This document shows, in pieces, positions 1-64,000 of a stretch of DNA of 64,000 nucleotides. This DNA is from Cryoendolithus antarcticus. Its lineage: Eukaryota > Ascomycota > Dothideomycetes > Cladosporiales > Cladosporiaceae. The stretch spans positions 62,001 to 126,000 of the forward strand of contig NAJO01000072.1 in NCBI GenBank assembly GCA_002077065.1, read 5' to 3'. The number at the start of each line of letters is the position of its first letter. Position 1 is the first letter of the stretch. Under the pieces are notes generated by a model. It worked only from the letters and a program-made list of their open reading frames with translations. It had not been told where the DNA came from and did not search any database. A program made the translations under genes and the position numbers.

Positions 1-447
1 ACATTTTAAAGCCATCCATGATGACGAGCCCTGAAAATAGACAGTGCTGCCGGCCTTACGCATCATCCGAGGTTTGCCCCGCGACCCACTATATCTAGTA
101 GACTCCATGGTGCCGCCGTCATGCATCGTGCATACGCTTGGCAGAATTTGGCTAAAGGCGTTCATATACGGTGCTTGGCAAGCCTGCTGCCCCTGTGCAG
201 ACTAAGTTCATCTCATTTAAACGTTCTTGAATGCTGAATGCAGCCTTCACGACTTCCGACAACATCAGCATCATTGTGTCACGTCAGAAGCGCCGAATAG
301 GCGCCGGCGTCTCCTTCGCTGCTGATTTTAGACCACCTTTTCATCACACTCTGAAATGCCAAAGCTACAACACCGTGAGCTCCGAGGGCTTACGACCTCC
401 CAAACGATGATCGAGCCACGACGAACATCGCCTGCTGCTTTCTAGCA
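1..447. other. No gene seen (left edge)
   Basis: I see no coding similarity, terminal repeat or RNA gene in this stretch. It borders a decayed Tc1-type transposase and may hold the 5' end of that element, but I could not pair a terminal inverted repeat. Confidence 0.4.
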
Positions 448-1330
448 ATGGCTCCGAACCTTGCTGTGTCCTAGCATGCTATGATTCACGACATGCTTCT
501 TGATGGCTCCCTTAAGTATACCGAAATGGCGGCTGCTGATCGCTAGAGCGAACGCGCCATCTATCGCATTGCCTCCAACATGAAATGCTTCCGGGCCGCC
601 AAAGCCCCTCATAACGGCGTGGGAAGACCTCGACAAATGACTCAACTTATGCTAGGTGCTCATCGCGAACACTTGATCGAAAAACCGGAGCTGTATCTTG
701 AAGAAATGGTCATCTTCCTGTACGATGACTTTGGCATTCTCGTTGACCCTTCTACCGTCAGTAAAGCTCTGAAATCCATCGGCTGGTCAAAGAAGAAGAT
801 GCGTCAAATAGCTCGAGAACGCAACCCAGACCTTCGAGACTTCTATCTCCATGGAATTTCACACTCTCCATCGCGGCAGCTTGTTTATGTGGAGAGTCGG
901 GATGCGAGAAGCGAATTGGATGTCGGAAATCGGGATGGTCCCCTTGTGGTGTGGCACCTGTGCACATCGCCGAGTTCCACTGTGGCACTAGATGGCAGAT
1001 ACTACCAGCTTACACTCAAGCAGGTATCCTGCTTTCCCGAGTATATCAAGGCAGCACGAATCGCGAGCTGTATTAAGACTTCAACGAGCAGCTCCTTCAT
1101 CATTGCGGACGTTGGCCAGAGCCCAGATCTGTCGTCATAATGGACAACGCATCATTTCACAATAGCGAACGGATCGACGAGATATGCGCCGATGCCGGAG
1201 TGGAACTCGTCTACCTTCATATTCCCCAGGCCTGAATCCGATCGAAGAATTCTTTGCCGAACCGAAAGTACTCATCAAGAAGAATAATCCAGCACGACCG
1301 GCAAACTTGTCAGGAGATCTTCTCAATTGG
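448..1330 (+). pseudogene. Tc1/mariner (DDE_3) transposase remnant
   Basis: Cut-and-paste transposase, now broken. Reading from the ATG at 448 gives a Tc1-type N-terminus (MAPNLAVS, stop TAG at 472, a second TAG at 544), then a helix-turn-helix region with GVGRPRQMTQ, LYLEEMVIFLYDDF, STVSKALKSIGWSKKKM and RNPDLRDFY. The catalytic half needs further frame changes: the second aspartate motif MDNASFHNSERI is read at 1140-1175 in another frame, and the SPGLNPIEEFFAE motif with the last acidic residue sits near 1220-1262 in a third frame. The first DDE aspartate region (about 890-1000) is too degraded to place. The order of motifs is that of fungal IS630/Tc1 transposases of about 340 residues. The first stop is explained by a CAR codon changed to TAG, as RIP would do. 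No flanking TIR or TA duplication was found. Confidence 0.8.
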
Positions 1331-1981
1331 CGACGAGACCAAGCATGTCATCCGAATATGTTGGTCGGGCGCTGTTACGCGACTGCGGCCGTGTTCGCAA
1401 CTGGCATGTTGACACGCTACTGCTCGTTTAGTCCGGGATGAAGTAGACGGCCACGATGCGACGACATCAGACATGCTCTGAGCAATTTCCACCGACCACC
1501 CAAAAGCGGCACTTTCCGAGGCTACATATGCTGCACTCGCAGGCGTGCTGTTCATGGGCTTGTGGCCTGGCCTTACCACACTCACCGCCCCTCGGAATGA
1601 TGCATGCTCATGCGATGGTTGCATCTTACGGGCAACCTTCGATGCCTGGGGCTGACGAGACCTAGTGATCGACTCGGCATATCGGTAGTCACGCCACCTT
1701 ATACATCCAGAGGTACACGCCTCAGGCGCCTGCGTGGACAGACGAACACGTAGCAATACGACCGCTAGCCATCAGAAGCATGACCTCGCCACTGCTATTT
1801 TGGCATCCTGGTCATGCCTATATATCTGGAGAAGTCGTAATGAATGCCTCTACAGCAAGTCTGTTTCGCCTTGAGTCACGACCTGGAACCAACGCCATAA
1901 TTTCATCAAGCCGTCGAGAATAAGTGACGACTTCTGTCCACTTTTGCATCTTCATCAGCACAACAGATTCAATCTGACGCC
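1331..1981. other. Unassigned stretch with degraded coding look
   Basis: Around 1430-1660 the plus strand reads a protein-like segment (LAGVLFMGLWPGLTTL) broken by a TGA. I cannot assign it to a family. No terminal repeats or RNA genes were seen. Confidence 0.3.
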
Positions 1982-4900
1982 ATGCCGATATTGGGACTGC
2001 TGAAATGTGTGCCTGCCCGGCCCACAATCGGCGAAACCGCCCTTATCGAGGTTCACCCGCCTGTGGGCATCACGGCATTTGATGCGGCAACGTCGCATTC
2101 CATACGTATCAATGGCGTCCCTTGCTTTCGCCGATACGTACAGTTCATCCGGCCAGGTCTAAATACAGTCTGGGCACAAGCGTACGGACCGGGTGGGCCT
2201 GAGTCGCAAAGCCTCGCTATACAAATCCTGCAGCCGACGAACCCACCGGCGGCTATTACCTCGGGCTTACCTGCACTCTTGTCATCTTCTGCGGTCGTAG
2301 CGCCTCATGTCTGGCCAGAGATCGGAGTGCCTCTACTCCAGACCGCCCACTTGCCACAGCAACCAAACGTGGTGGCATTCGGCATTGGCTCAAGCTCGGG
2401 TCTAGCGCTGCGGACGGAGTCCATTTTCAATCGCTCTCTAAGAGTACTGCCTGAAATGCTCCTGCCGAACCTTGGCCAGGTATCGCTGGGATTTTGGGAA
2501 TGGAAAGGTGACCGAGACTGTATCATCAGTTGCTCATCACGACTTCAGTGACTCGCTTGATCGAACCATTAAGCACCAGAGTTTCGATATCTCCGTGCAG
2601 AGTGCAGGCCAGACCGTCACTCGGACATTGACGTTCACTAATTTGTATGCGATGCTCAAGAGGATACGCGGGGAAGCCCATCCCACGCTCACTCCGGTTG
2701 GATTTGCGAGACGCGTAGGGTCTGGGTTCAAAGGCCACTTCACTATCTACAACTCGGAAGCCCGGCCGCTAGTGATCGTTCGCTGTCGGTTCGATGCACT
2801 GTCTGTTGACGGTCAGACACTGAGCGGCACATCGGGTGGCATAATAATCAGCCAACTCATCGTCGTGCCACCTAGGCATATTCACTTCGCTGTGGTATTC
2901 GCCAGCTTCGACAATGTTGCTAAAGACAGCAACGGGTTTGGGGCGCACTTCACTGGCAGAGTAGCAGGCTCAGATGACATGACAAATCCAATCACAGTCC
3001 GAGCAAATGTTCAATTTGATCTTGAACCTGGCCAAAGATCGCATTTGAGCAGTCTCGCCCACTCTCTGGATGCTGAGGCACACCTAAACACAATAGCTTC
3101 GGCTTTGGCAACGCTGAACAGGTCAGGCGCATCACTCTCTGAGTTGCGCTCTGCCCGGCTTGTGTCTTTGCCGATACTGGAGGACACTCGCTCGGTTGTC
3201 AGTATGGGTACTCGTGCGGCATTAAGTAACGGAAACCTCGGTGACGTGCACTTCGATAGCGCTGTCATGCCGCCTACGCTTACAGTGGGGGCTGAGTGTG
3301 ATCCCGACAATCTGCCAGGCAACACTCCCGAAGGACTTGTCTGTCAAGCCAACTCCGAGACTCGCATCATTACATCCCCAGGACGATTCATGAACGCTCG
3401 CAAAAGAGATGTAATCCTGTCACCCGGCGGTAACGGCCTTATTGGCGGTCTCTTGACTCACGTGAACCACCCGCAGTATTACTCTCACAGTGGGATCATG
3501 ACCAGGAATTATGACCAGATCACCCACCGTACGGCAAGCCAGGAACGCTTAGAGGCGTATCCTGTTGGCTCAATACCTTTCGATGGGCCCGAGCCGACAG
3601 ATGATTTCCGACCTGGCGTTGTCAAGTACGATTGGCCAGGTGTGATCACGCAGAACGTGGAAGATGCGGTCGATGGGCAGGTGTTCACAGACCCGGACGA
3701 TCCAAACCATCGTCCATACACGATACAGGCCTTTGATGCCGTGGCTGCTGGAGCTACAGTACAAGGTAACTGGCACATCATCCCACCCATCGTAATCAAA
3801 CCAGACCCGATGCAAGAAACGATGAAACTCAGGGAGAAGCTTCATGAGGTGGCTGGCAATGCTGCGGACAGCGTTGGCACACTCCACTACCGATTCTATG
3901 GCTACTCTGACCCGAAGATCGTAAAGACCGCCGCTCCTGCTGACAGTAGATGGGCTGCCAACACAAACCCGGCAATCTGTTCCAGTTTCATATGGGCGAT
4001 GATGAAGGAGACTGGCATGCTTCTACAAACTGCTGGGAATGTGGTAACCAATGCTGATCTACGCGGCTCTGCGGTTTCCGCTGGAGACAAAGTTGGACCT
4101 TCAACACCGGACGGATTGTTCTTGTATAGCGCAGCTGAGCGAAAGCGATGTGCAGAGTGGCTTCACGAGCAAATTGCCAATCGAGCGATGGATAAGATCA
4201 ATCAGAAAGCTGGGATTCTCGGCGGTGTAGTCGATCTTTTCACCAAGCTGACGACACATGTCAGTAATGAGTTCCTCAACCCCTTTGCACGGGATGTTGT
4301 TGGTACCGATGACGATGACACTGCATGCGAAAACACAGTAGACGCTAACGCAGTGAGTCCTGACAATATCATGTGCTGGAAAGGACATGGTGGTACTTCT
4401 GCTGGGCCGTGTAAGTGTGCCATTGTATCGTTGGTCACATTAATTGCTGACATTGCGCAGACGGCTGCTGGGAGCCATTGATATACCGCGAGCCTAGCTA
4501 CGACGTTGTGAGGATCAACAGGTGGCGCCAGGTCCAGCTTACGGTACATCTGTTCGGTGTAATCACCTTCCAAGCCCAGCCACTATCTGGAGTGACAGTA
4601 ACGCTGTACGAGGGCAAGGTTGGCAATACAGATGCCGCCGGTCACTACACAATCCACCAAGTTCCACATGGCATGTACACGGCCAAAGCACACAAGGTGC
4701 AGGATGGCAATGTCTTGAGCGTTGCCACGCCTGTTACCCTTATGCCGCCACCGCCGCGCAAGATATTAATCTGGCGCGACCATCGGATATGTTCAGGACT
4801 GTCGTAATTGATGGCAACATCTACACCCACTACACAAAGCACATCATCTTCACTGTCGCCGATCACAGCGGCGATCTGCCATTTCATCGCGAGCTGCGGG

Positions 4901-5139
4901 TGGGACCGTACAGCACGCATGCCGAAGTGGTCATTGAACACCATGTGGACGATGCGCGTAGTGTGTTAACGTTCAAGACTGATCGGCAACTAGATAAGTC
5001 TGTTATCGTGTGGTTCAGCTTCGGCCTACACGACCGGACTACGAGAAACAGCTCGAGAGTGCCGATAGAGGGGAGCGTAGGATGGACAGCGAACGCAATC
5101 CTGACAATGATGACGCGAAGACTTCGTTCACGATTGTGA
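1982..5139 (+). pseudogene. PKD-like / permuted papain-like / carboxypeptidase-regulatory-like protein gene, bacterial architecture
   Basis: Long secreted- or surface-type protein whose domain order resembles bacterial multidomain proteins. In order: a beta-rich N-terminal part (1982-2460, starting at ATG 1982); a PKD-like segment with RYRWDFGNG at about 2478; a long middle region; a permuted NlpC/P60-like cysteine peptidase region with YYSHSGIMTRN (possible catalytic His) near 3480-3510 and NPAICSSFIW (possible catalytic Cys) near 3970-4000; then a carboxypeptidase-regulatory-like fold (LSGVTVTLYEGKVGNTDAAG) near 4585. A 50-bp intron at 4411-4460 (GTAAGT...GCAG) joins GTSAGPY to GCWEPL in frame; unspliced, the frame stops at 4481. 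Two frame changes, near 2470 and near 4745, suggest single-base lesions; the C-terminus is read in the last frame to a TGA at 5137. Peptidase activity is inferred from motif order only. It could instead be an intact gene with unrecognised introns. Confidence 0.6.
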
Positions 5140-5398
5140 ATCGGCAGACAGAGGGGTAGGCTTTGCTGTGTTTATACTGTTGGAAATGCTGTAGGTTTTC
5201 ATGCTCACTACTATAGCGCAATCGGATTGACTCCGCCATCGGATTGAACCCTCCTGCCACCCCACCCCTAGGGGTCCCCCTGGGTCCCCCTGGACGCCTC
5301 AACGCGACTGCGTGTGAAGACGCGACGCGACCGCGCCACCCAGGAACGCGATCGTACTTACCGCACCACCTACGCCTACTAGGTTTCCTCCGAGGGAC

Positions 5399-6140
5399 AT
5401 GGCCAACCGCTACTTTGACTATATCCCGAGCTACCGCATTGTGATCTGCTGGATCTGTCATTACGCCGTCTACCCGGATCAGGCGCCCAACTCACCTGAG
5501 CCAGAAGCACGCCTGCCTCCGGGCTCTAGAGCGCGCCGCAATTGTAGTAGAGCTACAGACCTCGCGTTGCTTTATGCCTCCACCGACGACCTAATCCTTC
5601 CTGCAGCCGTAGACTGTCCTCCGCCAGGGCTGCCATTATACTGGGATAGGATTCAGTCCCAGTTGTAGCCGAACATGTGCCGCTTCATTGCCCGGAGGCT
5701 TAACAGCCTAGAGAAATACTAGTGTAAAGAGCATAACAGATAGAGTGCTGCGCAACCTAGGGTTAGTAGCCATGCGCCCCTCCGCCTGTAAGCCATTGCT
5801 GAGGGGCAGGACAGCGCGCTATTGACAGTCCGCTGCTAGAGCTTTTTCTGCCACGGTCTGTCGACGCAAAATTTGAAGTAGGTGAGCAGGCTCGGCAAGA
5901 CGAGCGTAAGGATGAACCACTTCTGGAAGCCCGACTGCCTTCCTTAGCCAACACGGTGCTTTATGACCTCGCCGCGCATCAGGAAGCGCAGAGGCGCAGC
6001 GACGAGTTGCTCCACGACCTGCCTAGTGCAAAGGAGCCTTCCCCGTGGCATCAGTTGACGCGGTAGCCCGCCTTTATGAAGCGACACCATCTCCCAAGCG
6101 TTGCCTACCTTGCAGCTCAGCCCTGTAAGCTAACAGAGCC
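5399..6140 (+). pseudogene. OrsD/DUF3505-type zinc-finger gene fragment 1
   Basis: The segment opens with ATG at 5399 and reads a short version of the OrsD-family N-terminus: FDYIPSYRIVICWICHYAVYP, an aromatic-rich lead, then a Cys-x2-Cys pair. The family's usual histidine arm has decayed. The frame stops near 5668. Further down, near 6040-6085, a conserved-looking core reads PSPWHQLTRWPAFMKRHHL, which matches the Ser-Pro-Trp ... Trp ... core found after the zinc finger in this family. In fungi these domains often sit at the front of large RecQ-like helicase proteins near chromosome ends. No complete copy is present here, so I treat it as a remnant. Confidence 0.55.
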
Positions 6141-7325
6141 AGCTCTTGTAGAGCGGCTTTGAGAAGCCTACTACCAGCCTGTCTATTCAGTTGCGAGTGT
6201 GCGTGAAGCAACCCCAGCACATCACCGCGCAGGCGTTATCTCGAGACCTTGCTTAGTGGCTACGCTAGTCGATCCAAGATGCTGCCACTCAGCACCTCGA
6301 CCTTCTGCACATATCGGAAGGGGCGCCACGTACTGAAGCCGCGCCGCCTGGCACAGCCACCACGCCTGAGCTCAAGTCGCTATGCGAGCGGAAACGGGAG
6401 TAGACTGGCAGAACGTGAGCAATACCATGCAGCGCCACGGTCAACGGTCCATAAGAACTACCACGACATCGCTTCTTTCCGCGTTCACATCGAGGCAAGT
6501 ACTAGAAGCCTAGTCCATGACCGCCGTCAACCGCATAGTGTGCCACGATAGCATACGCTCGTCTGCAGTGCCTGGGTCAATTACTGACAACCATGCAGCG
6601 CCACCTCCTCCGGCGATCCGGAACGCCTTCAGCACATACTTGATAAGCATCCCGAGGACCTCGTCATGACGTTCTGCAACACCTTCGCGCCGTACATCCA
6701 CATTCTTCTACAGCAACAGGATCTGCAGAGTGCCGTCCAGCGGCCGATAATATCGGAACAGGAGTGGCACCCGAGGTGCATTGGCGCAGCCCTATTTATA
6801 ATCGAGCGCGCAATGACCCTCGAGCAACATCTGATCGATACTGGCGTCCGATTCGAATTTTCTGGCCACAGCACGGTGCGAGTTGGAAGCCAGTTTGCAT
6901 AAGGGAGTGCGTCTCAATGGCAGATGAGAGGAAGACCTCCACATCGCCAAGGTCCTGTTTGCCAGGTTTCCAGGGTTACATATATGGCACGGTGTGGACA
7001 GGGAGACGGGGACGCATCGCTGGGCGAAAGCGGATAGCTTCTGTCGGCACCAAGACGCCATGTGGATTGAGCTTGGTATTTCAAGTGCACTGGCATAGTG
7101 ACTTGGTCAAAGGACCTACGGGCTGAGGTTGGTAGAGCTACGCCCTTTGATCATTATAGCGAATAGCTATAGACCGTCACTTTGAGGATAAATCCCTAGT
7201 GAAGTAGTTTTCACTCATATTCTTGGACAAGCTAAGCTATATTTGTCAGCCGACTGCTATCGCATGTGACTACAATTCCAGCGTAAGCTATCTTCCTTAG
7301 GGAAGCATTTACGATGAAAGAGTGC
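6141..7325. other. Degraded sequence, possibly tail of the OrsD-type remnant
   Basis: Several plus-strand pieces look coding but lie in different frames, for example TLEQHLIDTGVRFEFSGHS near 6820 and FPGLHIWHGVDRETGTHRW near 6970. They may continue the preceding remnant. I could not match them to a named domain, and I saw no repeats or RNA genes. Confidence 0.3.
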
Positions 7326-9181
7326 TCAAGGCTTCCCGTTCCGGCCCTCGCGGACTCCAGACAGTTCACTCGGCACAGGGTGGCTCCTATCGGGCAGCTC
7401 ATATACCTGCGTCGTATCTGCCTCGTGAGGTCGGTGATCCCCATGCAGTTCACGCAGATGTGTGTCTTCTGCTTCGAAAGGTGTCTTGGAGTTGTCGGAA
7501 TGCCAGTCGGTCATGGCTGTGGATTTTGCCTTAGTACTCCGTCTCCGGCTGCGGCGTATAAACCAAACCGCAACCGCCAAGAGCGCGAGAGCTACAACGC
7601 CAACCACTACGCCAATTATGACACTAGTATGCGGCTTGCGGGCGTGTCCATTACCCGGAGGGACCGAGCTTGCCGAAGCAGTAGCCCTCGATCCGGGCGT
7701 GCTCGTGCTAGTAGGTAAAGATGATGTGGTGGCCGTTGGAGGACGTTGCTTCATGACAGCCGCCAGCTCCGTATCTGCCCATCCGTAGTCCGGTTCGCTC
7801 TTGGCGCCGCCGCCAGTACTAGCATAAGGTCAGTCGACACCGCATCGCTGTTGTGATTGGAACTTGGACAAACTCACCCGCCGCCAACCACACTATATAT
7901 AGTTTGCGGCACCTTATATGCAATACTCGGATCGAAGACGGACTGCCATGTGTAAGTCGAGAGATCCAGGGCGCGCAACGGGGCGAAAACTTGATTGCAT
8001 GCTCCATCCGTGAGTGACTGGTGTCCAGCTCTGATGTTCCCGCCCAAGACCAAAAGCTGGGTGTTGTTGTACACCTGACAGCTCTGCTGATCACGTCCGA
8101 TGGTGCTGTTGACTTGTTGTTCTGCGTTAGTCTGTACCGAGAAGCTGGTCGCATTGATCCACGTGAACGAAGGTAGGCTGAGTACAAAGACTGTCTCGTA
8201 GGACTGCAATTGGAGGAGACTCCAACCGCCATAGATCGTGATGTAGAAGTTCGTGTTGTCCAGTGAGGTCGTGACGCCGGCGCAGAACTGGCAAAGGTAG
8301 TTTGGAGGTGCATCGCCAGAAGCCTTGTGGGCCCACCAGGTATGGGAGGCTATGTCGTAAACATTGATCACGTTGAAGCTCGATGGCAATGGGAATCCAG
8401 AATTACTGTCCATACCGGCTGAGACCTATGACTACGTGTTAGTCCGTAAGTCAACATGCAGGCAAACCGTGTCGCTCACATTGTAGCCCCCAAAAGTGAC
8501 GAGAAGACCCGCTTCTCCGGCTGGTACATATACAAGAGTGCCGTCGACCAAATTCGGAACCTCAACGCCGAAAGACCCATGCCCCAGAGACTCGTTCGTC
8601 CATGATAGCTTGGCAGGATCGGATGCGTTGAAACGGATCATGCTTGGACCAGTGTACGGCGCAAGACCTCCAGTAGCAAACGAGAGGCCCGAGTCTGGCG
8701 CGCTGACCGCCTGCGAGAACGATCGGTTCCCAAAGTTGAAGGCACCACCATCTACTTGGACATCTTTCCATGCCTGAGAGGTGACGTTGTAGGAAGGCAA
8801 TACGTCGGTAGGTGACACTGTGCTTCCAAAAAAGTAGAGCGTGTCTCCCGCAGACCAGATCGGAACTGACGCGTTGTAAGGATCAGTGTTAGCCACTTGG
8901 GCAATTGAGTCTATCCCGTTGCTCGTTACCAGGCTCGATGGAATGCCTCGCTCAATCGGAAATGTATCGTCGACGGTGAGCGAGTACAGAGACGACGTGG
9001 GCTCGATTGATTGGCCGCTGAGTGTGACGAAGGAATAATAGCCATGAAGGAAGTAGAGGCGATTTTGAACGAGTGTAGAGACTGCGCCCAAAATGTAGCA
9101 GATGTCGCCGGCGGCGCAACGCCCTTGACTGAATAAACTAAACAACACCACGGCGACGGCTAGGCATTGTGCAATGGCCAT
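7326..9181 (-). CDS. Kelch-type beta-propeller single-pass membrane protein
   Basis: The clearest intact gene in the window. Three exons on the minus strand (9181-8480, 8425-7878, 7818-7326) give 1743 nt, exactly 581 codons with the stop. Intron 1 (8479-8426, 54 bp) has GTGAGC...CATAG and a GACTAAC branch site; intron 2 (7877-7819, 59 bp) has GTGAGT...GCTAG. Both junctions restore the frame. I chose ATG 9181 because it begins a signal peptide (MAIAQCLAVAVVLFSLFSQG). The ectodomain has kelch/galactose-oxidase-like blades (LYFLHGYYSF, LLVTFGGYNVSAG, ITIYGGWSLLQ, LLVLGGNIRAG) and many N-glycosylation sites. A Ser/Thr/Pro stalk leads to one transmembrane segment near residues 482-503 (SVIIGVVVGVVALALLAVAV), a basic stop-transfer run (RRSRRR) and a cytoplasmic tail of about 75 residues. 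This architecture is common in filamentous ascomycetes; the ligand is unknown. It is probably a cell-surface protein. Confidence 0.9.
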
Positions 9182-10189
9182 GTCTACGTACGGAAACCTG
9201 CGACGCAATGAGAAGTGATTCAGACATCATGAGTTCATGAGTCCACCACGAGAACGCGTCTAGGCGGGTGCGCACGGTGCAGTAGGCTGTGCCGCTGTGC
9301 AATGGGGCAGAAGATTGCTATGCAGGGGACGGCAAGGCTTAGCCGGGCTCAATCTCTAGCTAACATCGCCGGTCCAAGCTCCAGATATAGATCTTCATCT
9401 GCCGTACAAGGGTCGGCGAAATTGGACTTTGCCGGGTCGATACTACCAAATTTGGGTGATCAACATAAAAGAATTTCCTTCACACATATACGACATCTGC
9501 GACCCTCAACCAAATGGGACGTATCAAGGCGCAAATGCAGTGCGCTGCACTCAGGTATACAGCACCTACAATATAGGCACACCCGGAACGCGATCCGTTC
9601 CCGGAATTTTCGCGGAACCCGCCCGGTGCACAGACGGAACGCGATAGCAGTCCCGCAAATTGCGCCAAAATCACAGGGTGCAAAGACGTAACGCGATCGC
9701 GTTCCCGCGACTCGAATCGCGTCCCCGTACCGTAAAACCATGCCGTTTTGGGCGGAGCGCACACTCGGAACCGCAGATGCTATGTGCAACACCTCAAAAT
9801 GACCGTGCGTAACACATGCGGGCGCTGGTCTACTTTGCGTTATTTGCGTGTAAAATGGATATGCCAGTTGATTTGCACACTAGTGTTGAACGTCATGCCT
9901 GTTGTGTCTTCTTGTGTACAGCACAAAGCTTAATGTAACAGCCTAGCCAACCCTTGTTCCTAGCGCAAACCTCAAGACTGGTTTGGCCAGTCCTGCACAT
10001 CCGTATCTACTGCCCCTGAATCCTAGCAATCTGACGTGTACATCTAGTAAGGTCATCGTAGGTGATTGTGTTCATACTGAGGATAAGGGCGATGCTATCG
10101 CAAAGGGCATTGCGGGCAGCGCGCGCTATTTTCCAGCAGCTTGGTTGCTAGCATGTTCTTTTCAGCCAGATTTGCCATGGAAATGCCTG
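9182..10189. other. No gene seen; promoter side of the kelch gene
   Basis: The part next to 9182 should hold the promoter and leader of the minus-strand kelch gene. At 9590-9725 there are several spaced copies of short words such as GGAACGCGATC and AACGCGATCGCG, a GC-rich degenerate repeat; a related word occurs near 5345. The rest shows no coding similarity that I can support. Confidence 0.35.
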
Positions 10190-10380
10190 CTAAGAATGCT
10201 CTGGTCCAGCTCACAACTCCTGGCCACAAGGGCTATCTTCCGACCATCAGAGACGCGTAGGGTCGCGACGGCTTTGTCAGTCAAAGCCATGTTGTTGTGA
10301 TGTCGCGTCTTAAATGCAGTGAGTTGAGATGGTCAAAAGCGTGCATTGGCTAGGGACGTGCAGTGTGTGGGGAAGCCTTC
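10190..10380 (-). mobile_element. 5' stub of a Fot1-like transposon (third copy)
   Basis: On the minus strand an ATG at 10293 reads MALTDKAVATLRVSDG, then KIALVARS and LSRHFHGKSG before a stop. It is a diverged copy of the N-terminal helix-turn-helix of the Fot1-like transposases at 17656 and 31977. Upstream of the ATG the leader (GCACGTCCCTAGCC, GCACGCTTTTGA) is also shared. The terminal word GAAGGCTTCCCC, read on the minus strand, ends at 10380 and is followed on the plus strand by TA (10381-10382), the usual target of this superfamily. The rest of the element is missing. The boundary abuts a hAT remnant, so the Fot element probably jumped into the hAT copy and later lost its other end. Confidence 0.7.
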
Positions 10381-10900
10381 TACTTCATGGTAGACAACGC
10401 GAGCAATAACGACACCGAGATTGAGCTCCTCTCCGAATGCATAGAGATCCAGCGTCGTAAGCAACGCCTTCGCTGTCTAGCAAATTCGACCAACCGTATA
10501 GTTAAAGCCTTACTCTTTGTCATCGACACTAAGTGCATCAACCAAGTCATCCGTAAAGCAATGGAAGCCAATACTTTCAATAATACTATATCGCAATCTG
10601 AAAAGATGACACGCAGCGTTCAAATCGTCGAGGAGGTAAAGCTTGTAGCATAGAGAAAGAAGGGCCTTATCAGCGAACTGCATAACTTTGTGATACATGC
10701 CAGAGCATCGTCTTTGAGGCGTACGATCTTTGCTTCAAAGCAGCGTGAGGCTACAGAGGACACGAGCAGACTCTTCAAGTTGATTACTGGCCATGGCATT
10801 CAATGAAGCAGTATACACGACATAATCGAGCTTCCAATCAAGCTTAGGGGTCGCACTTGCAAGAATGCGTACAGAAATGGAGTCCATCATCACCTCCTGT
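10381..10900 (+). pseudogene. hAT-family transposase fragment
   Basis: The plus strand reads FYFMVDNASNNDTEIELLSE, then RRKQRLRCLANSTNRIVKALLF, the region of hAT transposases around the second catalytic aspartate (DNASNND) and the C-x2-H zone; here the expected histidine has changed (CLANS for CxxH). After a TAG at 10651 the same frame goes on with SELHNFVIHARASSLRR, a block that also follows in fungal hAT proteins. Both ends are missing: the left joins a Fot1-like stub at a TA and the right fades near 10900. Non-functional. Confidence 0.75.
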
Positions 10901-11258
10901 TACATAGCAAATTATGTGTTGGTGTGTTTGATCGTCAGTCATCCACTTACTTGGTTGTCCAATGAAATACCACTCCACGCTGACCAAGCCAGGGAACCAG
11001 GGCTATGAGGCATTCGGCACTGACTTGCATCTGCACGTGACCGATGACGGACAAGCATTGGATTCCTCCGATAGCTCCGCCACGACTGACGGCAGGAAAG
11101 AAAGCGCAAAATGCGCTCCTAGCTTCACACACTTCTTGCGAGGTGGACGTTGGCCCTAAGACTCTCGATATAGGAATTCTGATCCGCATTTCCCCTCCTC
11201 TGACTCGCTGAGTTTTGTTCAATAACCATCTCAACAAAATATCCCACAATTTCCAGAG

Positions 11259-12221
11259 ATGGCACCAGCACATGCAAAGAAGCTACGCATCCAGGCCTGC
11301 CGGACTGATGATGTGTCGCTCATGGAACAAGCCATTGAGTATGCCTCACACCCTGACTCCCGAGACACAGTCGACGACATCGTCCTCTACGGCCTGCGGC
11401 GCTCCATCGCAAGAAGCGCAGTCCACGTAATTTAGTACACTCTCGATCATGGTGCTGTCGCGCAGCTGCATGGCAAAGACGTCTTTCCCACGGTCGATGA
11501 ATTCAGCAAGGACGAGAAAGAAAAGCCTTTGATGGAAGTGTTCGAGATCCTGATCGCTCATGAATGGGACGTCAATAATCGAGGCGACGGCAGGTCATTA
11601 CCTTGGTGGGTCGTGCAGTATCCTGATCTAGTTCAGTGGTGCTTGGATCACGGTGCTAGCATTGATGACCCTGGCCCATCTCGACGCGGATACTCTTACG
11701 ACCCCCCTCAGTTTTCTGCCGATGGCGGGGAAATTCGTCACTCTTCGCTGCGAGGTCCATCAAACATCCTCGGAGTGGCTGCTCGGGTTGGAAACGTAGA
11801 GACCTTTGAGCCGTTGCGAGAGAGGGGTGCTCCTCTAGACCCGCGGACGCTGCACATCGCGGTCCAATCTAGCAAAATGGACATGGTACGGCACCTTGTC
11901 GACGTCGTCGGACTCGATGTAAACGCCATCGAACATGAAGTCGGCAATAATTGCAGCACGCCGCTCTGTTACCTGTATGGTCCACGTCCGTTCCGCAAAC
12001 ACCAAAGCAGATTGCTTGACTTCTTGCTGGATCGCGGCGCCAACCTGGATCTGGATTGTGGGAATGAAGGGGCAATATCATGGCAGAGTCCAAACCAAAT
12101 TGCTCAGCAGTACGGCAATGTAAAGTTCCTGCAAGCTGTACAGGAGTGGCCGGGAAGGCAGCAGGAGGCCGGAGCAGATAGAGGTGTTTCTGGTACGACG
12201 CAGCCTGAGCTTGAAGGGTAG
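11259..12221 (+). pseudogene. Ankyrin-repeat protein gene with one in-frame stop
   Basis: The ATG at 11259 follows a plausible leader and opens a frame of 321 codons interrupted only by TAG at 11433-11435 (context HVI stop YTLDHGA). Changing that one codon back to CAG would leave the frame open to 12221, and CAG to TAG is the change expected from RIP. Ankyrin-like units are visible: MEVFEILIAHEWDVNNRGDG, DLVQWCLDHGASIDD, SNILGVAARVGNVETFEPL, RTLHIAVQSSKMDMVRHLVD and SRLLDFLLDRGANLDLDCG. It is predicted to be a cytosolic protein-binding repeat protein; the partner is unknown. If translation begins at 11532 (ATG), a protein of about 229 residues lacking the first repeats is still possible, so loss of function is likely but not certain. 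Confidence 0.7.
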
Positions 12222-12511
12222 GTGGGTGCGAGATCTTGCGTGCTTGCAGGGTCTGGTGAGGAAGGTGCTCAGTGTTGCCGGAACCTCCTCGGTGCGTCTT
12301 TGACTAGTTAAGCAACATTCGAATACCTATACCGCACTGAGAACGACTTGATAAAGATCGCTGACCCGATCGCTTGGGGCAATCCCTGTCATACTCCGTC
12401 CCTGCCCGTCAGACCTAGCGTCTGCCGCCTCTTCGGTCCGATGCGCGAGTTCGGCGCATCTCCCGGAACTTGTTTGCCCAGACTACCGTTTCAGGGTAAC
12501 AGAGGAGGCAA

Positions 12512-12900
12512 ATGTCGACCGAGCTGCTAGTAGGCCTCGAGCTCTTTAACTATCTCTACGACTACCGTGTCCTTATATGTCGCACATGCCGGGCCGGGGT
12601 CACTCCTACACACCTGGAGGCACACCTCACAGTGAGTCCACAAACACCGACGCCCACGGATGTTTGCCAAACCCACCGAAGGCCCGTACCCTAACCCTAA
12701 TTTTGGCCGCATGGGTGTTTGTCCATGGGTATTTGTCACTCCCTCCTTGTATACACTATCCCCGTGCAGCGAAGATGCCTCCGGTGATTCTCTATAACCT
12801 CTCCTCCTCAGTCTGTCCATATCTTGCCGTTCATACGTGTTATAGCCGTCGCAAGATTGCCGCTCTTGTATGAGCCCAACTTTGAGGTGTCGCCAAGGCG
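12512..12900 (+). pseudogene. OrsD/DUF3505-type zinc-finger fragment 2
   Basis: ATG 12512 reads LFNYLYDYRVLICRTCRAGV, then TPTHLEAHL. This is the family's N-terminal zinc-finger lead: tyrosine-rich start, C-x2-C, and a histidine pair. The frame stops at 12694. The region carries CCCTAACCCTAA at 12689-12700, two units of the fungal telomere repeat. Beyond this I see only short broken frames. Confidence 0.55.
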
Positions 12901-13060
12901 CCCCGGACGGACTCTGTTATATGTAGGCGTACGCATACGTGGAGTACCGTCAGCTCTGCATTGTGTCCCTGATACTGGCTAATGCTTGACCTTACCGGTA
13001 TTAACCACAAGATTCCGTTTCCCCCGCCGCTGGCGCCGCCGCTACCCTCCCCGTTAGGCG

Positions 13061-13303
13061 ATGGACCCTTTTATAGAGCACTTCACCTACCTCCCGCAGT
13101 ACCGTATTGCTATCTGTAAGGGCTGCCGGATCGCTGTCCCTCCAAAGTCGGTAAATTTTCACCTCTTAAATAAGCACCCAGGAGTGTCAAGTATGCTTGC
13201 GCAGGCTGCGGCGGACTATGCGATTGCTATACCTAGGATTGTCCAGAGTGTAGGGGATGTTTGCTTCCCTTATCCCCCTTATCCCCCTTGCCCTGGTATA
13301 GTA
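13061..13303 (+). pseudogene. OrsD/DUF3505-type zinc-finger fragment 3, cut by a transposon
   Basis: From ATG 13061 the frame reads MDPFIEHFTYLPQYRIAICK, then GCRIAVPPKSVNFHLLNKH, the best preserved OrsD-type zinc finger here (C-x2-C followed by H-x5-H). About 80 codons in, the reading frame runs into the left terminal repeat of a pogo element at 13304. Sequence right of that element (after 15138) does not obviously resume the gene, so the downstream part is lost or unrecognisable. Confidence 0.65.
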
Positions 13304-13346
13304 ACGTCATTAATGGGGAAGTGGTACAGATTGGGAAGCGGTACAC
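13304..13346 (+). repeat. Left TIR of the 13-kb pogo element
   Basis: Inverted match to 15096-15138 with a few C/T or G/A differences, holding two tandem GGAAGYGGTACA motifs. Confidence 0.9.
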
Positions 13347-13410
13347 TCCAGCGCGTTCATTTCGTGTATCTCTTCTTCTTTCACGCGACAGATCAAGTTA
13401 TATATACTTG

Positions 13411-15046
13411 ATGCCTTCTGAATCTGAAGCAGTCCTACTCAACGCTATATCTGCGTATCGAGAAGGGCAATATACGTCTATTCGCGCATGTGCTTACGCG
13501 TTTTCGATACCGTATACAACGCTTTCAAACCAACTCCCCGGACGCGTTTCTCGCTCTACTGCATACGAACCACAGCAGATACTCTCCACCGCTAAAGAGG
13601 GTCTATTATCAAGTGGATCTCTCGAATCTCTTCCGCCGGCTGCCCTATTACCCTCTCGTTAAAACGTGAGCTTGCCTAAGATATTCGACTTCGCCGATAC
13701 GCTCTCTCGTCTACTCCGACTTCCTACCCTCCTATTAGCAAACGGTGGATTGATAGATTCCGCCTTCGATACCCTATAGTAACAACAATCTGGTCTCGGC
13801 AAATTGACGGAAGCCGAGTGAACGGACTCAACTATACGGACGTAAACGCCTTCTTTACCGCCCTGACCAATCTCTTCATCGAGAACTCCTATCCTCCCGA
13901 GTGCGTTTTAACGCTAACGAGCCCGGGTTTGCTATTGGCGATAGTCAGTCATTAAGAGTACTTGTGAACAGGCGGGACAATAAGAACTTCAAGAAAGTAG
14001 CAGGTTGGCAAGAGTGGATAACCGCAATTGAGTGTATCGGAGCGTCGGGTATTGCATTGCCTCCGCTTCTGATTTTCAATGCAAAGTATACAAATACTGC
14101 ATGGATACCGCCTACTACCCTAATGAACTGAAGGTTCTCGACAAGTAACAGCGGCTGGATATCTAATTCGCATGCGTACGATTGGCTTACTACAGTCTTT
14201 AGCCCTGAAACACAACGTTCTGACGGGAAACGCTTGCTTCTTCTTCTTTCCGGACACGGCAGCCACCTTACTGCTAGATTTATCGCCTACTGTCAGGATA
14301 GCGTTATAGACCTAGTTGTACTACCTCCGCACACGTTGTACATTCTGCAACCGCTTGACGTTGGTCTTTTCAGCCCGCTAAAGCGCGCGCTTTCAGCCGA
14401 AGTAGATGCTCTCTTCCGCCTCGATTCACGCCGGATACCGCGGATTGAGTGGACTACGGCCTATAGAAACGCCCGATCTAAAGCCCTCACGTCGGCTAAC
14501 ATCTTTTTGTCGTTCCGCGCATCCCGTATCTTGCCTCTGAGCCCGATTACTACCCTGTCAAACCTACAAATGCCCACGCCTCCTCCGCCCACTACGCCTC
14601 CTCCTGTTCACTCTACTAAAGCTCTCGATCTCTCGCTGCTAGTAAGCTCCCCTCCTCATGGTACGACCTTACGTTAGGCAAATTCTCTTGTTGAAGCAGT
14701 CATTTCTGAGTCTAATACCAAGACTCCCGTACGGCGGTATATTGCGCGAGCTAGGGTTGCTCTCAAAAAGACGCAATCTGAGAATACGCTTCTACGTAGA
14801 GAGAACGCCGAGCAGCGGAATCTGTTGCGGGTACGTAAGGAACGCACAAAAGGGAAGCGCGTTGCATTGAAGGGTAAGTTTGTCTTCAATACAAAAGGAA
14901 TCCTTGAGGTGATCAAAAAAGCCGAAGCCGAAGCGGTGAAGCCAAAGCCAAAACGTAAGCGCCGTAGTAGGGCGATCACTCTTGAAATCGAGGACAAGGT
15001 AGACAAGATACTTGAGGACACATACACCGATAATGAGAGTGATTGA
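13411..15046 (+). pseudogene. Pogo-type transposase (HTH plus DDE_1), degraded
   Basis: ATG 13411 begins a psq/CENP-B-type helix-turn-helix protein (SESEAVLLNAISAYREGQYT, SIRACAYAFSIPYTTLSNQL). Frame changes and stops follow between about 13620 and 13890. The DDE_1 core is then readable in pieces: NANEPGFAIG (the first catalytic Asp appears replaced, family norm NxDExGF), VAGWQEWITAIECIGASG, LLLLLSGHGSHLTARFIAYC (second Asp position reads Gly), then PPHTLYILQPLDVGLFSPLK (the third Asp, in QPLDVG, kept). The C-terminal part from 14825 is a lysine/arginine-rich tail (KPKPKRKRRSRA) with an acidic end. The protein would be about 530 residues if whole. With two catalytic positions changed and the frame broken, the copy should be inactive. 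Confidence 0.85.
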
Positions 15047-15095
15047 TTTATGGCAGCTGTACATAGATAGATCTCCGTATAGTTAATTGGAATTT

Positions 15096-15138
15096 GTGTA
15101 CCGCTTCCCCATCTGTACCGCTTCTCCATCAATGACGT
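15096..15138 (-). repeat. Right TIR of the 13-kb pogo element
   Basis: Reverse complement partner of 13304-13346, followed by CA where TA is expected. Confidence 0.9.
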
Positions 15139-15350
15139 CATGTCTTTGTTTTACTAGCTTTGGAACTTCAATCAAGACTTGAGTGTTTGTGAATGACTTC
15201 TACTCAATCTGTGTTATTGCGGGGAGATTTCAGGCTTCGGGGACAGAGACGGGGCGAAACTTTGCGTCGACTATTGAGAAGAGGAGACTATGATATGTCG
15301 TCTTGATGTGGCTGATTGCTCCTATGCCAAAATTGACGAGTAGTGCAATG

Positions 15351-17191
15351 CTAAAGCTTCGCCTTCGTCCTAAGCTTCGCCAACGTATATTCATCCCAGT
15401 CTACCACCTTCTTCACCTGGAATTGCGTCAATCCATACACAGATTCAGATCCCGCGCCCATCATCTCGTCAAAGACAATTTTGATGCCTTCGCTCTGTTT
15501 GTGACCTCCACCACCATCCTGCCAGCTCAATCGCACGAGATCTCTGCTCAAGGCCGAAGCTCTGGGAGCTACAAGCCTCAACCGAGTGAGATACTAGTCC
15601 AGAGCACCAGGTAGTAAAGTGGCGGAATCGACATCTTGATGCACAATGCCGTGACTCTTCAGCTCGGCAACGGAGACTGGGCGAGCTGATATCATAGCTT
15701 CTCGTGAGAGGGACAGACCCCATTCGCGAATTACATACCGCGAGATAGTCGCTGGTGCGAGCCCGAGTTTTCCCTCGCTCAGCGTCATGCTCGAACCCTT
15801 CGCCACTATCCGCACGTCACAAGCAAACGCCAGTCCGACTCCGCCGCGAAAGCTGGACCCTGTATACAAGCTATCGTGACTTGCGGTGCGTTGTCGATGA
15901 CGTTAGATAGCTTCGTAACGCGTGCGTACTGCGCATCTGTGGCCGACTCGCTTTTCGCTACGGGGGGAGAGTCTCTCGAAAGATCCATGCTCGTGCAGAA
16001 GTACTTTCCGCGGGCGGAGAGCACTATACGGGTGATGTTGGGATCTTGAGCGGCATCTACGAACATCGAGGTGATGGCCGCGATCAATACGGCTATCAGT
16101 GCATTGCCGTTCTTTGGTAGATCGAGGGTAATTTGGAGATTTGTGCCGGAGCGCAAGATCTCGAGCCCGGGCATTGAAGGCTGGAATGACCACTTTAGCT
16201 TTGCAACTGATGGTATAGATTCGGGGGAGACCTTCGCTGCGGACTTCAGTGCGATCGCGGAGCCTGCTCGGCTGGAATTCGGCGCTGACAGGACTTGAGA
16301 TATCCATTCACCTACACGCACGAGCCTGGTCAGATCGATACCGGTGGATCTCCCGGATTGATGTAGGGAGTAGACCAAATCTTCGGTGGCTAGATTACCC
16401 CTCGCTCCGGGAGTGTAGGGACAACCACCCATGCCACCTGCGCTGCTGTCGAACACCCTGATACCACATTGGTAGGCTGCCCAAACGTTCGAAATCGCTT
16501 GACCGTAGGTATCATGAAAATGTCCGGCCGGGAATTCTACTGGTACACCCGCATTCGTCAGATAATTAGCGAGTTCAGATACGTCCGCTGGAACACCAAC
16601 ACCAACGGTGTCTCCAAGACTGATTTCGTAACACCCTATAGCGAGGAGCTGTTGCACACAGTTGAGGACAGCCGCGTGAGGTATAGGCCCGTCAAATGGG
16701 CACGCAAATATGCATGAGATATATCTGGTTTGATGTTAGCATGTGCGCATATGCAGAGAAGGACCGGTATTATACCCTCTGATAGCGATGCCGTGTTGCT
16801 TCGCACTCTTAGCGACATGTCGAGCTCGATCAAGACCTTGCTGAGTGCTGCAGTTGATGTTCGCCCTACTAAAAGCCTCGCTCGCGCTCACAAATACCGC
16901 CACCTCCTTGATACCATAACCCCTCGCAACTTCCAGGCCCTTCACATTTGAAACCAATACCGGAGCTCGCACGTTGCGGCTCTGAACAATTGACTTGACG
17001 TACTCATCGCTCATGACATCGCGACAGTCAGCCAGCTGGGGAATGGCTTTGGGCGAGACAGCTGACGTGATCTCAATCGTTCGTGAACCGGCATGGTGAA
17101 GACGGCGTATCAGCTCGACTTTAATGGCCGTAGGAATCACCTGCTTGACATTCTGCAGCCCATCGCGAGGGCTGACTTCTACAATTCGCAC
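15351..17191 (-). pseudogene. HMG-CoA lyase / enoyl-CoA hydratase fusion gene, broken
   Basis: N-terminal HMG-CoA lyase (HMGL-like TIM barrel) joined to a C-terminal enoyl-CoA hydratase/isomerase. The lyase starts with VRIVEVSPRDGLQN (Arg-Asp catalytic pair) at 17191, crosses a 51-bp intron (16775-16725, GTATAA...CCAG with GCTAAC branch) that joins RG to YISCIFACPFDGP, and goes on with CYEISLGDTVGVG, GHFHDTYGQAI (metal-binding HxH) and GGMGGCPYTPGA (catalytic Cys loop). The hydratase part has NALIAVL and a GGGVGLAFACDVRI-like oxyanion segment. One base is missing near 15844 (GPAF then RGGVGLAF), and TAG at 15596-15594 interrupts the last part, after which GIKIVFDEMMGAGSESVYGL is still readable to 15351. 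The true start is uncertain: MSRACLVRCTNTHAR in another frame just upstream could be the old N-terminus. A normal role would be breakdown of leucine or a related branched acyl-CoA. Confidence 0.85.
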
Positions 17192-17565
17192 GCTGTCGGG
17201 CCTCGGAGATATTGCAGCGTGCGTGAGTGTTCGTGCATCGAACCAGACATGCTCTGGACATGTTCGCCGCAGAGTAGTAGAGGTAGTGGTACCACCTCAG
17301 CAATTCCACGGAATTACACCCCACAGGCGAAACGCGGACCGTAGACGGATGTCTGCATCTCGTGGTCCGAATTGAGCTCCGCTGATGTACTGATGACCCC
17401 TCTTCTGCAGCAACTGTGTGACATGACAAAGCGCATCGGCGCGTTTCGATCACATTGGAACAGAGTATGAAGATGTACGCAGCTGTATGATAAATGGAGT
17501 GTTGAATGGCTAGATTGTTCTAGAGTACACGCAAATCGCCAAGCTCTGATACAGCTGGTTGCATA

Positions 17566-19053
17566 GAAGGTTTCCCCCCATCTTGCACGTCCCCACACAA
17601 CGCACGCTTTTGACGCGTATCAACGAACACAACAACCACGCGATAACTCAACACCATGGCTCCTATTGATGATGCTGTCGCGTTTCTACGTTCCTCTGAT
17701 GGACCACAAATAGCTGCCGCAGCTAAATCCTTTGGTGTTAACCGTAGCACTCTCAGTAAGCGATATCATGGCCAAAGTGTCTCCAGAGCTAGCAATGCGA
17801 CACGACGACAATCATTCACTCCTAAGGAGGAACAACTGCTAATCAAGGAGATCTGAAGGCTCTGCGAATGGTGCTTACCGCCTACACCGGCTATGGTGCG
17901 TATGTGGGCCTCAACGATCAGTGGTAAAGAGGCAGGGAAAAACTGGTCTGCGAAGTTCAGACGAAGGCACCATGCTACCCTTGACACACGCTATCTCAAT
18001 ACCCTAGACCTTGAGAGGCACAAGGCCGAGTCAAAGGCATCCTTTCAGCAGTACTTCGATATCCTACAGCAGAAGATGCAAGCATACGATATACAGCCTT
18101 ACAACACCTACAACATGGACGAAAAGGGCTTCCTCATTGGCCACCTTTAAGAGGTGCAGAGGATCTTCCCTAAGGCCATGATGAAGCAACAGAAGCTACT
18201 AGGCACTGGCCAAGATGGTAACCGAGAGTGGATAACAGTTCTAGCTACTGTTTGTGCAGATGGAACCTCATTGCCGCCAGCGCTTGTTTACAAGGCTATA
18301 AGTGGTGATCTTCAGGACATCTGGCTTCAAGATTACGATCCAATCGAACACCAGTGCTGGTTTGCAAGCTCTCCAAATGGCTGGACTAGCAACGAACTTG
18401 GTTTGAGTTGGCTACAGAGCCTGTTCCATACTCAAACAGTCACCAAAGCCGGGAGGAACTGGAGGCTGCTAATCCTTGATGGCTTTGGCTCCCACTGCAC
18501 CATTGAGTTCCTTGATTGGTGCAGAAGCAATAGGATCCTTGTTGCTATCTTTCCTCCGCATGCTACGCATCGATTACAGCCCTTAGATGTCAGCATGTTT
18601 CGACCTTTAGCTACCTTCTACAGCCAGGAGCTAGATCATCATACTCGGATATCACAAGGCCTCACAAGGCTCACGAAGCGTGACTTCTTCTCCAACTTCT
18701 TTAGAGCCTACCAAAGAGCGTTTACAGAGCCTAACATCAAGTCAGCATGGCTGAAAACTGGTTTGGAGCCGTTCAACCCAGATGAAGTGCTTCAGATCTT
18801 CAAGAACGATACCGAGGCCTTACCTGTTACAACACCTTCTGGATCTCGCTCAAGTAGCTGTTTAGACTCGCCAACAGCTATCGGTAAGATCAGGAGGATT
18901 GTGAATGAACAGCTTGCTAGCAATGACGTTCAAACACAGAAGGTTGTGAACAGACTAAGCAATGCATGCCTTGCCTTTGCAACAGAGCTTACACTTGCGC
19001 GAGAGCGTGAACAAGGCTACCTTGAAGACCTCACATTTGCCAGTGCCTTTTGA
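17566..19053 (+). mobile_element. Fot1-like transposon, first copy (right end lost)
   Basis: The left end begins GAAGGTTTCCCCCC at 17566, preceded by TA (17564-17565), and the leader shares TGCACGTCCC and GCACGCTTTTGA with the copies ending at 10380 and 32067. The transposase gene begins at 17656. No matching right TIR was found; sequence similarity to the 30-kb copy stops near 19047, so the element is 3'-truncated. Confidence 0.75.
17656..19053 (+). pseudogene. Fot1-like transposase (HTH plus DDE_1) with two stops
   Basis: One frame from ATG 17656 to 19053 apart from two stops. TGA at 17854-17856 replaces the Trp codon found in the 31.7-kb copy (KEIWRLC), and TAA at 18148-18150 replaces a CAG there (GHLQKV). 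Motifs in order: HTH AAAAKSFGVNRSTLSKRYHG; NMDEKGFLIG (first Asp); WITVLATVCADGTSLPPALV; LLILDGFGSHCTIEFLDWC (second Asp); FPPHATHRLQPLDVSMFRPL (third Asp). The catalytic triad is intact. The C-terminal basic and Gln-rich part seen in the other copy is missing after ELTLAREREQGYLEDL. Predicted nuclear protein acting on its own TIRs; inactive as it stands. Confidence 0.9.
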
Positions 19054-19919
19054 GGTCATAGGCATGAACTCTGCTATGATGATGATTGAAAACACTGAGT
19101 AAGCTGAAAGAGGAGGGAAAGCACGAAGAAGCAAGCTGAAGTATAAGTTGGCCACTGCATAGGAGCTCAGGGGCCTCAGGCTGTGCTTGTATTGGTGAGC
19201 TAGACTCTGCATGGTCATGAATGGTCAGCTCACCACTGTGCAACTGGGGATATCCTGCATGATTAGCCGCTTTGTCGAGAAGTCGAGTGTTGAGGGGCGG
19301 GAGAGTGCGTTAGGAGCGCCGGCACCTCAACAAGCCTGCCACTAACTTAGCAGCACGCGTCCGAGGTCGCGGTATTAGCTATTCTTTACCTAGCTGCAGT
19401 CTATGCGAGAGAGGGGCTGGTTTGATCCGCTACTGTGGTTACACAGCGGTCACACAGTGACCGCACACTATGTCAGGTTGAGCATCACTGGAGGGGCCTC
19501 CGGTACAGTTCCTTAGATAAGACCAATAGCAGAAGCAGAATCATTCGTTACTGTTCTCACACCCCTGTTGCAAGATTTTAACGACCTCAACTTCAACAAT
19601 GCTGTGCTGGCAATGCTGGTTAAGAAGGTTTCCTAAAGGAAGATCCCGGAATCAGCTGAGGTCGCGGCTCTTCTATTGCAAAATGTAGCCGGACTACATG
19701 CTCCTTGACAACGCGTAATTGGGAATGAGACAGTTTCTCTTCAGATGCATGCTTCTCTTACACGCGATATCCGACGCATTAGGAGAGCCTCTTTCTTCCA
19801 ATCAAATTTCCAAGGATGGCGAAATGTTTTCGAAGCATACTCAATGTCAGTGCTAACATCCCAGACAACTTCCAAGACCGAGAAGGTTTCTCTTCCAAGT
19901 TCCGCTTGCACAAGGAGGA
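19054..19919. other. No gene seen
   Basis: Between the truncated Fot copy and a dispersed repeat. I see no supported coding region, TIR or RNA gene. Part of it may be debris of the truncated element. Confidence 0.35.
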
Positions 19920-19925
19920 TAGTAA

Positions 19926-20072
19926 TGTTGAAACAGCATTTGTAGGAATCCATAGCTGTGGCATTCAGTGGCTGTCTGCAGTGACTATATAGCTGTGGTG
20001 AGGGGGCTGCTACGTCAGCCTTCTCAGGAACCATGATACCTATGAACTGTGCAGTGGTCTGCGCATCAATTC
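19926..20072 (+). repeat. Dispersed repeat, copy 1 (about 150 bp)
   Basis: Begins TGTTGAAACAGCATTTGTAG and runs through CAGTGGCTGTCTGCAGT, ATATAGCTGTGGTGAGG and GCTACGTCAGCCTTCT to GTGCAGTGGTCTG. A second copy in the same orientation lies at 60779-60922. The two are clearly homologous with scattered substitutions. No coding capacity. It could be a solo LTR or a non-autonomous element; I could not find matching target duplications. Confidence 0.75.
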
Positions 20073-20699
20073 AACAAGTAACTTGGTGAAGAGTTTATTA
20101 TGAAGCTTCTGCCTTCTAAGAAGCTCCATCCCTGACAAAGTTCTCAACAGATCGGATTACTGAAGTCGAATCTCAGCAAGTACCTTCGCGATGCTGCTCG
20201 TCCAACACCTAAGAGCAAACATATTCACACTCATCCGCAGTCATCATATCGAGAATACCCATACTAGAATCTGCCCAAAAGAAACCTCGTTCGAATCATG
20301 GACAACCAGACGTGGCAATTGGACGATGAGGTCGATGCTGTGAATCTTCATCTTGGTTATCTCCATCTCTACGACGAAGAGAGGAAGGGAAAGTATTCTT
20401 CTTCGAATGTACCCGACCGAAAAGTCGCTTACGATGGTTTCCGTACGTATCTGCAACTTCGTTTGTGTAAGGGTTCAAGCTAGTGTTATTTACAACTATA
20501 CTAGACCTAGTCTACAAGATTGCAAAGCTGAAGAAAGAAATCACTATGAACATCCTCCAAGGTCAAGGCTTTATAAGTTGCGCATGACAGTATTAAGAAG
20601 GTGGTAGAGGATTCTGAAGGTCTTGGCAGTTGACCTGTGCGTTGACCAGGGCATAGCCTGGACATGGGGCATAGCCCGTAACAGCACACTGGCAATACA

Positions 20700-22244
20700 G
20701 CTAAGGCAGCTTTCAACCGGGTACAGAGGATTGGAGCACAGGCTGTAATAGGCTGCTTCCGCACTGTGACTACGGTTATAGCAGAGGCAGAGGCAAGTGT
20801 CCAAACGGTCCAAGAACGACATAGCACAAGGGCTGCTAAGCTTTGGATCACCATACGTACACTGCCGCAGTCCAATCTGTTGACGAGACTGAATGTAAAG
20901 AGAAAGGTGAGGAGGTTTGTAACTCCCCTACAGAGGATTGCAACTCTGTACCACAATGCAGCAATGGACAGACTAGAAGGCATTGGACCCTATGCTCTAG
21001 CACCCTGGAAGTTACGACCCAAAGCTAGTCTTGAACTAGATGCAGGTAAGGCGTTGTCCATGGCCGCGTTGACAACAGGCATCCGCATTGCGGTAAGCTC
21101 ATCTGCAAGGAACAAAACTATCGGAATGGGAGTTGCTTTCAGGACACAGAGGCAATCCTCTACAATGGCGAGGCAAGATCATTCTCAACAACACTCGGGC
21201 CACAAACGGAACAGAACCCATACGTGACAAGTCTGGCGGCAATATCAGAAGGCCTACTACGGCTTGTGCCGCAACCACACACGAGGCAGATCTATATCCT
21301 CTCTAGTGATCGAGGCGCACTCCAAGCAATCAGCAGACCAAATCAGCATTCTGGCCAAGCAACTATGATCCGGATCTACCAGGAATTAGACTACCTAAGG
21401 GGACGAGGAAATTTAGTGAGCCTACAGTGGATGCTATCTAGCCAGGACTTTGAGCCTGGGCGAAAGGCCAAAGCTGCAGCTCGGGAGGCTACGGAAAAGG
21501 ATCAGCTACCGAGATCGCAATGGCCAATTACAAAGTCGGACGTTGCTCAACGCGCAGAAGAAGAGTCTACAACCGCTTGGACTCTTGACCGACACCGGCC
21601 AGCACCTACGCCGCATTGATACGGGGTTGCCAGGACCGCATACGCGACTACTCTACGACTGTTTTCAACGCAAGCAAGCAAGCATCCTAGCACAGCTCCG
21701 TACCGGCATGTCCCGGTTGAACGGATATGTATACCGCATAAACGCAGCAGAGACAGACCAATGCGCCTGTGGACAGGAGTGGGAGACAGCACAGCACTTT
21801 CTACTACGATGCAAGTTATGGGAGACGCAGCGGCAGCGGTTACTTCAACTAGCAGAAACAAGACAAGGCAAATTATCGTACCTGCTTGGGGGAAAGACGC
21901 GGCTAGACAACAAGGACTGGAGACCAGACATGAAGGCAGTGCAAACAAGCATTGATTTTGCAATGGCTACTAGTCGTCTCAATACGGAGACAAATAGGCA
22001 AAGCACGCAAGGCACGCAAACTACTCAAGGCACACAATCTACGCGAGGTACACAAGCTACACAACGCGTACAAGGCACACAATACATACAAGGCACACAG
22101 CCCACAGCCGGGGGACAGATAGATATAGGACTAGCAAGTAGAGGACGGCGACTGGACCTTGGGAGACTAACCCAAACAACCGCACACCTAATCTATACGC
22201 ACCCTTGTGCCAACAGCATGTATTGCTTCGTTTGCCGGTCATAG
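20700..22244 (+). pseudogene. LINE ORF2 C-terminus: RNase H and zinc-knuckle region
   Basis: Three frame blocks (to about 21225, 21225-21450, then to 22244). Block 1 reads VIAEAEASVQTVQERHSTRA, LNVKRKVRRFVTPLQRIATL and an RNase H start (TTGIRIAVSSSARNKTIGMG). Block 2 has the RNase H segment IYILSSDRGALQAI with LRGRGNLVSLQWM. Block 3 has LPGPHTRLLYDCFQRKQASI, AQLRTGMSRLNGYVYRIN and the C-x2-C...H-x4-C motif CACGQEWETAQHFLLRC, then KTRLDNKDWRPDMKAVQTSI. The end carries a degenerate Thr-Gln-Gly-Thr-Gln repeat (22000-22105). Function when whole: reverse transcription and RNA removal during element copying. Broken by frameshifts. Confidence 0.85.
22000..22105 (+). repeat. Degenerate 12-15 bp tandem repeat in the LINE C-terminus
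   Basis: Repeated units of the form CAAGGCACACAA/ACGCAAGGCACGCAA encode STQGTQTTQGTQSTRGTQ and similar. It lies in frame at the end of the LINE protein. Confidence 0.75.
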
Positions 22245-22615
22245 GAATATGAACACTTGGAGAAGCGACTTCAAAGATTACATGCTACTAACCAACCACA
22301 AGAACCCGTAAGCCAAGAGCAAAAAAGAGCAGGAGAGAGGGGTGAACGGAGGAAGGACAAACGGACGGGCTTACTTCAATTCAAGGCGAAAGTGAGGTAG
22401 TGATCATGTGATATATAGCCAGAGCCCTTCAGGTGCTAGCGCCGGGCGGAATAAATCATTCATTCATTCATACTAGCCACTTCTACATGATATTGACATA
22501 TGACTTAATAGCGCTTGATCTAGGCTTCAACTTGCACTAGGTCCTATGTAAATCGAGCAAGTATTCGTGATGTTCTAGCAGAGTGAAGCTTGGGTATAGT
22601 ACACCTCAGTTCTGC

Positions 22616-24165
22616 TCATTCTGAGTCCGACACTCGCACACCTCGCTGCAACAACCAATCCTTCACCGATCTACGTAGCCGACGACGATATCCATATGCA
22701 AGATCAAGATCCTTCCATTCCGCAATGTCTGCTGTTCCGATACCCTCTACAAAGAAGCTAGTTGCTACGAATACCGAAGCCACGTGCTCTAAAGCCGCTC
22801 CTTCACCACGCCAACTTGTCTGTGCAGCACACCATTCGAAGAACTGCTCTCTCAACTCAATCGACGAGCTCTGCGATAGCGGCATATGCACTGGGCTCGA
22901 CGTAGGAGCCTGGGCATTACCCGTAGGTACCATCTTCTTGTTACTATCTAACGCAAAGCTGAAGTGCGTTGCAGACACTGGAGCTACGGCATTGTTGCTC
23001 TCCTCTACCACCATTCTTCACCAAGCTACGGCGCTTGTGCTGCTTCATCTGCTGAATGAGGCTCCCAGATAGGGCATCAGCAGTGAGAATGCCGTCCGCA
23101 ATACCCTGGGCCCAGCCCGTCAAGATAGCGCCATATATTGGGAGGTGATGCTCTCTCTGATCGCGGATCCCCCAGTAGCACAGATGACCGAAGTTGTCAC
23201 AGCTCTTTGCCTTACAAACCCATCACTCAGTGATGCCAGGCGCCAGGTTACCCTCGCTCAGCGTCACCTCACGCTGAGCGCCAACAACAGCCATCTGATT
23301 GTTCGTTGCACTCCGACGTGCTTGCAAAAGCGGTAGTAGTGTGGGAGCTGCAGTAGTCTGGCCTTCAACGGTCAAGGCAATGCCCTTCTTGTTCTCTATT
23401 GACCATTGCTGCATGGTGTTGAACAGCACCGCAAAACCATCAACTCTATCCGTCAACCACTTCTCGCTTGCTAGGCGCTCATACCCGACACGCAGCACAA
23501 TCCTTGACAGGCCGTAGCCAGTGAGCTTTGCAACCTCACCCTCAATCCATCTCTGAGTATCGTCAATCGGTATGTTGGTGCCTGCTCCCGAGGTGTGCTG
23601 CCGCACGGTGCTGTTAAGTACCTTCTTCGCACACACGATTTGAATTTGGGAGTTATAGATGAAAGCTGCCGATATTTGCGGTGCTGTTGTGCCATCTAGG
23701 TCCTCATCCTCCCTCTCTTCATCTACTCCCGGCTGCGCAGTAGGCTGCGTTGCCTCACCCGCTGTAAGGAACGTAATCTAGTATTCAAGGGTAAACAGGA
23801 TCCGAGACAGTCTATCTAAGAGTTACGAAGTTGGAGCTCCTAGGTGTAGGAGGTTTGGAACGGGAGCGCCCGGCGGGCCGTCCTCAAGGGGCTCAGGGTC
23901 AGGGAGGTGAAGGGTTTGTGACACCCTCCTCATCATCTGTCGGATCCGGAGGGCTCGAACTAAGATTGTTGACGGCATTAGCTAGTGCCTGGGATTGAGC
24001 ACCCCGTGCTACAAGAGGGGGACCAGATTGACGCGTAGGAGGCTGAAATTGCAAGCGAACCCCCCCTCCCCTCCCACGCTTAGCCGGCGGAGCGGTGGCA
24101 GAAGCATTTTTGGAACGCTTCTTACTGCTAGGCTTTGGCGTGCGCGCCGGCCTGGGCCTAGCCAT
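22616..24165 (-). pseudogene. Unnamed repeated fungal family, copy 1
   Basis: I recognise no named domain. Pieces read in several frames from ATG 24165: a basic, Pro-rich start (MARPRPARTPKPSSKKRSK), a middle block (DDTQRWIEGEVAKLTGYGLS; AAPTLLPLLQARRSATNNQM), a Cys block in another frame (WVCKAKSCDNFGHLCYW then HHLPIYGAILTGWAQGI, near 23150-23240) and a C-terminal block (LREQFFEWCAAQTSW ... YGYRRRLRRSVKDWLLQRGV) ending at 22616. The same block order occurs at 39492-38227 (second copy), including ATNNQ, a W-x-C...C...C-Y block and a Trp-rich C-terminus. Two decayed copies suggest a mobile or expanded family of about 500 residues, perhaps binding zinc through the Cys block. It could be the cargo or ORF of an undescribed element. 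Confidence 0.6.
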
Positions 24166-24630
24166 CTCACAACCACCAACAACACCTCAAATCAAGCAAT
24201 ACTGCGATCTTGGCAACAACATGAGATGCACGAAGATATGGGCATACAACAGACACCTTGGGCACGCTGAAGGTCACCGCCACCAAAATTACTATATGAG
24301 GCTCCTCCAGCTTCCTCGCAGCCTGGGCGCTACGGCGTTTTGCAAAGAGTGGTATCATCGGCCCGGTCCGTCGATGGACGACGTCTTTCATCACTATGCA
24401 CGTGACCAAGTCACATCAAAATTGGTCGCAATGTACAGAGATAGCAAAATGTAAAGAGCAGAGAAACTCCGACGTTGAATGATTTGTGATCTATCGCGGC
24501 CTTCCGCATGATTATAAATAGTCAACAATTTGGTCAGAGCTTGTTGAATCACTCGCGCGCATATCAATCACATGGTCGCCTCTTTCGCATTCAATGCAAC
24601 AGCACGCATTGCAAAGAAACAAACGTGACG

Positions 24631-25358
24631 TCAAAGACGACTTTGCCGACATCGAACCATTCGACATCCTTCACAGAGGCTATCTTGGTGTGGTCTTCTG
24701 CTACGGCCAGAGTTAGGAGGCTTCTCCACAGCAACGCCGGACCACTTTGCCAGGCGATATGAAACTCGTTCCGCGTACGAATTGTCCAACTCGGGTTGAC
24801 TGAGTGAATTGCATGACTCGCAGCGCTGGAAGTAGACTCGAGCGTTATACAGCTCGCCGGGATATTGTCGAATTGTGATAGCAATTTGCTTGCTTGTCCA
24901 TCTGGAGATAGGGCAAGACCGGTTGGTGCAAGTAAAGGTACCCATAATGCTGGTGTCATGCTCTTTCAGAACGCCATGTGGATCGTCGGCCGTGAAGAAG
25001 TCGAATGCAAGATTGTAAGCACGTAGTGACTGTAACACTTCATCATGAAGAGAAGGTTGCAGATCGAACGAGTGGCTGACACCGGCAGTAGGGAAGCCGA
25101 CGTGGGCTGATGAATCTCGAAGGTGCTGCTGGAGGGCTTGCTCTGTGCCAAAGGCGCGGTCACACTCGTCGCAGTCAAACGTGACTGCGTGGACCGGCGA
25201 GTCTCGAAGGTGCTGCTGGAGGGCTTGCTCTGTGTCGAAGGTGCGTCACACTCGTTGCAGTCAAACGTGACCGCGTGGACCGGCGAATCTTGCAGATGCT
25301 GCTTAAAGGCTCGCCTTGTGCCAAAGGTGCGGTCGCAGTCTTCGCAGATTGTCGCCAT
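24631..25358 (-). pseudogene. C2H2 / 3CxxC zinc-finger protein gene with a one-base deletion
   Basis: ATG 25358 opens three tandem C2H2 fingers: CEDCDRTFGTRRAFKQHLQD, then CNECD...FDTEQALQQHLRD and CDECDRAFGTEQALQQHLRD. They are followed by a 3CxxC-type zinc domain (GTFTCTNRSCPISRW, RVYFQRCESCNSLSQPEL, LCEGCRMVRC). Fingers 2 and 3 are near-identical 90-bp duplications. A single G is missing after 25245: there the minus-strand-coding sequence reads GTGCGTCAC, while the sister repeats have GCGCGGTCAC (25155) and GTGCGGTCGC (25328). This shifts the frame inside finger 2. The full protein would be about 242 residues. The 3CxxC family is common in fungi and of unclear role, probably nucleic-acid or protein binding. 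If the missing G is an assembly error, this is an intact single-exon gene. Confidence 0.8.
25112..25290 (-). repeat. 90-bp tandem duplication encoding C2H2 fingers
   Basis: Two head-to-tail units of about 90 bp share TCTCGAAGGTGCTGCTGGAG and AGTCAAACGTGAC. A third, more diverged unit covers about 25288-25345. Each unit encodes one finger plus linker. Confidence 0.85.
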
Positions 25359-26231
25359 AATGGTTGATCGAGCCCGAGTGTAGAAAGAGTCAGGTCGACT
25401 AACGAATACTCTAGGTGTACTTTATGTCCTCCGAGACGTGGTTTTGGCTATGTCTCACACGCGCTTGAATCCTGCATATACCCAACACCTTCTTGCAGCG
25501 ACTTGCATGCATACATGCCCCGCTTCCCTCTTCTTAATACGCTAACTCACAACAACGTTCCTGTCTCGAATTGAAAACACCTTAGCCGTCAGGAAGGTAG
25601 CGGCGACCATAGTATGCGGTATTGTGAATCGCTTGAAAAGCCATCTTGCCCCATAGCAAGTAGTTCAACGGTGAGCTAGTTCCGCAAGAAAGAAACCGAA
25701 GAATGTACGGGCAGTCACGCATTGTGATTGGCTACTCAGCCAAGCTGGCGCATCCGGGGTAAGCGAGCGGGTAATTAATACAGGTGCCTAGAGTGGGACC
25801 CCAATACGCCCGACTTGATGGTATTATGCAGAAATTGCTCATTGATTCTCTGATTTTGTGTGCGCCGTGTGATAGCTTCACGGAATGAGCATGCTCAATT
25901 CTGGCAAGTCAAGAATTTGAAAATAGTGAGTGACAATTGGCACGCATTTGTTAGTACAGGAAGCTTGCTCACAAGAAGGCAGCTGTTTGGTTTTCCTAAA
26001 TGCACTTGTACCCTAATCCCGCTCGACGTGCATAGACCGGTGAGAGCTCTGGCGAATGGAGTCTCATTGCGACCATCCTACATGGGTGATAGATCCAGCG
26101 GGTCGGGTCACGTTGTAACCCTCCATTTCTACTCACACTCATGTAAAATACACCTTTCCCCATTCTATCGCGCGGGTTACTGTACACAGTACGCTCGAAA
26201 CACGCATTACCAAGACGTAGTTCCGCCAGAC
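25359..26231. other. Intergenic region between zinc-finger and DUF7587-like genes
   Basis: Divergent promoter region for the two flanking genes. The frame of the right-hand gene stays open upstream to 25860 but has no ATG that I consider a convincing start (two internal in-frame ATGs are possible at about 26080 and beyond). No repeats seen. Confidence 0.4.
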
Positions 26232-27122
26232 ATGGACTATTCTTTACTCACGCACGATATCGCGAGATCTCTTCTCTGTCCTAAAGAGCAAACACTTTTC
26301 ACTTCCGCCGAACAGAAGCATCCCTGGTCAACAAGTCGGGTACCTGCTCTTAGATCTTTATTTGCAGAGAGCGTCCTTGATCAGCTTTGGGATTGTACCC
26401 TGATGCGGACCTATGATGCGATGTCAGGAAGTCAGCCAGATTCAGAAAGCTCTCGCATGTCGGCACGAGCAGCTAGGATGCGTCTGGATTATGAAGAGAC
26501 ACGTATCAAAACCTTGGAAACGCATTCCAATCACAAGAAATGGGAAGACACTCCTTATATTTCTTTTACAAATTGCCCCCAGGCCCTTGCAGAGCTGGCC
26601 GACTACCGCCAGACACGCAAAGGAAGAGACCTTCAACAGGTTGTGGTCATTGATCCACGCATTCGAATCAAGCTCAGGTTGCCAATCTTGCATCTCAAAG
26701 CGGAAATGGCCCATTACCAGGTGAAAGCGCCGTACGAAAAAGACAATTGGCGGAATCATTATCTGTGTCTGTGGGAAGTGACTCCTGCAGAGATAGTCGG
26801 CATCTGGGATTGGGACTATCTTCGCAAATCACCCAGTTGGTACAAGCACATCATAATACCGGCGGTCAGTCAACGACGTCAGCACATAGCGGGCACTATA
26901 CTTGTTCAACAGGACGTATGTCAGAAGGACCTAAGAGTTTCGGCTGATTTCGACCATTTTGACGAAGACATACACTTGAATGGTTCGGACGATAGCTACG
27001 ACTCGGAGGACGATAATGAACTTAGAAATGGATATGAGTCGGACGACAGCTACGAGATAGTTTGCGACGAAAACTTATCAGGGCAGCTTATGAACATGTG
27101 GGAGGACTTGAGGTTCGAATGA
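26232..27122 (+). CDS. DUF7587-like fungal protein
   Basis: Uninterrupted frame of 297 codons from ATG 26232 (MDYSLLTHDIARSLLCPKEQ). The core resembles the fungal DUF7587 domain: DTPYISFTNCPQALAELADY, then RDLQQVVVIDPRIRIKLRLP, then NHYLCLWEVTPAEIVGIWDW. The C-terminus is very acidic (HFDEDIHLNGSDDSYDSEDD). The domain's function is unknown; it has a distant look of ADP-ribosyltransferase or toxin-immunity folds, which I cannot show. An upstream in-frame extension of 124 codons exists (from GTG 25860), so an earlier ATG or an upstream exon is possible. It has no stop or frameshift, unlike most neighbours, so it may be active. Confidence 0.65.
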   Translation: MDYSLLTHDIARSLLCPKEQTLFTSAEQKHPWSTSRVPALRSLFAESVLDQLWDCTLMRTYDAMSGSQPDSESSRMSARAARMRLDYEETRIKTLETHSNHKKWEDTPYISFTNCPQALAELADYRQTRKGRDLQQVVVIDPRIRIKLRLPILHLKAEMAHYQVKAPYEKDNWRNHYLCLWEVTPAEIVGIWDWDYLRKSPSWYKHIIIPAVSQRRQHIAGTILVQQDVCQKDLRVSADFDHFDEDIHLNGSDDSYDSEDDNELRNGYESDDSYEIVCDENLSGQLMNMWEDLRFE

Positions 27123-27702
27123 ATGTAAGTAAATCACCAGGATATTGACCAAGCTTCGAAATCTCAAGAAAACAACATGAAAAGCTTGCTGTGCTTGTAC
27201 CCTACGCTAAATCCCGATACGAAGACTGACCAAGCGAATCTCGGTGGCGGGGAAGTGCCATCATGGCGTTGTCCGACTGTCTCGAGCACGAATGACTCAG
27301 CAGACGCAGTGGCGCAGCAAGGCTCGTGCAATCATGTCTCGGCACAGGGCGCGTCTCGGGACGTCGGGACAGACGTTCACAGAATGAACATTCATTTATA
27401 TTTTGCCTAACTCTATCTTTGCCCTAATCTATCCTACGCCATCTAATTCTGTTCCCTATGACTCCACTGTGGCGCGAGTGGCAGTCGCGTGCAGACGCAT
27501 TCGAAGTACGGCCTAACCGAGTCATTCTGCTCACTCAGATGTTGGCAATTCGAGCCCCTTGTGTAACAGCAATAGTTACGGTGGACTTAGCAAGAAGGAA
27601 GGCTTCATTTTATCTATGACTTCCCCTAGCAACACTGTACCGTTCTTAACCTCGTTCTTGTCCTCGCTCATGTCCTCAAGCTATTCTCGGCTCCAAAGAT
27701 CA
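27123..27702. other. No gene seen
   Basis: Downstream of the DUF7587-like gene. No supported coding sequence or repeat. Confidence 0.35.
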
Positions 27703-28099
27703 TCATAGCCTTCCAGGCGTTGAGCATATCTTGCTTAGCGAAGTCATGCAAGGCTCGAGCTTTTGCTGCTGCAGAGCTCTCCCATCCTGCTGCAAAAACT
27801 GCTGAAGTGTCGAGAGTCCTTCCATTGGCCAGGACGCCATCGGGCCTTTTGAATTCTGCGCTATTTGTTGGATCACTGTTGTAGTCAAGCTTTGAATCGT
27901 GCTGTAGTCTTGTCGGAGGCCTTCGAAAGAATATTTCTGGGCCAGTAAAGACTCAATCCTAGCCTTCGTGAGATCCAACAGTTTTGTGTGCTGCTCGATC
28001 CTTCCAGATGTAGCTGCTAGGTTTGTTGGTTGTATACGATGTAGTGAGAAGCCCGCCGTATCAGGGAAGCGCTTGGGTGAGACCGTGGGGGAGGAGACC
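27703..28099 (-). other. Open frame fragment of unknown origin beside an LTR
   Basis: About 130 codons are open on the minus strand, with a helical, Gln-rich look (RIEQHTKLLDLTKARIESLL; YSTIQSLTTTVIQQIAQNS; TLQQFLQQDGRALQQQKLEP). The frame also runs through the LTR at 28100-28288, so the apparent start at 28275 belongs to the LTR and not to this protein. Possibly an N-terminally cut fungal protein or part of a retroelement; I cannot name it. Confidence 0.35.
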
Positions 28100-28288
28100 T
28101 GTTGTGATTTGGTTCCTACATACTGACTGTATACGCCTGCTGCCTGCGCAGGATTGTTGCTGCCTATAAAGAAGCATTGCTGTCTAGGCTGCATCCCACA
28201 CATATACACAACAGTCTTTACTACGATGGAAGAGACAAGCAAGTGGTGTCTGACAAGTCCAGAGCTATTGTTCACTCATTCAACAACA
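28100..28288 (+). repeat. Solo LTR, copy 1 (189 bp)
   Basis: Starts TGTTGTGATTTGG and ends CATTCAACAACA, the TG...CA form of an LTR. It aligns end to end with the inverted copy at 35153-35341 (also 189 bp). Both share CTGCTGCCT, CGCAGGATTGTTGCTGCCTA and CAGTCTTTACTACGAT. Flanks AGACC/GAAAC do not form a clean target duplication. No internal retrotransposon region was recognised next to it. Confidence 0.8.
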
Positions 28289-28725
28289 GAAACAAACGTG
28301 TGAGAGACGGGCAGAAGGGCCTGGCCCGCGTAGCGTCCCGACTCACATGAACCAATGCTATTTATTCAGGAAGACTTACTGTACCCGAGTACTACGAGAA
28401 GTTGTCTAGTATCGCCTTTGATAAGCTGGACGCAGTTATGGAACATCGAAGCCTGTCTCAGCATTTTTGGTCTCAAAGCACACAATGCAAACGACAAATT
28501 CCTTCCTCCAATCGTGAAGAACCTACTGGTGGAGCAACACAGGGTTCTTGAACGTGATGAACCCACTGCGATCGATGTCATCATCCCAGATCCGAACTGG
28601 CCGCGATCCGGTTTGCAACCAAATAAAAACGAAAGCTGGAGGATGCTCGGCGCAGCGCATTCCGATCCTCGGCTTCCCAACAGGCCAAGAGGAACCGCAT
28701 AAAACTTCTCGCGAGGCTATCGCCG
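28289..28725. other. Unassigned, between LTR and LINE RT remnant
   Basis: A plus-strand frame at 28355-28702 (LPPIVKNLLVEQHRVLERDE) is open, but I cannot identify it. It is not clearly part of the LINE. Confidence 0.3.
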
Positions 28726-29940
28726 TTATTTGCAGACCGAAAGTTCGATGCTACCATGTGCAATATGCTGCTTATACCGGAGCGAAGAGTCCATTATTCC
28801 ATCCAGGATCTTAGTGTCAGTGGTTTGCCTCACTTGCTGTCCCTTCACTGAGATTGGTAGGTCGTCAACGCGGGCAGGGCTTTGCGTGAAGTGGATAAAG
28901 GCAGTCTTGTCTTCTTCAAATGTTGCGCCACTTTGCCTCTTCCAATCTGTCGCACTGTCCATAATTGTATGGATTCCCTATTGGTTTGACGATGCTGATT
29001 TCCCAGTGATCAACGCAGTATGGTCGTCTACAAATGCAGTTGCTCATCCGTTCTTGTCCACCTGTCGCTGGACTGAATCTGCATTAGAGAAGAGGAACAG
29101 CATCGGCGACAGTGGTGAGCCTTGAGGCAGTCCTGCCTGCTGTAGGGCGGCTTTGGTAGAGATATGCCCGTTGAATGTTACCATTGCAGAGCGATTTTCA
29201 CAGAATGCTTCAATCCACTGCACTAGCTGAGCTGGAATGCCTCTGGCTAGGAGTCTCTCAACTAGTCTCTCCTTGCAAATCCTACTGTGTGCGCCATTAA
29301 TGTCAAAGCGTACCTAGCAAAGGACATTCTGGTTTTGTCACGCTTGGTAGATATGCTCCTAAAGGAGGACAAGCGCCTGCTCTGCTGATCGCTTCTTCCG
29401 TGCTCCAGAGCAATTAGGTGGTAGGAGTCCATAGGTCTCGGCTGCGCATGAGAGTCTCTCGGCAACAGTAGCTTCGAGTATTTTCCCTTAGGGTGCAAAG
29501 GTGAGAGATTGGTCGCCATCCTTTTGCGAAAGTGTAGTCACCCTTGCCAGGCTTCTTCAGCAGGATGATCTTTGCCGTCCCCATTGCTCAGGTAGCTGGC
29601 CAGTCTCAATTGACATCTGAAAGCAATAAAGGATATTTTCTTTTACTACCGGCCATACCTGTCTCCATACTATAGCTGGCAAGCCATTGTCCACTGCTGC
29701 CTGCCATGGTCTGGCAGCAATGACGCACCTCTGTACCTCTTCTATTGCGAGCCGAGGCATGGGTAGTGGCTCCCTCTGACGCCGCAGCCCTTCATGCTCT
29801 ATGACTAGAGGGAGGGGTGGGAAGATGGTAGCAAGAAGCTCAATTGACTGCTCAGCCTTGTCTCGGGTAGTTGATCCGTCTAGCCGGGATAGGGCTGGTA
29901 TTTGGCTTGAAGCACTGTTATGCACTGTGTCGAGGCCCTC
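28726..29940 (-). pseudogene. LINE ORF2 reverse transcriptase remnant
   Basis: Minus-strand RT of a Tad-like LINE. Reading away from the Fot insertion at 29941: EGLDTVHNSASSQIPALSRL, LAIEEVQRCVIAARPWQAAV, DNGLPAIVWRQVWPVVKENI, QLPEQW (RT motifs 0-1); a badly shifted middle; then SPLSPMLFLFSNADSVQRQV and the catalytic F-V-D-D motif (codons at 29034-29023, AFVDDHTALITG), followed by DWKRQSGATFEEDKTAFIHF and a MDSSLRYKQHIA segment. Many stops and frameshifts. The element's ORF1 lies on the other side of the Fot insertion (33317-32068), but the endonuclease domain that should come between is absent. Confidence 0.85.
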
Positions 29941-32067
29941 GAAGGCTTCCCGGTATCGTGCACGTCCCTGTAACTTGCACGCTATTCTCGACACCCTGGC
30001 TTCGACAACATGGTGTACTAACTTCGTCAACATCAAACGTATAGACTTGAAATTGATGGATACTGTTCTCTACTACCTATTCTACAATTCTATCCACTCT
30101 GGTTTTGTCATGATGTGGTCGCTTCTTGATAGTACCACCAGATCGTGACTTGACCTGTCCAGCGGGTTCCTGTAGTTCTGGCTCTAGTGCAACGTCTACA
30201 GGCCTCTGGGGCTTCTTCTGAGTCTTCATTTTCTTTACTGGCCTATTGTTTGAGATCTCTGAGTCTGTTGCAGCACGCTTTACTACCTGCTTGGCCGCCT
30301 GCTGTCGCTGTCTTTCCGCCTTCTGTAATGCCTCTGTGGCCTCCCGTGCAGAGGCCCTTGCTAATCGATCATCACGCCTTTGCTGTGCTTCCGTCTTTTT
30401 CTGAACCTTCTGAACGGTTCGTTCTTGAGCTCTGGCTACTGTGGATCGTGCATTGTTCTCCTTTGCTACGTCCTTAGCGGCCTGAAGCTGCTTTGCACGT
30501 TCAATCTTGGAAGGGCTGAAGAACAGTACACCAAGACCTTCCGTGGCACGCAGCTCCTCTGTAAACGGCCTCCTACGCTTCTTCTTCTTGATTTGACTCT
30601 GCAGAGCCTCAATGTAGCCGTGTTCACGCTCTCTCGTAAGTGTAAGCTCCGTTGCAAGGGTAAGGCATATACTGCTAAGCTTTTGGATAACGTGCTGGTT
30701 TTCAGAGTCAGTATGAGCCATCTGTTCAGTTACAGTTTTTCTGATCTTTCCAACAGCTGATGGCGAGTCCAGACAGCTACTTGAGTAAGATCCAGAAGAT
30801 CCTTAAATAGGTGAGGCCTTAGTATCGTTATTGAAAATCTTGAGCACCTCTCCCGGATTTAATGGCTCTACCCCGGTCTTCTGCCATGCTGACTTGATGT
30901 TAGCTTCTGTAAAGGCTCTGTTATAGGTTACAAAGAAGTTGTGGAAGAAGTCTCGCTTTGTGAGGCTCGCAAGGCCTTGTAGCATGCAAGTATGACGATC
31001 CAGTTCCTGGCTGTAGAACGTAGCTAACGGTCGAAACATGCTCACGTCTAGTGGCTGTAATCGATGCGTAGCATGTGGAGGAAGATAGCGACGAGTATCC
31101 TATGGGTTCTACACCAATTGAGAAAGCTGATTGTGCAGTGCGAGCCGTGACCATCAAGAATTAGCAGCCTCCAGTCCCTCCCAGCTTTGTCAATTGTTTG
31201 AGGATTGAATAGGCTCTGCAGCCAGCTCAGACCAAATTTGTTGCTTGCCCAGCCATTTTTTGAGCTTGAAAACTAGCAAGGATGTTCGCTTGGGACGTAA
31301 TCTTGAAGCCGGGTATCGTGAAGATCACAACTCACAGCCTTGTAAATTAGCGCTGGCGGCAGTGAGGTACTATCTGCACAAACAGTAGCCAGAATAGTTA
31401 TCAACTCTCCGCTGCCATCTTGGCCAGTGCCTAGCAGCTTCTGTTTCTTCATCAAGGCCTTTGAAAAGATTCTCATGACTTTCTGAAGGTGGCCTATCAA
31501 GAAGCCCTTCTTGTCTATGTTGTGGCAATTGTGAGGCTGTATGTCATACACCTGCATCTTGTGCTCCAAAGCGGCAAAGTACTGTCAAAAGGAAGACTCT
31601 GACTCGGCCTTGTGCCTCTCAAGATCCAGGGTGTTTAGATATCGTGTATCAAGGACATCCTGCTTCCTTTGTCTGAACTCTGTAGAACAACTCTTCCCAG
31701 GCTCTACCCTACTAATTATCGAGGCCTAGGTACGCCCCATGGCCGGTGTAGGCGGTAGACACCACTTACAGAGCCTCCAAATTTCCTTAAAAAGCATTTG
31801 TTTTTCTTTTGGAGTGAGCAACTGCCGCTGTTGTGCGTAATGGGCTACGGAGTCTGTTTTGCCACGGAATCGTCTGCTGAGAGTGCTTCGGTCAACACCA
31901 AAGAGCCTGGCTACAACGGCTATCCTATGACCATCAGAGGCACGTAGATACGCGACGGCGTCATCAATGGGAGCCATGTTGTCGGGTTGTCGCGTGTCGA
32001 AGTCAAGGTGTTGAGGATCAGAAACGCGTGCAAATCACAGGGACGCGCACGTAACCGGGAAGCCTTT
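29941..32067 (-). mobile_element. Fot1-like transposon, second copy, nested in a LINE
   Basis: Both ends present. The left end reads GAAGGCTTCCCGGTATCGTG then CACGTCCCTGTAACTTGCAC; the right end, on the minus strand, reads AAAGGCTTCCCGGTTACGTG then CGCGTCCCTGTGATTTGCAC. Right flank is TA (32068-32069); the left flank reads TC, probably a changed TA. Length 2127 bp. The element separates LINE ORF1 from the LINE reverse transcriptase. Confidence 0.85.
30077..31977 (-). pseudogene. Fot1-like transposase, second copy
   Basis: ATG 31977 reads MAPIDDAVAYLRASDGHRIA, then FGVDRSTLSRRFRG (HTH) and KEIWRLCKWCLPPTPAM. Frames then break. Recognisable blocks: NIDKKGFLIGHLQKV (the first catalytic Asp is kept, but the following Glu is Lys), LITILATVCADSTSLPPAL, a damaged second-Asp region near 31150 and MSMFRPLATFYSQELDRHTC from 31045. 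The C-terminal 215 residues (30721-30077) are intact and show what the first copy lost: a coiled, strongly basic and Gln-rich tail (QSQIKKKKRRRPFTEEL; RQQAAKQVVKRAATDSEISN; RPVKKMKTQKKPQRP). It shares frame and blocks with 17656-19053. Confidence 0.85.
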
Positions 32068-33317
32068 TAGCAGCTTGCTAGATGTTGGCATCGTTGTCCG
32101 GAAACTCGTTCCAGTGCGTCTGTTGCTGCTTCCGCATGGTACGCACCTCATCACTTCTATAGTGCATTCGCCGTGTCCATGGCCTATCTGTGCACACCTT
32201 GCGCACTTCTGTGGTTTAGTACATTAGTATGCCTTGTGCCCAGTCTCCTGACACCGGTAGCATAGATCTAGGCGGTTGTGTGGCTCGTACGGTTGGATAT
32301 ATGCTGATTCTCTAGCGACGTGGAAGTACTGCGCTTGTAGTACTCTGACTGCCTCACTCCCGGTCCAAACGTAGACAACCATAGATCCGTATGCCTTGCC
32401 CAAGTCCATGCGGCTGAGCCAGGCCAGCTTTGAGAGTTCTACCTTGTTCTCTTTGCTTAGTGTTTCTATTGCTTCCGGACGTATGTCGCCAGCTGTAGTA
32501 AGGCATTGCCGTGCGGTTGGCGTGGTCCACTTTGACCGGGTAGAGCTGGTCGCGCAGAACTCTTGTCCCTGCCCGGCTAATATTTTGTGCTGCCTCTTTC
32601 ACTTGAGCTAGTTCCGTCTTGTTCCTGCATATAATCCATACACGCTCTGCATTCTTTGCATCCTTAGTCACTGCGAGGCATCGCCATTTCTCCTGTTCTT
32701 CAACTGCACTCATTTCCGTCTCAACTGCCTTCCGGATTGCGCCGGGTTCACCTGGTCCTTCTCCACTTCCTCTACCCGCGAGGTGTCTACTATGCAGTAG
32801 AAGGTGTCCGTCATGTTCGAGGTTGTAGAGTCCATTGAGATGTCACGCAGGCCACTTGGTTGGCTTGTTGGTGGTGTACGTGCAACATTGGCGTACAATG
32901 CGGTACAGTTGTTCATATCGTGTACGGCTAGGATTGCTCCTGCAACGCTGTAACCACCTGTTTACGGATTGTTACGCCTATAATGTCTTTGATATGTTGT
33001 ACTTTGCTTGTAATTGCTGCTAGTGCGCTTGCTGTATGTTCTGCTTGCTGTTCTGACTTCACTGCTCTCTCTTCTGCCTTCACCGCTCTCTCCTCCATGG
33101 CAGCTAGTGCCTTCATTATCGCACTTAGGATGGCTACTGGGGCCTCCTTGGCTTGATCTGGACAATTGCTTATCGCTTTCTCCCCTCCAATACTTGCTTG
33201 CTCTTTTGCTTTTGCCAACGTACCCCAATACAGTCGCTTGTAGTCTACCACTGCCTGGGTAGCGGATCTCCTAGGTCGAATGGTGGTTGCGCCAGTACCC
33301 TCCCCTTCTGATGCCAT
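32068..33317 (-). pseudogene. LINE ORF1 (gag-like) with zinc knuckles
   Basis: ATG 33317 opens MASEGEGTGATTIRPRRSAT and a coiled-coil stretch (EERAVKAEERAVKSEQQAEH). After frame changes near 32930 and 32710 the RNA-binding part follows (EKWRCLAVTKDAKNAERVWI; LGKAYGSMVVYVWTGSEAVR), then zinc knuckles LCYRCQETGHKAY (TAA at 32226-32224, consistent with a former CAA) and CARCAQIGHGHGEC. The sequence ends at the TA where the Fot copy was inserted. ORF1 of Tad-like LINEs coats element RNA. The sequence between this and the RT lacks the endonuclease, so this LINE copy was already internally deleted or rearranged. Confidence 0.8.
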
Positions 33318-33934
33318 CGCACCTCCGCCAGGCGGTCACCTTGTTGCGCCACGAGAAGGTCGCGTGTAGTCGCTCGATAAGGCCCTCTGTGTATTTCCAC
33401 AGGCCCGTTGAGGTGAGCGACTGTCAATTCCTCCGTGGAGGATTTGGCCTGGGCATTCAGCTTAGTCATTCCGTGTACTGTCCAAGTGCTGACAAAGCAA
33501 GCAGTTTTGGTCAAGAGGTTCTTTATTTGATTCTGGTGTGGTTAAATGAGCACAGACCATGCGCCGCGGCGCATGGTCTGTGCCAAGTTTGGAGTGTCAG
33601 GTAACATTCAGCTAATGCTAAGATGCCTAAGAAATCAGTCCTGGTAAAGATGTCAAGCCCAGGGTTCTTGATGTGGAAGGTCTTGTGTGCCTTCTAGTAT
33701 TTTGTGAGGTGGAAACCCGGTTCTTAGGTGTGTTCTGAGGATAAGTAGCCTTTCCATTTGACGTGGTATCAATTTTTCTACTAGTCTTCAATTGTCTTGA
33801 CCTCAACAAAATTAGGTTCCCTAGGGTGAAGGTGGAAGTTGGTCTGGACTGTACTTGAAGGAGAAGCTGGTTGTGCTTGCACACCTCAGCGCTGATCGCC
33901 TGCTAGGGGAACAGATTCGCTAAGCATTGCCGCG
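33318..33934. other. LINE 5' side and intergenic sequence with a perfect palindrome
   Basis: Probably includes the LINE 5' UTR. Contains the 34-bp perfect palindrome at 33550-33583. No coding region that I can support. Confidence 0.4.
33550..33583. repeat. 34-bp perfect palindrome
   Basis: The half-site GCACAGACCATGCGCCG is followed directly by its exact reverse complement with no spacer. A loopless palindrome of this size is rare by chance and prone to deletion. It may be the joined ends of a lost element or a hairpin/protein-binding site. Confidence 0.9.
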
Positions 33935-35150
33935 TTGAACCATCTGGACATACGCAGGCAACCGGGCGGGTTCATCGGGGGCAGCATAGCCTTGCTTGTA
34001 ACCTTGTATCACAAGGGATATAGAGCAAGCGGGAAGGCAAAGCTAGTCTACCGCTACCTACTAGACAAGATTGGACGGCTACTTATGCATTACCTCTGGC
34101 TTGCAGCACCCTGTATTGAGCAGGTCCATATCCTAGCCGGCGGGACAGACGCAGGCAGCGCAATCTGGAAATGGGAGGCGCAACCGGAAGAGCAATGGCG
34201 GCCTGGTGAGGACGAGGAGGAGCCGGAGGCTGCAAAGGAGATAGAATAGACAGAGGACAGAGCGGGAGGTGAAGAGAGGGAGGTATCCAAGGTTTCCCAG
34301 CACGTAGACGGATTCGGAAACACAGACAGGCTCCGGATGGCAGTGTACCGCGAGACCGAGGATCGAATTGGCGTAGCGATTGGGGTAGCAAAGTGGAGGC
34401 AGATATATCCGGCATCGCAGAGAGAACTATGCGGGAACGCCGGGGTGAGGCAGGCAGTATACAAGATCCACGGCAGGAGGGGAGGCGAGATCGAACAGCA
34501 GACCGTTGAAGGTGTCCGGGCATCGCAGGCAAGCCATGTACTACAGACCGAGCAAACGGTATACGGAATGGAGATAACGGAGAACCTATGCACGCGGAGG
34601 AGTGAGAGGGAGCTATTTCAGATGGTAAGCGTGGACTGGCACCTGCTGTTGCGGTTCCAATTGGCGGTCGACATAGTTAATATTGATGGCGAGAGAGAAG
34701 CAGAGGCAGAGAGAGCAGCAGTCGAACTAAGAAGGTGGAGGAGGATGCGGGGATTTGATGTGTAAGCAGAGCTTTTACGCTACCACGGTAGGAAGGATGT
34801 CGAGTTGCGAGGCGTTCAAGTGGAGGCGTTTGCCGCAATCCGGATTGCACGCCATTCATACTTGCAATTATGCCAACGGAAGGGGGTAAGAGTCTGTTGT
34901 TCATGCTCTCATCTCGCCTGTCTTGCCTGTCTCGCCTGTTTTGGTCATGTCCCCCCATCTACCAGATTACTCACTTTGGCCCTATAGTCAAGCGCAGCAC
35001 CGCTACGCTTACTGCTGTCCTTGCAATGCACATTATTTGTTGGAAGCTGAGGATACTCAGACGTCCAGCCTCACCAATATCTCTATTGCAGGTACAGGAG
35101 GGTAGAATACAGGGACCCTCAGCCTCTCCAGCCACCTTAGTGAGAATGTA
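33935..35150 (+). pseudogene. OrsD-family RecQ-like helicase, middle to Walker A
   Basis: Reads LVTLYHKGYRASGKAKLVYR then LMHYLWLAAPCIEQVHILAG, the conserved middle of the fungal OrsD/RecQ-like family. TAG at 34247 (EIE stop TEDR) and TAA at 34763 (FDV stop AELLRYHGRKDVELRG) interrupt one continuous frame; both are explained by CAR codons changed to TAR. Between them, VAKWRQIYPASQRELCGNAG and VYGMEITENLCTRRSERELF match the pre-helicase part. After a one-base shift near 34862 comes LAIMPTEGGKSLLFML, a RecQ-type motif I/Walker A (GGKS at 34882-34893). The remaining helicase motifs are not readable and the frame is cut at 35152 by a solo LTR. No zinc finger is attached. Confidence 0.75.
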
Positions 35151-35152
35151 TG

Positions 35153-35341
35153 TGTTGTGAAATGAGTGAACAATAACTCTTGACTGGTCGGACACTACTT
35201 GCTTGTCTCTTCTATCGTAGTAAAGACTGTCGTTTATATAATTGAGATGCCGCCTAGGCAGCAATGCTCCTTCATAGGCAGCAACAATCCTGCGTAGGCA
35301 GCAGGCCTATACAGTCAGCATGTAGGAAGCAAATCACAACA
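35153..35341 (-). repeat. Solo LTR, copy 2, with 5-bp target duplication
   Basis: 189-bp LTR, inverted relative to the 28.1-kb copy. The plus-strand ends read TGTTGTGAAATGAG and AAATCACAACA. It is flanked by GTATG on both sides (35148-35152 and 35342-35346), a perfect 5-bp target site duplication typical of LTR retrotransposons. The internal part has been lost by LTR-LTR recombination. It interrupts the RecQ-like helicase remnant. Confidence 0.95.
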
Positions 35342-35346
35342 GTATG

Positions 35347-36031
35347 TACTCACCTTGCATTGGCTCTGATAGCCTGATCCATCAACTGATTCATAACTTG
35401 CACACCGTGTACGAGTTCATCGGAGAGGGCTATCTTCGTAGCTTCACGGAAGCAGAGGCGCGAGAGGGGGCCTCATCTAGCGACAAGTCTTCACGTTGGT
35501 ATGTGGGGAACTTTCCGGGTGGCGGCATGAGACGTGAATGTTCCTGGGATATACTACAGCGAACGGTGGAGCAACGATGGAGCCAAGGTTTCTGTGCCTC
35601 TTTGCCCTGGATCCTTTGCGAGCGTTGGCGTCTCTGGGATCTCGAGACCATAATACCCATGACATGACGGTGAGTCCCGTTGACATGACAGTAAGTCCCG
35701 CTACGTCAAGTAGTACTACACTTATTAGAGAGCCCTGCTACGCCTGGACCGCATCAATTCGATTCCAACGCTTGCCGGCTCTGCAAGGGCGAAATGTCCT
35801 CTTTGCAAATCAGCGTGCTTCACCCAAAGTCACTATGTGATCGTTCCAGCTTGACTACCACGTGATGATAGATGAATTCTCTAGGCGTGCTTTGTTGTTG
35901 CCCTTTGAGGCTATACAGAGGGCGGAGATATCTGTGCTCTGGATGTTCAACAAGTAGCTTCCAGACCAATCAATCTGGTACAAATGGCGGACTTTCACAC
36001 TCGTTTCAATTGCCGCATCTCTTCAAGTCCC
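35347..36031. other. Right side of the LTR insertion and LINE 3' flank
   Basis: Contains short open frames but nothing that I can name. The last bases (GCATCTCTTCAAGTCCCTA) match the LINE tail seen at 22415-22436 and continue after the pogo element at 38115, so a 5'-truncated LINE tail begins here. Confidence 0.4.
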
Positions 36032-36033
36032 TA

Positions 36034-36092
36034 ACGTGAATCACGGTCCAGTGGCCAATACGGTCCAGTGGCCAGCTAGGCCTAATTTGGCA
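36034..36092 (+). repeat. Left 59-bp TIR of the 36-kb pogo element
   Basis: Exact inverted partner of 38056-38114; contains a doubled CGGTCCAGTGGCC motif. Confidence 0.95.
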
Positions 36093-36177
36093 ATACATAT
36101 TGCTGATCATATGAGTACTTTTTGGTGAGGCATTGCAACATAGGGGAGTGGCATTGTGGAGTACTTTTTGTGGCATT

Positions 36178-37977
36178 TCATGCTGCACTTTGTATACATC
36201 GTCGCCTAGTGTGACCTTGCACTCCACAGGTACTGCAAGTTGGTGCTTTGCGAGCAAGCCTGGCCATGACAGCCCCCCCTGCCCCCTCTGTGATAGCAAC
36301 CCCTCCCTGCCCTTCATCTCCAGCCCCTCCCTGTCCCTCCACCCCTGACTCCCTTGCCTCCCCTGTTATAGCTTGTATACGCTCTCTTGTACGCTCCGCT
36401 GCAGCAGTAGTGCGCTTCTCCTTTGCCTCAGCCTTCTTTGTAGCACGCTCTACTACAGCACGCTCTTTTTGTTTTCTCTCCACTTCCCCATGTTCAGCCA
36501 CTGAAATCGCCTCTCCCTTGTATTCCAATGTTCTCCTCTTTTTAGACCTCCGCATGTGCACGTTTCATTAGCTTGCTGGAGCATGCTCAATTCCGATGCC
36601 ATCATGGCTATCTCAGCTGCCACAGCCTGAGCACCCTTTGTGAATTGTGTAAGGGATTCTAGGAGTGGTGTAGGTGAGCTGCTTTGGTGTCTTTGGAGTC
36701 GCTGTTTGAGGGAGTCTGACTGTCTGTCAAAGTGGTACACAGTGCGTGGAGTTCTGCACTCCCAGGACGGTTGTGAGGTAAGTGCAGGGAGCTGAGGAGT
36801 AAGCTGAGGAGTATGATCCTCATTATAGGGAGTGCCATCCTCGTCAGGATAGCCAGGTCCAAGGTCATCCAAAACTGTGTTGGGATTCATGGGTACAAGC
36901 CAGCTCCACGGAATCCTGCTTGCACATTGCCTACTGTAAGTGAGAGAGGCAAGCTCTGAGAGATACCTGTAATGAAATCCTGCTTAGTAACATGGTGAAA
37001 ATGATTGCGTATCAGATGCTCGTTGAACTTAGAGAACATTCGCTTCAAAGGATAAAAGCATCCAAAGTCCATAGGCTGCAGCATATGCGATGAATGTGGA
37101 GGCATCCAGGCTAAGTAGATTTTGTGCTCTTCACAGAAATCTCTGAATCGAGGTGTCAAATGACTTCCGTGATTATCGAGGACAAGGAGGCGTGGTTCCT
37201 CAGTTTTTGTGTGCATCTCAAAGTGTCGAATCCATTGCATGCCAATTTCATCCGTAGTCCAGCCATGATCACTGATTGCAAAGCGCCATTCAGAGGGCAA
37301 GGTATCAAACCATCTTGAGTCGTATGTCTTGCCTTTCATAACCAAAAATGGCGGGATTATGGAGCCGTCTGCACATGCACCCTGAACAAGTGTAACCCAC
37401 TCTGTATTAGTTGGCTTTGTCTGTTTTGGCCGGCCTATGCGATCTGAGCAGGTTACTACAGTTGAAGCGCTGATCTGGCCCATTTGGAAGCCAGTTTCGT
37501 CGAAATTGTAGAGCCTCTTTACAGTATTGATATTGTAGCATTTGACCATATTATCAACGAGGGTAAACCACTTCTTGACTTGCTTTGGATCCTCGCATTG
37601 ATGCCCTGATATTCGTAAACCATGCCACGCCGCGCCGAGAGTTGTGCGGTTCGCTTTATAAACGCATAAGGCCAATTTATTCCAACCTGTTGCGCTCTGC
37701 GTGCTGCAAGTATCGCGTTTGCGATCTCCCGAACAATAGCATAGCTCGGCGGTAGTCCACACTTGTCAAGGGCAAGTACCTTTTCAATGAGAACAAGTTC
37801 TTCGGCTTTACATAGACGTGTGGTCTTTTTGGCGGTTGCGCGATCTGCAATGCCTTTTAGGCGGCGGCGGAGTGTTGTTCTTGGCACGTTGAATACGTTG
37901 GCGGCCACTGCGACGCTTTGGAATTGGTTCAAGTGTATGGCGTTCACCGCTAGGGCAACGCGGCCTTCTGAAGTCAT
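36178..37977 (-). pseudogene. Pogo-type transposase with three frame breaks
   Basis: ATG 37977 reads MTSEGRVALAVNAIHLNQFQ and the psq-type HTH AVAANVFNVPRTTLRRRLKG, then GINWPYAFIKRTAQLSARRG. A one-base change near 37600 leads to CEDPKQVKKWFTLVDNMVKC, LYNFDETGFQMG (first Asp), WVTLVQGACADGSIIPPFLV, LLVLDNHGSHLTPRFRDFC (second Asp), MPPHSSHMLQPMDFGCFYPL (third Asp, DFG). Another shift near 36890 (GAGLYP to MNPNTVLDDLGPGYP) and a third near 36555 (within an A run) reach a C-terminal basic tail with a zinc knuckle (CSTCGVQGHTRRRC) ending at 36178. All three catalytic aspartates are intact and no C-to-T stop is seen, so only small indels separate it from a full-length protein of about 600 residues. 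Confidence 0.85.
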
Positions 37978-38055
37978 GTTTAGCAAGTACAAACTATGTG
38001 TTGATTAGACAATTTGGAACTGATGTTCTGCAGCATCCCCATTAGGCCTAAGTAC

Positions 38056-38114
38056 TGCCAAATTAGGCCTAGCTGGCCACTGGACCGTATTGGCCACTGG
38101 ACCGTGATTCACGT
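38056..38114 (-). repeat. Right 59-bp TIR of the 36-kb pogo element
   Basis: Exact inverted partner of 36034-36092, followed by TA. Confidence 0.95.
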
Positions 38115-38150
38115 TAGCGCCGAGCGGAATAAAGCATTCATTCATTAAGG
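38115..38150 (+). repeat. LINE 3' tail, split by the pogo element
   Basis: TAGCGCCGAGCGGAATAAAG then an ATTC run, matching the tail at 22430-22470. Its left part ends at 36033. Confidence 0.75.
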
Positions 38151-38226
38151 GACGAGTATTGCTAATGTTATCGCAATTTGGAGTCACAAGGCTCCGAAGT
38201 TGAGACCAGCTCCTACACACGCTCTT

Positions 38227-39492
38227 TCACTCTGAACTGCTACTAGCACTACTATGCAGGCTTGCACGCCACCGAGTCCACGCCTTTATCGAACTGCGAA
38301 CGCGCGTGCAATATCCAAGTCCAACCCGAATCGCCTGCCACTCCTTTTGACCGCAGGTCGCTGCAGTGACAATAGCGCAGCCTTCGGTCTGTAGGATATC
38401 TCGGATACCATTGCACGCCTCTGCTTCATAACGCCTCGCCGGTTGCTCCTTGTACCACTTAAAAACAATCGCTAGGAGATCAGCCGCCGAGCTCTGAGAG
38501 CGTGGCGAGTGCACAGGACTCGAGTCGATGCGGTATCCATCAGCTCCATCTCTCTGCTGCACTTCAGGTGGCCGATGTGGAGGAGCAAGACTACCTAGGC
38601 CACCCATGTGGTTAGGGATGTCTACAGGTCGCTCGCTACCAGCGCTCTGCGGCCTCTTATACCTCGATCTAGAAGAGTGGTTGGTGGCCTTTCTCCGCTA
38701 GTTCTCAATCATCATCTACTGATGCATCGCAGGAGTAGGTATCTCAACAGTACACCGCCTAGAGCGGATGCCTTCGGTCCAGGTTGTAGACATGCTAGCA
38801 AAGATATTCAGGTAGTACTGCCGCTCATCACGCATGACACAGTAACACAACTGCGAATATCGAGGGCAGTTCTTATCTATACAGATCCAGTGAGTTTACA
38901 CGGTATCTGTAGATACCGGAGCACCCTCATCCCCTTCTGCATTGCGAGCCAGTTGACTACAAGCCTGCTGAATTGCGAGCGTAGCGAGCTGATTGTTTGT
39001 AGCACATCGACGACGACTACCACCACGTTGGGTAGGCAGTACAGTCGGAGCCGCAACGGTGTGAGGCTGTACGATAAGATTGACCTCCGGTTTGCCCTCA
39101 ACATACCAGCCCTTGATGAAGTGAATCAGTAGTGGGAAGTCGGTGAGTTCACCAGCACGTAGGCTGTGCTTTGCGAGGCTCTGATACCCAGCGAGCGACT
39201 TGATTTGCTTGAGGCCATAATCTGGCACAAGAGCGAGCTGTGCGTTAATCCACTCCTTCACCTCATGCATTGGGCTATGCCGCAGCTCAGGGCTATACTG
39301 ACGTGGCGTTGACTCTAGGTCTTCCTTCCTATGCACGATCCCGCATTGATGGGTATACGTGAACACCGTGGTCACTGCCTTTGGCGTGCCATCCATATCA
39401 AGGCCCTCCGCCTCATCTTCAACACCTCCGGCTGCAGCCGCTCTTGTGCGAGCGGTATCCTTCAGCTGCATTAGCGGGCGATGAAGCGACAC
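38227..39492 (-). pseudogene. Unnamed repeated fungal family, copy 2
   Basis: Paralogue of the minus-strand gene at 24165-22616. A 198-codon open block (39492-38896) includes MHEVKEWINAQLALVPDYGL, KSLAGYQSLAKHSLRAGELT, VAAPTVLPTQRGGSRRRC and ATNNQLATLAIQQACSQLA. After a TAA at 38898 the same frame continues with the Cys block WICIDKNCPRYSQLCYC, and a last block from 38607 reads LAIVFKWYKEQPARRYEAEA ... SSIKAWTRWRASLHSSA. Conserved between the copies are the AAPT..LP...R.ATNNQ segment, a W-x-C-x4-C...L-C-Y zinc-like motif and the Trp-rich end. Function unknown. The N-terminal basic region seen in copy 1 is not clear here. Confidence 0.6.
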
Positions 39493-41000
39493 GCTGGAGT
39501 CACCAGATTCAAGGCCAAGGTCACGGAGCTCGGGTCTCTAATGAGGTGGACTTGATTGGATATCAATGGCAGCGGTAACAGCACGATCACCTACACATCG
39601 GATGATATAGTTGAATGTATCGTGCTTCATAGTGCCGCAGCTACATAGCCATTTGCTCAAGAGCTGTAGAAATGGGGCTGATGCAATGCCAGTGTTGCTG
39701 ATTCTACTAAGACCTCAGGCATAAACTCACAAAGTCAGGACATCAAGGTCTACCAAATGCACCTCAGCAGCTATCTCCTACAAAAGCTCGTAACCACTCT
39801 TACTGAACCATCCCTCCGCACTCTAGCACATACAGCATTTACAACAAGACTCTGATAGTCTCCCAAGCAAAGGTAATACTCCACGTCATCGACATGGCGA
39901 CGGGTCCCCGCCTTGAGCACGTTGGATGACTGTTCGATTGGAGTCAGATCCGTTGAACAGGCATGCAGAGACTCAAGCTTTATCCCAGCCTCTTCGATGA
40001 TAACTACGGGGCCGTAACGATGCCTTGAGTGCTATGACTGCTGATGGTAGTGACGAGGATGAAAATGCCTTTGTGTTGTCATTTACCACATGCAGGTGCA
40101 GGCTGAGTCAGCGTGGTAGACTACTTCTTGCACTGCAAACACTCTTACATACAACAACAACAACATAATGATACCTTTGGCGCACTTGGCTACGTTCACA
40201 TGACCAACATTTTGTACGGCAGCGCGGACACATGCTAGCGCGAGATCCTCAAATTGTCTAAAAATAAACATTCTGAGACCGGCTAACACATAGTATTGAG
40301 AGAGTAGCTATCTTTCTGCCTAGGGCCGCATGAGGCGTTAATCCTTGTGTTCAATGATCTCCCGCGACCATGCAAAAGTCATGTCTCATCTCTCCATCAC
40401 TTGCTCTCTTTCCTCATATTAAGAACCAGCTCCAGCACTAGTAATATCTACGGGGAAGGAGGGCGGCTGCAGCAGAGACGCAGAGGCGAAACTCTGTTAC
40501 ATAAAACACTCACATCGTGCACTCCATATTCAGCTTGGGATAACTCTTGAATTACAGCAGACAGTCGGTGCTGATACGATACAGGGTAAATCTTGAACGC
40601 CCACATCGCTAGTATCAGCCATGAAGCGCTACAGGGACATGGGAACAGTAGAAGCTGTTGTTCGTGGGAACATGGCCAAGCGCAACCAATGTATCATACC
40701 GACGATGTTATTTTCCACTATGTAAGAGCCAGTATATCTGCAAAGGTAAGAGCAAAAGAACTCTGATGACTCGGCTCAGATGCAGAGGCATACGGAAAAT
40801 AGCGAAAGCCGCAGCTAAAAATCTGAGGACCGACTTTTAGAAATTGGCATTGCGAGACTCGATTCCTGTATGTTTCGGGAAGTACTTTGCCAGCCCTGTC
40901 GATCAACGTACGGCGACAACCATCTCCATCCTGTCAAGCAGATCAATATACCATACCGTATATAAGGACTGTGTCAGGGTGCTTACGAAAAGGAGCCAAT
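39493..41000. other. No gene seen
   Basis: Short frames only. The left end may hold the decayed N-terminus of the adjacent family member. No TIR, LTR or RNA gene recognised. Confidence 0.35.
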
Positions 41001-41355
41001 TCAGTCGATATCCAGTATCTCTCTTGCACGTTGTTCTTCAGTTGCAAGGCAAAGCCAGATCCTGATGGCCCGGATCGGATCATCGGTAGTCTGGCTCCCA
41101 AGAAGGCATTCCTGCAATTCCAGTTCCCCAAAAGTCTTTGTGTGGTTCTGAATGACTGCTCTTTGTTCTGGTGCATCTAGTGGCTCAATCCACTGCAGGG
41201 CTGCGTGGACTTGGGGCAAGATCATTCTCTGACAATCCTGGATCTTGCGTATTTCCAACACGACACTGCCAAGGTAGGCAAGATCGGCATTTCGTGATGT
41301 GGGAGGGCAGTTCGTGCTTGGAGGCATTAGGGTTACTTTCTGGACTGAGGAAAGC
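41001..41355 (-). CDS. Hypothetical protein fragment
   Basis: An open minus-strand frame of about 115 codons has a natural-looking composition (LAYLGSVVLEIRKIQDCQRM, ILPQVHAALQWIEPLDAPEQ, RAVIQNHTKTFGELELQECL, IRAIRIWLCLATEEQRAREI). The frame stays open further upstream to 41582, but that part looks random; a start near ATG 41332 (MPPSTNCPPTSRNADLAYLG) is most plausible. No family recognised; mostly helical. Could be a real small gene or the end of a decayed one. Confidence 0.35.
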
Positions 41356-41582
41356 TTTGCTGCAGTATGACAAGGCAGTGGACAGTAACATGTATACACG
41401 CTCGTAAAGCTGCGAGCCTGTGCCGCCCGGGACAATGTGTCATCACAGGAAGTGTGGATCTCATCGCAACGGGCTATATCACTACACCGCGCCGCATCAG
41501 TACAGTACTCCCGTCGAACTTCATATGTGAGCTGGCACGAGTGACGAAAAGTGGATCCGGCGTTGAGTGACCCAAATGGCAC

Positions 41583-43160
41583 ATTTTCTTAGCGTTGTAT
41601 AAGGCCCAAGCCTCCGCATTCCGCTCCCGCGCGCGCCAACGGTGATCTGTCGTTCTTGCGTGCGCAGATAATCCCAACGGCGCAAGGCACAGAGCACTGT
41701 GCATCCCGCAGTAGCTACAGTGCTTATCGAGATCGGATCATCATGCCAAACTTCCCTGATGTGAGCAAGACTGGTCATGATAAAGCTACGAGCCATTGAC
41801 ATGGACATGTCTACGCACATGATACGATGGTCGCTTCTACTGTGTGCAGCTGCGGAGTATTTCCTCGGATGTACTGCTGCACCTAAGCGACAACGTACCC
41901 CGGTTTCCAGTGCGTTATGCCAAGCGCCATGTCTAGCTCGTGCGCCACGCTTGCGGATCTTACTGGTGCAGTTTGACAACGTGCAGAAGAGACCAGGGAA
42001 TATTTATATTAGCAGTACATGAACATGGATACTGCAGTAAAATTAGCGTTCACTACTTACGCGCGCCGCATCTATCCTGATACAGATCTTCGACACCCCG
42101 CGGATATGCCTGCTCTTCGGGTTTACTGCCAACGTTTCTATCGCAGGTTACACGCTTCGAGCTCGCTCCCTTGCTCGGAGGAGATTGAACCGGTGACACG
42201 TGCTCGATCCCAGGGGAACCGCCGATTGTCAACGCGTTGATTGCTTGTTCAACACCCTGACCCTATAGAATAAGGTCTTTATGTGAAGGAGTAATTATCC
42301 AGGAAGGACACCCTGTTCTCCTACACTTTCAATGTCTATATCCAATTTGGTGTGGAACACACCTCCATCTCTTGCTGACATGGTCTTTGATCTATTTATC
42401 TCATCAAAAGGCAATTTATTGCCGGTTCATGTGTACTTTGCGCTCATTCAGGTGTGCATCTGCGCTACAAACTCAGTGATTCGACCACGGGGAAAGTCGT
42501 GAACATTTCGAAAATAGGCGATACCCACAGATACTCCATCCGAGCCGTTTCGGCCGGTGTATGTATAGATTACTTGGCAATTGCGTGGCCATTTGCGTGC
42601 AAGCGTAGACTGATGAACCTCCTGCAGTATGTTGTGTATCCCCTGCATGTTCCATAAAATACTCCTTGTGACAAAACCCGTTCTCTTGAGCCTCGCACAT
42701 AGCTCATTCTTGGTCAGTCAAGACTTCTAATCAGACGTCGTCATACTTACGACACAGCAACTGCTGCTGGAGAGTGCCGTCGCTACAGTAGTCAAAATTT
42801 GTTGTATGCAATGCCATGGACGCGCCTGCTGCATTTATACCAACGATCATTCCAGAGCTTCAGCAACGAGCAGCCGTTGTCTTAATGACAGTTGCCGATC
42901 GAGAGAATCGAGTGCGGAACCTCATGACATACATGGCCGCAGCTAGATTGTATTTTCACCATGTTATGGCTGTCTCGTATCAAACGTTCATCACAATCGG
43001 TTCTTAATCAGTCAAACAGGTGATCTATCGCCAGTGCGTTGAACTCGACGGCTGTCTTGCGTTGGGATGTTGATCGACTCGAAGAGGAAGCGCAGACTTG
43101 TGAGCATAGCAAGACCGCTTGTGAGATCGCAGGAAGTGGAGCAGTGAAGGGCGATATTGG
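41583..43160. other. No gene supported
   Basis: Several short frames (for example 41777-42022, 42816-43007) without recognisable similarity or a conserved look. No repeats found. Confidence 0.35.
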
Positions 43161-43214
43161 GAGAAAGGCAAATTTCATGCGCTAGGAGCTTTCCACGAGG
43201 ACCTTACACTCATG

Positions 43215-43760
43215 CGGCACAAAGCCTTGCAAGTAGTAGCAGTGCGAGCCACGAGAAGTTCGTAGACGTGCTGATACGGAAGGAAGTGGATGTCAATGCT
43301 CAAGGAGACATCTGCGGTAGCGCGCTCGAGGCGGCATCACGTGGAGGCCATGGGAAGGTAGTAAAGACGCTACTAGACAGTAAGCCGGATATCAACGCTT
43401 AAGGAGGCGTACACAGCAACGCACTCCACGCGGCGTCAGCGAGGTCAGGAAAGGATAGCGCAGATACTAGAAGTTGCAGGTGTAGATATGAATGCTCGGG
43501 GAGAATGCTTTGGCACACGCTGCAAGCGGCATCATACCGAGGGCACGCGAAGGTTGTGCAGATACTGATTTAAGCAGGAGCAGACGCCAACGCTCCGGGA
43601 GGAGAGTATTGTGATGCGCTATAGGAAGCGTTGCAGGCAGCATCATATCGAGGCCACGAGAAGGTAGTGCAAATGCTAATTGAATCAAGAACTAACGTCA
43701 ACGCTTGGGGAGGAGACTTGGCAACACGATACATACGGGGTCATCCAGGAGACACGAGAG
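43215..43760 (+). pseudogene. Ankyrin-repeat remnant (NLR-type tail)
   Basis: Degenerate 33-35 residue ankyrin units across several frames: KFVDVLIRKEVDVNAQGDIC, ALEAASRGGHGKVVKTLLDS, a stop after DINA (TAA at 43399), LQAASYRGHAKVVQILI, and LQAASYRGHEKVVQMLIESR with TNVNAWGGD. The consensus (ALQAAS.RGHEKVVQMLLEAGADVNAQGG) is that of fungal NACHT-ankyrin proteins. No NACHT domain is left upstream. Confidence 0.75.
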
Positions 43761-45351
43761 AATGGCTTGAATGCTGATGACAGGAAAGTCTGAGTCTTTT
43801 GCTGGTAACCGGATTCTGCATGAGGTTCAGTCCTTCATGTGGGGAGAAGTCCATGCTTATCCCGTCTGATATCTGTTGAACTAGTTTCGGTAATGATTGT
43901 CGACACTATTTGTCACTGTCGTGCTTCCGACCAATAAACCTAACATTCACGCTGTTCGAGCACTAAACTTAAGCGATCTGTCTGATTAAACATGAATGAG
44001 GAGAGTTTAAAGTGTTCTCATGGATGAGCTATCCAAGAGTCTGTGATTGAGCACCGCGTTCTATAAAAGATCGTTCAAGTCCTGTGATCCTAGGACACTT
44101 CTACGATTATAAGCATGCGCCACAGTCATTAGACCCCAGCCATGACATCGAAGTTTCCTGTTGTTGAGATACGGTCAAGTCCGTGAATCGGTAACCTCAC
44201 TAAATGCACCCTAAGGCACGTTGGAACACGCCACATCAAGATACTCAGTCCTTCGCCAAAACAGAATTCCCGGATCCATGTCTTTTACATCGGGTAGCTT
44301 GTCAATACTGGGGCAAGATTCTTTACAATTAAACTTCTAGCCTCGCACCTGCCGAGATACTGAGCCTTGTCCAAACGCCATTCAGCAGGGGTGAACCTGG
44401 ACAGCCATGATCAGCCATGTCAACAAGATGATCGATAGCTGAGCCAACGGGCGGAAAATTTCTTTGCTGCTCGGCCTCGTTGTAAGGAAAGTCGTGATAC
44501 TGCAGAGTGTAAGCTGCACCGGCCGAACCATCCGTTATATTCGAACAAGAGAGAGCTACCCATGATATGACTAACAGACGAAGCTGCCCAAATGCTCATG
44601 CAGCTTCGCGACGTAGGGACGCAGGTACAATTGACAAAACCTACTAAGCTTCGGTGATTAGCTCCACGAATGACGTACTTCGTCCATACCCAGCGTATTT
44701 GCCTGGGTACAGCTTTCGAAATGAATGCTGCGCCACAACGCGGGCAGTCGCTGCTTATCATGTGTTTCGGATAGGCCAGCCACTTGGCGGAATCGAAAAT
44801 CCTCTTGTCCTGCGCTGTTGCCAATAGTAAGCAGACGGCGTTCTTCCATGGAGACCTTAGATTATGTACATGCAAACGATGCCTGTGTCTCATGGGCCCG
44901 TGGGTGTACATCCGTTCGAGACGAACAAGAACAGTCGGAGCACTTCCAAATGCTTAACTATACTGAGGTCGCTATGGGGCATGGGAAACGCAGTAGTTCC
45001 AAAACATAAACGTAGTATTCAGAGATGGGCTCTAGTGCCAGTTGCCCACGGGCGTCTGCTCGTTCATTGCTGGGGATCTTTGTGGCTTGGCGATGAACTG
45101 GCGCCAGAAGCACAACGGCTAGAGTGTTGCGCAGACTACGGGCGGCAGCCATGCGTCTCTTTCATGCTCTCCTCTCACTTCCATCTCTTAGCTTGCCGCT
45201 CGCTGCTCTCTGCTCACTGATATATTTATTTGCGTTTGCGCTCTTGTTTTGTTGCTGTAATCAACATTCTGCCCAAGTGAAATAACTTTTGATCATTAGT
45301 ACTCTCATATGTAGTGTCACTTCGAGCGGTGCGAATATGATGTTCTTCCAA
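43761..45351. other. No gene supported
   Basis: A minus-strand frame at 44911-44420 (ISSDCPRCGAAFISKAVP) and overlapping frames exist, but I cannot link them to a family. No mobile-element ends seen. Confidence 0.3.
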
Positions 45352-46127
45352 TTAGCTCCTGCTCAAGCAGATGATTATACAGTGACCCAACCCGGGCAAC
45401 TTCGAAGAGCTTATTGAATTCAAACGGAATGATGGATACCTTTCGGAGAAGACTGACGCTGGTGACTGAGGGGCCGCGGATGAGTCTATAAGCGAGCGCT
45501 GCGTCTCATGGCTTGACTCATAGCATGTCCTCGACACCACTATGCCGGCCTCTACACTCCAGACTGGTGTGGTGGTTTCATCTGGGGCAGAGTGTTGGCC
45601 AATAGGAACACTATCTGGGCTTGGGTAGCTTGGCATCTGATCCCAAAGTTGTGCGTCGCTCGACGTGAGGATAGAAACAGAGTCAACTGGCATGCCAATT
45701 ATGAAATTTCTCTGATCTGATAACGCCTCCATTGACGAGCAACGCTGATCGAGCCGGCTTAGCATAGCTCTCACCTATTCTTCTGCATTGACTAATGGCA
45801 AGGCTTCTGCCGCATTGCTAGAGTGTTCTATAATCTGCGTCTCCTGGGTGACCTTTGAGATGCCATCGGAGCATGTGCTGCAACTGTTGTCGAGCCTTGC
45901 TCATCACACCCGTGACTGCAGAGGCCACAAGCGGCTGGCCATCTCCAGACCGGGCCAAGCTGCCTCCACCCGACACTGCCCTGACCTTTCGCCTGCGACC
46001 AAACTTCCGACCGCCGACTTTTACACATGAGGGACGGCAGGAAGAATAAAAATAGAGCCTTCTGATCGCCGCCATCCCGCACATTGGGATCTTGTATTGA
46101 CACGGCAGAGTTTAGCGCGGGGTTCAA
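45352..46127 (-). other. Possible decayed minus-strand gene, unassigned
   Basis: Two open blocks: 46127-45818 (KARQQLQHMLRWHLKGHPGD) and 45774-45352 (DQRNFIIGMPVDSVSILTSS; LFRKVSIIPFEFNKLFEVA-like reading in another frame). Composition suggests former coding sequence, perhaps the linker of a STAND-type protein, but no signature motif is present. Confidence 0.3.
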
Positions 46128-46917
46128 AACGCGCTAGCGTACTGATTGGTAGTCGCCTCCGCCGAGCACAGTACTGCACAGATAATTGTTTGCGCAACTG
46201 ACCGACAAGCTTGGAGACAGCAGCATCTCTACTTTAGGCCAATGCCGCTGTAAAGTTCTTTTTCCTTCCATCGCTGTAGTAGCGATCAGTCTGCCGTGCT
46301 TGGTGCGCTGTCATCGAGAAATAGAATAGTTTAGCGCCGCACCTGCTAAGCTCTGAAACAGCTCAGCCTTGGCCAGTGGCTCCGTCAAGTACGTCTGTTC
46401 TTCATCGTTGCAGCAGCGAGTAGAGGTGATAGCGTGGCGTGTATGTTGTCCGCGCTCGACCCAGGGTGCGGTGTAAAGTGTGGGGTGTTTCGTGCGTTTG
46501 TCCGTCCGCGCTGCTTCCGCCTTTGAACGCGGGGCCTCCGCCGACGTGGCTCGCTGGACCGCTGCGCCGGTCGACTGGACGCCCACTCGAGGACCGTGTC
46601 TGTCTGCGTTGTCGTGAAGTGCGAGGTGAGGTGCGAGCCGTCGCGCCGCTGAGGCAAGCCCGCTGAGGCAAATTTCGAGCCGCGCGAACCCTAACTCGAC
46701 AGCCCGGTAGGTTAAGTTACGGAAGCCGTGGAGGTAGCGCATTTGTTCTTAGCTCCTATGCGCGATTGCCCCGCATAGCTACTGCATCCGTTAGTCTCGC
46801 GATCAGCCGCGGTACAGCACGCTAGAAACCCCGCAAAGCGATAAGACAACGTGGAGCTCTCATCAGTCTCTTCACCGTAGCATCATAGTTATCGCTATAT
46901 CGTCTGCGCCTACAGAT
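46128..46917. other. No gene seen; upstream of the LIM gene
   Basis: GC-rich patch at 46440-46690 with short repeated words (CGCTGAGGCAAG, CGCTGAGGCAAA at 46650-46672). The right end is the promoter side of the LIM gene. Confidence 0.35.
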
Positions 46918-49856
46918 ATGGACCCTCTCACGATCGCAACGTCAGTAGTAGGTTGTGCTCATACTGCCTGATGATTTACCACGCTAAACTCTCGATGCAG
47001 GCCAAGATAACCTCGACATGCCTAACAACAGGAAAGATCATCTACGACATATCGTGTAAATATCAAGATGCTCCGAGGAACATGGTCGCGATCTCCTCGG
47101 AGGTCGCCGTCATTAGCGCCTCGCTCTCACAGCTGCAAGCCCTTATTCTATCCAAGCAGAATCCCGAGCAGCTTCTTCGATCCAGACCTGAGCTTGCGGC
47201 CACCTTGGACACATGTCTGACCGGTTGCATGGTGCTTTTCAGCTGCCTGGATGAAGAGATACAGGAGGTCTCCCGCTGTGCCTCCGGACGGGGTACTCAC
47301 TCTTGGAGAGGGAAGATAAAGATGGTGTGGAAGCAGGAGACATTCCAGGAACTCTTGGAGAGTTTACGGGGGCAGCAGCTGGCGATCAACACATTGATAC
47401 AATTGCTCCAAATGTTTGTCCTATGCGTGGCTTGGAAAATAGCTAGGAGCTAATGTTGTAAGGGACTCGCTGATCGAAATTACGGAGCTACTCAAGCAAA
47501 GAGCACCTAGTCTCCAAGCTACGGCGGAGCGAACAAAATCGCTAAGGAGCGCGTACCCATCAGTCAAGGTTGCGACGTCTATTTACAGTCGAGCAGACCG
47601 CATAAGTGTGTACTCGGCGACCAATTCCGTGATAGCCTCATCAGAGCTGGACTTTGATTTTGACAACATTGTCTTCAACAGCGCGGTTTATCGACGTGCG
47701 CTGGCTGCAGCGAGGTGTCGCGCGCCCCCTCGACATCTTGATATAGTAGATGGCGACCTCATAGACTTCTCCGACGATGCTACTTTACGCAATGTACCGG
47801 CTAGCTACTCCGTCTCACGAGCTCCCGCACTCTGTGAAGATCTTCTAGGTCTCAGGTTTTCATCTGATGTACGTCACGCAAAGGCTTAGACCACTATGCA
47901 TTCGGCCCGATCGAGATTTGAGGGAGACCTGACTTTTTAGTACAGACTGACAAAGCGAGCTCTTTGGATGACGCCCTGATCGAGGAACAGCAGACCCGCC
48001 CTGACGAAGGACCTAAAGCACAGCTCATCCTGCATTCCAAAGTCGATGGTGAAACTGGACAGATCGACGTAGCGAAATATGTTACGACATTTCATCCACA
48101 AACTATACAGCCATGTATCAGCGCTAATTATGAAGACGAGGATATGAAACAGGCTGGGCACTTGCAAGACAACTTGCAAACAAGTCATCCCACGGAAGAA
48201 AACCCGGCAGCGCCGGGAGAATTGCGTAGTGCCTCTCCTGGCTCAGTGTCACCCAGTCCCAATGACTCGACCAATCTGGCTCCCCAGCGTACCTGCTTTA
48301 AATGCAGTGCCACTGTGGCCCGTCAGTTTATTGGAGTGTTCGGCAGGACATACCATCTTGAATGCTTTACCTGTGAAGTAGGTTGGGTCCATGTCTGGCT
48401 TAGGTTAATCTTGAGACCTCCTATCATGTTAGACGCTAATGTTGTTCTAGGACTGTGGTAAACAGGTCGCATCCAAGTTTTTTCCTTCTGGGACTCACTC
48501 GATCCACGAGTACCGGCTATGTCCGCAAGACTACTTCAAGCGCTTGAAATTGATCTGCTTCAAGTGTGAGGAGCCTCTAAGAGGCCCTTACATAACAGCG
48601 CTCAATCGAAAATACCATCTCGAACATTTTGCGTGTTTTGTTTGTCAGAAGGTGTTTGGTAAACACGAAGACTTCTTTGAGACAGCAGATGAAGTATACT
48701 GCTTGCTGGATTATGTCTCTAGAGACGACGCTCTACTCTGCAGGAGCTGCGAAATGCCAGTAATCGCCGCTTTTGTGGAAGTCGTGCGAAATGGAATAAC
48801 GCAATTCTGGCATCCCGATTGTTACGTGATCGACCAAAAATGGAATTTCCAGACTGCCGGCGTGGCCATGATCAGGCGAAACGGCGGCCTTTGGACCGAT
48901 TTGGTGGGCCGTCAGCTCGACTCCACCACCCTTGAGCAACATCTTGAGTCAAGCACGGCTAAAATCACGCGCGTAAGGACGGTTGTGTCCACGTTTGAGG
49001 AGCGATTGCTCGCGTTGATCACGGAAATCCAAAATGAAGTGTCCGTTCTGGCTAGTGCCTGGAAATTGTCACTCCTTCTGTCTGCAATCAGTATGCTCTT
49101 TACAGCTTTGGAGCGTAGACAAGAGACGCGGCTCGGAGAGAACTCGGAGGGTCAGTGAACCTGTCCCGTTGCTTCAAACCCTGCAAGGCTGACTTAGATC
49201 CAGGCCTGTCCTATACTAAAGAATCAAAGCTCTTGTGCACGAGATACGCATCGCTGCTCGAGCTTCTCTGGCAAAGACATAAGGCGGGCGCGGTTTGCGG
49301 TTTTGCGACTGAAGAGGTCTTGTTTCTCGGCACTTCGCTCGCACACTACGTAAGACTGCTTCTTCGAATTGGACTCAAAGGTACAAGCAGTGACTCCGAC
49401 CCCTTCCTGGACAGTCTATTGCCGGACAGGTTCGCAGATGAGCTCGACCTCTACAAGACTCGAATAGCCTTGCTAGCAACTAAGCAAGCGAATGAGTGCA
49501 TGGGTTGTCAAAGGCCGGTGGTGGACGCTTGTTTTCGTAGTCTGTTCTCATATCCCGAATCGTGGCATGCCGAGTGTCTATCCTGTTCGGTCTGTCATCG
49601 GTTGGGAGCGTTCGAGGGAACTTTGACTGCAGCGGAGGCCATCCCGGAGGCTAAATGTTATCATTGTGGGGCAAACCGTGGAAAAGACTCGGTTTATGTC
49701 ACCAGTCTGAAGCAACACGTTCATCTGTTGTGGGCCGGTCTGGCGCAAGCAATGTCGATGGTCGAGCTCGACTCCTCTGCTCTGCTGCAAGTAGGTATAG
49801 CAAGTTTGAAGAACTATGTCCTAGGAGAGTCGCTCAGGAGACGTCTGCCGGCCTAA
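46918..49856 (+). CDS. LIM-domain protein with fungal STAND-type N-terminal domain
   Basis: Starts MDPLTIATSV (46918-46947), the opening typical of the fungal N-terminal domain seen on STAND proteins. Proposed introns: 46948-47000 (GTAGGT...GCAG), 47414-47462 (GTTTGT...TAAG, joining LLQ-M to DSLIEITELLKQ), about 47849-47940 (least certain), and 48378-48450 (GTAGGT...CTAG, joining FTCE to DCGKQV). The N-terminal helical domain (YQDAPRNMVAISSEVAVISA) is followed by LIM zinc fingers: CFKCSATVARQFIGVFGRTYH...ECFTCEDC, CFKCEEPLRGPYI...HFACFVC, CRSCEMPVIAAFVE...FWHPDC, and a last one, CMGCQRPVVDACF...WHAECLSCSVC near 49498-49600. A frame change is needed between about 49130 and 49200 (short intron or lesion) to reach the end at 49853. 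LIM domains bind proteins; the fusion suggests a signalling or scaffold role. Mostly intact, possibly expressed. Confidence 0.7.
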
Positions 49857-50862
49857 GGCTTAGACAGGCCGTGTAGCGGCTTAGCGCTTAGTGAACGCGC
49901 GTGGACGAAGGAACTTCTCACTATACAATTGCTCGCAACGTAGAGGGAGCCCTACGCAATCACCGCCTGGACCACATGAACCGATTGATGGCACCTTGAG
50001 CGATCATGCAGATCCCGAGTACGTGCACGAATCGCTATCATAAGCGAAGAAGTATAGCGTGCGATGTCCTTGGCATAACACGCTTAAAGACCAAGTCGAA
50101 GACGAAGAAAATACGCATCTAACCCTTCTGCCGAACATCATCGAGCTGCCTCTCCATCCCGGTGGGGCTTCATCAAGTCCAACGACGCTACCAACACAGA
50201 CGCCTTGTTGTTCACCACCCAGCATATCCTGCAAAGCTGCAGGCAAGATGGAGACCACTGAGCAGTCAACCTTCATGCTAGGGCCTGCTGCATAACAGCC
50301 ACGTTACCTGGCTCCCCACGAGAACCCTCCACCGCCGTCCACAAGTGCCTTTAGAATTTGATCGATCTAGTTGTTTCACTTGCATCGGAAAGTCAGAAAA
50401 TACCGTCAGAGATGGGCCATCAAGGCGGGACCCAATAGATCGCGAGAGGATCACTGGCGCGAGCTGGCGGAACCTCATGTCTAGCGGATGTTCCTCAGCT
50501 CTCCGCCCATACCCGTACAAAATCCTACTGAGACTGACTCTAGCTAGTATCCTCTCCGAAGTAACGACGTTGCGACCGCCAAGCCCTACCGAAACCTGGG
50601 CCGCGCACGGTCCACAAACTTCAAAATTACGCCGCCACGACGGCCAAAATCACGTCACCACGATGGCCTACCAGAGTGCCGATATGGACAAGCTAACCGC
50701 GCCAAATGACCATTTCCACGTCTCCGGTTGCCCCGACCGAGCTGGACTACCCCGTGCGGGTCTCCGGCGCCTTACCGGCGTCGCGCTGCCGCCTCACGAT
50801 AGATATCGTTTCAATGCGCGAAACGGACTCCCTCGCGAATGGCCCCGCCGCACACAATGACG
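49857..50862. other. No gene supported
   Basis: Downstream of the LIM gene. A plus-strand frame at 50345-50860 looks random. No terminal repeats. Confidence 0.35.
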
Positions 50863-50868
50863 GCGACA

Positions 50869-51567
50869 TGCCGCCGGGTTTCGCTTATATCTTAGCGTAC
50901 CCAGTACTCGTATGTGCGACGTGCGGGTACTGCGTCGCTCCGGGCGCCGGGGTGAACCAGCGTCTGATGGACTACCACCGCGAATGGCCACTAAATCGCA
51001 GGCGCGACATATGCGCCTACGCATCGCGTCTCCCGCTCGCCAATCCCGCGGAGTCACTCACGAACGATCTACCTCTGCCAACTGCGCCCGCAATAGACGG
51101 CTTGACTGTACGTGCTGGATGAAAGTGCCGGAGGTTGCGGTCACCTGAGTCCCAGTGAGGCGACCATGCGCGATCACTGCCGCCCTACACACGAGTATGT
51201 CAAGGCACAAGGTCCACTATGGGACCCAATGGCCATGCAAACGTTTTCCAGCGGGGCGAGGCAGCGCTTCTTTGAAGTTGCACGCAAGGCGACAGCGCCG
51301 CAACAGGGCGGCGATAGTGACGAGGACGCAATAACTTCCGCGCTCGACAATCTGATCCGGACGGCCGAGCACAGGGAGGAAGAGGAGCATCGGCGAGCGG
51401 CGGCTCGCCTGCCCGTGGAAGTCACGGCTGCCGATAGCTCCCCGTGGCTGCGGAAGATACGATGGGGCCGTAAGTTTGCAGGTCGCAACCTCCGCACCTG
51501 TCGCGGGCTATGCTCCTGTGCTAGGCTTTGCCTAAGCTTTCTTACAGAATACCCAAGCAAGGTCTGA
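50869..51567 (+). pseudogene. OrsD/DUF3505-type gene fragment 4 (longest N-terminus)
   Basis: ATG 50869 reads MPPGFAYILAYPVLVCATCG then YCVAPGAGVNQRLMDYHREW: the OrsD lead with C-x2-C and a histidine. A frame change near 51110 leads to GGCGHLSPSEATMRDHCRPT (second zinc-finger-like unit, the Cys and His still present), then WDPMAMQTFSSGARQRFFEV, SDEDAITSALDNLIRTAEHR and the core DSSPWLRKIRWGRKFAGRNL at about 51442-51501. It ends without the helicase part. This is the best guide here to what the family's N-terminus looks like. GC-rich compared with its neighbours. Confidence 0.75.
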
Positions 51568-51612
51568 TAGCTTGCGCCAGGGCTGTAGCACATATCACAT
51601 CCTAGCCCGATC

Positions 51613-51978
51613 TCAAGCATACGGACTTCTCGACTGCGTAGGGAAGGGAGAGTTCTGTAGTAGTCGTGTTGGTAGTTGTATTGAGTTACCTTGTCTGTGC
51701 CATGGCAGGCGGCAATGGCTTAGAAGGAGGGGCGGAGGAGCGGAGGAGCATGAGGCCGAGGTCGCTAGCTTTGCCAAAAGCGTCGGGAGCGCTGAGGGGA
51801 GGTATAGAACTTGTTTAATGAGAGTGGTGGCGGCGGTGTCTGCGATTTTGTGAAGATTGGACAGGCGATCGGTCAAGGAAGTGAGGACGGTGCTTGTTTG
51901 CTTAATGATTGTGGCGAAGACGATGATGGCGACGATTGCAGAGAGGATGACCGGTGCGCGTCCTGTGGCGACTACCAT
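51613..51978 (-). CDS. Hypothetical small membrane protein
   Basis: 121 codons from ATG 51978. A hydrophobic N-terminal segment (RAPVILSAIVAIIVFATIIK) is followed by an amphipathic helical region (LTDRLSNLHKIADTAATTLI; LPSALPTLLAKLATSASCSS). This could be a one-pass membrane protein, or only the first exon of a longer gene, as the last 40 residues look random. No family recognised. Confidence 0.35.
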   Translation of the reverse strand: MVVATGRAPVILSAIVAIIVFATIIKQTSTVLTSLTDRLSNLHKIADTAATTLIKQVLYLPSALPTLLAKLATSASCSSAPPPLLLSHCRLPWHRQGNSIQLPTRLLQNSPFPTQSRSPYA

Positions 51979-52378
51979 GATATCCCACCGCTAGCTAACT
52001 TACTTTCTGTGCTTCCCAGCCACCAGAAGAATGCTGACGTTTGAAACTCGCGTCCACAGCCCGCGCAAGACGGAGGAATACAGCTACGCGTTGGTGATAT
52101 GACTTTGATGTCAAGGATGCAAGTCGCATTCTTTTGGTGCAACTAAATGGAGGAGAAAGGCAGTGTCATGGCCACGTAATCTCGCAACATGCACAGTCTG
52201 GCTGTCTTTCCTCTACTGCGATGCAAGCTTGTCTGCCTGGACTGTTTCGTTTGCAAGACGTAAACGAAGGGACCGCCAGGACCAAGGAAAGAGCTTAGAG
52301 GCAGAGCCAAGCAGAGAGGAGGAAACGAAAGAAAAGAATCACTGCATCGACCACCCTCGACCAACTCACCCCTGCGCA

Positions 52379-53778
52379 ATGGAACCCTACGCTCCCTACT
52401 TCGCCTTCCCCCTGCTGTTCAACGCCGCCCTCTACCTCTACATAGCCGCCGCCTCCTCTCAATAGCCCCACAAAACTTACTGCGCTTCCTCCCTAGCTCT
52501 ACCTCCCATCCTTCCCCTGCAAACCCATTCTGCGCATTCATGTGGCTGTACTTTCCCCCGGGTATCCTCGCCCTAGCCGGCAAATGGCTTCAAGGCCCTT
52601 GTGTGTACACTTTCCCACAACTCCGCACGTCTCCCGTAGCTAGTCATATCAGCGCTTTTCATCACTGGTTTCGACTCTGTGGCCGTTACCGCGGGGATTG
52701 TCGTTGGAGTGGCGGATTGAAGGAGACGGAAAAGGACATGTGCTGTCTACTGCTTGGCGTACGCGGTGAGGTGTCTGATTATGTTGTCAGACAACTTCAT
52801 TATCCTCTTTGCAGGTCAGATGTTTGGTGCACTTGACACAACTATCCTGTAATCCATCTTTGAGACCTGAATGATTAGTAAGTTCCGTCGGCAGGCTCTC
52901 GCGGCCATGGGCGCGGAGCTGGGTAAGATATTCGGGCTAAGCGTGACGTTCAGTAGGGTGACGGCGATCGTGGCGGGGGTGGTAGGGGTTCTGTTGTTGA
53001 GTTGGGTGGAGGCAAGGGTGGCGCCGTTCGTCGCCGCCGCGGTTACTCTGGCGGTGACGGGCTGGCTGAACTCATGACAGTGGATAGGTGGCATTTTACC
53101 CAGGCTGTCAAAGGCAAGATAGATCAGTCCAGCTGACGCTCTTCTACTAGACGGAGAATAACGGCATCGCTACCACCACGACGACTGCAGCCGACACCTC
53201 AATCTCCTACGAGAAAGCAGTTGAAGGCGCGCCTCTCGCCCCCCTCCTTACCTTCCCCCGCCTCCTTACCCTCTCCCTCGCCATGTTTGTCTTTGGAGGC
53301 TCAATGTATCTTTTCGTCTTCTCCTAGGTACCCGCCCGCATCGGATCACATGCTCTCCACCTAGCAATATCAGGCAGCACTCCAGCGCTCTTTGGCATTA
53401 TCTTCAGAAGCTTCATGTCGGCCTTGTTAATTGGCTCGCTGCTTTCCTCCTCCCTTTTAGGCAAATGCAACAATAGCGGAGAAAAGCACGCAGCGGCAAC
53501 GCGCCTTCTCTACACATCCTTTGCGCTCGCAGCGTCTGCCTTGCTACTGAATGTCCTGGTAACCAAAGAGGCAGGCGTGTTTTGGGCGTTCGCACTGTTT
53601 GAGGTGTGCGTTGGGCTGTATCACCCAATTATGTCGCGATTGAGGGCGGAGACGGTCAAAGAGAGCGTGATGGGTAGGGCGCATAAGTTGACGTGCGCGC
53701 CGTTGGATGTTTCTGTCATTGTTGCGCTGACCGCGACGAGGGAGCGTAGGTCTACCTTGTCAGTCTATCGTCATGCAT
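52379..53778 (+). pseudogene. MFSD5-type major facilitator (MFS_5) transporter, decayed
   Basis: Scattered blocks of an MFS_5 (molybdate-anion transporter-like) protein of about 480 residues: MEPYAPYFAFPLLFNAALYL (52379, first helix), KWLQGPCVYTFPQ (52585), a GQMFGALDTTIL-like block near 52815-52850, then MISKFRRQALAAMGAELGKI and FGLSVTFSRVTAIVAGVVGV (52871-52990), FPRLLTLSLAMFVFGGSMYL (53255-53315) and FWAFALFEVCVGLYHPIMSR then LRAETVKESV (53580-53670). Stops (TGA after SIFET, TAG after FVFS) and frame changes separate them; some gaps could be introns. Function when intact: oxyanion transport across a membrane. The C-terminal half is the better preserved. Confidence 0.75.
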
Positions 53779-55049
53779 AGCGTGCAGGCTATCTCTGGGC
53801 AGGAGAAGCGCATTGCGACCTTGCCTTTGCCGTATTTGGCAGGATGTCATTCATACGCTTTCTCGTAGTAAGGCAATATCTCGAGTGCTCGCACGATACC
53901 AATGTTACGATTCTGAGATCTGACGACGCCCACTTCCTACTGAAGAGAGGCTGAGTTCTGCCTAGTACTCAGTACTGCTCGACGTTCACCACACCGATCA
54001 TTCGTGATCATAGACAATCTTATAGGTATAGGCATAATGAGCACACGCAAAGGCCTAATCCCGACATCCAAAAGCTGTATTGCTGTCTACTACATCGCTT
54101 ACCGCTTTATCGGTTTTGCTGGCTACGAGGCGATCAAAGTCCTTGAGCGTAAGTCTGATCACGATCCCAAAACCCACAGAAGATCTCTGCCGCTCTCCGG
54201 GCGTATAGCCCTAATCGATCGATTTGTACTGGCATAGTACTGGACTGACGCAGAAGCCTTAGCCGGTAGCCTCACACGCGGGAAGACTTCTGTCCAAAGA
54301 CCGGACTAACACGCTGAAGCGGGGTCAGTCCCTTGAGGACTGTAGAGCTTGCGGTGTGATCGACAATCAGCCGCTCCCGTGCCGCTGCCGCAGTGGCTGT
54401 GTCTACATTGACGCGGGGTATAGAGTAAGGGTGTGAGTTCATGTCGAGGGCTCACTTCAGGCTCTCCCCAACATCTCATGACTCGACTCGACACCTAGAG
54501 GGGTAGCAAAATGAGTAAGCCACTTTTGCATTCAATTGTATGCGCGGGTACGTACTGTACAGGTTCAGCACAATGCAAGCTTTCGTCATAGCTTGAACTT
54601 CGGGACTGCGGCGCAGCAATCAGCACAGCCAGCGTAGCTGCTCAGCCTTGCACTTGCAGGCGCCACATCCATACTTGTTGAAACGCCCCTCCACCTCCGT
54701 TGTTTCTCCTGCGCTACTGCGCAGCCATCAGATCTGCTACTCTTTTTCCTTCTGGCTGATACGTATGAATAATAGTCGCCGACCTACAGCGGCCAGTCCA
54801 CTAGATCTCATGGAAGGATGCTTCTAAATCAATACCAAGTCTCCAAGGAATACACTAGGATTCGAAAGACCTGTCGGAAACACGAGCTTCGCGCAGTACC
54901 TACGACCCTACAAAGCAGAAGAAACCCACGCGTGCTTACAGCAAAAAACGGGCACACATTGGCCCAGAAGCCGCCATGGTTCAGACAACGTGCGCTACCT
55001 TGAGCTGTCTAGAGATCCTATAGCCTTTCCGTGAGTACTACGCTAACAA
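53779..55049. other. No gene supported
   Basis: A short frame at 54004-54237 is unidentified. The last few hundred bases may hold the lost 5' exon and promoter of the NLR-like gene; a GTGAGT donor-like site lies at 55032. Confidence 0.35.
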
Positions 55050-58000
55050 CATTGCTAGTGTTGGGATACAATTGGAGGTCGCACTTCGTGATTTCCAAGG
55101 CAAATTGACGCCACCCGAAAGAGCTCGCCTCCAGTCACTGAGAACAGTACCTGAAGCTACAGATGTGATGGTCATCACCGCGGAGTTAGACGCCGAAAAT
55201 GCGAAGCGTAAGACTCGAAGTGTTGCCAGCCGGCTGATCAAGCTCCTTGAGTCTATACAGCAATTCACAGGGGTCGTGAATACTTTCGTGTCGTCAAATC
55301 CAACTCTTGCAGCACTGTTGTGGGGAAGTGTAAAGCTGATGCTTCTAGTATGTTTACTTGACAAACACCAAGCGCTTTATGAGGACTGACAAGCTCAGCT
55401 CGCTAACAACAGTTGTGCTTATTTCGACAAGTTATCTTCTTTTCTAAACAAGATCGGACGTTGCTGCCCACGCTATGCAGATTATTCATCGCTTTTTATG
55501 GACGACAAAAGATTACAGGATAAATTGTGTGACTTCTACGCAGAGATTGTCAAGTGTTGCACACACGTGTGCGACATTCTCCACAGACCAGGTAGTTTCT
55601 AGGCTTGTCAAATGACTTGAACGTTCAAGAACTGATAAGTAGTAGGATGGATGAGTCTTGTCCGTAACGCTTGGGCAACTTTTGAATCGGAGTTTGGAGA
55701 GTTTCAAGATCGGCTGGAGAATATGCAAGATGAGATGGAAGGTGAACTTCGCCTTGCCTCTGATCGTGCCAGCTCAAAGGAGCGAGAGACGCAAGGTTCT
55801 CACCGTCGCGACATGATTTTATCCACAAGGCGAAATGATAGCGCTATAGCAAAAGTCCAGAAACAAGAACTTCGGCGACTAGCACAAGAGAAACGCAAGT
55901 GTAAAAGAGGTTTGACTAAAAGGGCTGAGTGGCTGACAAATCTCAGAAACTGAACGCGATCGTCTATTAAATAGGCTATCAGAGTATGACCAAAGCATCG
56001 CCTACAGGCAGGCGGCCTCGAAATGTTGTGCTGGTACAGGGCAATGGATTTCCACGGATCCAATCCTGCAAAGCTGGCAGGCAGCAGCAAGATCTTGTAC
56101 ACTTTGGCTCAGCGGCAGATGTGAGTACTCGGCCACGTGAACAGGAATCTACTCACTGACAATTTCAGTGGGCTGTGGAAAGTCGGTCCTTATGTATGTT
56201 ACAGAATTCCTGCAAAAACATATATTCTAACTAGCAACAAGGTCACAGGTTGTGAATTACCTCTATGGAACTTGCTCCTCACGGGATGTGCGGACGGTAT
56301 ACTTTTTCTGCCGCTTCAACAATAAGGCGTCCATTCTCGCAGACACTATTTTACGTTCGCTGCTACGTCAATGCTTAGATCCGAAATCACTGCCTACGGA
56401 CATCGAGAGCAATCTTTAAAAACTTCTTCGACAGACTTGGGTTGAACCAAGCGCGCTTTGCGGCATTTTGAAGTCAGCAACATCTCGGTATCGTACGGTC
56501 TACATGATCATCGATGGTATCGATGAGTGTGATACAGCCCAGCGCTCAATCATCTTGGAGAACCTCAGCAAGCTTGTCAGCTCTTCTGGAGGAGTCGTGA
56601 AGCTTGTTGTCGCCAGTCGCAACACGGTCGCGAGACCTTTATCAGCATCCTCAACACATATTCTGGATATCAATCTACGCCAGAGCAACTTCCAAGAAGA
56701 CGTTGGTACATTCATCGACGAGACCCTCGCACTTAGGATAGATGTTGTTGTCCTTCATGTTGGAGATCCATACGTAATTATCGAAGCTAGGGAAGCATTG
56801 TTGTCTGGAGCAAAGGGCATGTGAGTACACCCGAATCTTTCCACAGGTATCATCAAGCTCACCAGTACAGGTTTCTATGGGTTGCTTTGCAATTGGATAG
56901 TATCTGCCGTCAAACAAGTGACGAGAACATACGACTTACCATACGACATTTGCCGAAAGATCTCAAAGAAACGTATGTTCGGATGCTGTCCCGCATACAG
57001 CTCGACGAGAAAACGTCACTAGCATTTCGAGCCTTCAAATGGGTCGCTGTATCGCAAAGGCCTCTGACTCTTCCAGAACTGACAGAAGCCCTCGCAATTG
57101 AACGCTTCGCCAAGTTCTCCAGACCCGAGCGTATGGTAAACGACCCTTCGAGAATCATACCCTGGTGCGAGGGGCTGTTGATACTGCAGGAGGATGGCGA
57201 AGTCCAATTTGCACATCCTACTGTCAAGAAAGTATTGACAGATGTAGGAGAAACGAATCGAGTCCGAGTCTTTGGTTTTACTTTGTTCGCGGCCAATAAG
57301 GAAGTTGGCGAACTCTGCATGACTTATCTTGACTTCAACGAGTTCAAAACTCAACTGGTTAAGGCATCGAAACCCCGTCACTTGCCAGCACGCGTAGTCA
57401 TCGAGTCTTCCATGCCAACAAACATCAACACAAAGCTTGCGAAGGCATTACTTAAGCTCTCTCAGATTCGATCACGATCCATTAAGGATAGCCCTGACAT
57501 CTTGCGTTCCCTAGCTCAGGCTCACTTTGATGGAAACGGCAAGTCACCTATCACGACAGCGGTGCAACATCCCTTTCTGGCCTATGAATCCAGGCATTGG
57601 CTAGCGCACTCCTGCAATTTCCAAACCAACGATCGCATCTGGACACTCTGGCATAGCATAGCTACAGGGAATGAGAGTCTCGCATTGAAACCTTGGACTT
57701 CATATGACTGGACTCACAATAAGTGCATTGTCAGTTCCTGTATTCTTCATTTGAATCATGTTGCATTGTTCCATGTGCTCTTTCGTATAGACGATACCGC
57801 TGATTATAAGGAGGTAGCATGGTTACTGGAAAATGCAGCATACTTCGCACACATCGTGCTGGTAAGGGCTATACTTGAGCTTGGCTTCACCAAAAAAACG
57901 GATATCAATCGAGCACTGCAGCTAGCAGCCAGAGGAGGGCACCTCGACGTATCAGAGGAACTGCTTGCTGCAACGGCCGATGTTAATGCCGCTGCAGCAG

Positions 58001-58932
58001 AGGAGTACGGTCGCACGGCTCTACAGGCAGCGGCTGAAGGAGGCCACCTTGACGTTGTAGAGAGACTGCTCGCTGCAAAGGCTGATGTAAATGCCACCGC
58101 AGTGGGGTCTGATGGCCGCACGGCTCTACAGGCAGCGGCTGAAGGAGGCCACCTCGACGTGGTAGAGAGACTGCTCGCTGCAAAGGCTGATGTCAATGCT
58201 GCCGCAGCAGAGGAGTCCGGTCGGACGGCTCTACAGGCAGCGGCTGAAGGAGGCCACCTTGACGTGGTAGAGAGACTGCTCGCCGCAAAGGCTGATGTCA
58301 ATGCCGCCGCAGCAGAGTACTATGGTCTCACGGCTCTGTAGGCAGCGGCTGGAGGAGGCTACCTCGACGTGGTAGAGAGACTGCTCGCCGCAAAGGCTGA
58401 TGTCAATGCCGCCGCAGCAGAGTACTATGGTCTCACGGCTCTGTAGGCAGCGGCTGGAGGAGGCTACCTCGACGTGGTCGAGAGACTGCTCGCCGTAAAG
58501 GCTGATGTCAATGCCGCCGCAGTAAAGCGCTCTGGTCTCACGGCTCTGCAGGCAGCGGCTGGAGGAGGCCACCTCGACGTTGTAGAGAGACTGCTCGCCG
58601 CAAAGGCTGATGTCAATGCCGCCGCAGCAGAGTACTCTGGTCGCACGGCTCTGCAGGCAACAGCTGGAGGAGGCCACCTCGACGTGGTAGAGAGACTGCT
58701 TGCCGCAAAGGCTGATGTCAATGCCGCCGCAGCATTCGACTCTGGTCGCATGGCTCTGCAGGCAGCAGCTGGAGGAGGCCACCTCGACGTGGTAGAGAGA
58801 CTGCTCGCCGCAAAGGCTGATGTCAATGCCGCCGCAGCAAAGTACGCTGGTGGTCGCACGGCTCTGCAGGCAGCTGTCAAAGGAGGCCACCTTTGGGTTG
58901 CAGAAATGCTCAAGACATTTGGTGCAAAATAA
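55050..58932 (+). pseudogene. NACHT-ankyrin (NLR/STAND-like) protein gene, broken
   Basis: N-terminal helical domain (VGIQLEVALRDFQGKLTPPE; LAALLWGSVKLMLL), likely interrupted by an intron from 55348; then ATFESEFGEFQDRLENMQDE. A one-base shift near 55945 leads to TERDRLLNRLSEYDQSIAYR and TGQWISTDPILQSWQAAARS. A 49-bp intron (56120-56168, GTGAGT...TCAG) splits the P-loop GRLGCGKSVLMY. TAA at 56228 and 56417 follow (both CAA to TAA by context). Walker B-like MIIDGIDECD lies at 56504-56533. The winged-helix/linker part reads LPKDLKETYVRMLSRIQLDE, then a long helical part, then ten ankyrin units (57906-58932), two with TAG stops. The last repeats and C-terminus (WVAEMLKTFGAK) are otherwise in frame. 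Family role: cytosolic non-self or stress sensor in fungal heterokaryon incompatibility-type reactions; this copy looks dead. Confidence 0.85.
57907..58930 (+). repeat. Ankyrin repeat array, 105-bp units
   Basis: Ten units of 35 codons; the middle eight are nearly identical (TALQAAAEGGHLDVVERLLA, AKADVNAAAAE). Units five and six both carry TAG (58339-58341 and 58444-58446) and a Tyr for His change (GGYLDV), exactly 105 bp apart. Confidence 0.95.
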
Positions 58933-59261
58933 TGCACAACTCAGCTTTTGACCTTTGACCCCAACCCGGTACAAAACGCAAATCAGATTTCTTGCAACGT
59001 TGATTGCATGTCATACAATATGGTGTTCATGATGAGATCGATAGCCGTCACTTTTGTGTGCATGAAGTTGATGCTGCAATATAGCGCAAGTGCATCATGG
59101 ACCAGATTGGTATCCATTGGGTAATTTATGATCGAGCAAGGAAGCTCTGGCATTAGGTTAGTGCTTCTGTCTAACAATAAGTATTGAACGTGAACCAAGC
59201 GTATGTACTCATGATATGCGCTGTTGCTAATGCTAGGCGCGCTAGCGTCTCTTCTAGAGAT
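58933..59261. other. No gene seen
   Basis: 3' side of the NLR-like gene up to a LINE tail. Nothing coding recognised. Confidence 0.4.
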
Positions 59262-59335
59262 GTATGAATAAATGAATGTTTTTCCCCCGCCCGGCGCTAG
59301 TATCTGAAGGGCTCTGGCTATATATTGTACAATCA
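59262..59335 (-). repeat. LINE 3' tail, severely 5'-truncated copy
   Basis: Reverse-strand ATATAGCCAGAGCCCTTCAG, then CTAGCGCCGGGCGGGGGAAA and CATTCATTTATTCAT. It matches the 3' end of the LINE at 22415-22475. Confidence 0.8.
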
Positions 59336-60591
59336 CTGCCTCACTGAGATCCCATTCCAGAATGGAATCGACTCGATATGATATATCTACTAACCCAATC
59401 CAGTTAGCGTAATGGTTCCCGAAGGGTCAATATGATTATGCCAATATGAATTTAGTCCCGTAGAGATATACGTTCCAGATTACAGCGGGCTTGAGCGTAG
59501 GGTGTCCCAAGTACATCGCCATTCATAGAAGTAGTATAAGTCATCGTTGTTGGTGTATATCACAATGTGAACAAGTGGAGGACTGGGAACGAGTCATGTG
59601 CGCTGAGTCAGCGAACCAACCTGAGGACTGACCCGTTCCCAGTTATCGACCAATTGCCGTCCGGCAGCCCTTCCCTTCCTCGACCCTACGACTTGGATCC
59701 TCCTCCCTCGAGAGGTCGGTGTACGCGCGCCGGCTCGCGTAACTCACCCATCGCAGCGTACGCGGATTGATCCCATGCATGAGAGTTGGAGGACACCCTG
59801 TTTGACAAATCTGTCTCTTTGTTACTCCCAAATTATCCCTCGTCAACACGTGATTCCTGTCGGGGAGGTTGGGCTACGACGATTCTGCGAATCCGGGGCA
59901 AGAATCGCATCGCCGTCAACGCTCACGCGTCTCTCTTCCGTCGGTAAAGGCGCCTTCGCGCTCTACACCTATGTTGGAAGTGACTATGTCGCGACGTGCA
60001 GCTTCCTGTTATACAGCTTCCTTGGCATGCGCTGCTGCATAAACAACTTCCTCCTACTGCATAGATGACACAAGTACCATGACAAGATTCGGTTACTCTA
60101 GCCCGTAAAGTTCTGGACACCTCGACAGCCAAGCCTCTTTGTAATTGTCTGTCTCGTGAGCTATTCCTCCTTCTACCCTTTGTAATACTTCTATAGCAGA
60201 CATAGCGCGCTCGTGCTGTCATGCTTCCCAAGTGACCGCTGCAAATCGATCTGCTGTCAAGACTTGGTCCCATACTCTTTCTCCATTTTAGGACTCTTTT
60301 AGCGTTCCGCCCCACCCTACAAGGTAGTCACATTCGACACTTTCATGCCACACATCTGTACACTTGCTGACCTAGATAGTCACGTTCAGTGCAAATGGCT
60401 AGATTATAGAGCGTATTGGACTCTAGTGGACTCAGCACTTTAAGAAGCATACCCGATAGAAGACTGTTGGAAGCATAGCAATCTTTCAATCATTGCAGAC
60501 AACCCCCAACCTTCCTGTTCACCCATCAGTTTTTGTATCAGTTATGAGTCCGGTCTGCTAGACCGCACTGCCAAAGCCGAGACCTTGAATA
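59336..60591. other. No gene supported
   Basis: Short frames (59567-59770, 59775-60068, minus 60315-59923) without recognisable similarity. No mobile-element ends. Confidence 0.35.
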
Positions 60592-60730
60592 AGGTCACAT
60601 CATCCTTTGGGAGTCAAGTCTCCTCAAAGACTTGACAGAGAGAGATTTACCGCGCCATCGAGATACTGGCAAGGACCCAGAAGAGGTCACATCATCCTTT
60701 GGGAGTCGGATCTTTGAGGAGTTTTGACAG
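60592..60730. repeat. Pair of direct repeats (about 23 bp, 91-93 bp apart)
   Basis: GGTCACATCATCCTTTGGGA then GTC occurs near 60593 and again near 60685. Each is followed by a related CTC/TTTGAGGAG...TTGACAG segment, so a unit of about 90 bp has been duplicated. Confidence 0.75.
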
Positions 60731-60778
60731 ACAGACGCACTACGCACCGAGCGTGTGCAAGAAGCCAGCATAAGAGTC

Positions 60779-60922
60779 TGTAGAAACAGCATTTGTAGGA
60801 ATCCATGGCTGTGTCATTGAGTGGCTGTCTGCAGTAACTATATAGCTGTGGTGAGGGGCTGCTACGTCAGCCTTCTTAGGAACCACGATCCCTGTGAATT
60901 GTGCAGTGGTCTGAGCAGTATT
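60779..60922 (+). repeat. Dispersed repeat, copy 2
   Basis: TGTAGAAACAGCATTTGTAG to GTGCAGTGGTCTG; same order of words as 19926-20072. Together they show an element of about 145 bp present at least twice within 41 kb. Confidence 0.75.
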
Positions 60923-60944
60923 TCAACAGTGATTGCCAACCGTG

Positions 60945-61062
60945 TAAGCAGTAAACGCGGCATTATACACATGTGAAGTCGTAGCAAGCAGTAAATGGCT
61001 TTATACGCCAGTGAAGTTATAGCAAGTATCGAACGCGGCTTTATGCGCACGTGAATACATGG
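60945..61062. repeat. Three degenerate tandem repeats of about 38-40 bp
   Basis: Units share AGCAGTAAA/AGTATCGAA, CGCGGC or TGGC, TTTATRCGC, GTGAA and GT(C/T)(G/A)TAGCA. Confidence 0.65.
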
Positions 61063-61223
61063 TCGCGGATAGTGACTTAGTGCGTATATGATGGCATACT
61101 AGCACCATGTACGCGAGTGAATGCCGCTCTCGTTCTTACCGTGTCCACTTCATTACACTTCCGAGACCACGGTTCTGTCCGGAGTACTTATAATAGCTTC
61201 TAGTCGCTCGGATATCTATTCTA

Positions 61224-61376
61224 GTTAGGGCATGGAGAAATATCGACGCCTTAAGGCGGTACGTATGCTTTGTCGCACTCCTGAGACGGCGGCTTTTTCT
61301 CAAAAGACCTGAAAATGTCTTGTCGTCGCTCAAGACGCGATTCTACCCAGGGCATGGAGAGATATCGACGCCTTTT
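61224..61376. repeat. Direct repeat, 26 bp, two copies
   Basis: AGGGCATGGAGA then R-ATATCGACGCCTT occurs near 61227 and near 61351. The surroundings also share TTGTCGC words. Confidence 0.65.
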
Positions 61377-61629
61377 GTCGCATGTACATGATTCTTTCAA
61401 TCGTGGACTAGTCCAGAATCCCAGGTCACGGGACGATCTCGATTGTTGACCAGTCCAGTATCGTAAGGCACGAAATTACCCGATCCTCCTTCCCTATATA
61501 CCCTTTGCATACTCTCCCGTCCGTCCAGCACAACCTCTATGTATCCTCCCGATCCCGCCAGTACACGACCAATTCAACTTTTATGTTGCCTTCCGATGTA
61601 TTCCCTAGTATATCGATACTGTAACACCA
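61377..61629. other. No gene seen
   Basis: Between the direct repeats and the OrsD/helicase-family remnant. Nothing recognised. Confidence 0.35.
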
Positions 61630-64000
61630 TCTAGAATTCCTACAAATCGTCCTGCTCTCCTTGCTGCTTACTCCCCGGGCCTTCGCTATAATCCCTACGA
61701 GATCTGCCTCTCTTTGCAGCCGGACCGACCTGATTGATTTTATTGTCAAGCAGCCGCTTACAAGGTAGTAAGGAGTTCGGGGCTAACCCAAGGAACTAAT
61801 GCCACTCCTGGCTGACCTTCCAATACTTCAATCGCTTTGCCTCTACATAGCCCGGTGCTTCCTCTATACCCTGGGTGTAAATCGCACCTGCCGTCCAAGT
61901 GGAAAGAGGAGCCTGTCCGTCGGCCAATCCTGTATCGTCGGCGTCGTGGTCCCGCTTGAAGCAGCCGCACTGAAGGTGCTTACTTGACATTGCAATTTCC
62001 AGATGTTTGTATAAAGAATTATTGAGCGAACTCCAAAGGCCCCCTTTATCTCGCGTTGGAGGTTAGTACTCAGCCTTGAACTATTCCAAGGCTCTATAGA
62101 GCCCTCTCTAGCCCAGAGAAATGGCGATTCTTCGTCGTTCTTACCGAGGGCCAGTAGCTTAAGCTTGCGTTCAAAAGGCCCTAAGAGCCACAAGTAGTAA
62201 ACGAGGAGCTCGCCAACCTCTCTCGGGAGGTATCGATGGTAACCTTTGTGTATACGGTCACGTTATAACCTTTGTGGTAAGTTGTGATAGTACCGAGCAT
62301 ATCGTTGTCGACAAATACGCTACGGTGGTGGACGCTTACGGTGTTGATGCAGCGTAGGCTAAGGATCTCGGTACCGCGCGCCGGCTGGCCGGATGTTATA
62401 TGGATTACTCGCAGGAGTCGCTCGGGAAACGCGTTGAGCTGTTGCTGTTAGGTCTTCACAGCGGCTTGCCTCCAGCACACCTGCTTGGCTGAGCTTCCCG
62501 GGAGGATAAACTCGTCCTGTAACCTGGCGTTTGCTGATACGCGCTGGAGCAGCCAATTTTCACGGCACGGCAGCGGTCCTTCTAGGTTTTGTAGGTCCTG
62601 CAGGAAGTTCCGGCCACTGGCGTTGTCGACCGCATTGTCCCTAATGCGGTGCATCCGAAACCCTATACCCAGGTCGTCGCGGGACTCACTAGAGTGGAGT
62701 TGTAGTTGGCCTTCAAGCTACGCCTGCGCCTTCTCGACCTGGTCTCTTACAAAGTCTTGGAATGACTTTACACCGAGATGCTGGGAGCTCCTTGTAGGAC
62801 AGCGACTGGCCGTCGCCTGACCGAGACATAACGCTAAGGCATGTCGTCAAGTCCCGCAACTCCTTGCAGTACATCCGCAATCGGTTGGCCTAGCGGAAAG
62901 GAGGACTGCGTCCCATGGGCTATAGAGCGGGCCCGCATCTTGTCGAGAAGGTCTGATGACTGCGCTAGTATGCCCTCTCCCGCAGCCGCAACGGCCCTCT
63001 GTGTAACAAGCATCTTTGAGATCTTGATGAAGCCGGAGAGGCAGGGAGTATAGTTGTAGGCATCCTTTATGACACCCTTGTTGCCGTCTATGACGAGGAC
63101 GGCGAGGAAACCAACAACAGCACTTTCAAACAGGTCCCCTCGGAGGTCGTGATTCAGCGGGGACATCCATGGGTCGAGGCAGCTGTCGTCTAGGGCGTTG
63201 TTTAGCTGCTCTGCAACCGCCGTAGCCTGCGCGCCCGTAGCGTGGCCTGCGCCTACGATTTGAACCCAGTTATTGGCTCTCCTGGGTGCCTTGTCGAGAG
63301 TAGATAGCTGCTGGCCCGTCAACCGGTGCCGAAGTGATATGCTCCCGCCGCCCTGCTGCGCACGGTAGGTAAAGCATAGTGGCGCCTTCCACACCCCGAT
63401 GTAGCGCCTCCACGTTGTCCTCTGTACTTCACCATTAGGGGCCGGTCTGTAGCGCTGGGGCGCTGCAAGAAGCCTCTGACCCGTGTCTGATCAAAGACGT
63501 TGATACTCTCGCTGTAGACGAGATTAGTATGCATCGTCAACGACCCGTTTCAGGCTCTTGCATATCGCAGACAGTACTGTCTCCAAGTCTTGGTCTGGCT
63601 AAGCGACAAGTGCCGCGGTAGCATGCATGTCGCACCTGCCAAGGTAGCTAGTCCACCGCGTCATCTGTAGCCAGGGCGTCACCTCTCTGGCGCTTGCCTG
63701 CTTGGGTACCATCTGTCCCGACTGGTCCGGAGACTACTTGAGGGTGGCGAGATCTTTGAGAACCGCACTCGCAAGTGTATCGGCCAGCGCTTCTTGCTCC
63801 TGCTGTTTTTGCTGCTGCTCTTTGTAGTACCGTGCTCGGGGGTGTAGGCAACCCCAAAGTACCCGATGCGAATCCCGGTACGGAAAATGCCCTGGCAGCG
63901 TAGGGGTCTGGGGGTGTCGGCGCCCCGTTGCTTGATAGAATGCTTCCTCTCGATCGTCCACTGCGCCGCCTCTCCTGTCGTTGCCCATACCTCAGCCGCG
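61630..64000 (-). pseudogene. OrsD/RecQ-like helicase family protein, middle part, runs off the window
   Basis: Minus strand, N- to C-terminal from 64000: a Gln/Glu-rich helical segment (YYKEQQQKQQEQEALADTLA); TYRAQQGGGSISLRHRLTGQ (63394 on); DLRGDLFESAVVGFLAVLVI then DGNKGVIKDAYNYTPCLSGF and IKISKMLVTQRAVAAAGEGI; a shift near 62830; IRDNAVDNASGRNFLQDLQN and LPCRENWLLQRVSANARLQD (62654-62448); a largely lost middle near 62250-62400; WLLGPFERKLKLLALGKNDE then ESPFLWAREGSIEPWNSSRL (62193-62060); CGCFKRDHDADDTGLADGQA and PGYVEAKRLKYWKVSQEWH, fading near 61630. The order matches the part between zinc finger and helicase core in this family. The zinc finger lies beyond the window and the helicase core is not found. 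Several frameshifts, so a remnant. Confidence 0.75.

Follow-up and report, generated by a model that had tools for sequence, protein, structure and literature searches.

A large gene of bacterial type lies on the plus strand at positions 1982-5159 of the window, as we call the whole 64,000-nucleotide stretch of DNA that was analysed, and codes from end to end for a relative of a bacterial-type protein of about 1050 aa. According to the protein search it is B0A48_18349 (protein P0001) of Cryoendolithus antarcticus, an Antarctic rock fungus earlier named Rachicladosporium antarcticum CCFEE 5527 (PMC10739867). The host contig has a length of 134,845 bp, and the genome of 47 Mb is assembled in 149 contigs.

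Organization of the gene and its surroundings

The extent of the gene was delimited by tblastn with P0004, an intronless relative of 1052 aa, which covers the window from 1988 to 5153 in five pieces with 36-59% identity, nearly from its first to its last residue. The homology runs in frame +2 from 1988 to approximately 2480, in +3 from 2475 to 4409, in +2 from 4463 to 4741, in +1 from 4744 to 5097 and in +3 from 5103 to 5153. At 4410, frame +3 gives way to frame +2 because of an intron at 4411-4460; the three other switches are frame changes, and inspection of the sequence revealed no intron of comparable quality at these three sites. Thus, the description of the locus in the first-pass annotation as a bacterial-style multidomain gene with a fungal intron is borne out. 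Its statement that the frame is open for most of 3.1 kb conceals three changes of the reading frame, near 2475-2491, 4742-4743 and 5098-5102; the longest open piece is 2442-4481 (679 codons).

As judged from tblastn and from the structural model of P0004, the order of the modules is Ig-like domain, PKD, beta-sandwich, papain-like Cys/His core, CarboxypepD_reg and C-terminal beta-sandwich. The N-terminal piece (1982-2480, frame +2, ATG at 1982) comprises the Ig-like beta-sandwich and a linker. It is followed by the central open frame (2442-4410, frame +3, homology from 2475, first in-frame ATG at 2652) with the PKD strand YRWDFGNG, a beta-sandwich and the papain-like core. The second exon (4461-4741, frame +2) encodes the transthyretin-like CarboxypepD_reg domain and is 53% identical to P0004. 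Past the next break, the C-terminal beta-sandwich piece (4744-5097, frame +1) shows 58% identity to residues 915-1032 of P0004, and the last piece (5098-5159, frame +3, stop codon at 5157-5159), which begins with the third frame change at 5098-5102, corresponds to P0004 residues 1035-1051 in tblastn.

Other features of the window were also recorded. DDE_1 transposase frames are present at 18151-19053 (plus strand) and 36887-37765 (minus strand), and the region seems to be rich in transposon remains. Ankyrin repeats and a GPIID winged-helix segment are encoded at 56791-58341 (plus strand), an arrangement which we take to be that of fungal NLR-like proteins. One open frame at 15806-16735 (minus strand) joins an HMGL-like segment to a downstream enoyl-CoA hydratase segment, possibly as a fusion of two genes or as a bifunctional enzyme. 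Region 7379-8398 is represented by two further, diverged copies on contigs C128 and C35 of the genome (71% identity); as judged by eye, its minus strand may encode a kelch-type protein.

Since the protein is of bacterial type and the related loci are bacterial, contamination of the fungal assembly with bacterial DNA had to be weighed. The first-pass annotation had argued against it on account of the intron, and our observations point in the same direction. In addition to the intron, the 134.8-kb contig harbours ankyrin frames, one of them with GPIID_WHD, and DDE_1 transposase frames, and such genes are typical of fungi. The GC content of the gene (52-55%) is inside the range of the first 20 kb (48-57%). 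Further, a second species, Rachicladosporium sp. CCFEE 5018, has the same gene (B0A51_00905, protein P0002) in the same neighbourhood. Upstream of the gene, at 547-1345 (plus strand), there is a sequence with an HTH_33 match (E value of 1.1e-5 in 547-1137), which we read as a transposase remnant, and residues 6-54 of P0002 match the window at 1199-1345, just upstream of the gene, with 96% identity (tblastn). The end of this remnant is joined to the gene in the CCFEE 5018 gene model, and thus gene and remnant sit together in two species. Contamination is therefore ruled out for practical purposes, its residual probability being minute, and the gene is located in the host chromosome.

Domains and candidate active site

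The three domains named in the first-pass annotation were recovered with different clarity. Of the 17 proteins in alignment A2, 13 gave a PKD match in Pfam (E value threshold 0.1), with P0004 scoring above the cut-off, and YRWDFGNG is present in the window; however, no piece of the window matched at an E value of 1, and despite YRWDFGNG a profile search of the genome with PKD_4 gave no match. The CarboxypepD_reg segment was detected in the window with an E value of 2e-5, but its 25.3 bits are below the cut-off of 32.3 bits; P0004 (PF13620, E value 1.7e-6, 28.7 bits) also remains below this value, and 16 of the 17 A2 members match at an E value of 0.1. The transthyretin-like beta-sandwich fold expected for a carboxypeptidase regulatory-like domain was found. 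The papain-like segment is indicated by its conserved residues, by the order in which these occur and by secondary structure prediction, but it was matched neither by a Pfam model (17 A2 members) nor by an NCBIfam model (five proteins scanned). In particular, PF05708 gave no row for the window pieces (E value of 1) or for the 17 A2 members (E value of 0.1).

The conserved set in the core consists of GD.[VI]L, SH.GIM, TH.T, HYR..[.]Y and CS..[IVL]W. One His, one Cys and two Tyr are present in all rows of alignment A4, which includes 42 of the 51 proteins kept in our first search (alignment A3 includes 44), and all of them are retained in the fungal copy. The candidate catalytic His (YSHSGIM) is encoded at 3486-3488 and the candidate catalytic Cys (ICSSFIW) at 3978-3980 (42/42 rows each). 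Another His, at 3525-3527 (41/42 rows), may be the third, polar residue of the triad. One of the two invariant Tyr in HYRFYGY (3885-3905; 42/42 rows each) is a candidate catalytic Tyr by analogy with PMC3142127. In both fungal proteins, the Gly of the NARKGD motif is replaced by Arg (3405-3407); Gly is found in 41 of the 42 A4 rows, and Arg in P0001 only. The codon positions of this exchange and of the candidate His and Cys were counted by hand from the sequence.

This arrangement, with a His preceding the Cys, a Tyr and a polar third residue, corresponds to the pattern of the permuted papain-like NlpC/P60 proteins (YaeF/YiiX, C92), to which the roles of the residues are assigned by analogy. 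The likeness to these proteins, as far as they are described in PMC3142127, is that GD.[VI]L, H.G, Y and CS..[VI]W occur in this order in the relatives and that Cys, His, the polar residue and Tyr are conserved; the difference is that there is no Pfam match here and that profile comparison aligns 20 columns only. Indeed, hhalign against 10 C92 proteins yielded a probability of 3% and an E value of 0.014 over just 20 columns, at the Cys motif; all four controls (the reversed core and three other regions) scored lower. In the P0004 model (mean pLDDT 82.0; 78.9 for P0001), strands and helices follow each other in an order which, by eye, fits the common core of a five-stranded sheet and two helices. 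Fold searches with the two whole models gave no papain-like row among the matches listed (50 each), which were mostly beta-sandwich; this says little, because one domain can fill such a list. A sequence search of solved structures gave good matches only for the CarboxypepD_reg-like and PKD-like stretches, and neither there nor in Pfam or NCBIfam was a full-length member of the family found that has been characterised. Since the profile evidence is poor and the core was hardly probed by the fold searches, we prefer to say that the core works like C92 and not that it is a member. By analogy, it would be a hydrolase of an amide or thioester bond, with the Cys as nucleophile activated by the conserved His. 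The beta-sandwich modules around it might serve to attach the core to a surface or to a partner. No signal peptide was evident by eye.

The intron and the relatives of the gene

The intron (4411-4460, plus strand, 50 bp) is of the spliceosomal type, in phase 1, and splits a Tyr codon. It starts with GTAAGT, contains CTGAC near its end as branch signal and closes with GCAG. Its removal restores the frame (GTSAGPY/GCWEPL), exactly as had been proposed. At this site the alignments of P0003, P0004, P0006 and P0007 continue gapless with GPYGYCEPL, GPYGYTEPL or GPFGYAEPL, and according to sequence and alignments a spliceosomal-type intron is not present in the bacterial relatives. The gene models of P0001 and P0002, both of them predictions, are spliced at the intron site. 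A loose intron pattern, which was composed after the site had been seen, matched once in the gene, at 4411-4460, while 0.031 matches are expected per shuffled gene of the same size. By itself the signature is not decisive, because 3.1% of shuffled genes of like size would show it. With up to 3 mismatches allowed, no second copy was detected in the genome, and an origin of the intron from a repeat or introner was rejected within this limit of divergence.

The intron is best supported by comparison with P0005, which has 677 aa, is of metagenomic origin and shares 49% identity with P0001 along 608 aligned residues. P0005 can be aligned with the family as far as SPGP, after which it terminates in CKRSFLTPEIHGFLI; it leaves the homology at exactly the codon at which the window, when read unspliced, continues as SAGPCKC. 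Cys-Lys must be encoded by TGT or TGC and AAR, and thus P0005 is compatible with a T|GTAAR donor, as deduced from its protein sequence. A search with the C-terminal part (3 proteins kept of 3487 candidates) revealed P0090, which carries the family onward to its end. Both are assigned to a contig of 16,506 bases, and we infer that it is one and the same contig. The annotated start of P0090 leaves approximately 25 residues past the splice site uncovered, so that the match in P0005 concerns the donor side alone. Altogether, region 4411-4460 is well supported as a spliceosomal intron, its position seems to recur in P0005 across approximately 50% divergence, and P0005 would be a eukaryotic protein whose gene bears this intron.

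In our first protein search the best 7997 candidates were scored and 51 proteins were kept. Seven of them carry an organism name, five being bacterial and two fungal; the second fungal protein, P0002, is 97% identical over 57% of the query. No further fungal name appeared in the second search (best 8000 scored, 73 kept, one row being a compost metagenome). The nearest named bacterial proteins are 38-39% identical over most of the length. Bacterial proteins such as P0017 (Desulfomonile MAG), P0057 (Gammaproteobacteria MAG), P0026 (Acidothermus MAG) and P0075 (Paenibacillus) have PKD, papain-like and CarboxypepD_reg domains in the order found here over most of their length; P0017 spans 96% of the query of the first search and P0057 78% of that of the second. 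The His, Cys and Tyr are invariant in the rows compared, with P0057 and P0075 outside the 42 rows. By eye, P0045, P0047 and P0051 leave the family in the alignment before their ends, which may reflect either decay or sequencing error. The bacterial relatives are single intronless frames, in contrast to the fungal copy with its intron and three frame changes. A scan of the GTDB species genomes revealed 28 related loci (L002-L029) in nine bacterial phyla, several of which are represented by one metagenome-derived genome each. In the ORF lists around 10 of these 28 loci, no common neighbouring gene was seen by eye. A paralogue in the own genome was not found, the plasmid collection gave no match, and the viral contigs yielded 19 pattern matches with no relative among them.

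In a quick tree of 79 rows, which takes in all 51 kept proteins and the 28 loci, the fungal pair is placed deep inside, among intronless, mostly metagenomic proteins. A smaller, careful tree (26 of 88 proteins) unites the fungal pair, P0045, P0005, P0003 and P0004 in a clade with a support of 100/100. Within it, the fungal pair, P0045 and P0005 form a weakly supported clade in the best tree (76/41). A test of the fungal pair plus P0005 without P0045 gave p = 0.002 against this grouping, as expected if P0045 belongs between them. Thus, among the best-scored candidates the closest relatives are outside the fungi, with the fungal copy nested among them, the nearest sisters being without organism name. 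Ordinary fungal proteins as best hits, with no bacterial clade nearby, were seen neither in the protein searches nor in the tree. Together with the apparent recurrence of the intron position in P0005, the nesting in intronless proteins supports the proposal of the first-pass annotation that the gene was transferred into a eukaryote and then gained an intron. We infer the direction of the transfer from this pattern; a bacterial source of the sister clade (P0003, P0004, P0006 and P0007) would be argued from its long frames without introns and from the wider tree.

Constraint, probable decay and alternative explanations

The three frame changes differ in how widely they are seen. The one at the edge of the PKD segment (approximately 2475-2491) is read through in one frame by the CCFEE 5018 protein. 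The annotated C. antarcticus protein jumps here from LGQ to SFDIS and so loses the YRWDFGNG strand, which we take to be the gene caller's detour round the break. The change at 4742-4743, after which the old frame stops at 4805-4807, is common to CCFEE 5018, the last 23 residues of P0001 and P0002 being identical. The third, at 5098-5102, is seen in C. antarcticus. The CCFEE 5018 model lacks three internal stretches of C. antarcticus and has its N-terminus replaced, which suggests more damage to the gene there. Errors of sequencing in an otherwise whole gene would be in line with the fact that the homology goes on past each break, and the breaks other than that at 4742 have no second witness, the first one being absent from CCFEE 5018. 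However, the break at 4742 is implied identically by the protein of another isolate, and we consider this explanation quite improbable.

Highly conserved positions are kept to 85% in P0001 (102/120), 83% in P0002 (99/119) and 88% in P0005 (96/109), and to 89-94% in P0003 (115/127), P0004 (119/127), P0006 (113/127) and P0007 (118/127). Long-term constraint on the fungal gene is plain from these sequence comparisons, and the lower values of P0001 and P0002 fit relaxed constraint in the fungi. The two fungal proteins differ at 24 of 644 columns. Out of 687 columns, 43 had been excluded as edges of gene models, which removed 34 of the 58 differences; columns with fewer than 20 other rows had been dropped earlier. 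Differences were counted at 2 of 110 columns of high conservation (1.8%), at 8 of 225 of intermediate conservation (3.6%) and at 14 of 309 variable ones (4.5%); with 24 differences this test is weak, and the avoidance of conserved columns does not reach significance (p = 0.26). In the Antarctic lineage the gene is now probably in decay, and its full-length function would have been lost. Weighing against decay, the central frame is still open over 656 codons, and the rise of the difference rates from conserved to variable columns fits remaining constraint.

A shortened product with an intact core, translated from the ATG at 2652 to the stop at 4807 of the spliced transcript, is possible. The transferred gene could then still be functional, with core and CarboxypepD_reg domain made from the central frame and the second exon and with dispensable broken ends. 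The absence of stops in the central frame 2442-4481, the intact core residues, the position of the shared break after most of the CarboxypepD_reg domain and the lower number of P0001/P0002 differences at conserved columns would agree with this. However, the Gly of NARKGD is now Arg, several differences between the two species are radical, the three further stretches omitted in the CCFEE 5018 model suggest additional damage, and the trend with conservation lacks significance; we regard a functional short protein as rather doubtful. Alternatively, the six-member clade with P0003 and P0004, or a larger one with P0006 and P0007, could already be eukaryotic, the transfer being older and the intron lost or never acquired in these members. 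None of the four carries an organism name and P0005 groups inside the same clade, but they are single intronless frames of 1052-1075 aa with a bacterial pattern, and this makes such an older transfer unlikely.

We favour, with a probability of roughly 70%, the explanation that a bacterial-type gene was transferred to a eukaryote, gained an intron, was long constrained and has entered decay in two Antarctic rock fungi. A large gene for a protein with a papain-like cysteine hydrolase core between adhesion-like beta-sandwich modules would have reached a eukaryote by horizontal transfer, with the core working like the permuted NlpC/P60 enzymes. The spliceosomal intron would have been gained before the Cryoendolithus lineage separated from that of P0005, and the gene would then have been long under constraint before its present decay in the two fungi. 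On a bolder and tentative view, which we hold as a minority possibility, the bacterial family of multidomain cysteine hydrolases, itself uncharacterised, would have a eukaryotic branch. In at least one lineage, the source of P0005/P0090, core and C-terminus would be intact and the position of the intron would have been kept over approximately 50% protein divergence. The protein would have a real role there, for example in the cleavage of bacterial or lipid-linked amides within microbial communities, and the Antarctic copies would document how it is lost.

Transferred genes that have acquired introns are frequent in fungi: one survey lists 20,093 prokaryote-derived fungal genes, 44% of them with introns (PMC11708051). 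The gene described here resembles such genes (PMC11708051, PMC3584928) in its bacterial-type origin and post-transfer intron gain, but as far as described in PMC11708051 the surveyed genes are under purifying selection, whereas this copy looks broken. The main text of that survey names neither Rachicladosporium nor Cryoendolithus, and no publication on this gene was found by title among the matches listed. Thus, the gene is one more transferred, intron-bearing gene of bacterial type in a fungus and overturns nothing. Its added interest is in the intron position apparently common to a diverged copy and in the signs of decay in an Antarctic lineage, which make it a checkable case of a long bacterial-type gene followed through intron gain, constraint and decay in a eukaryote. 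Last, it draws attention to a protein family without a name, whose loci occur in nine bacterial phyla and which has an invariant Cys/His pair.
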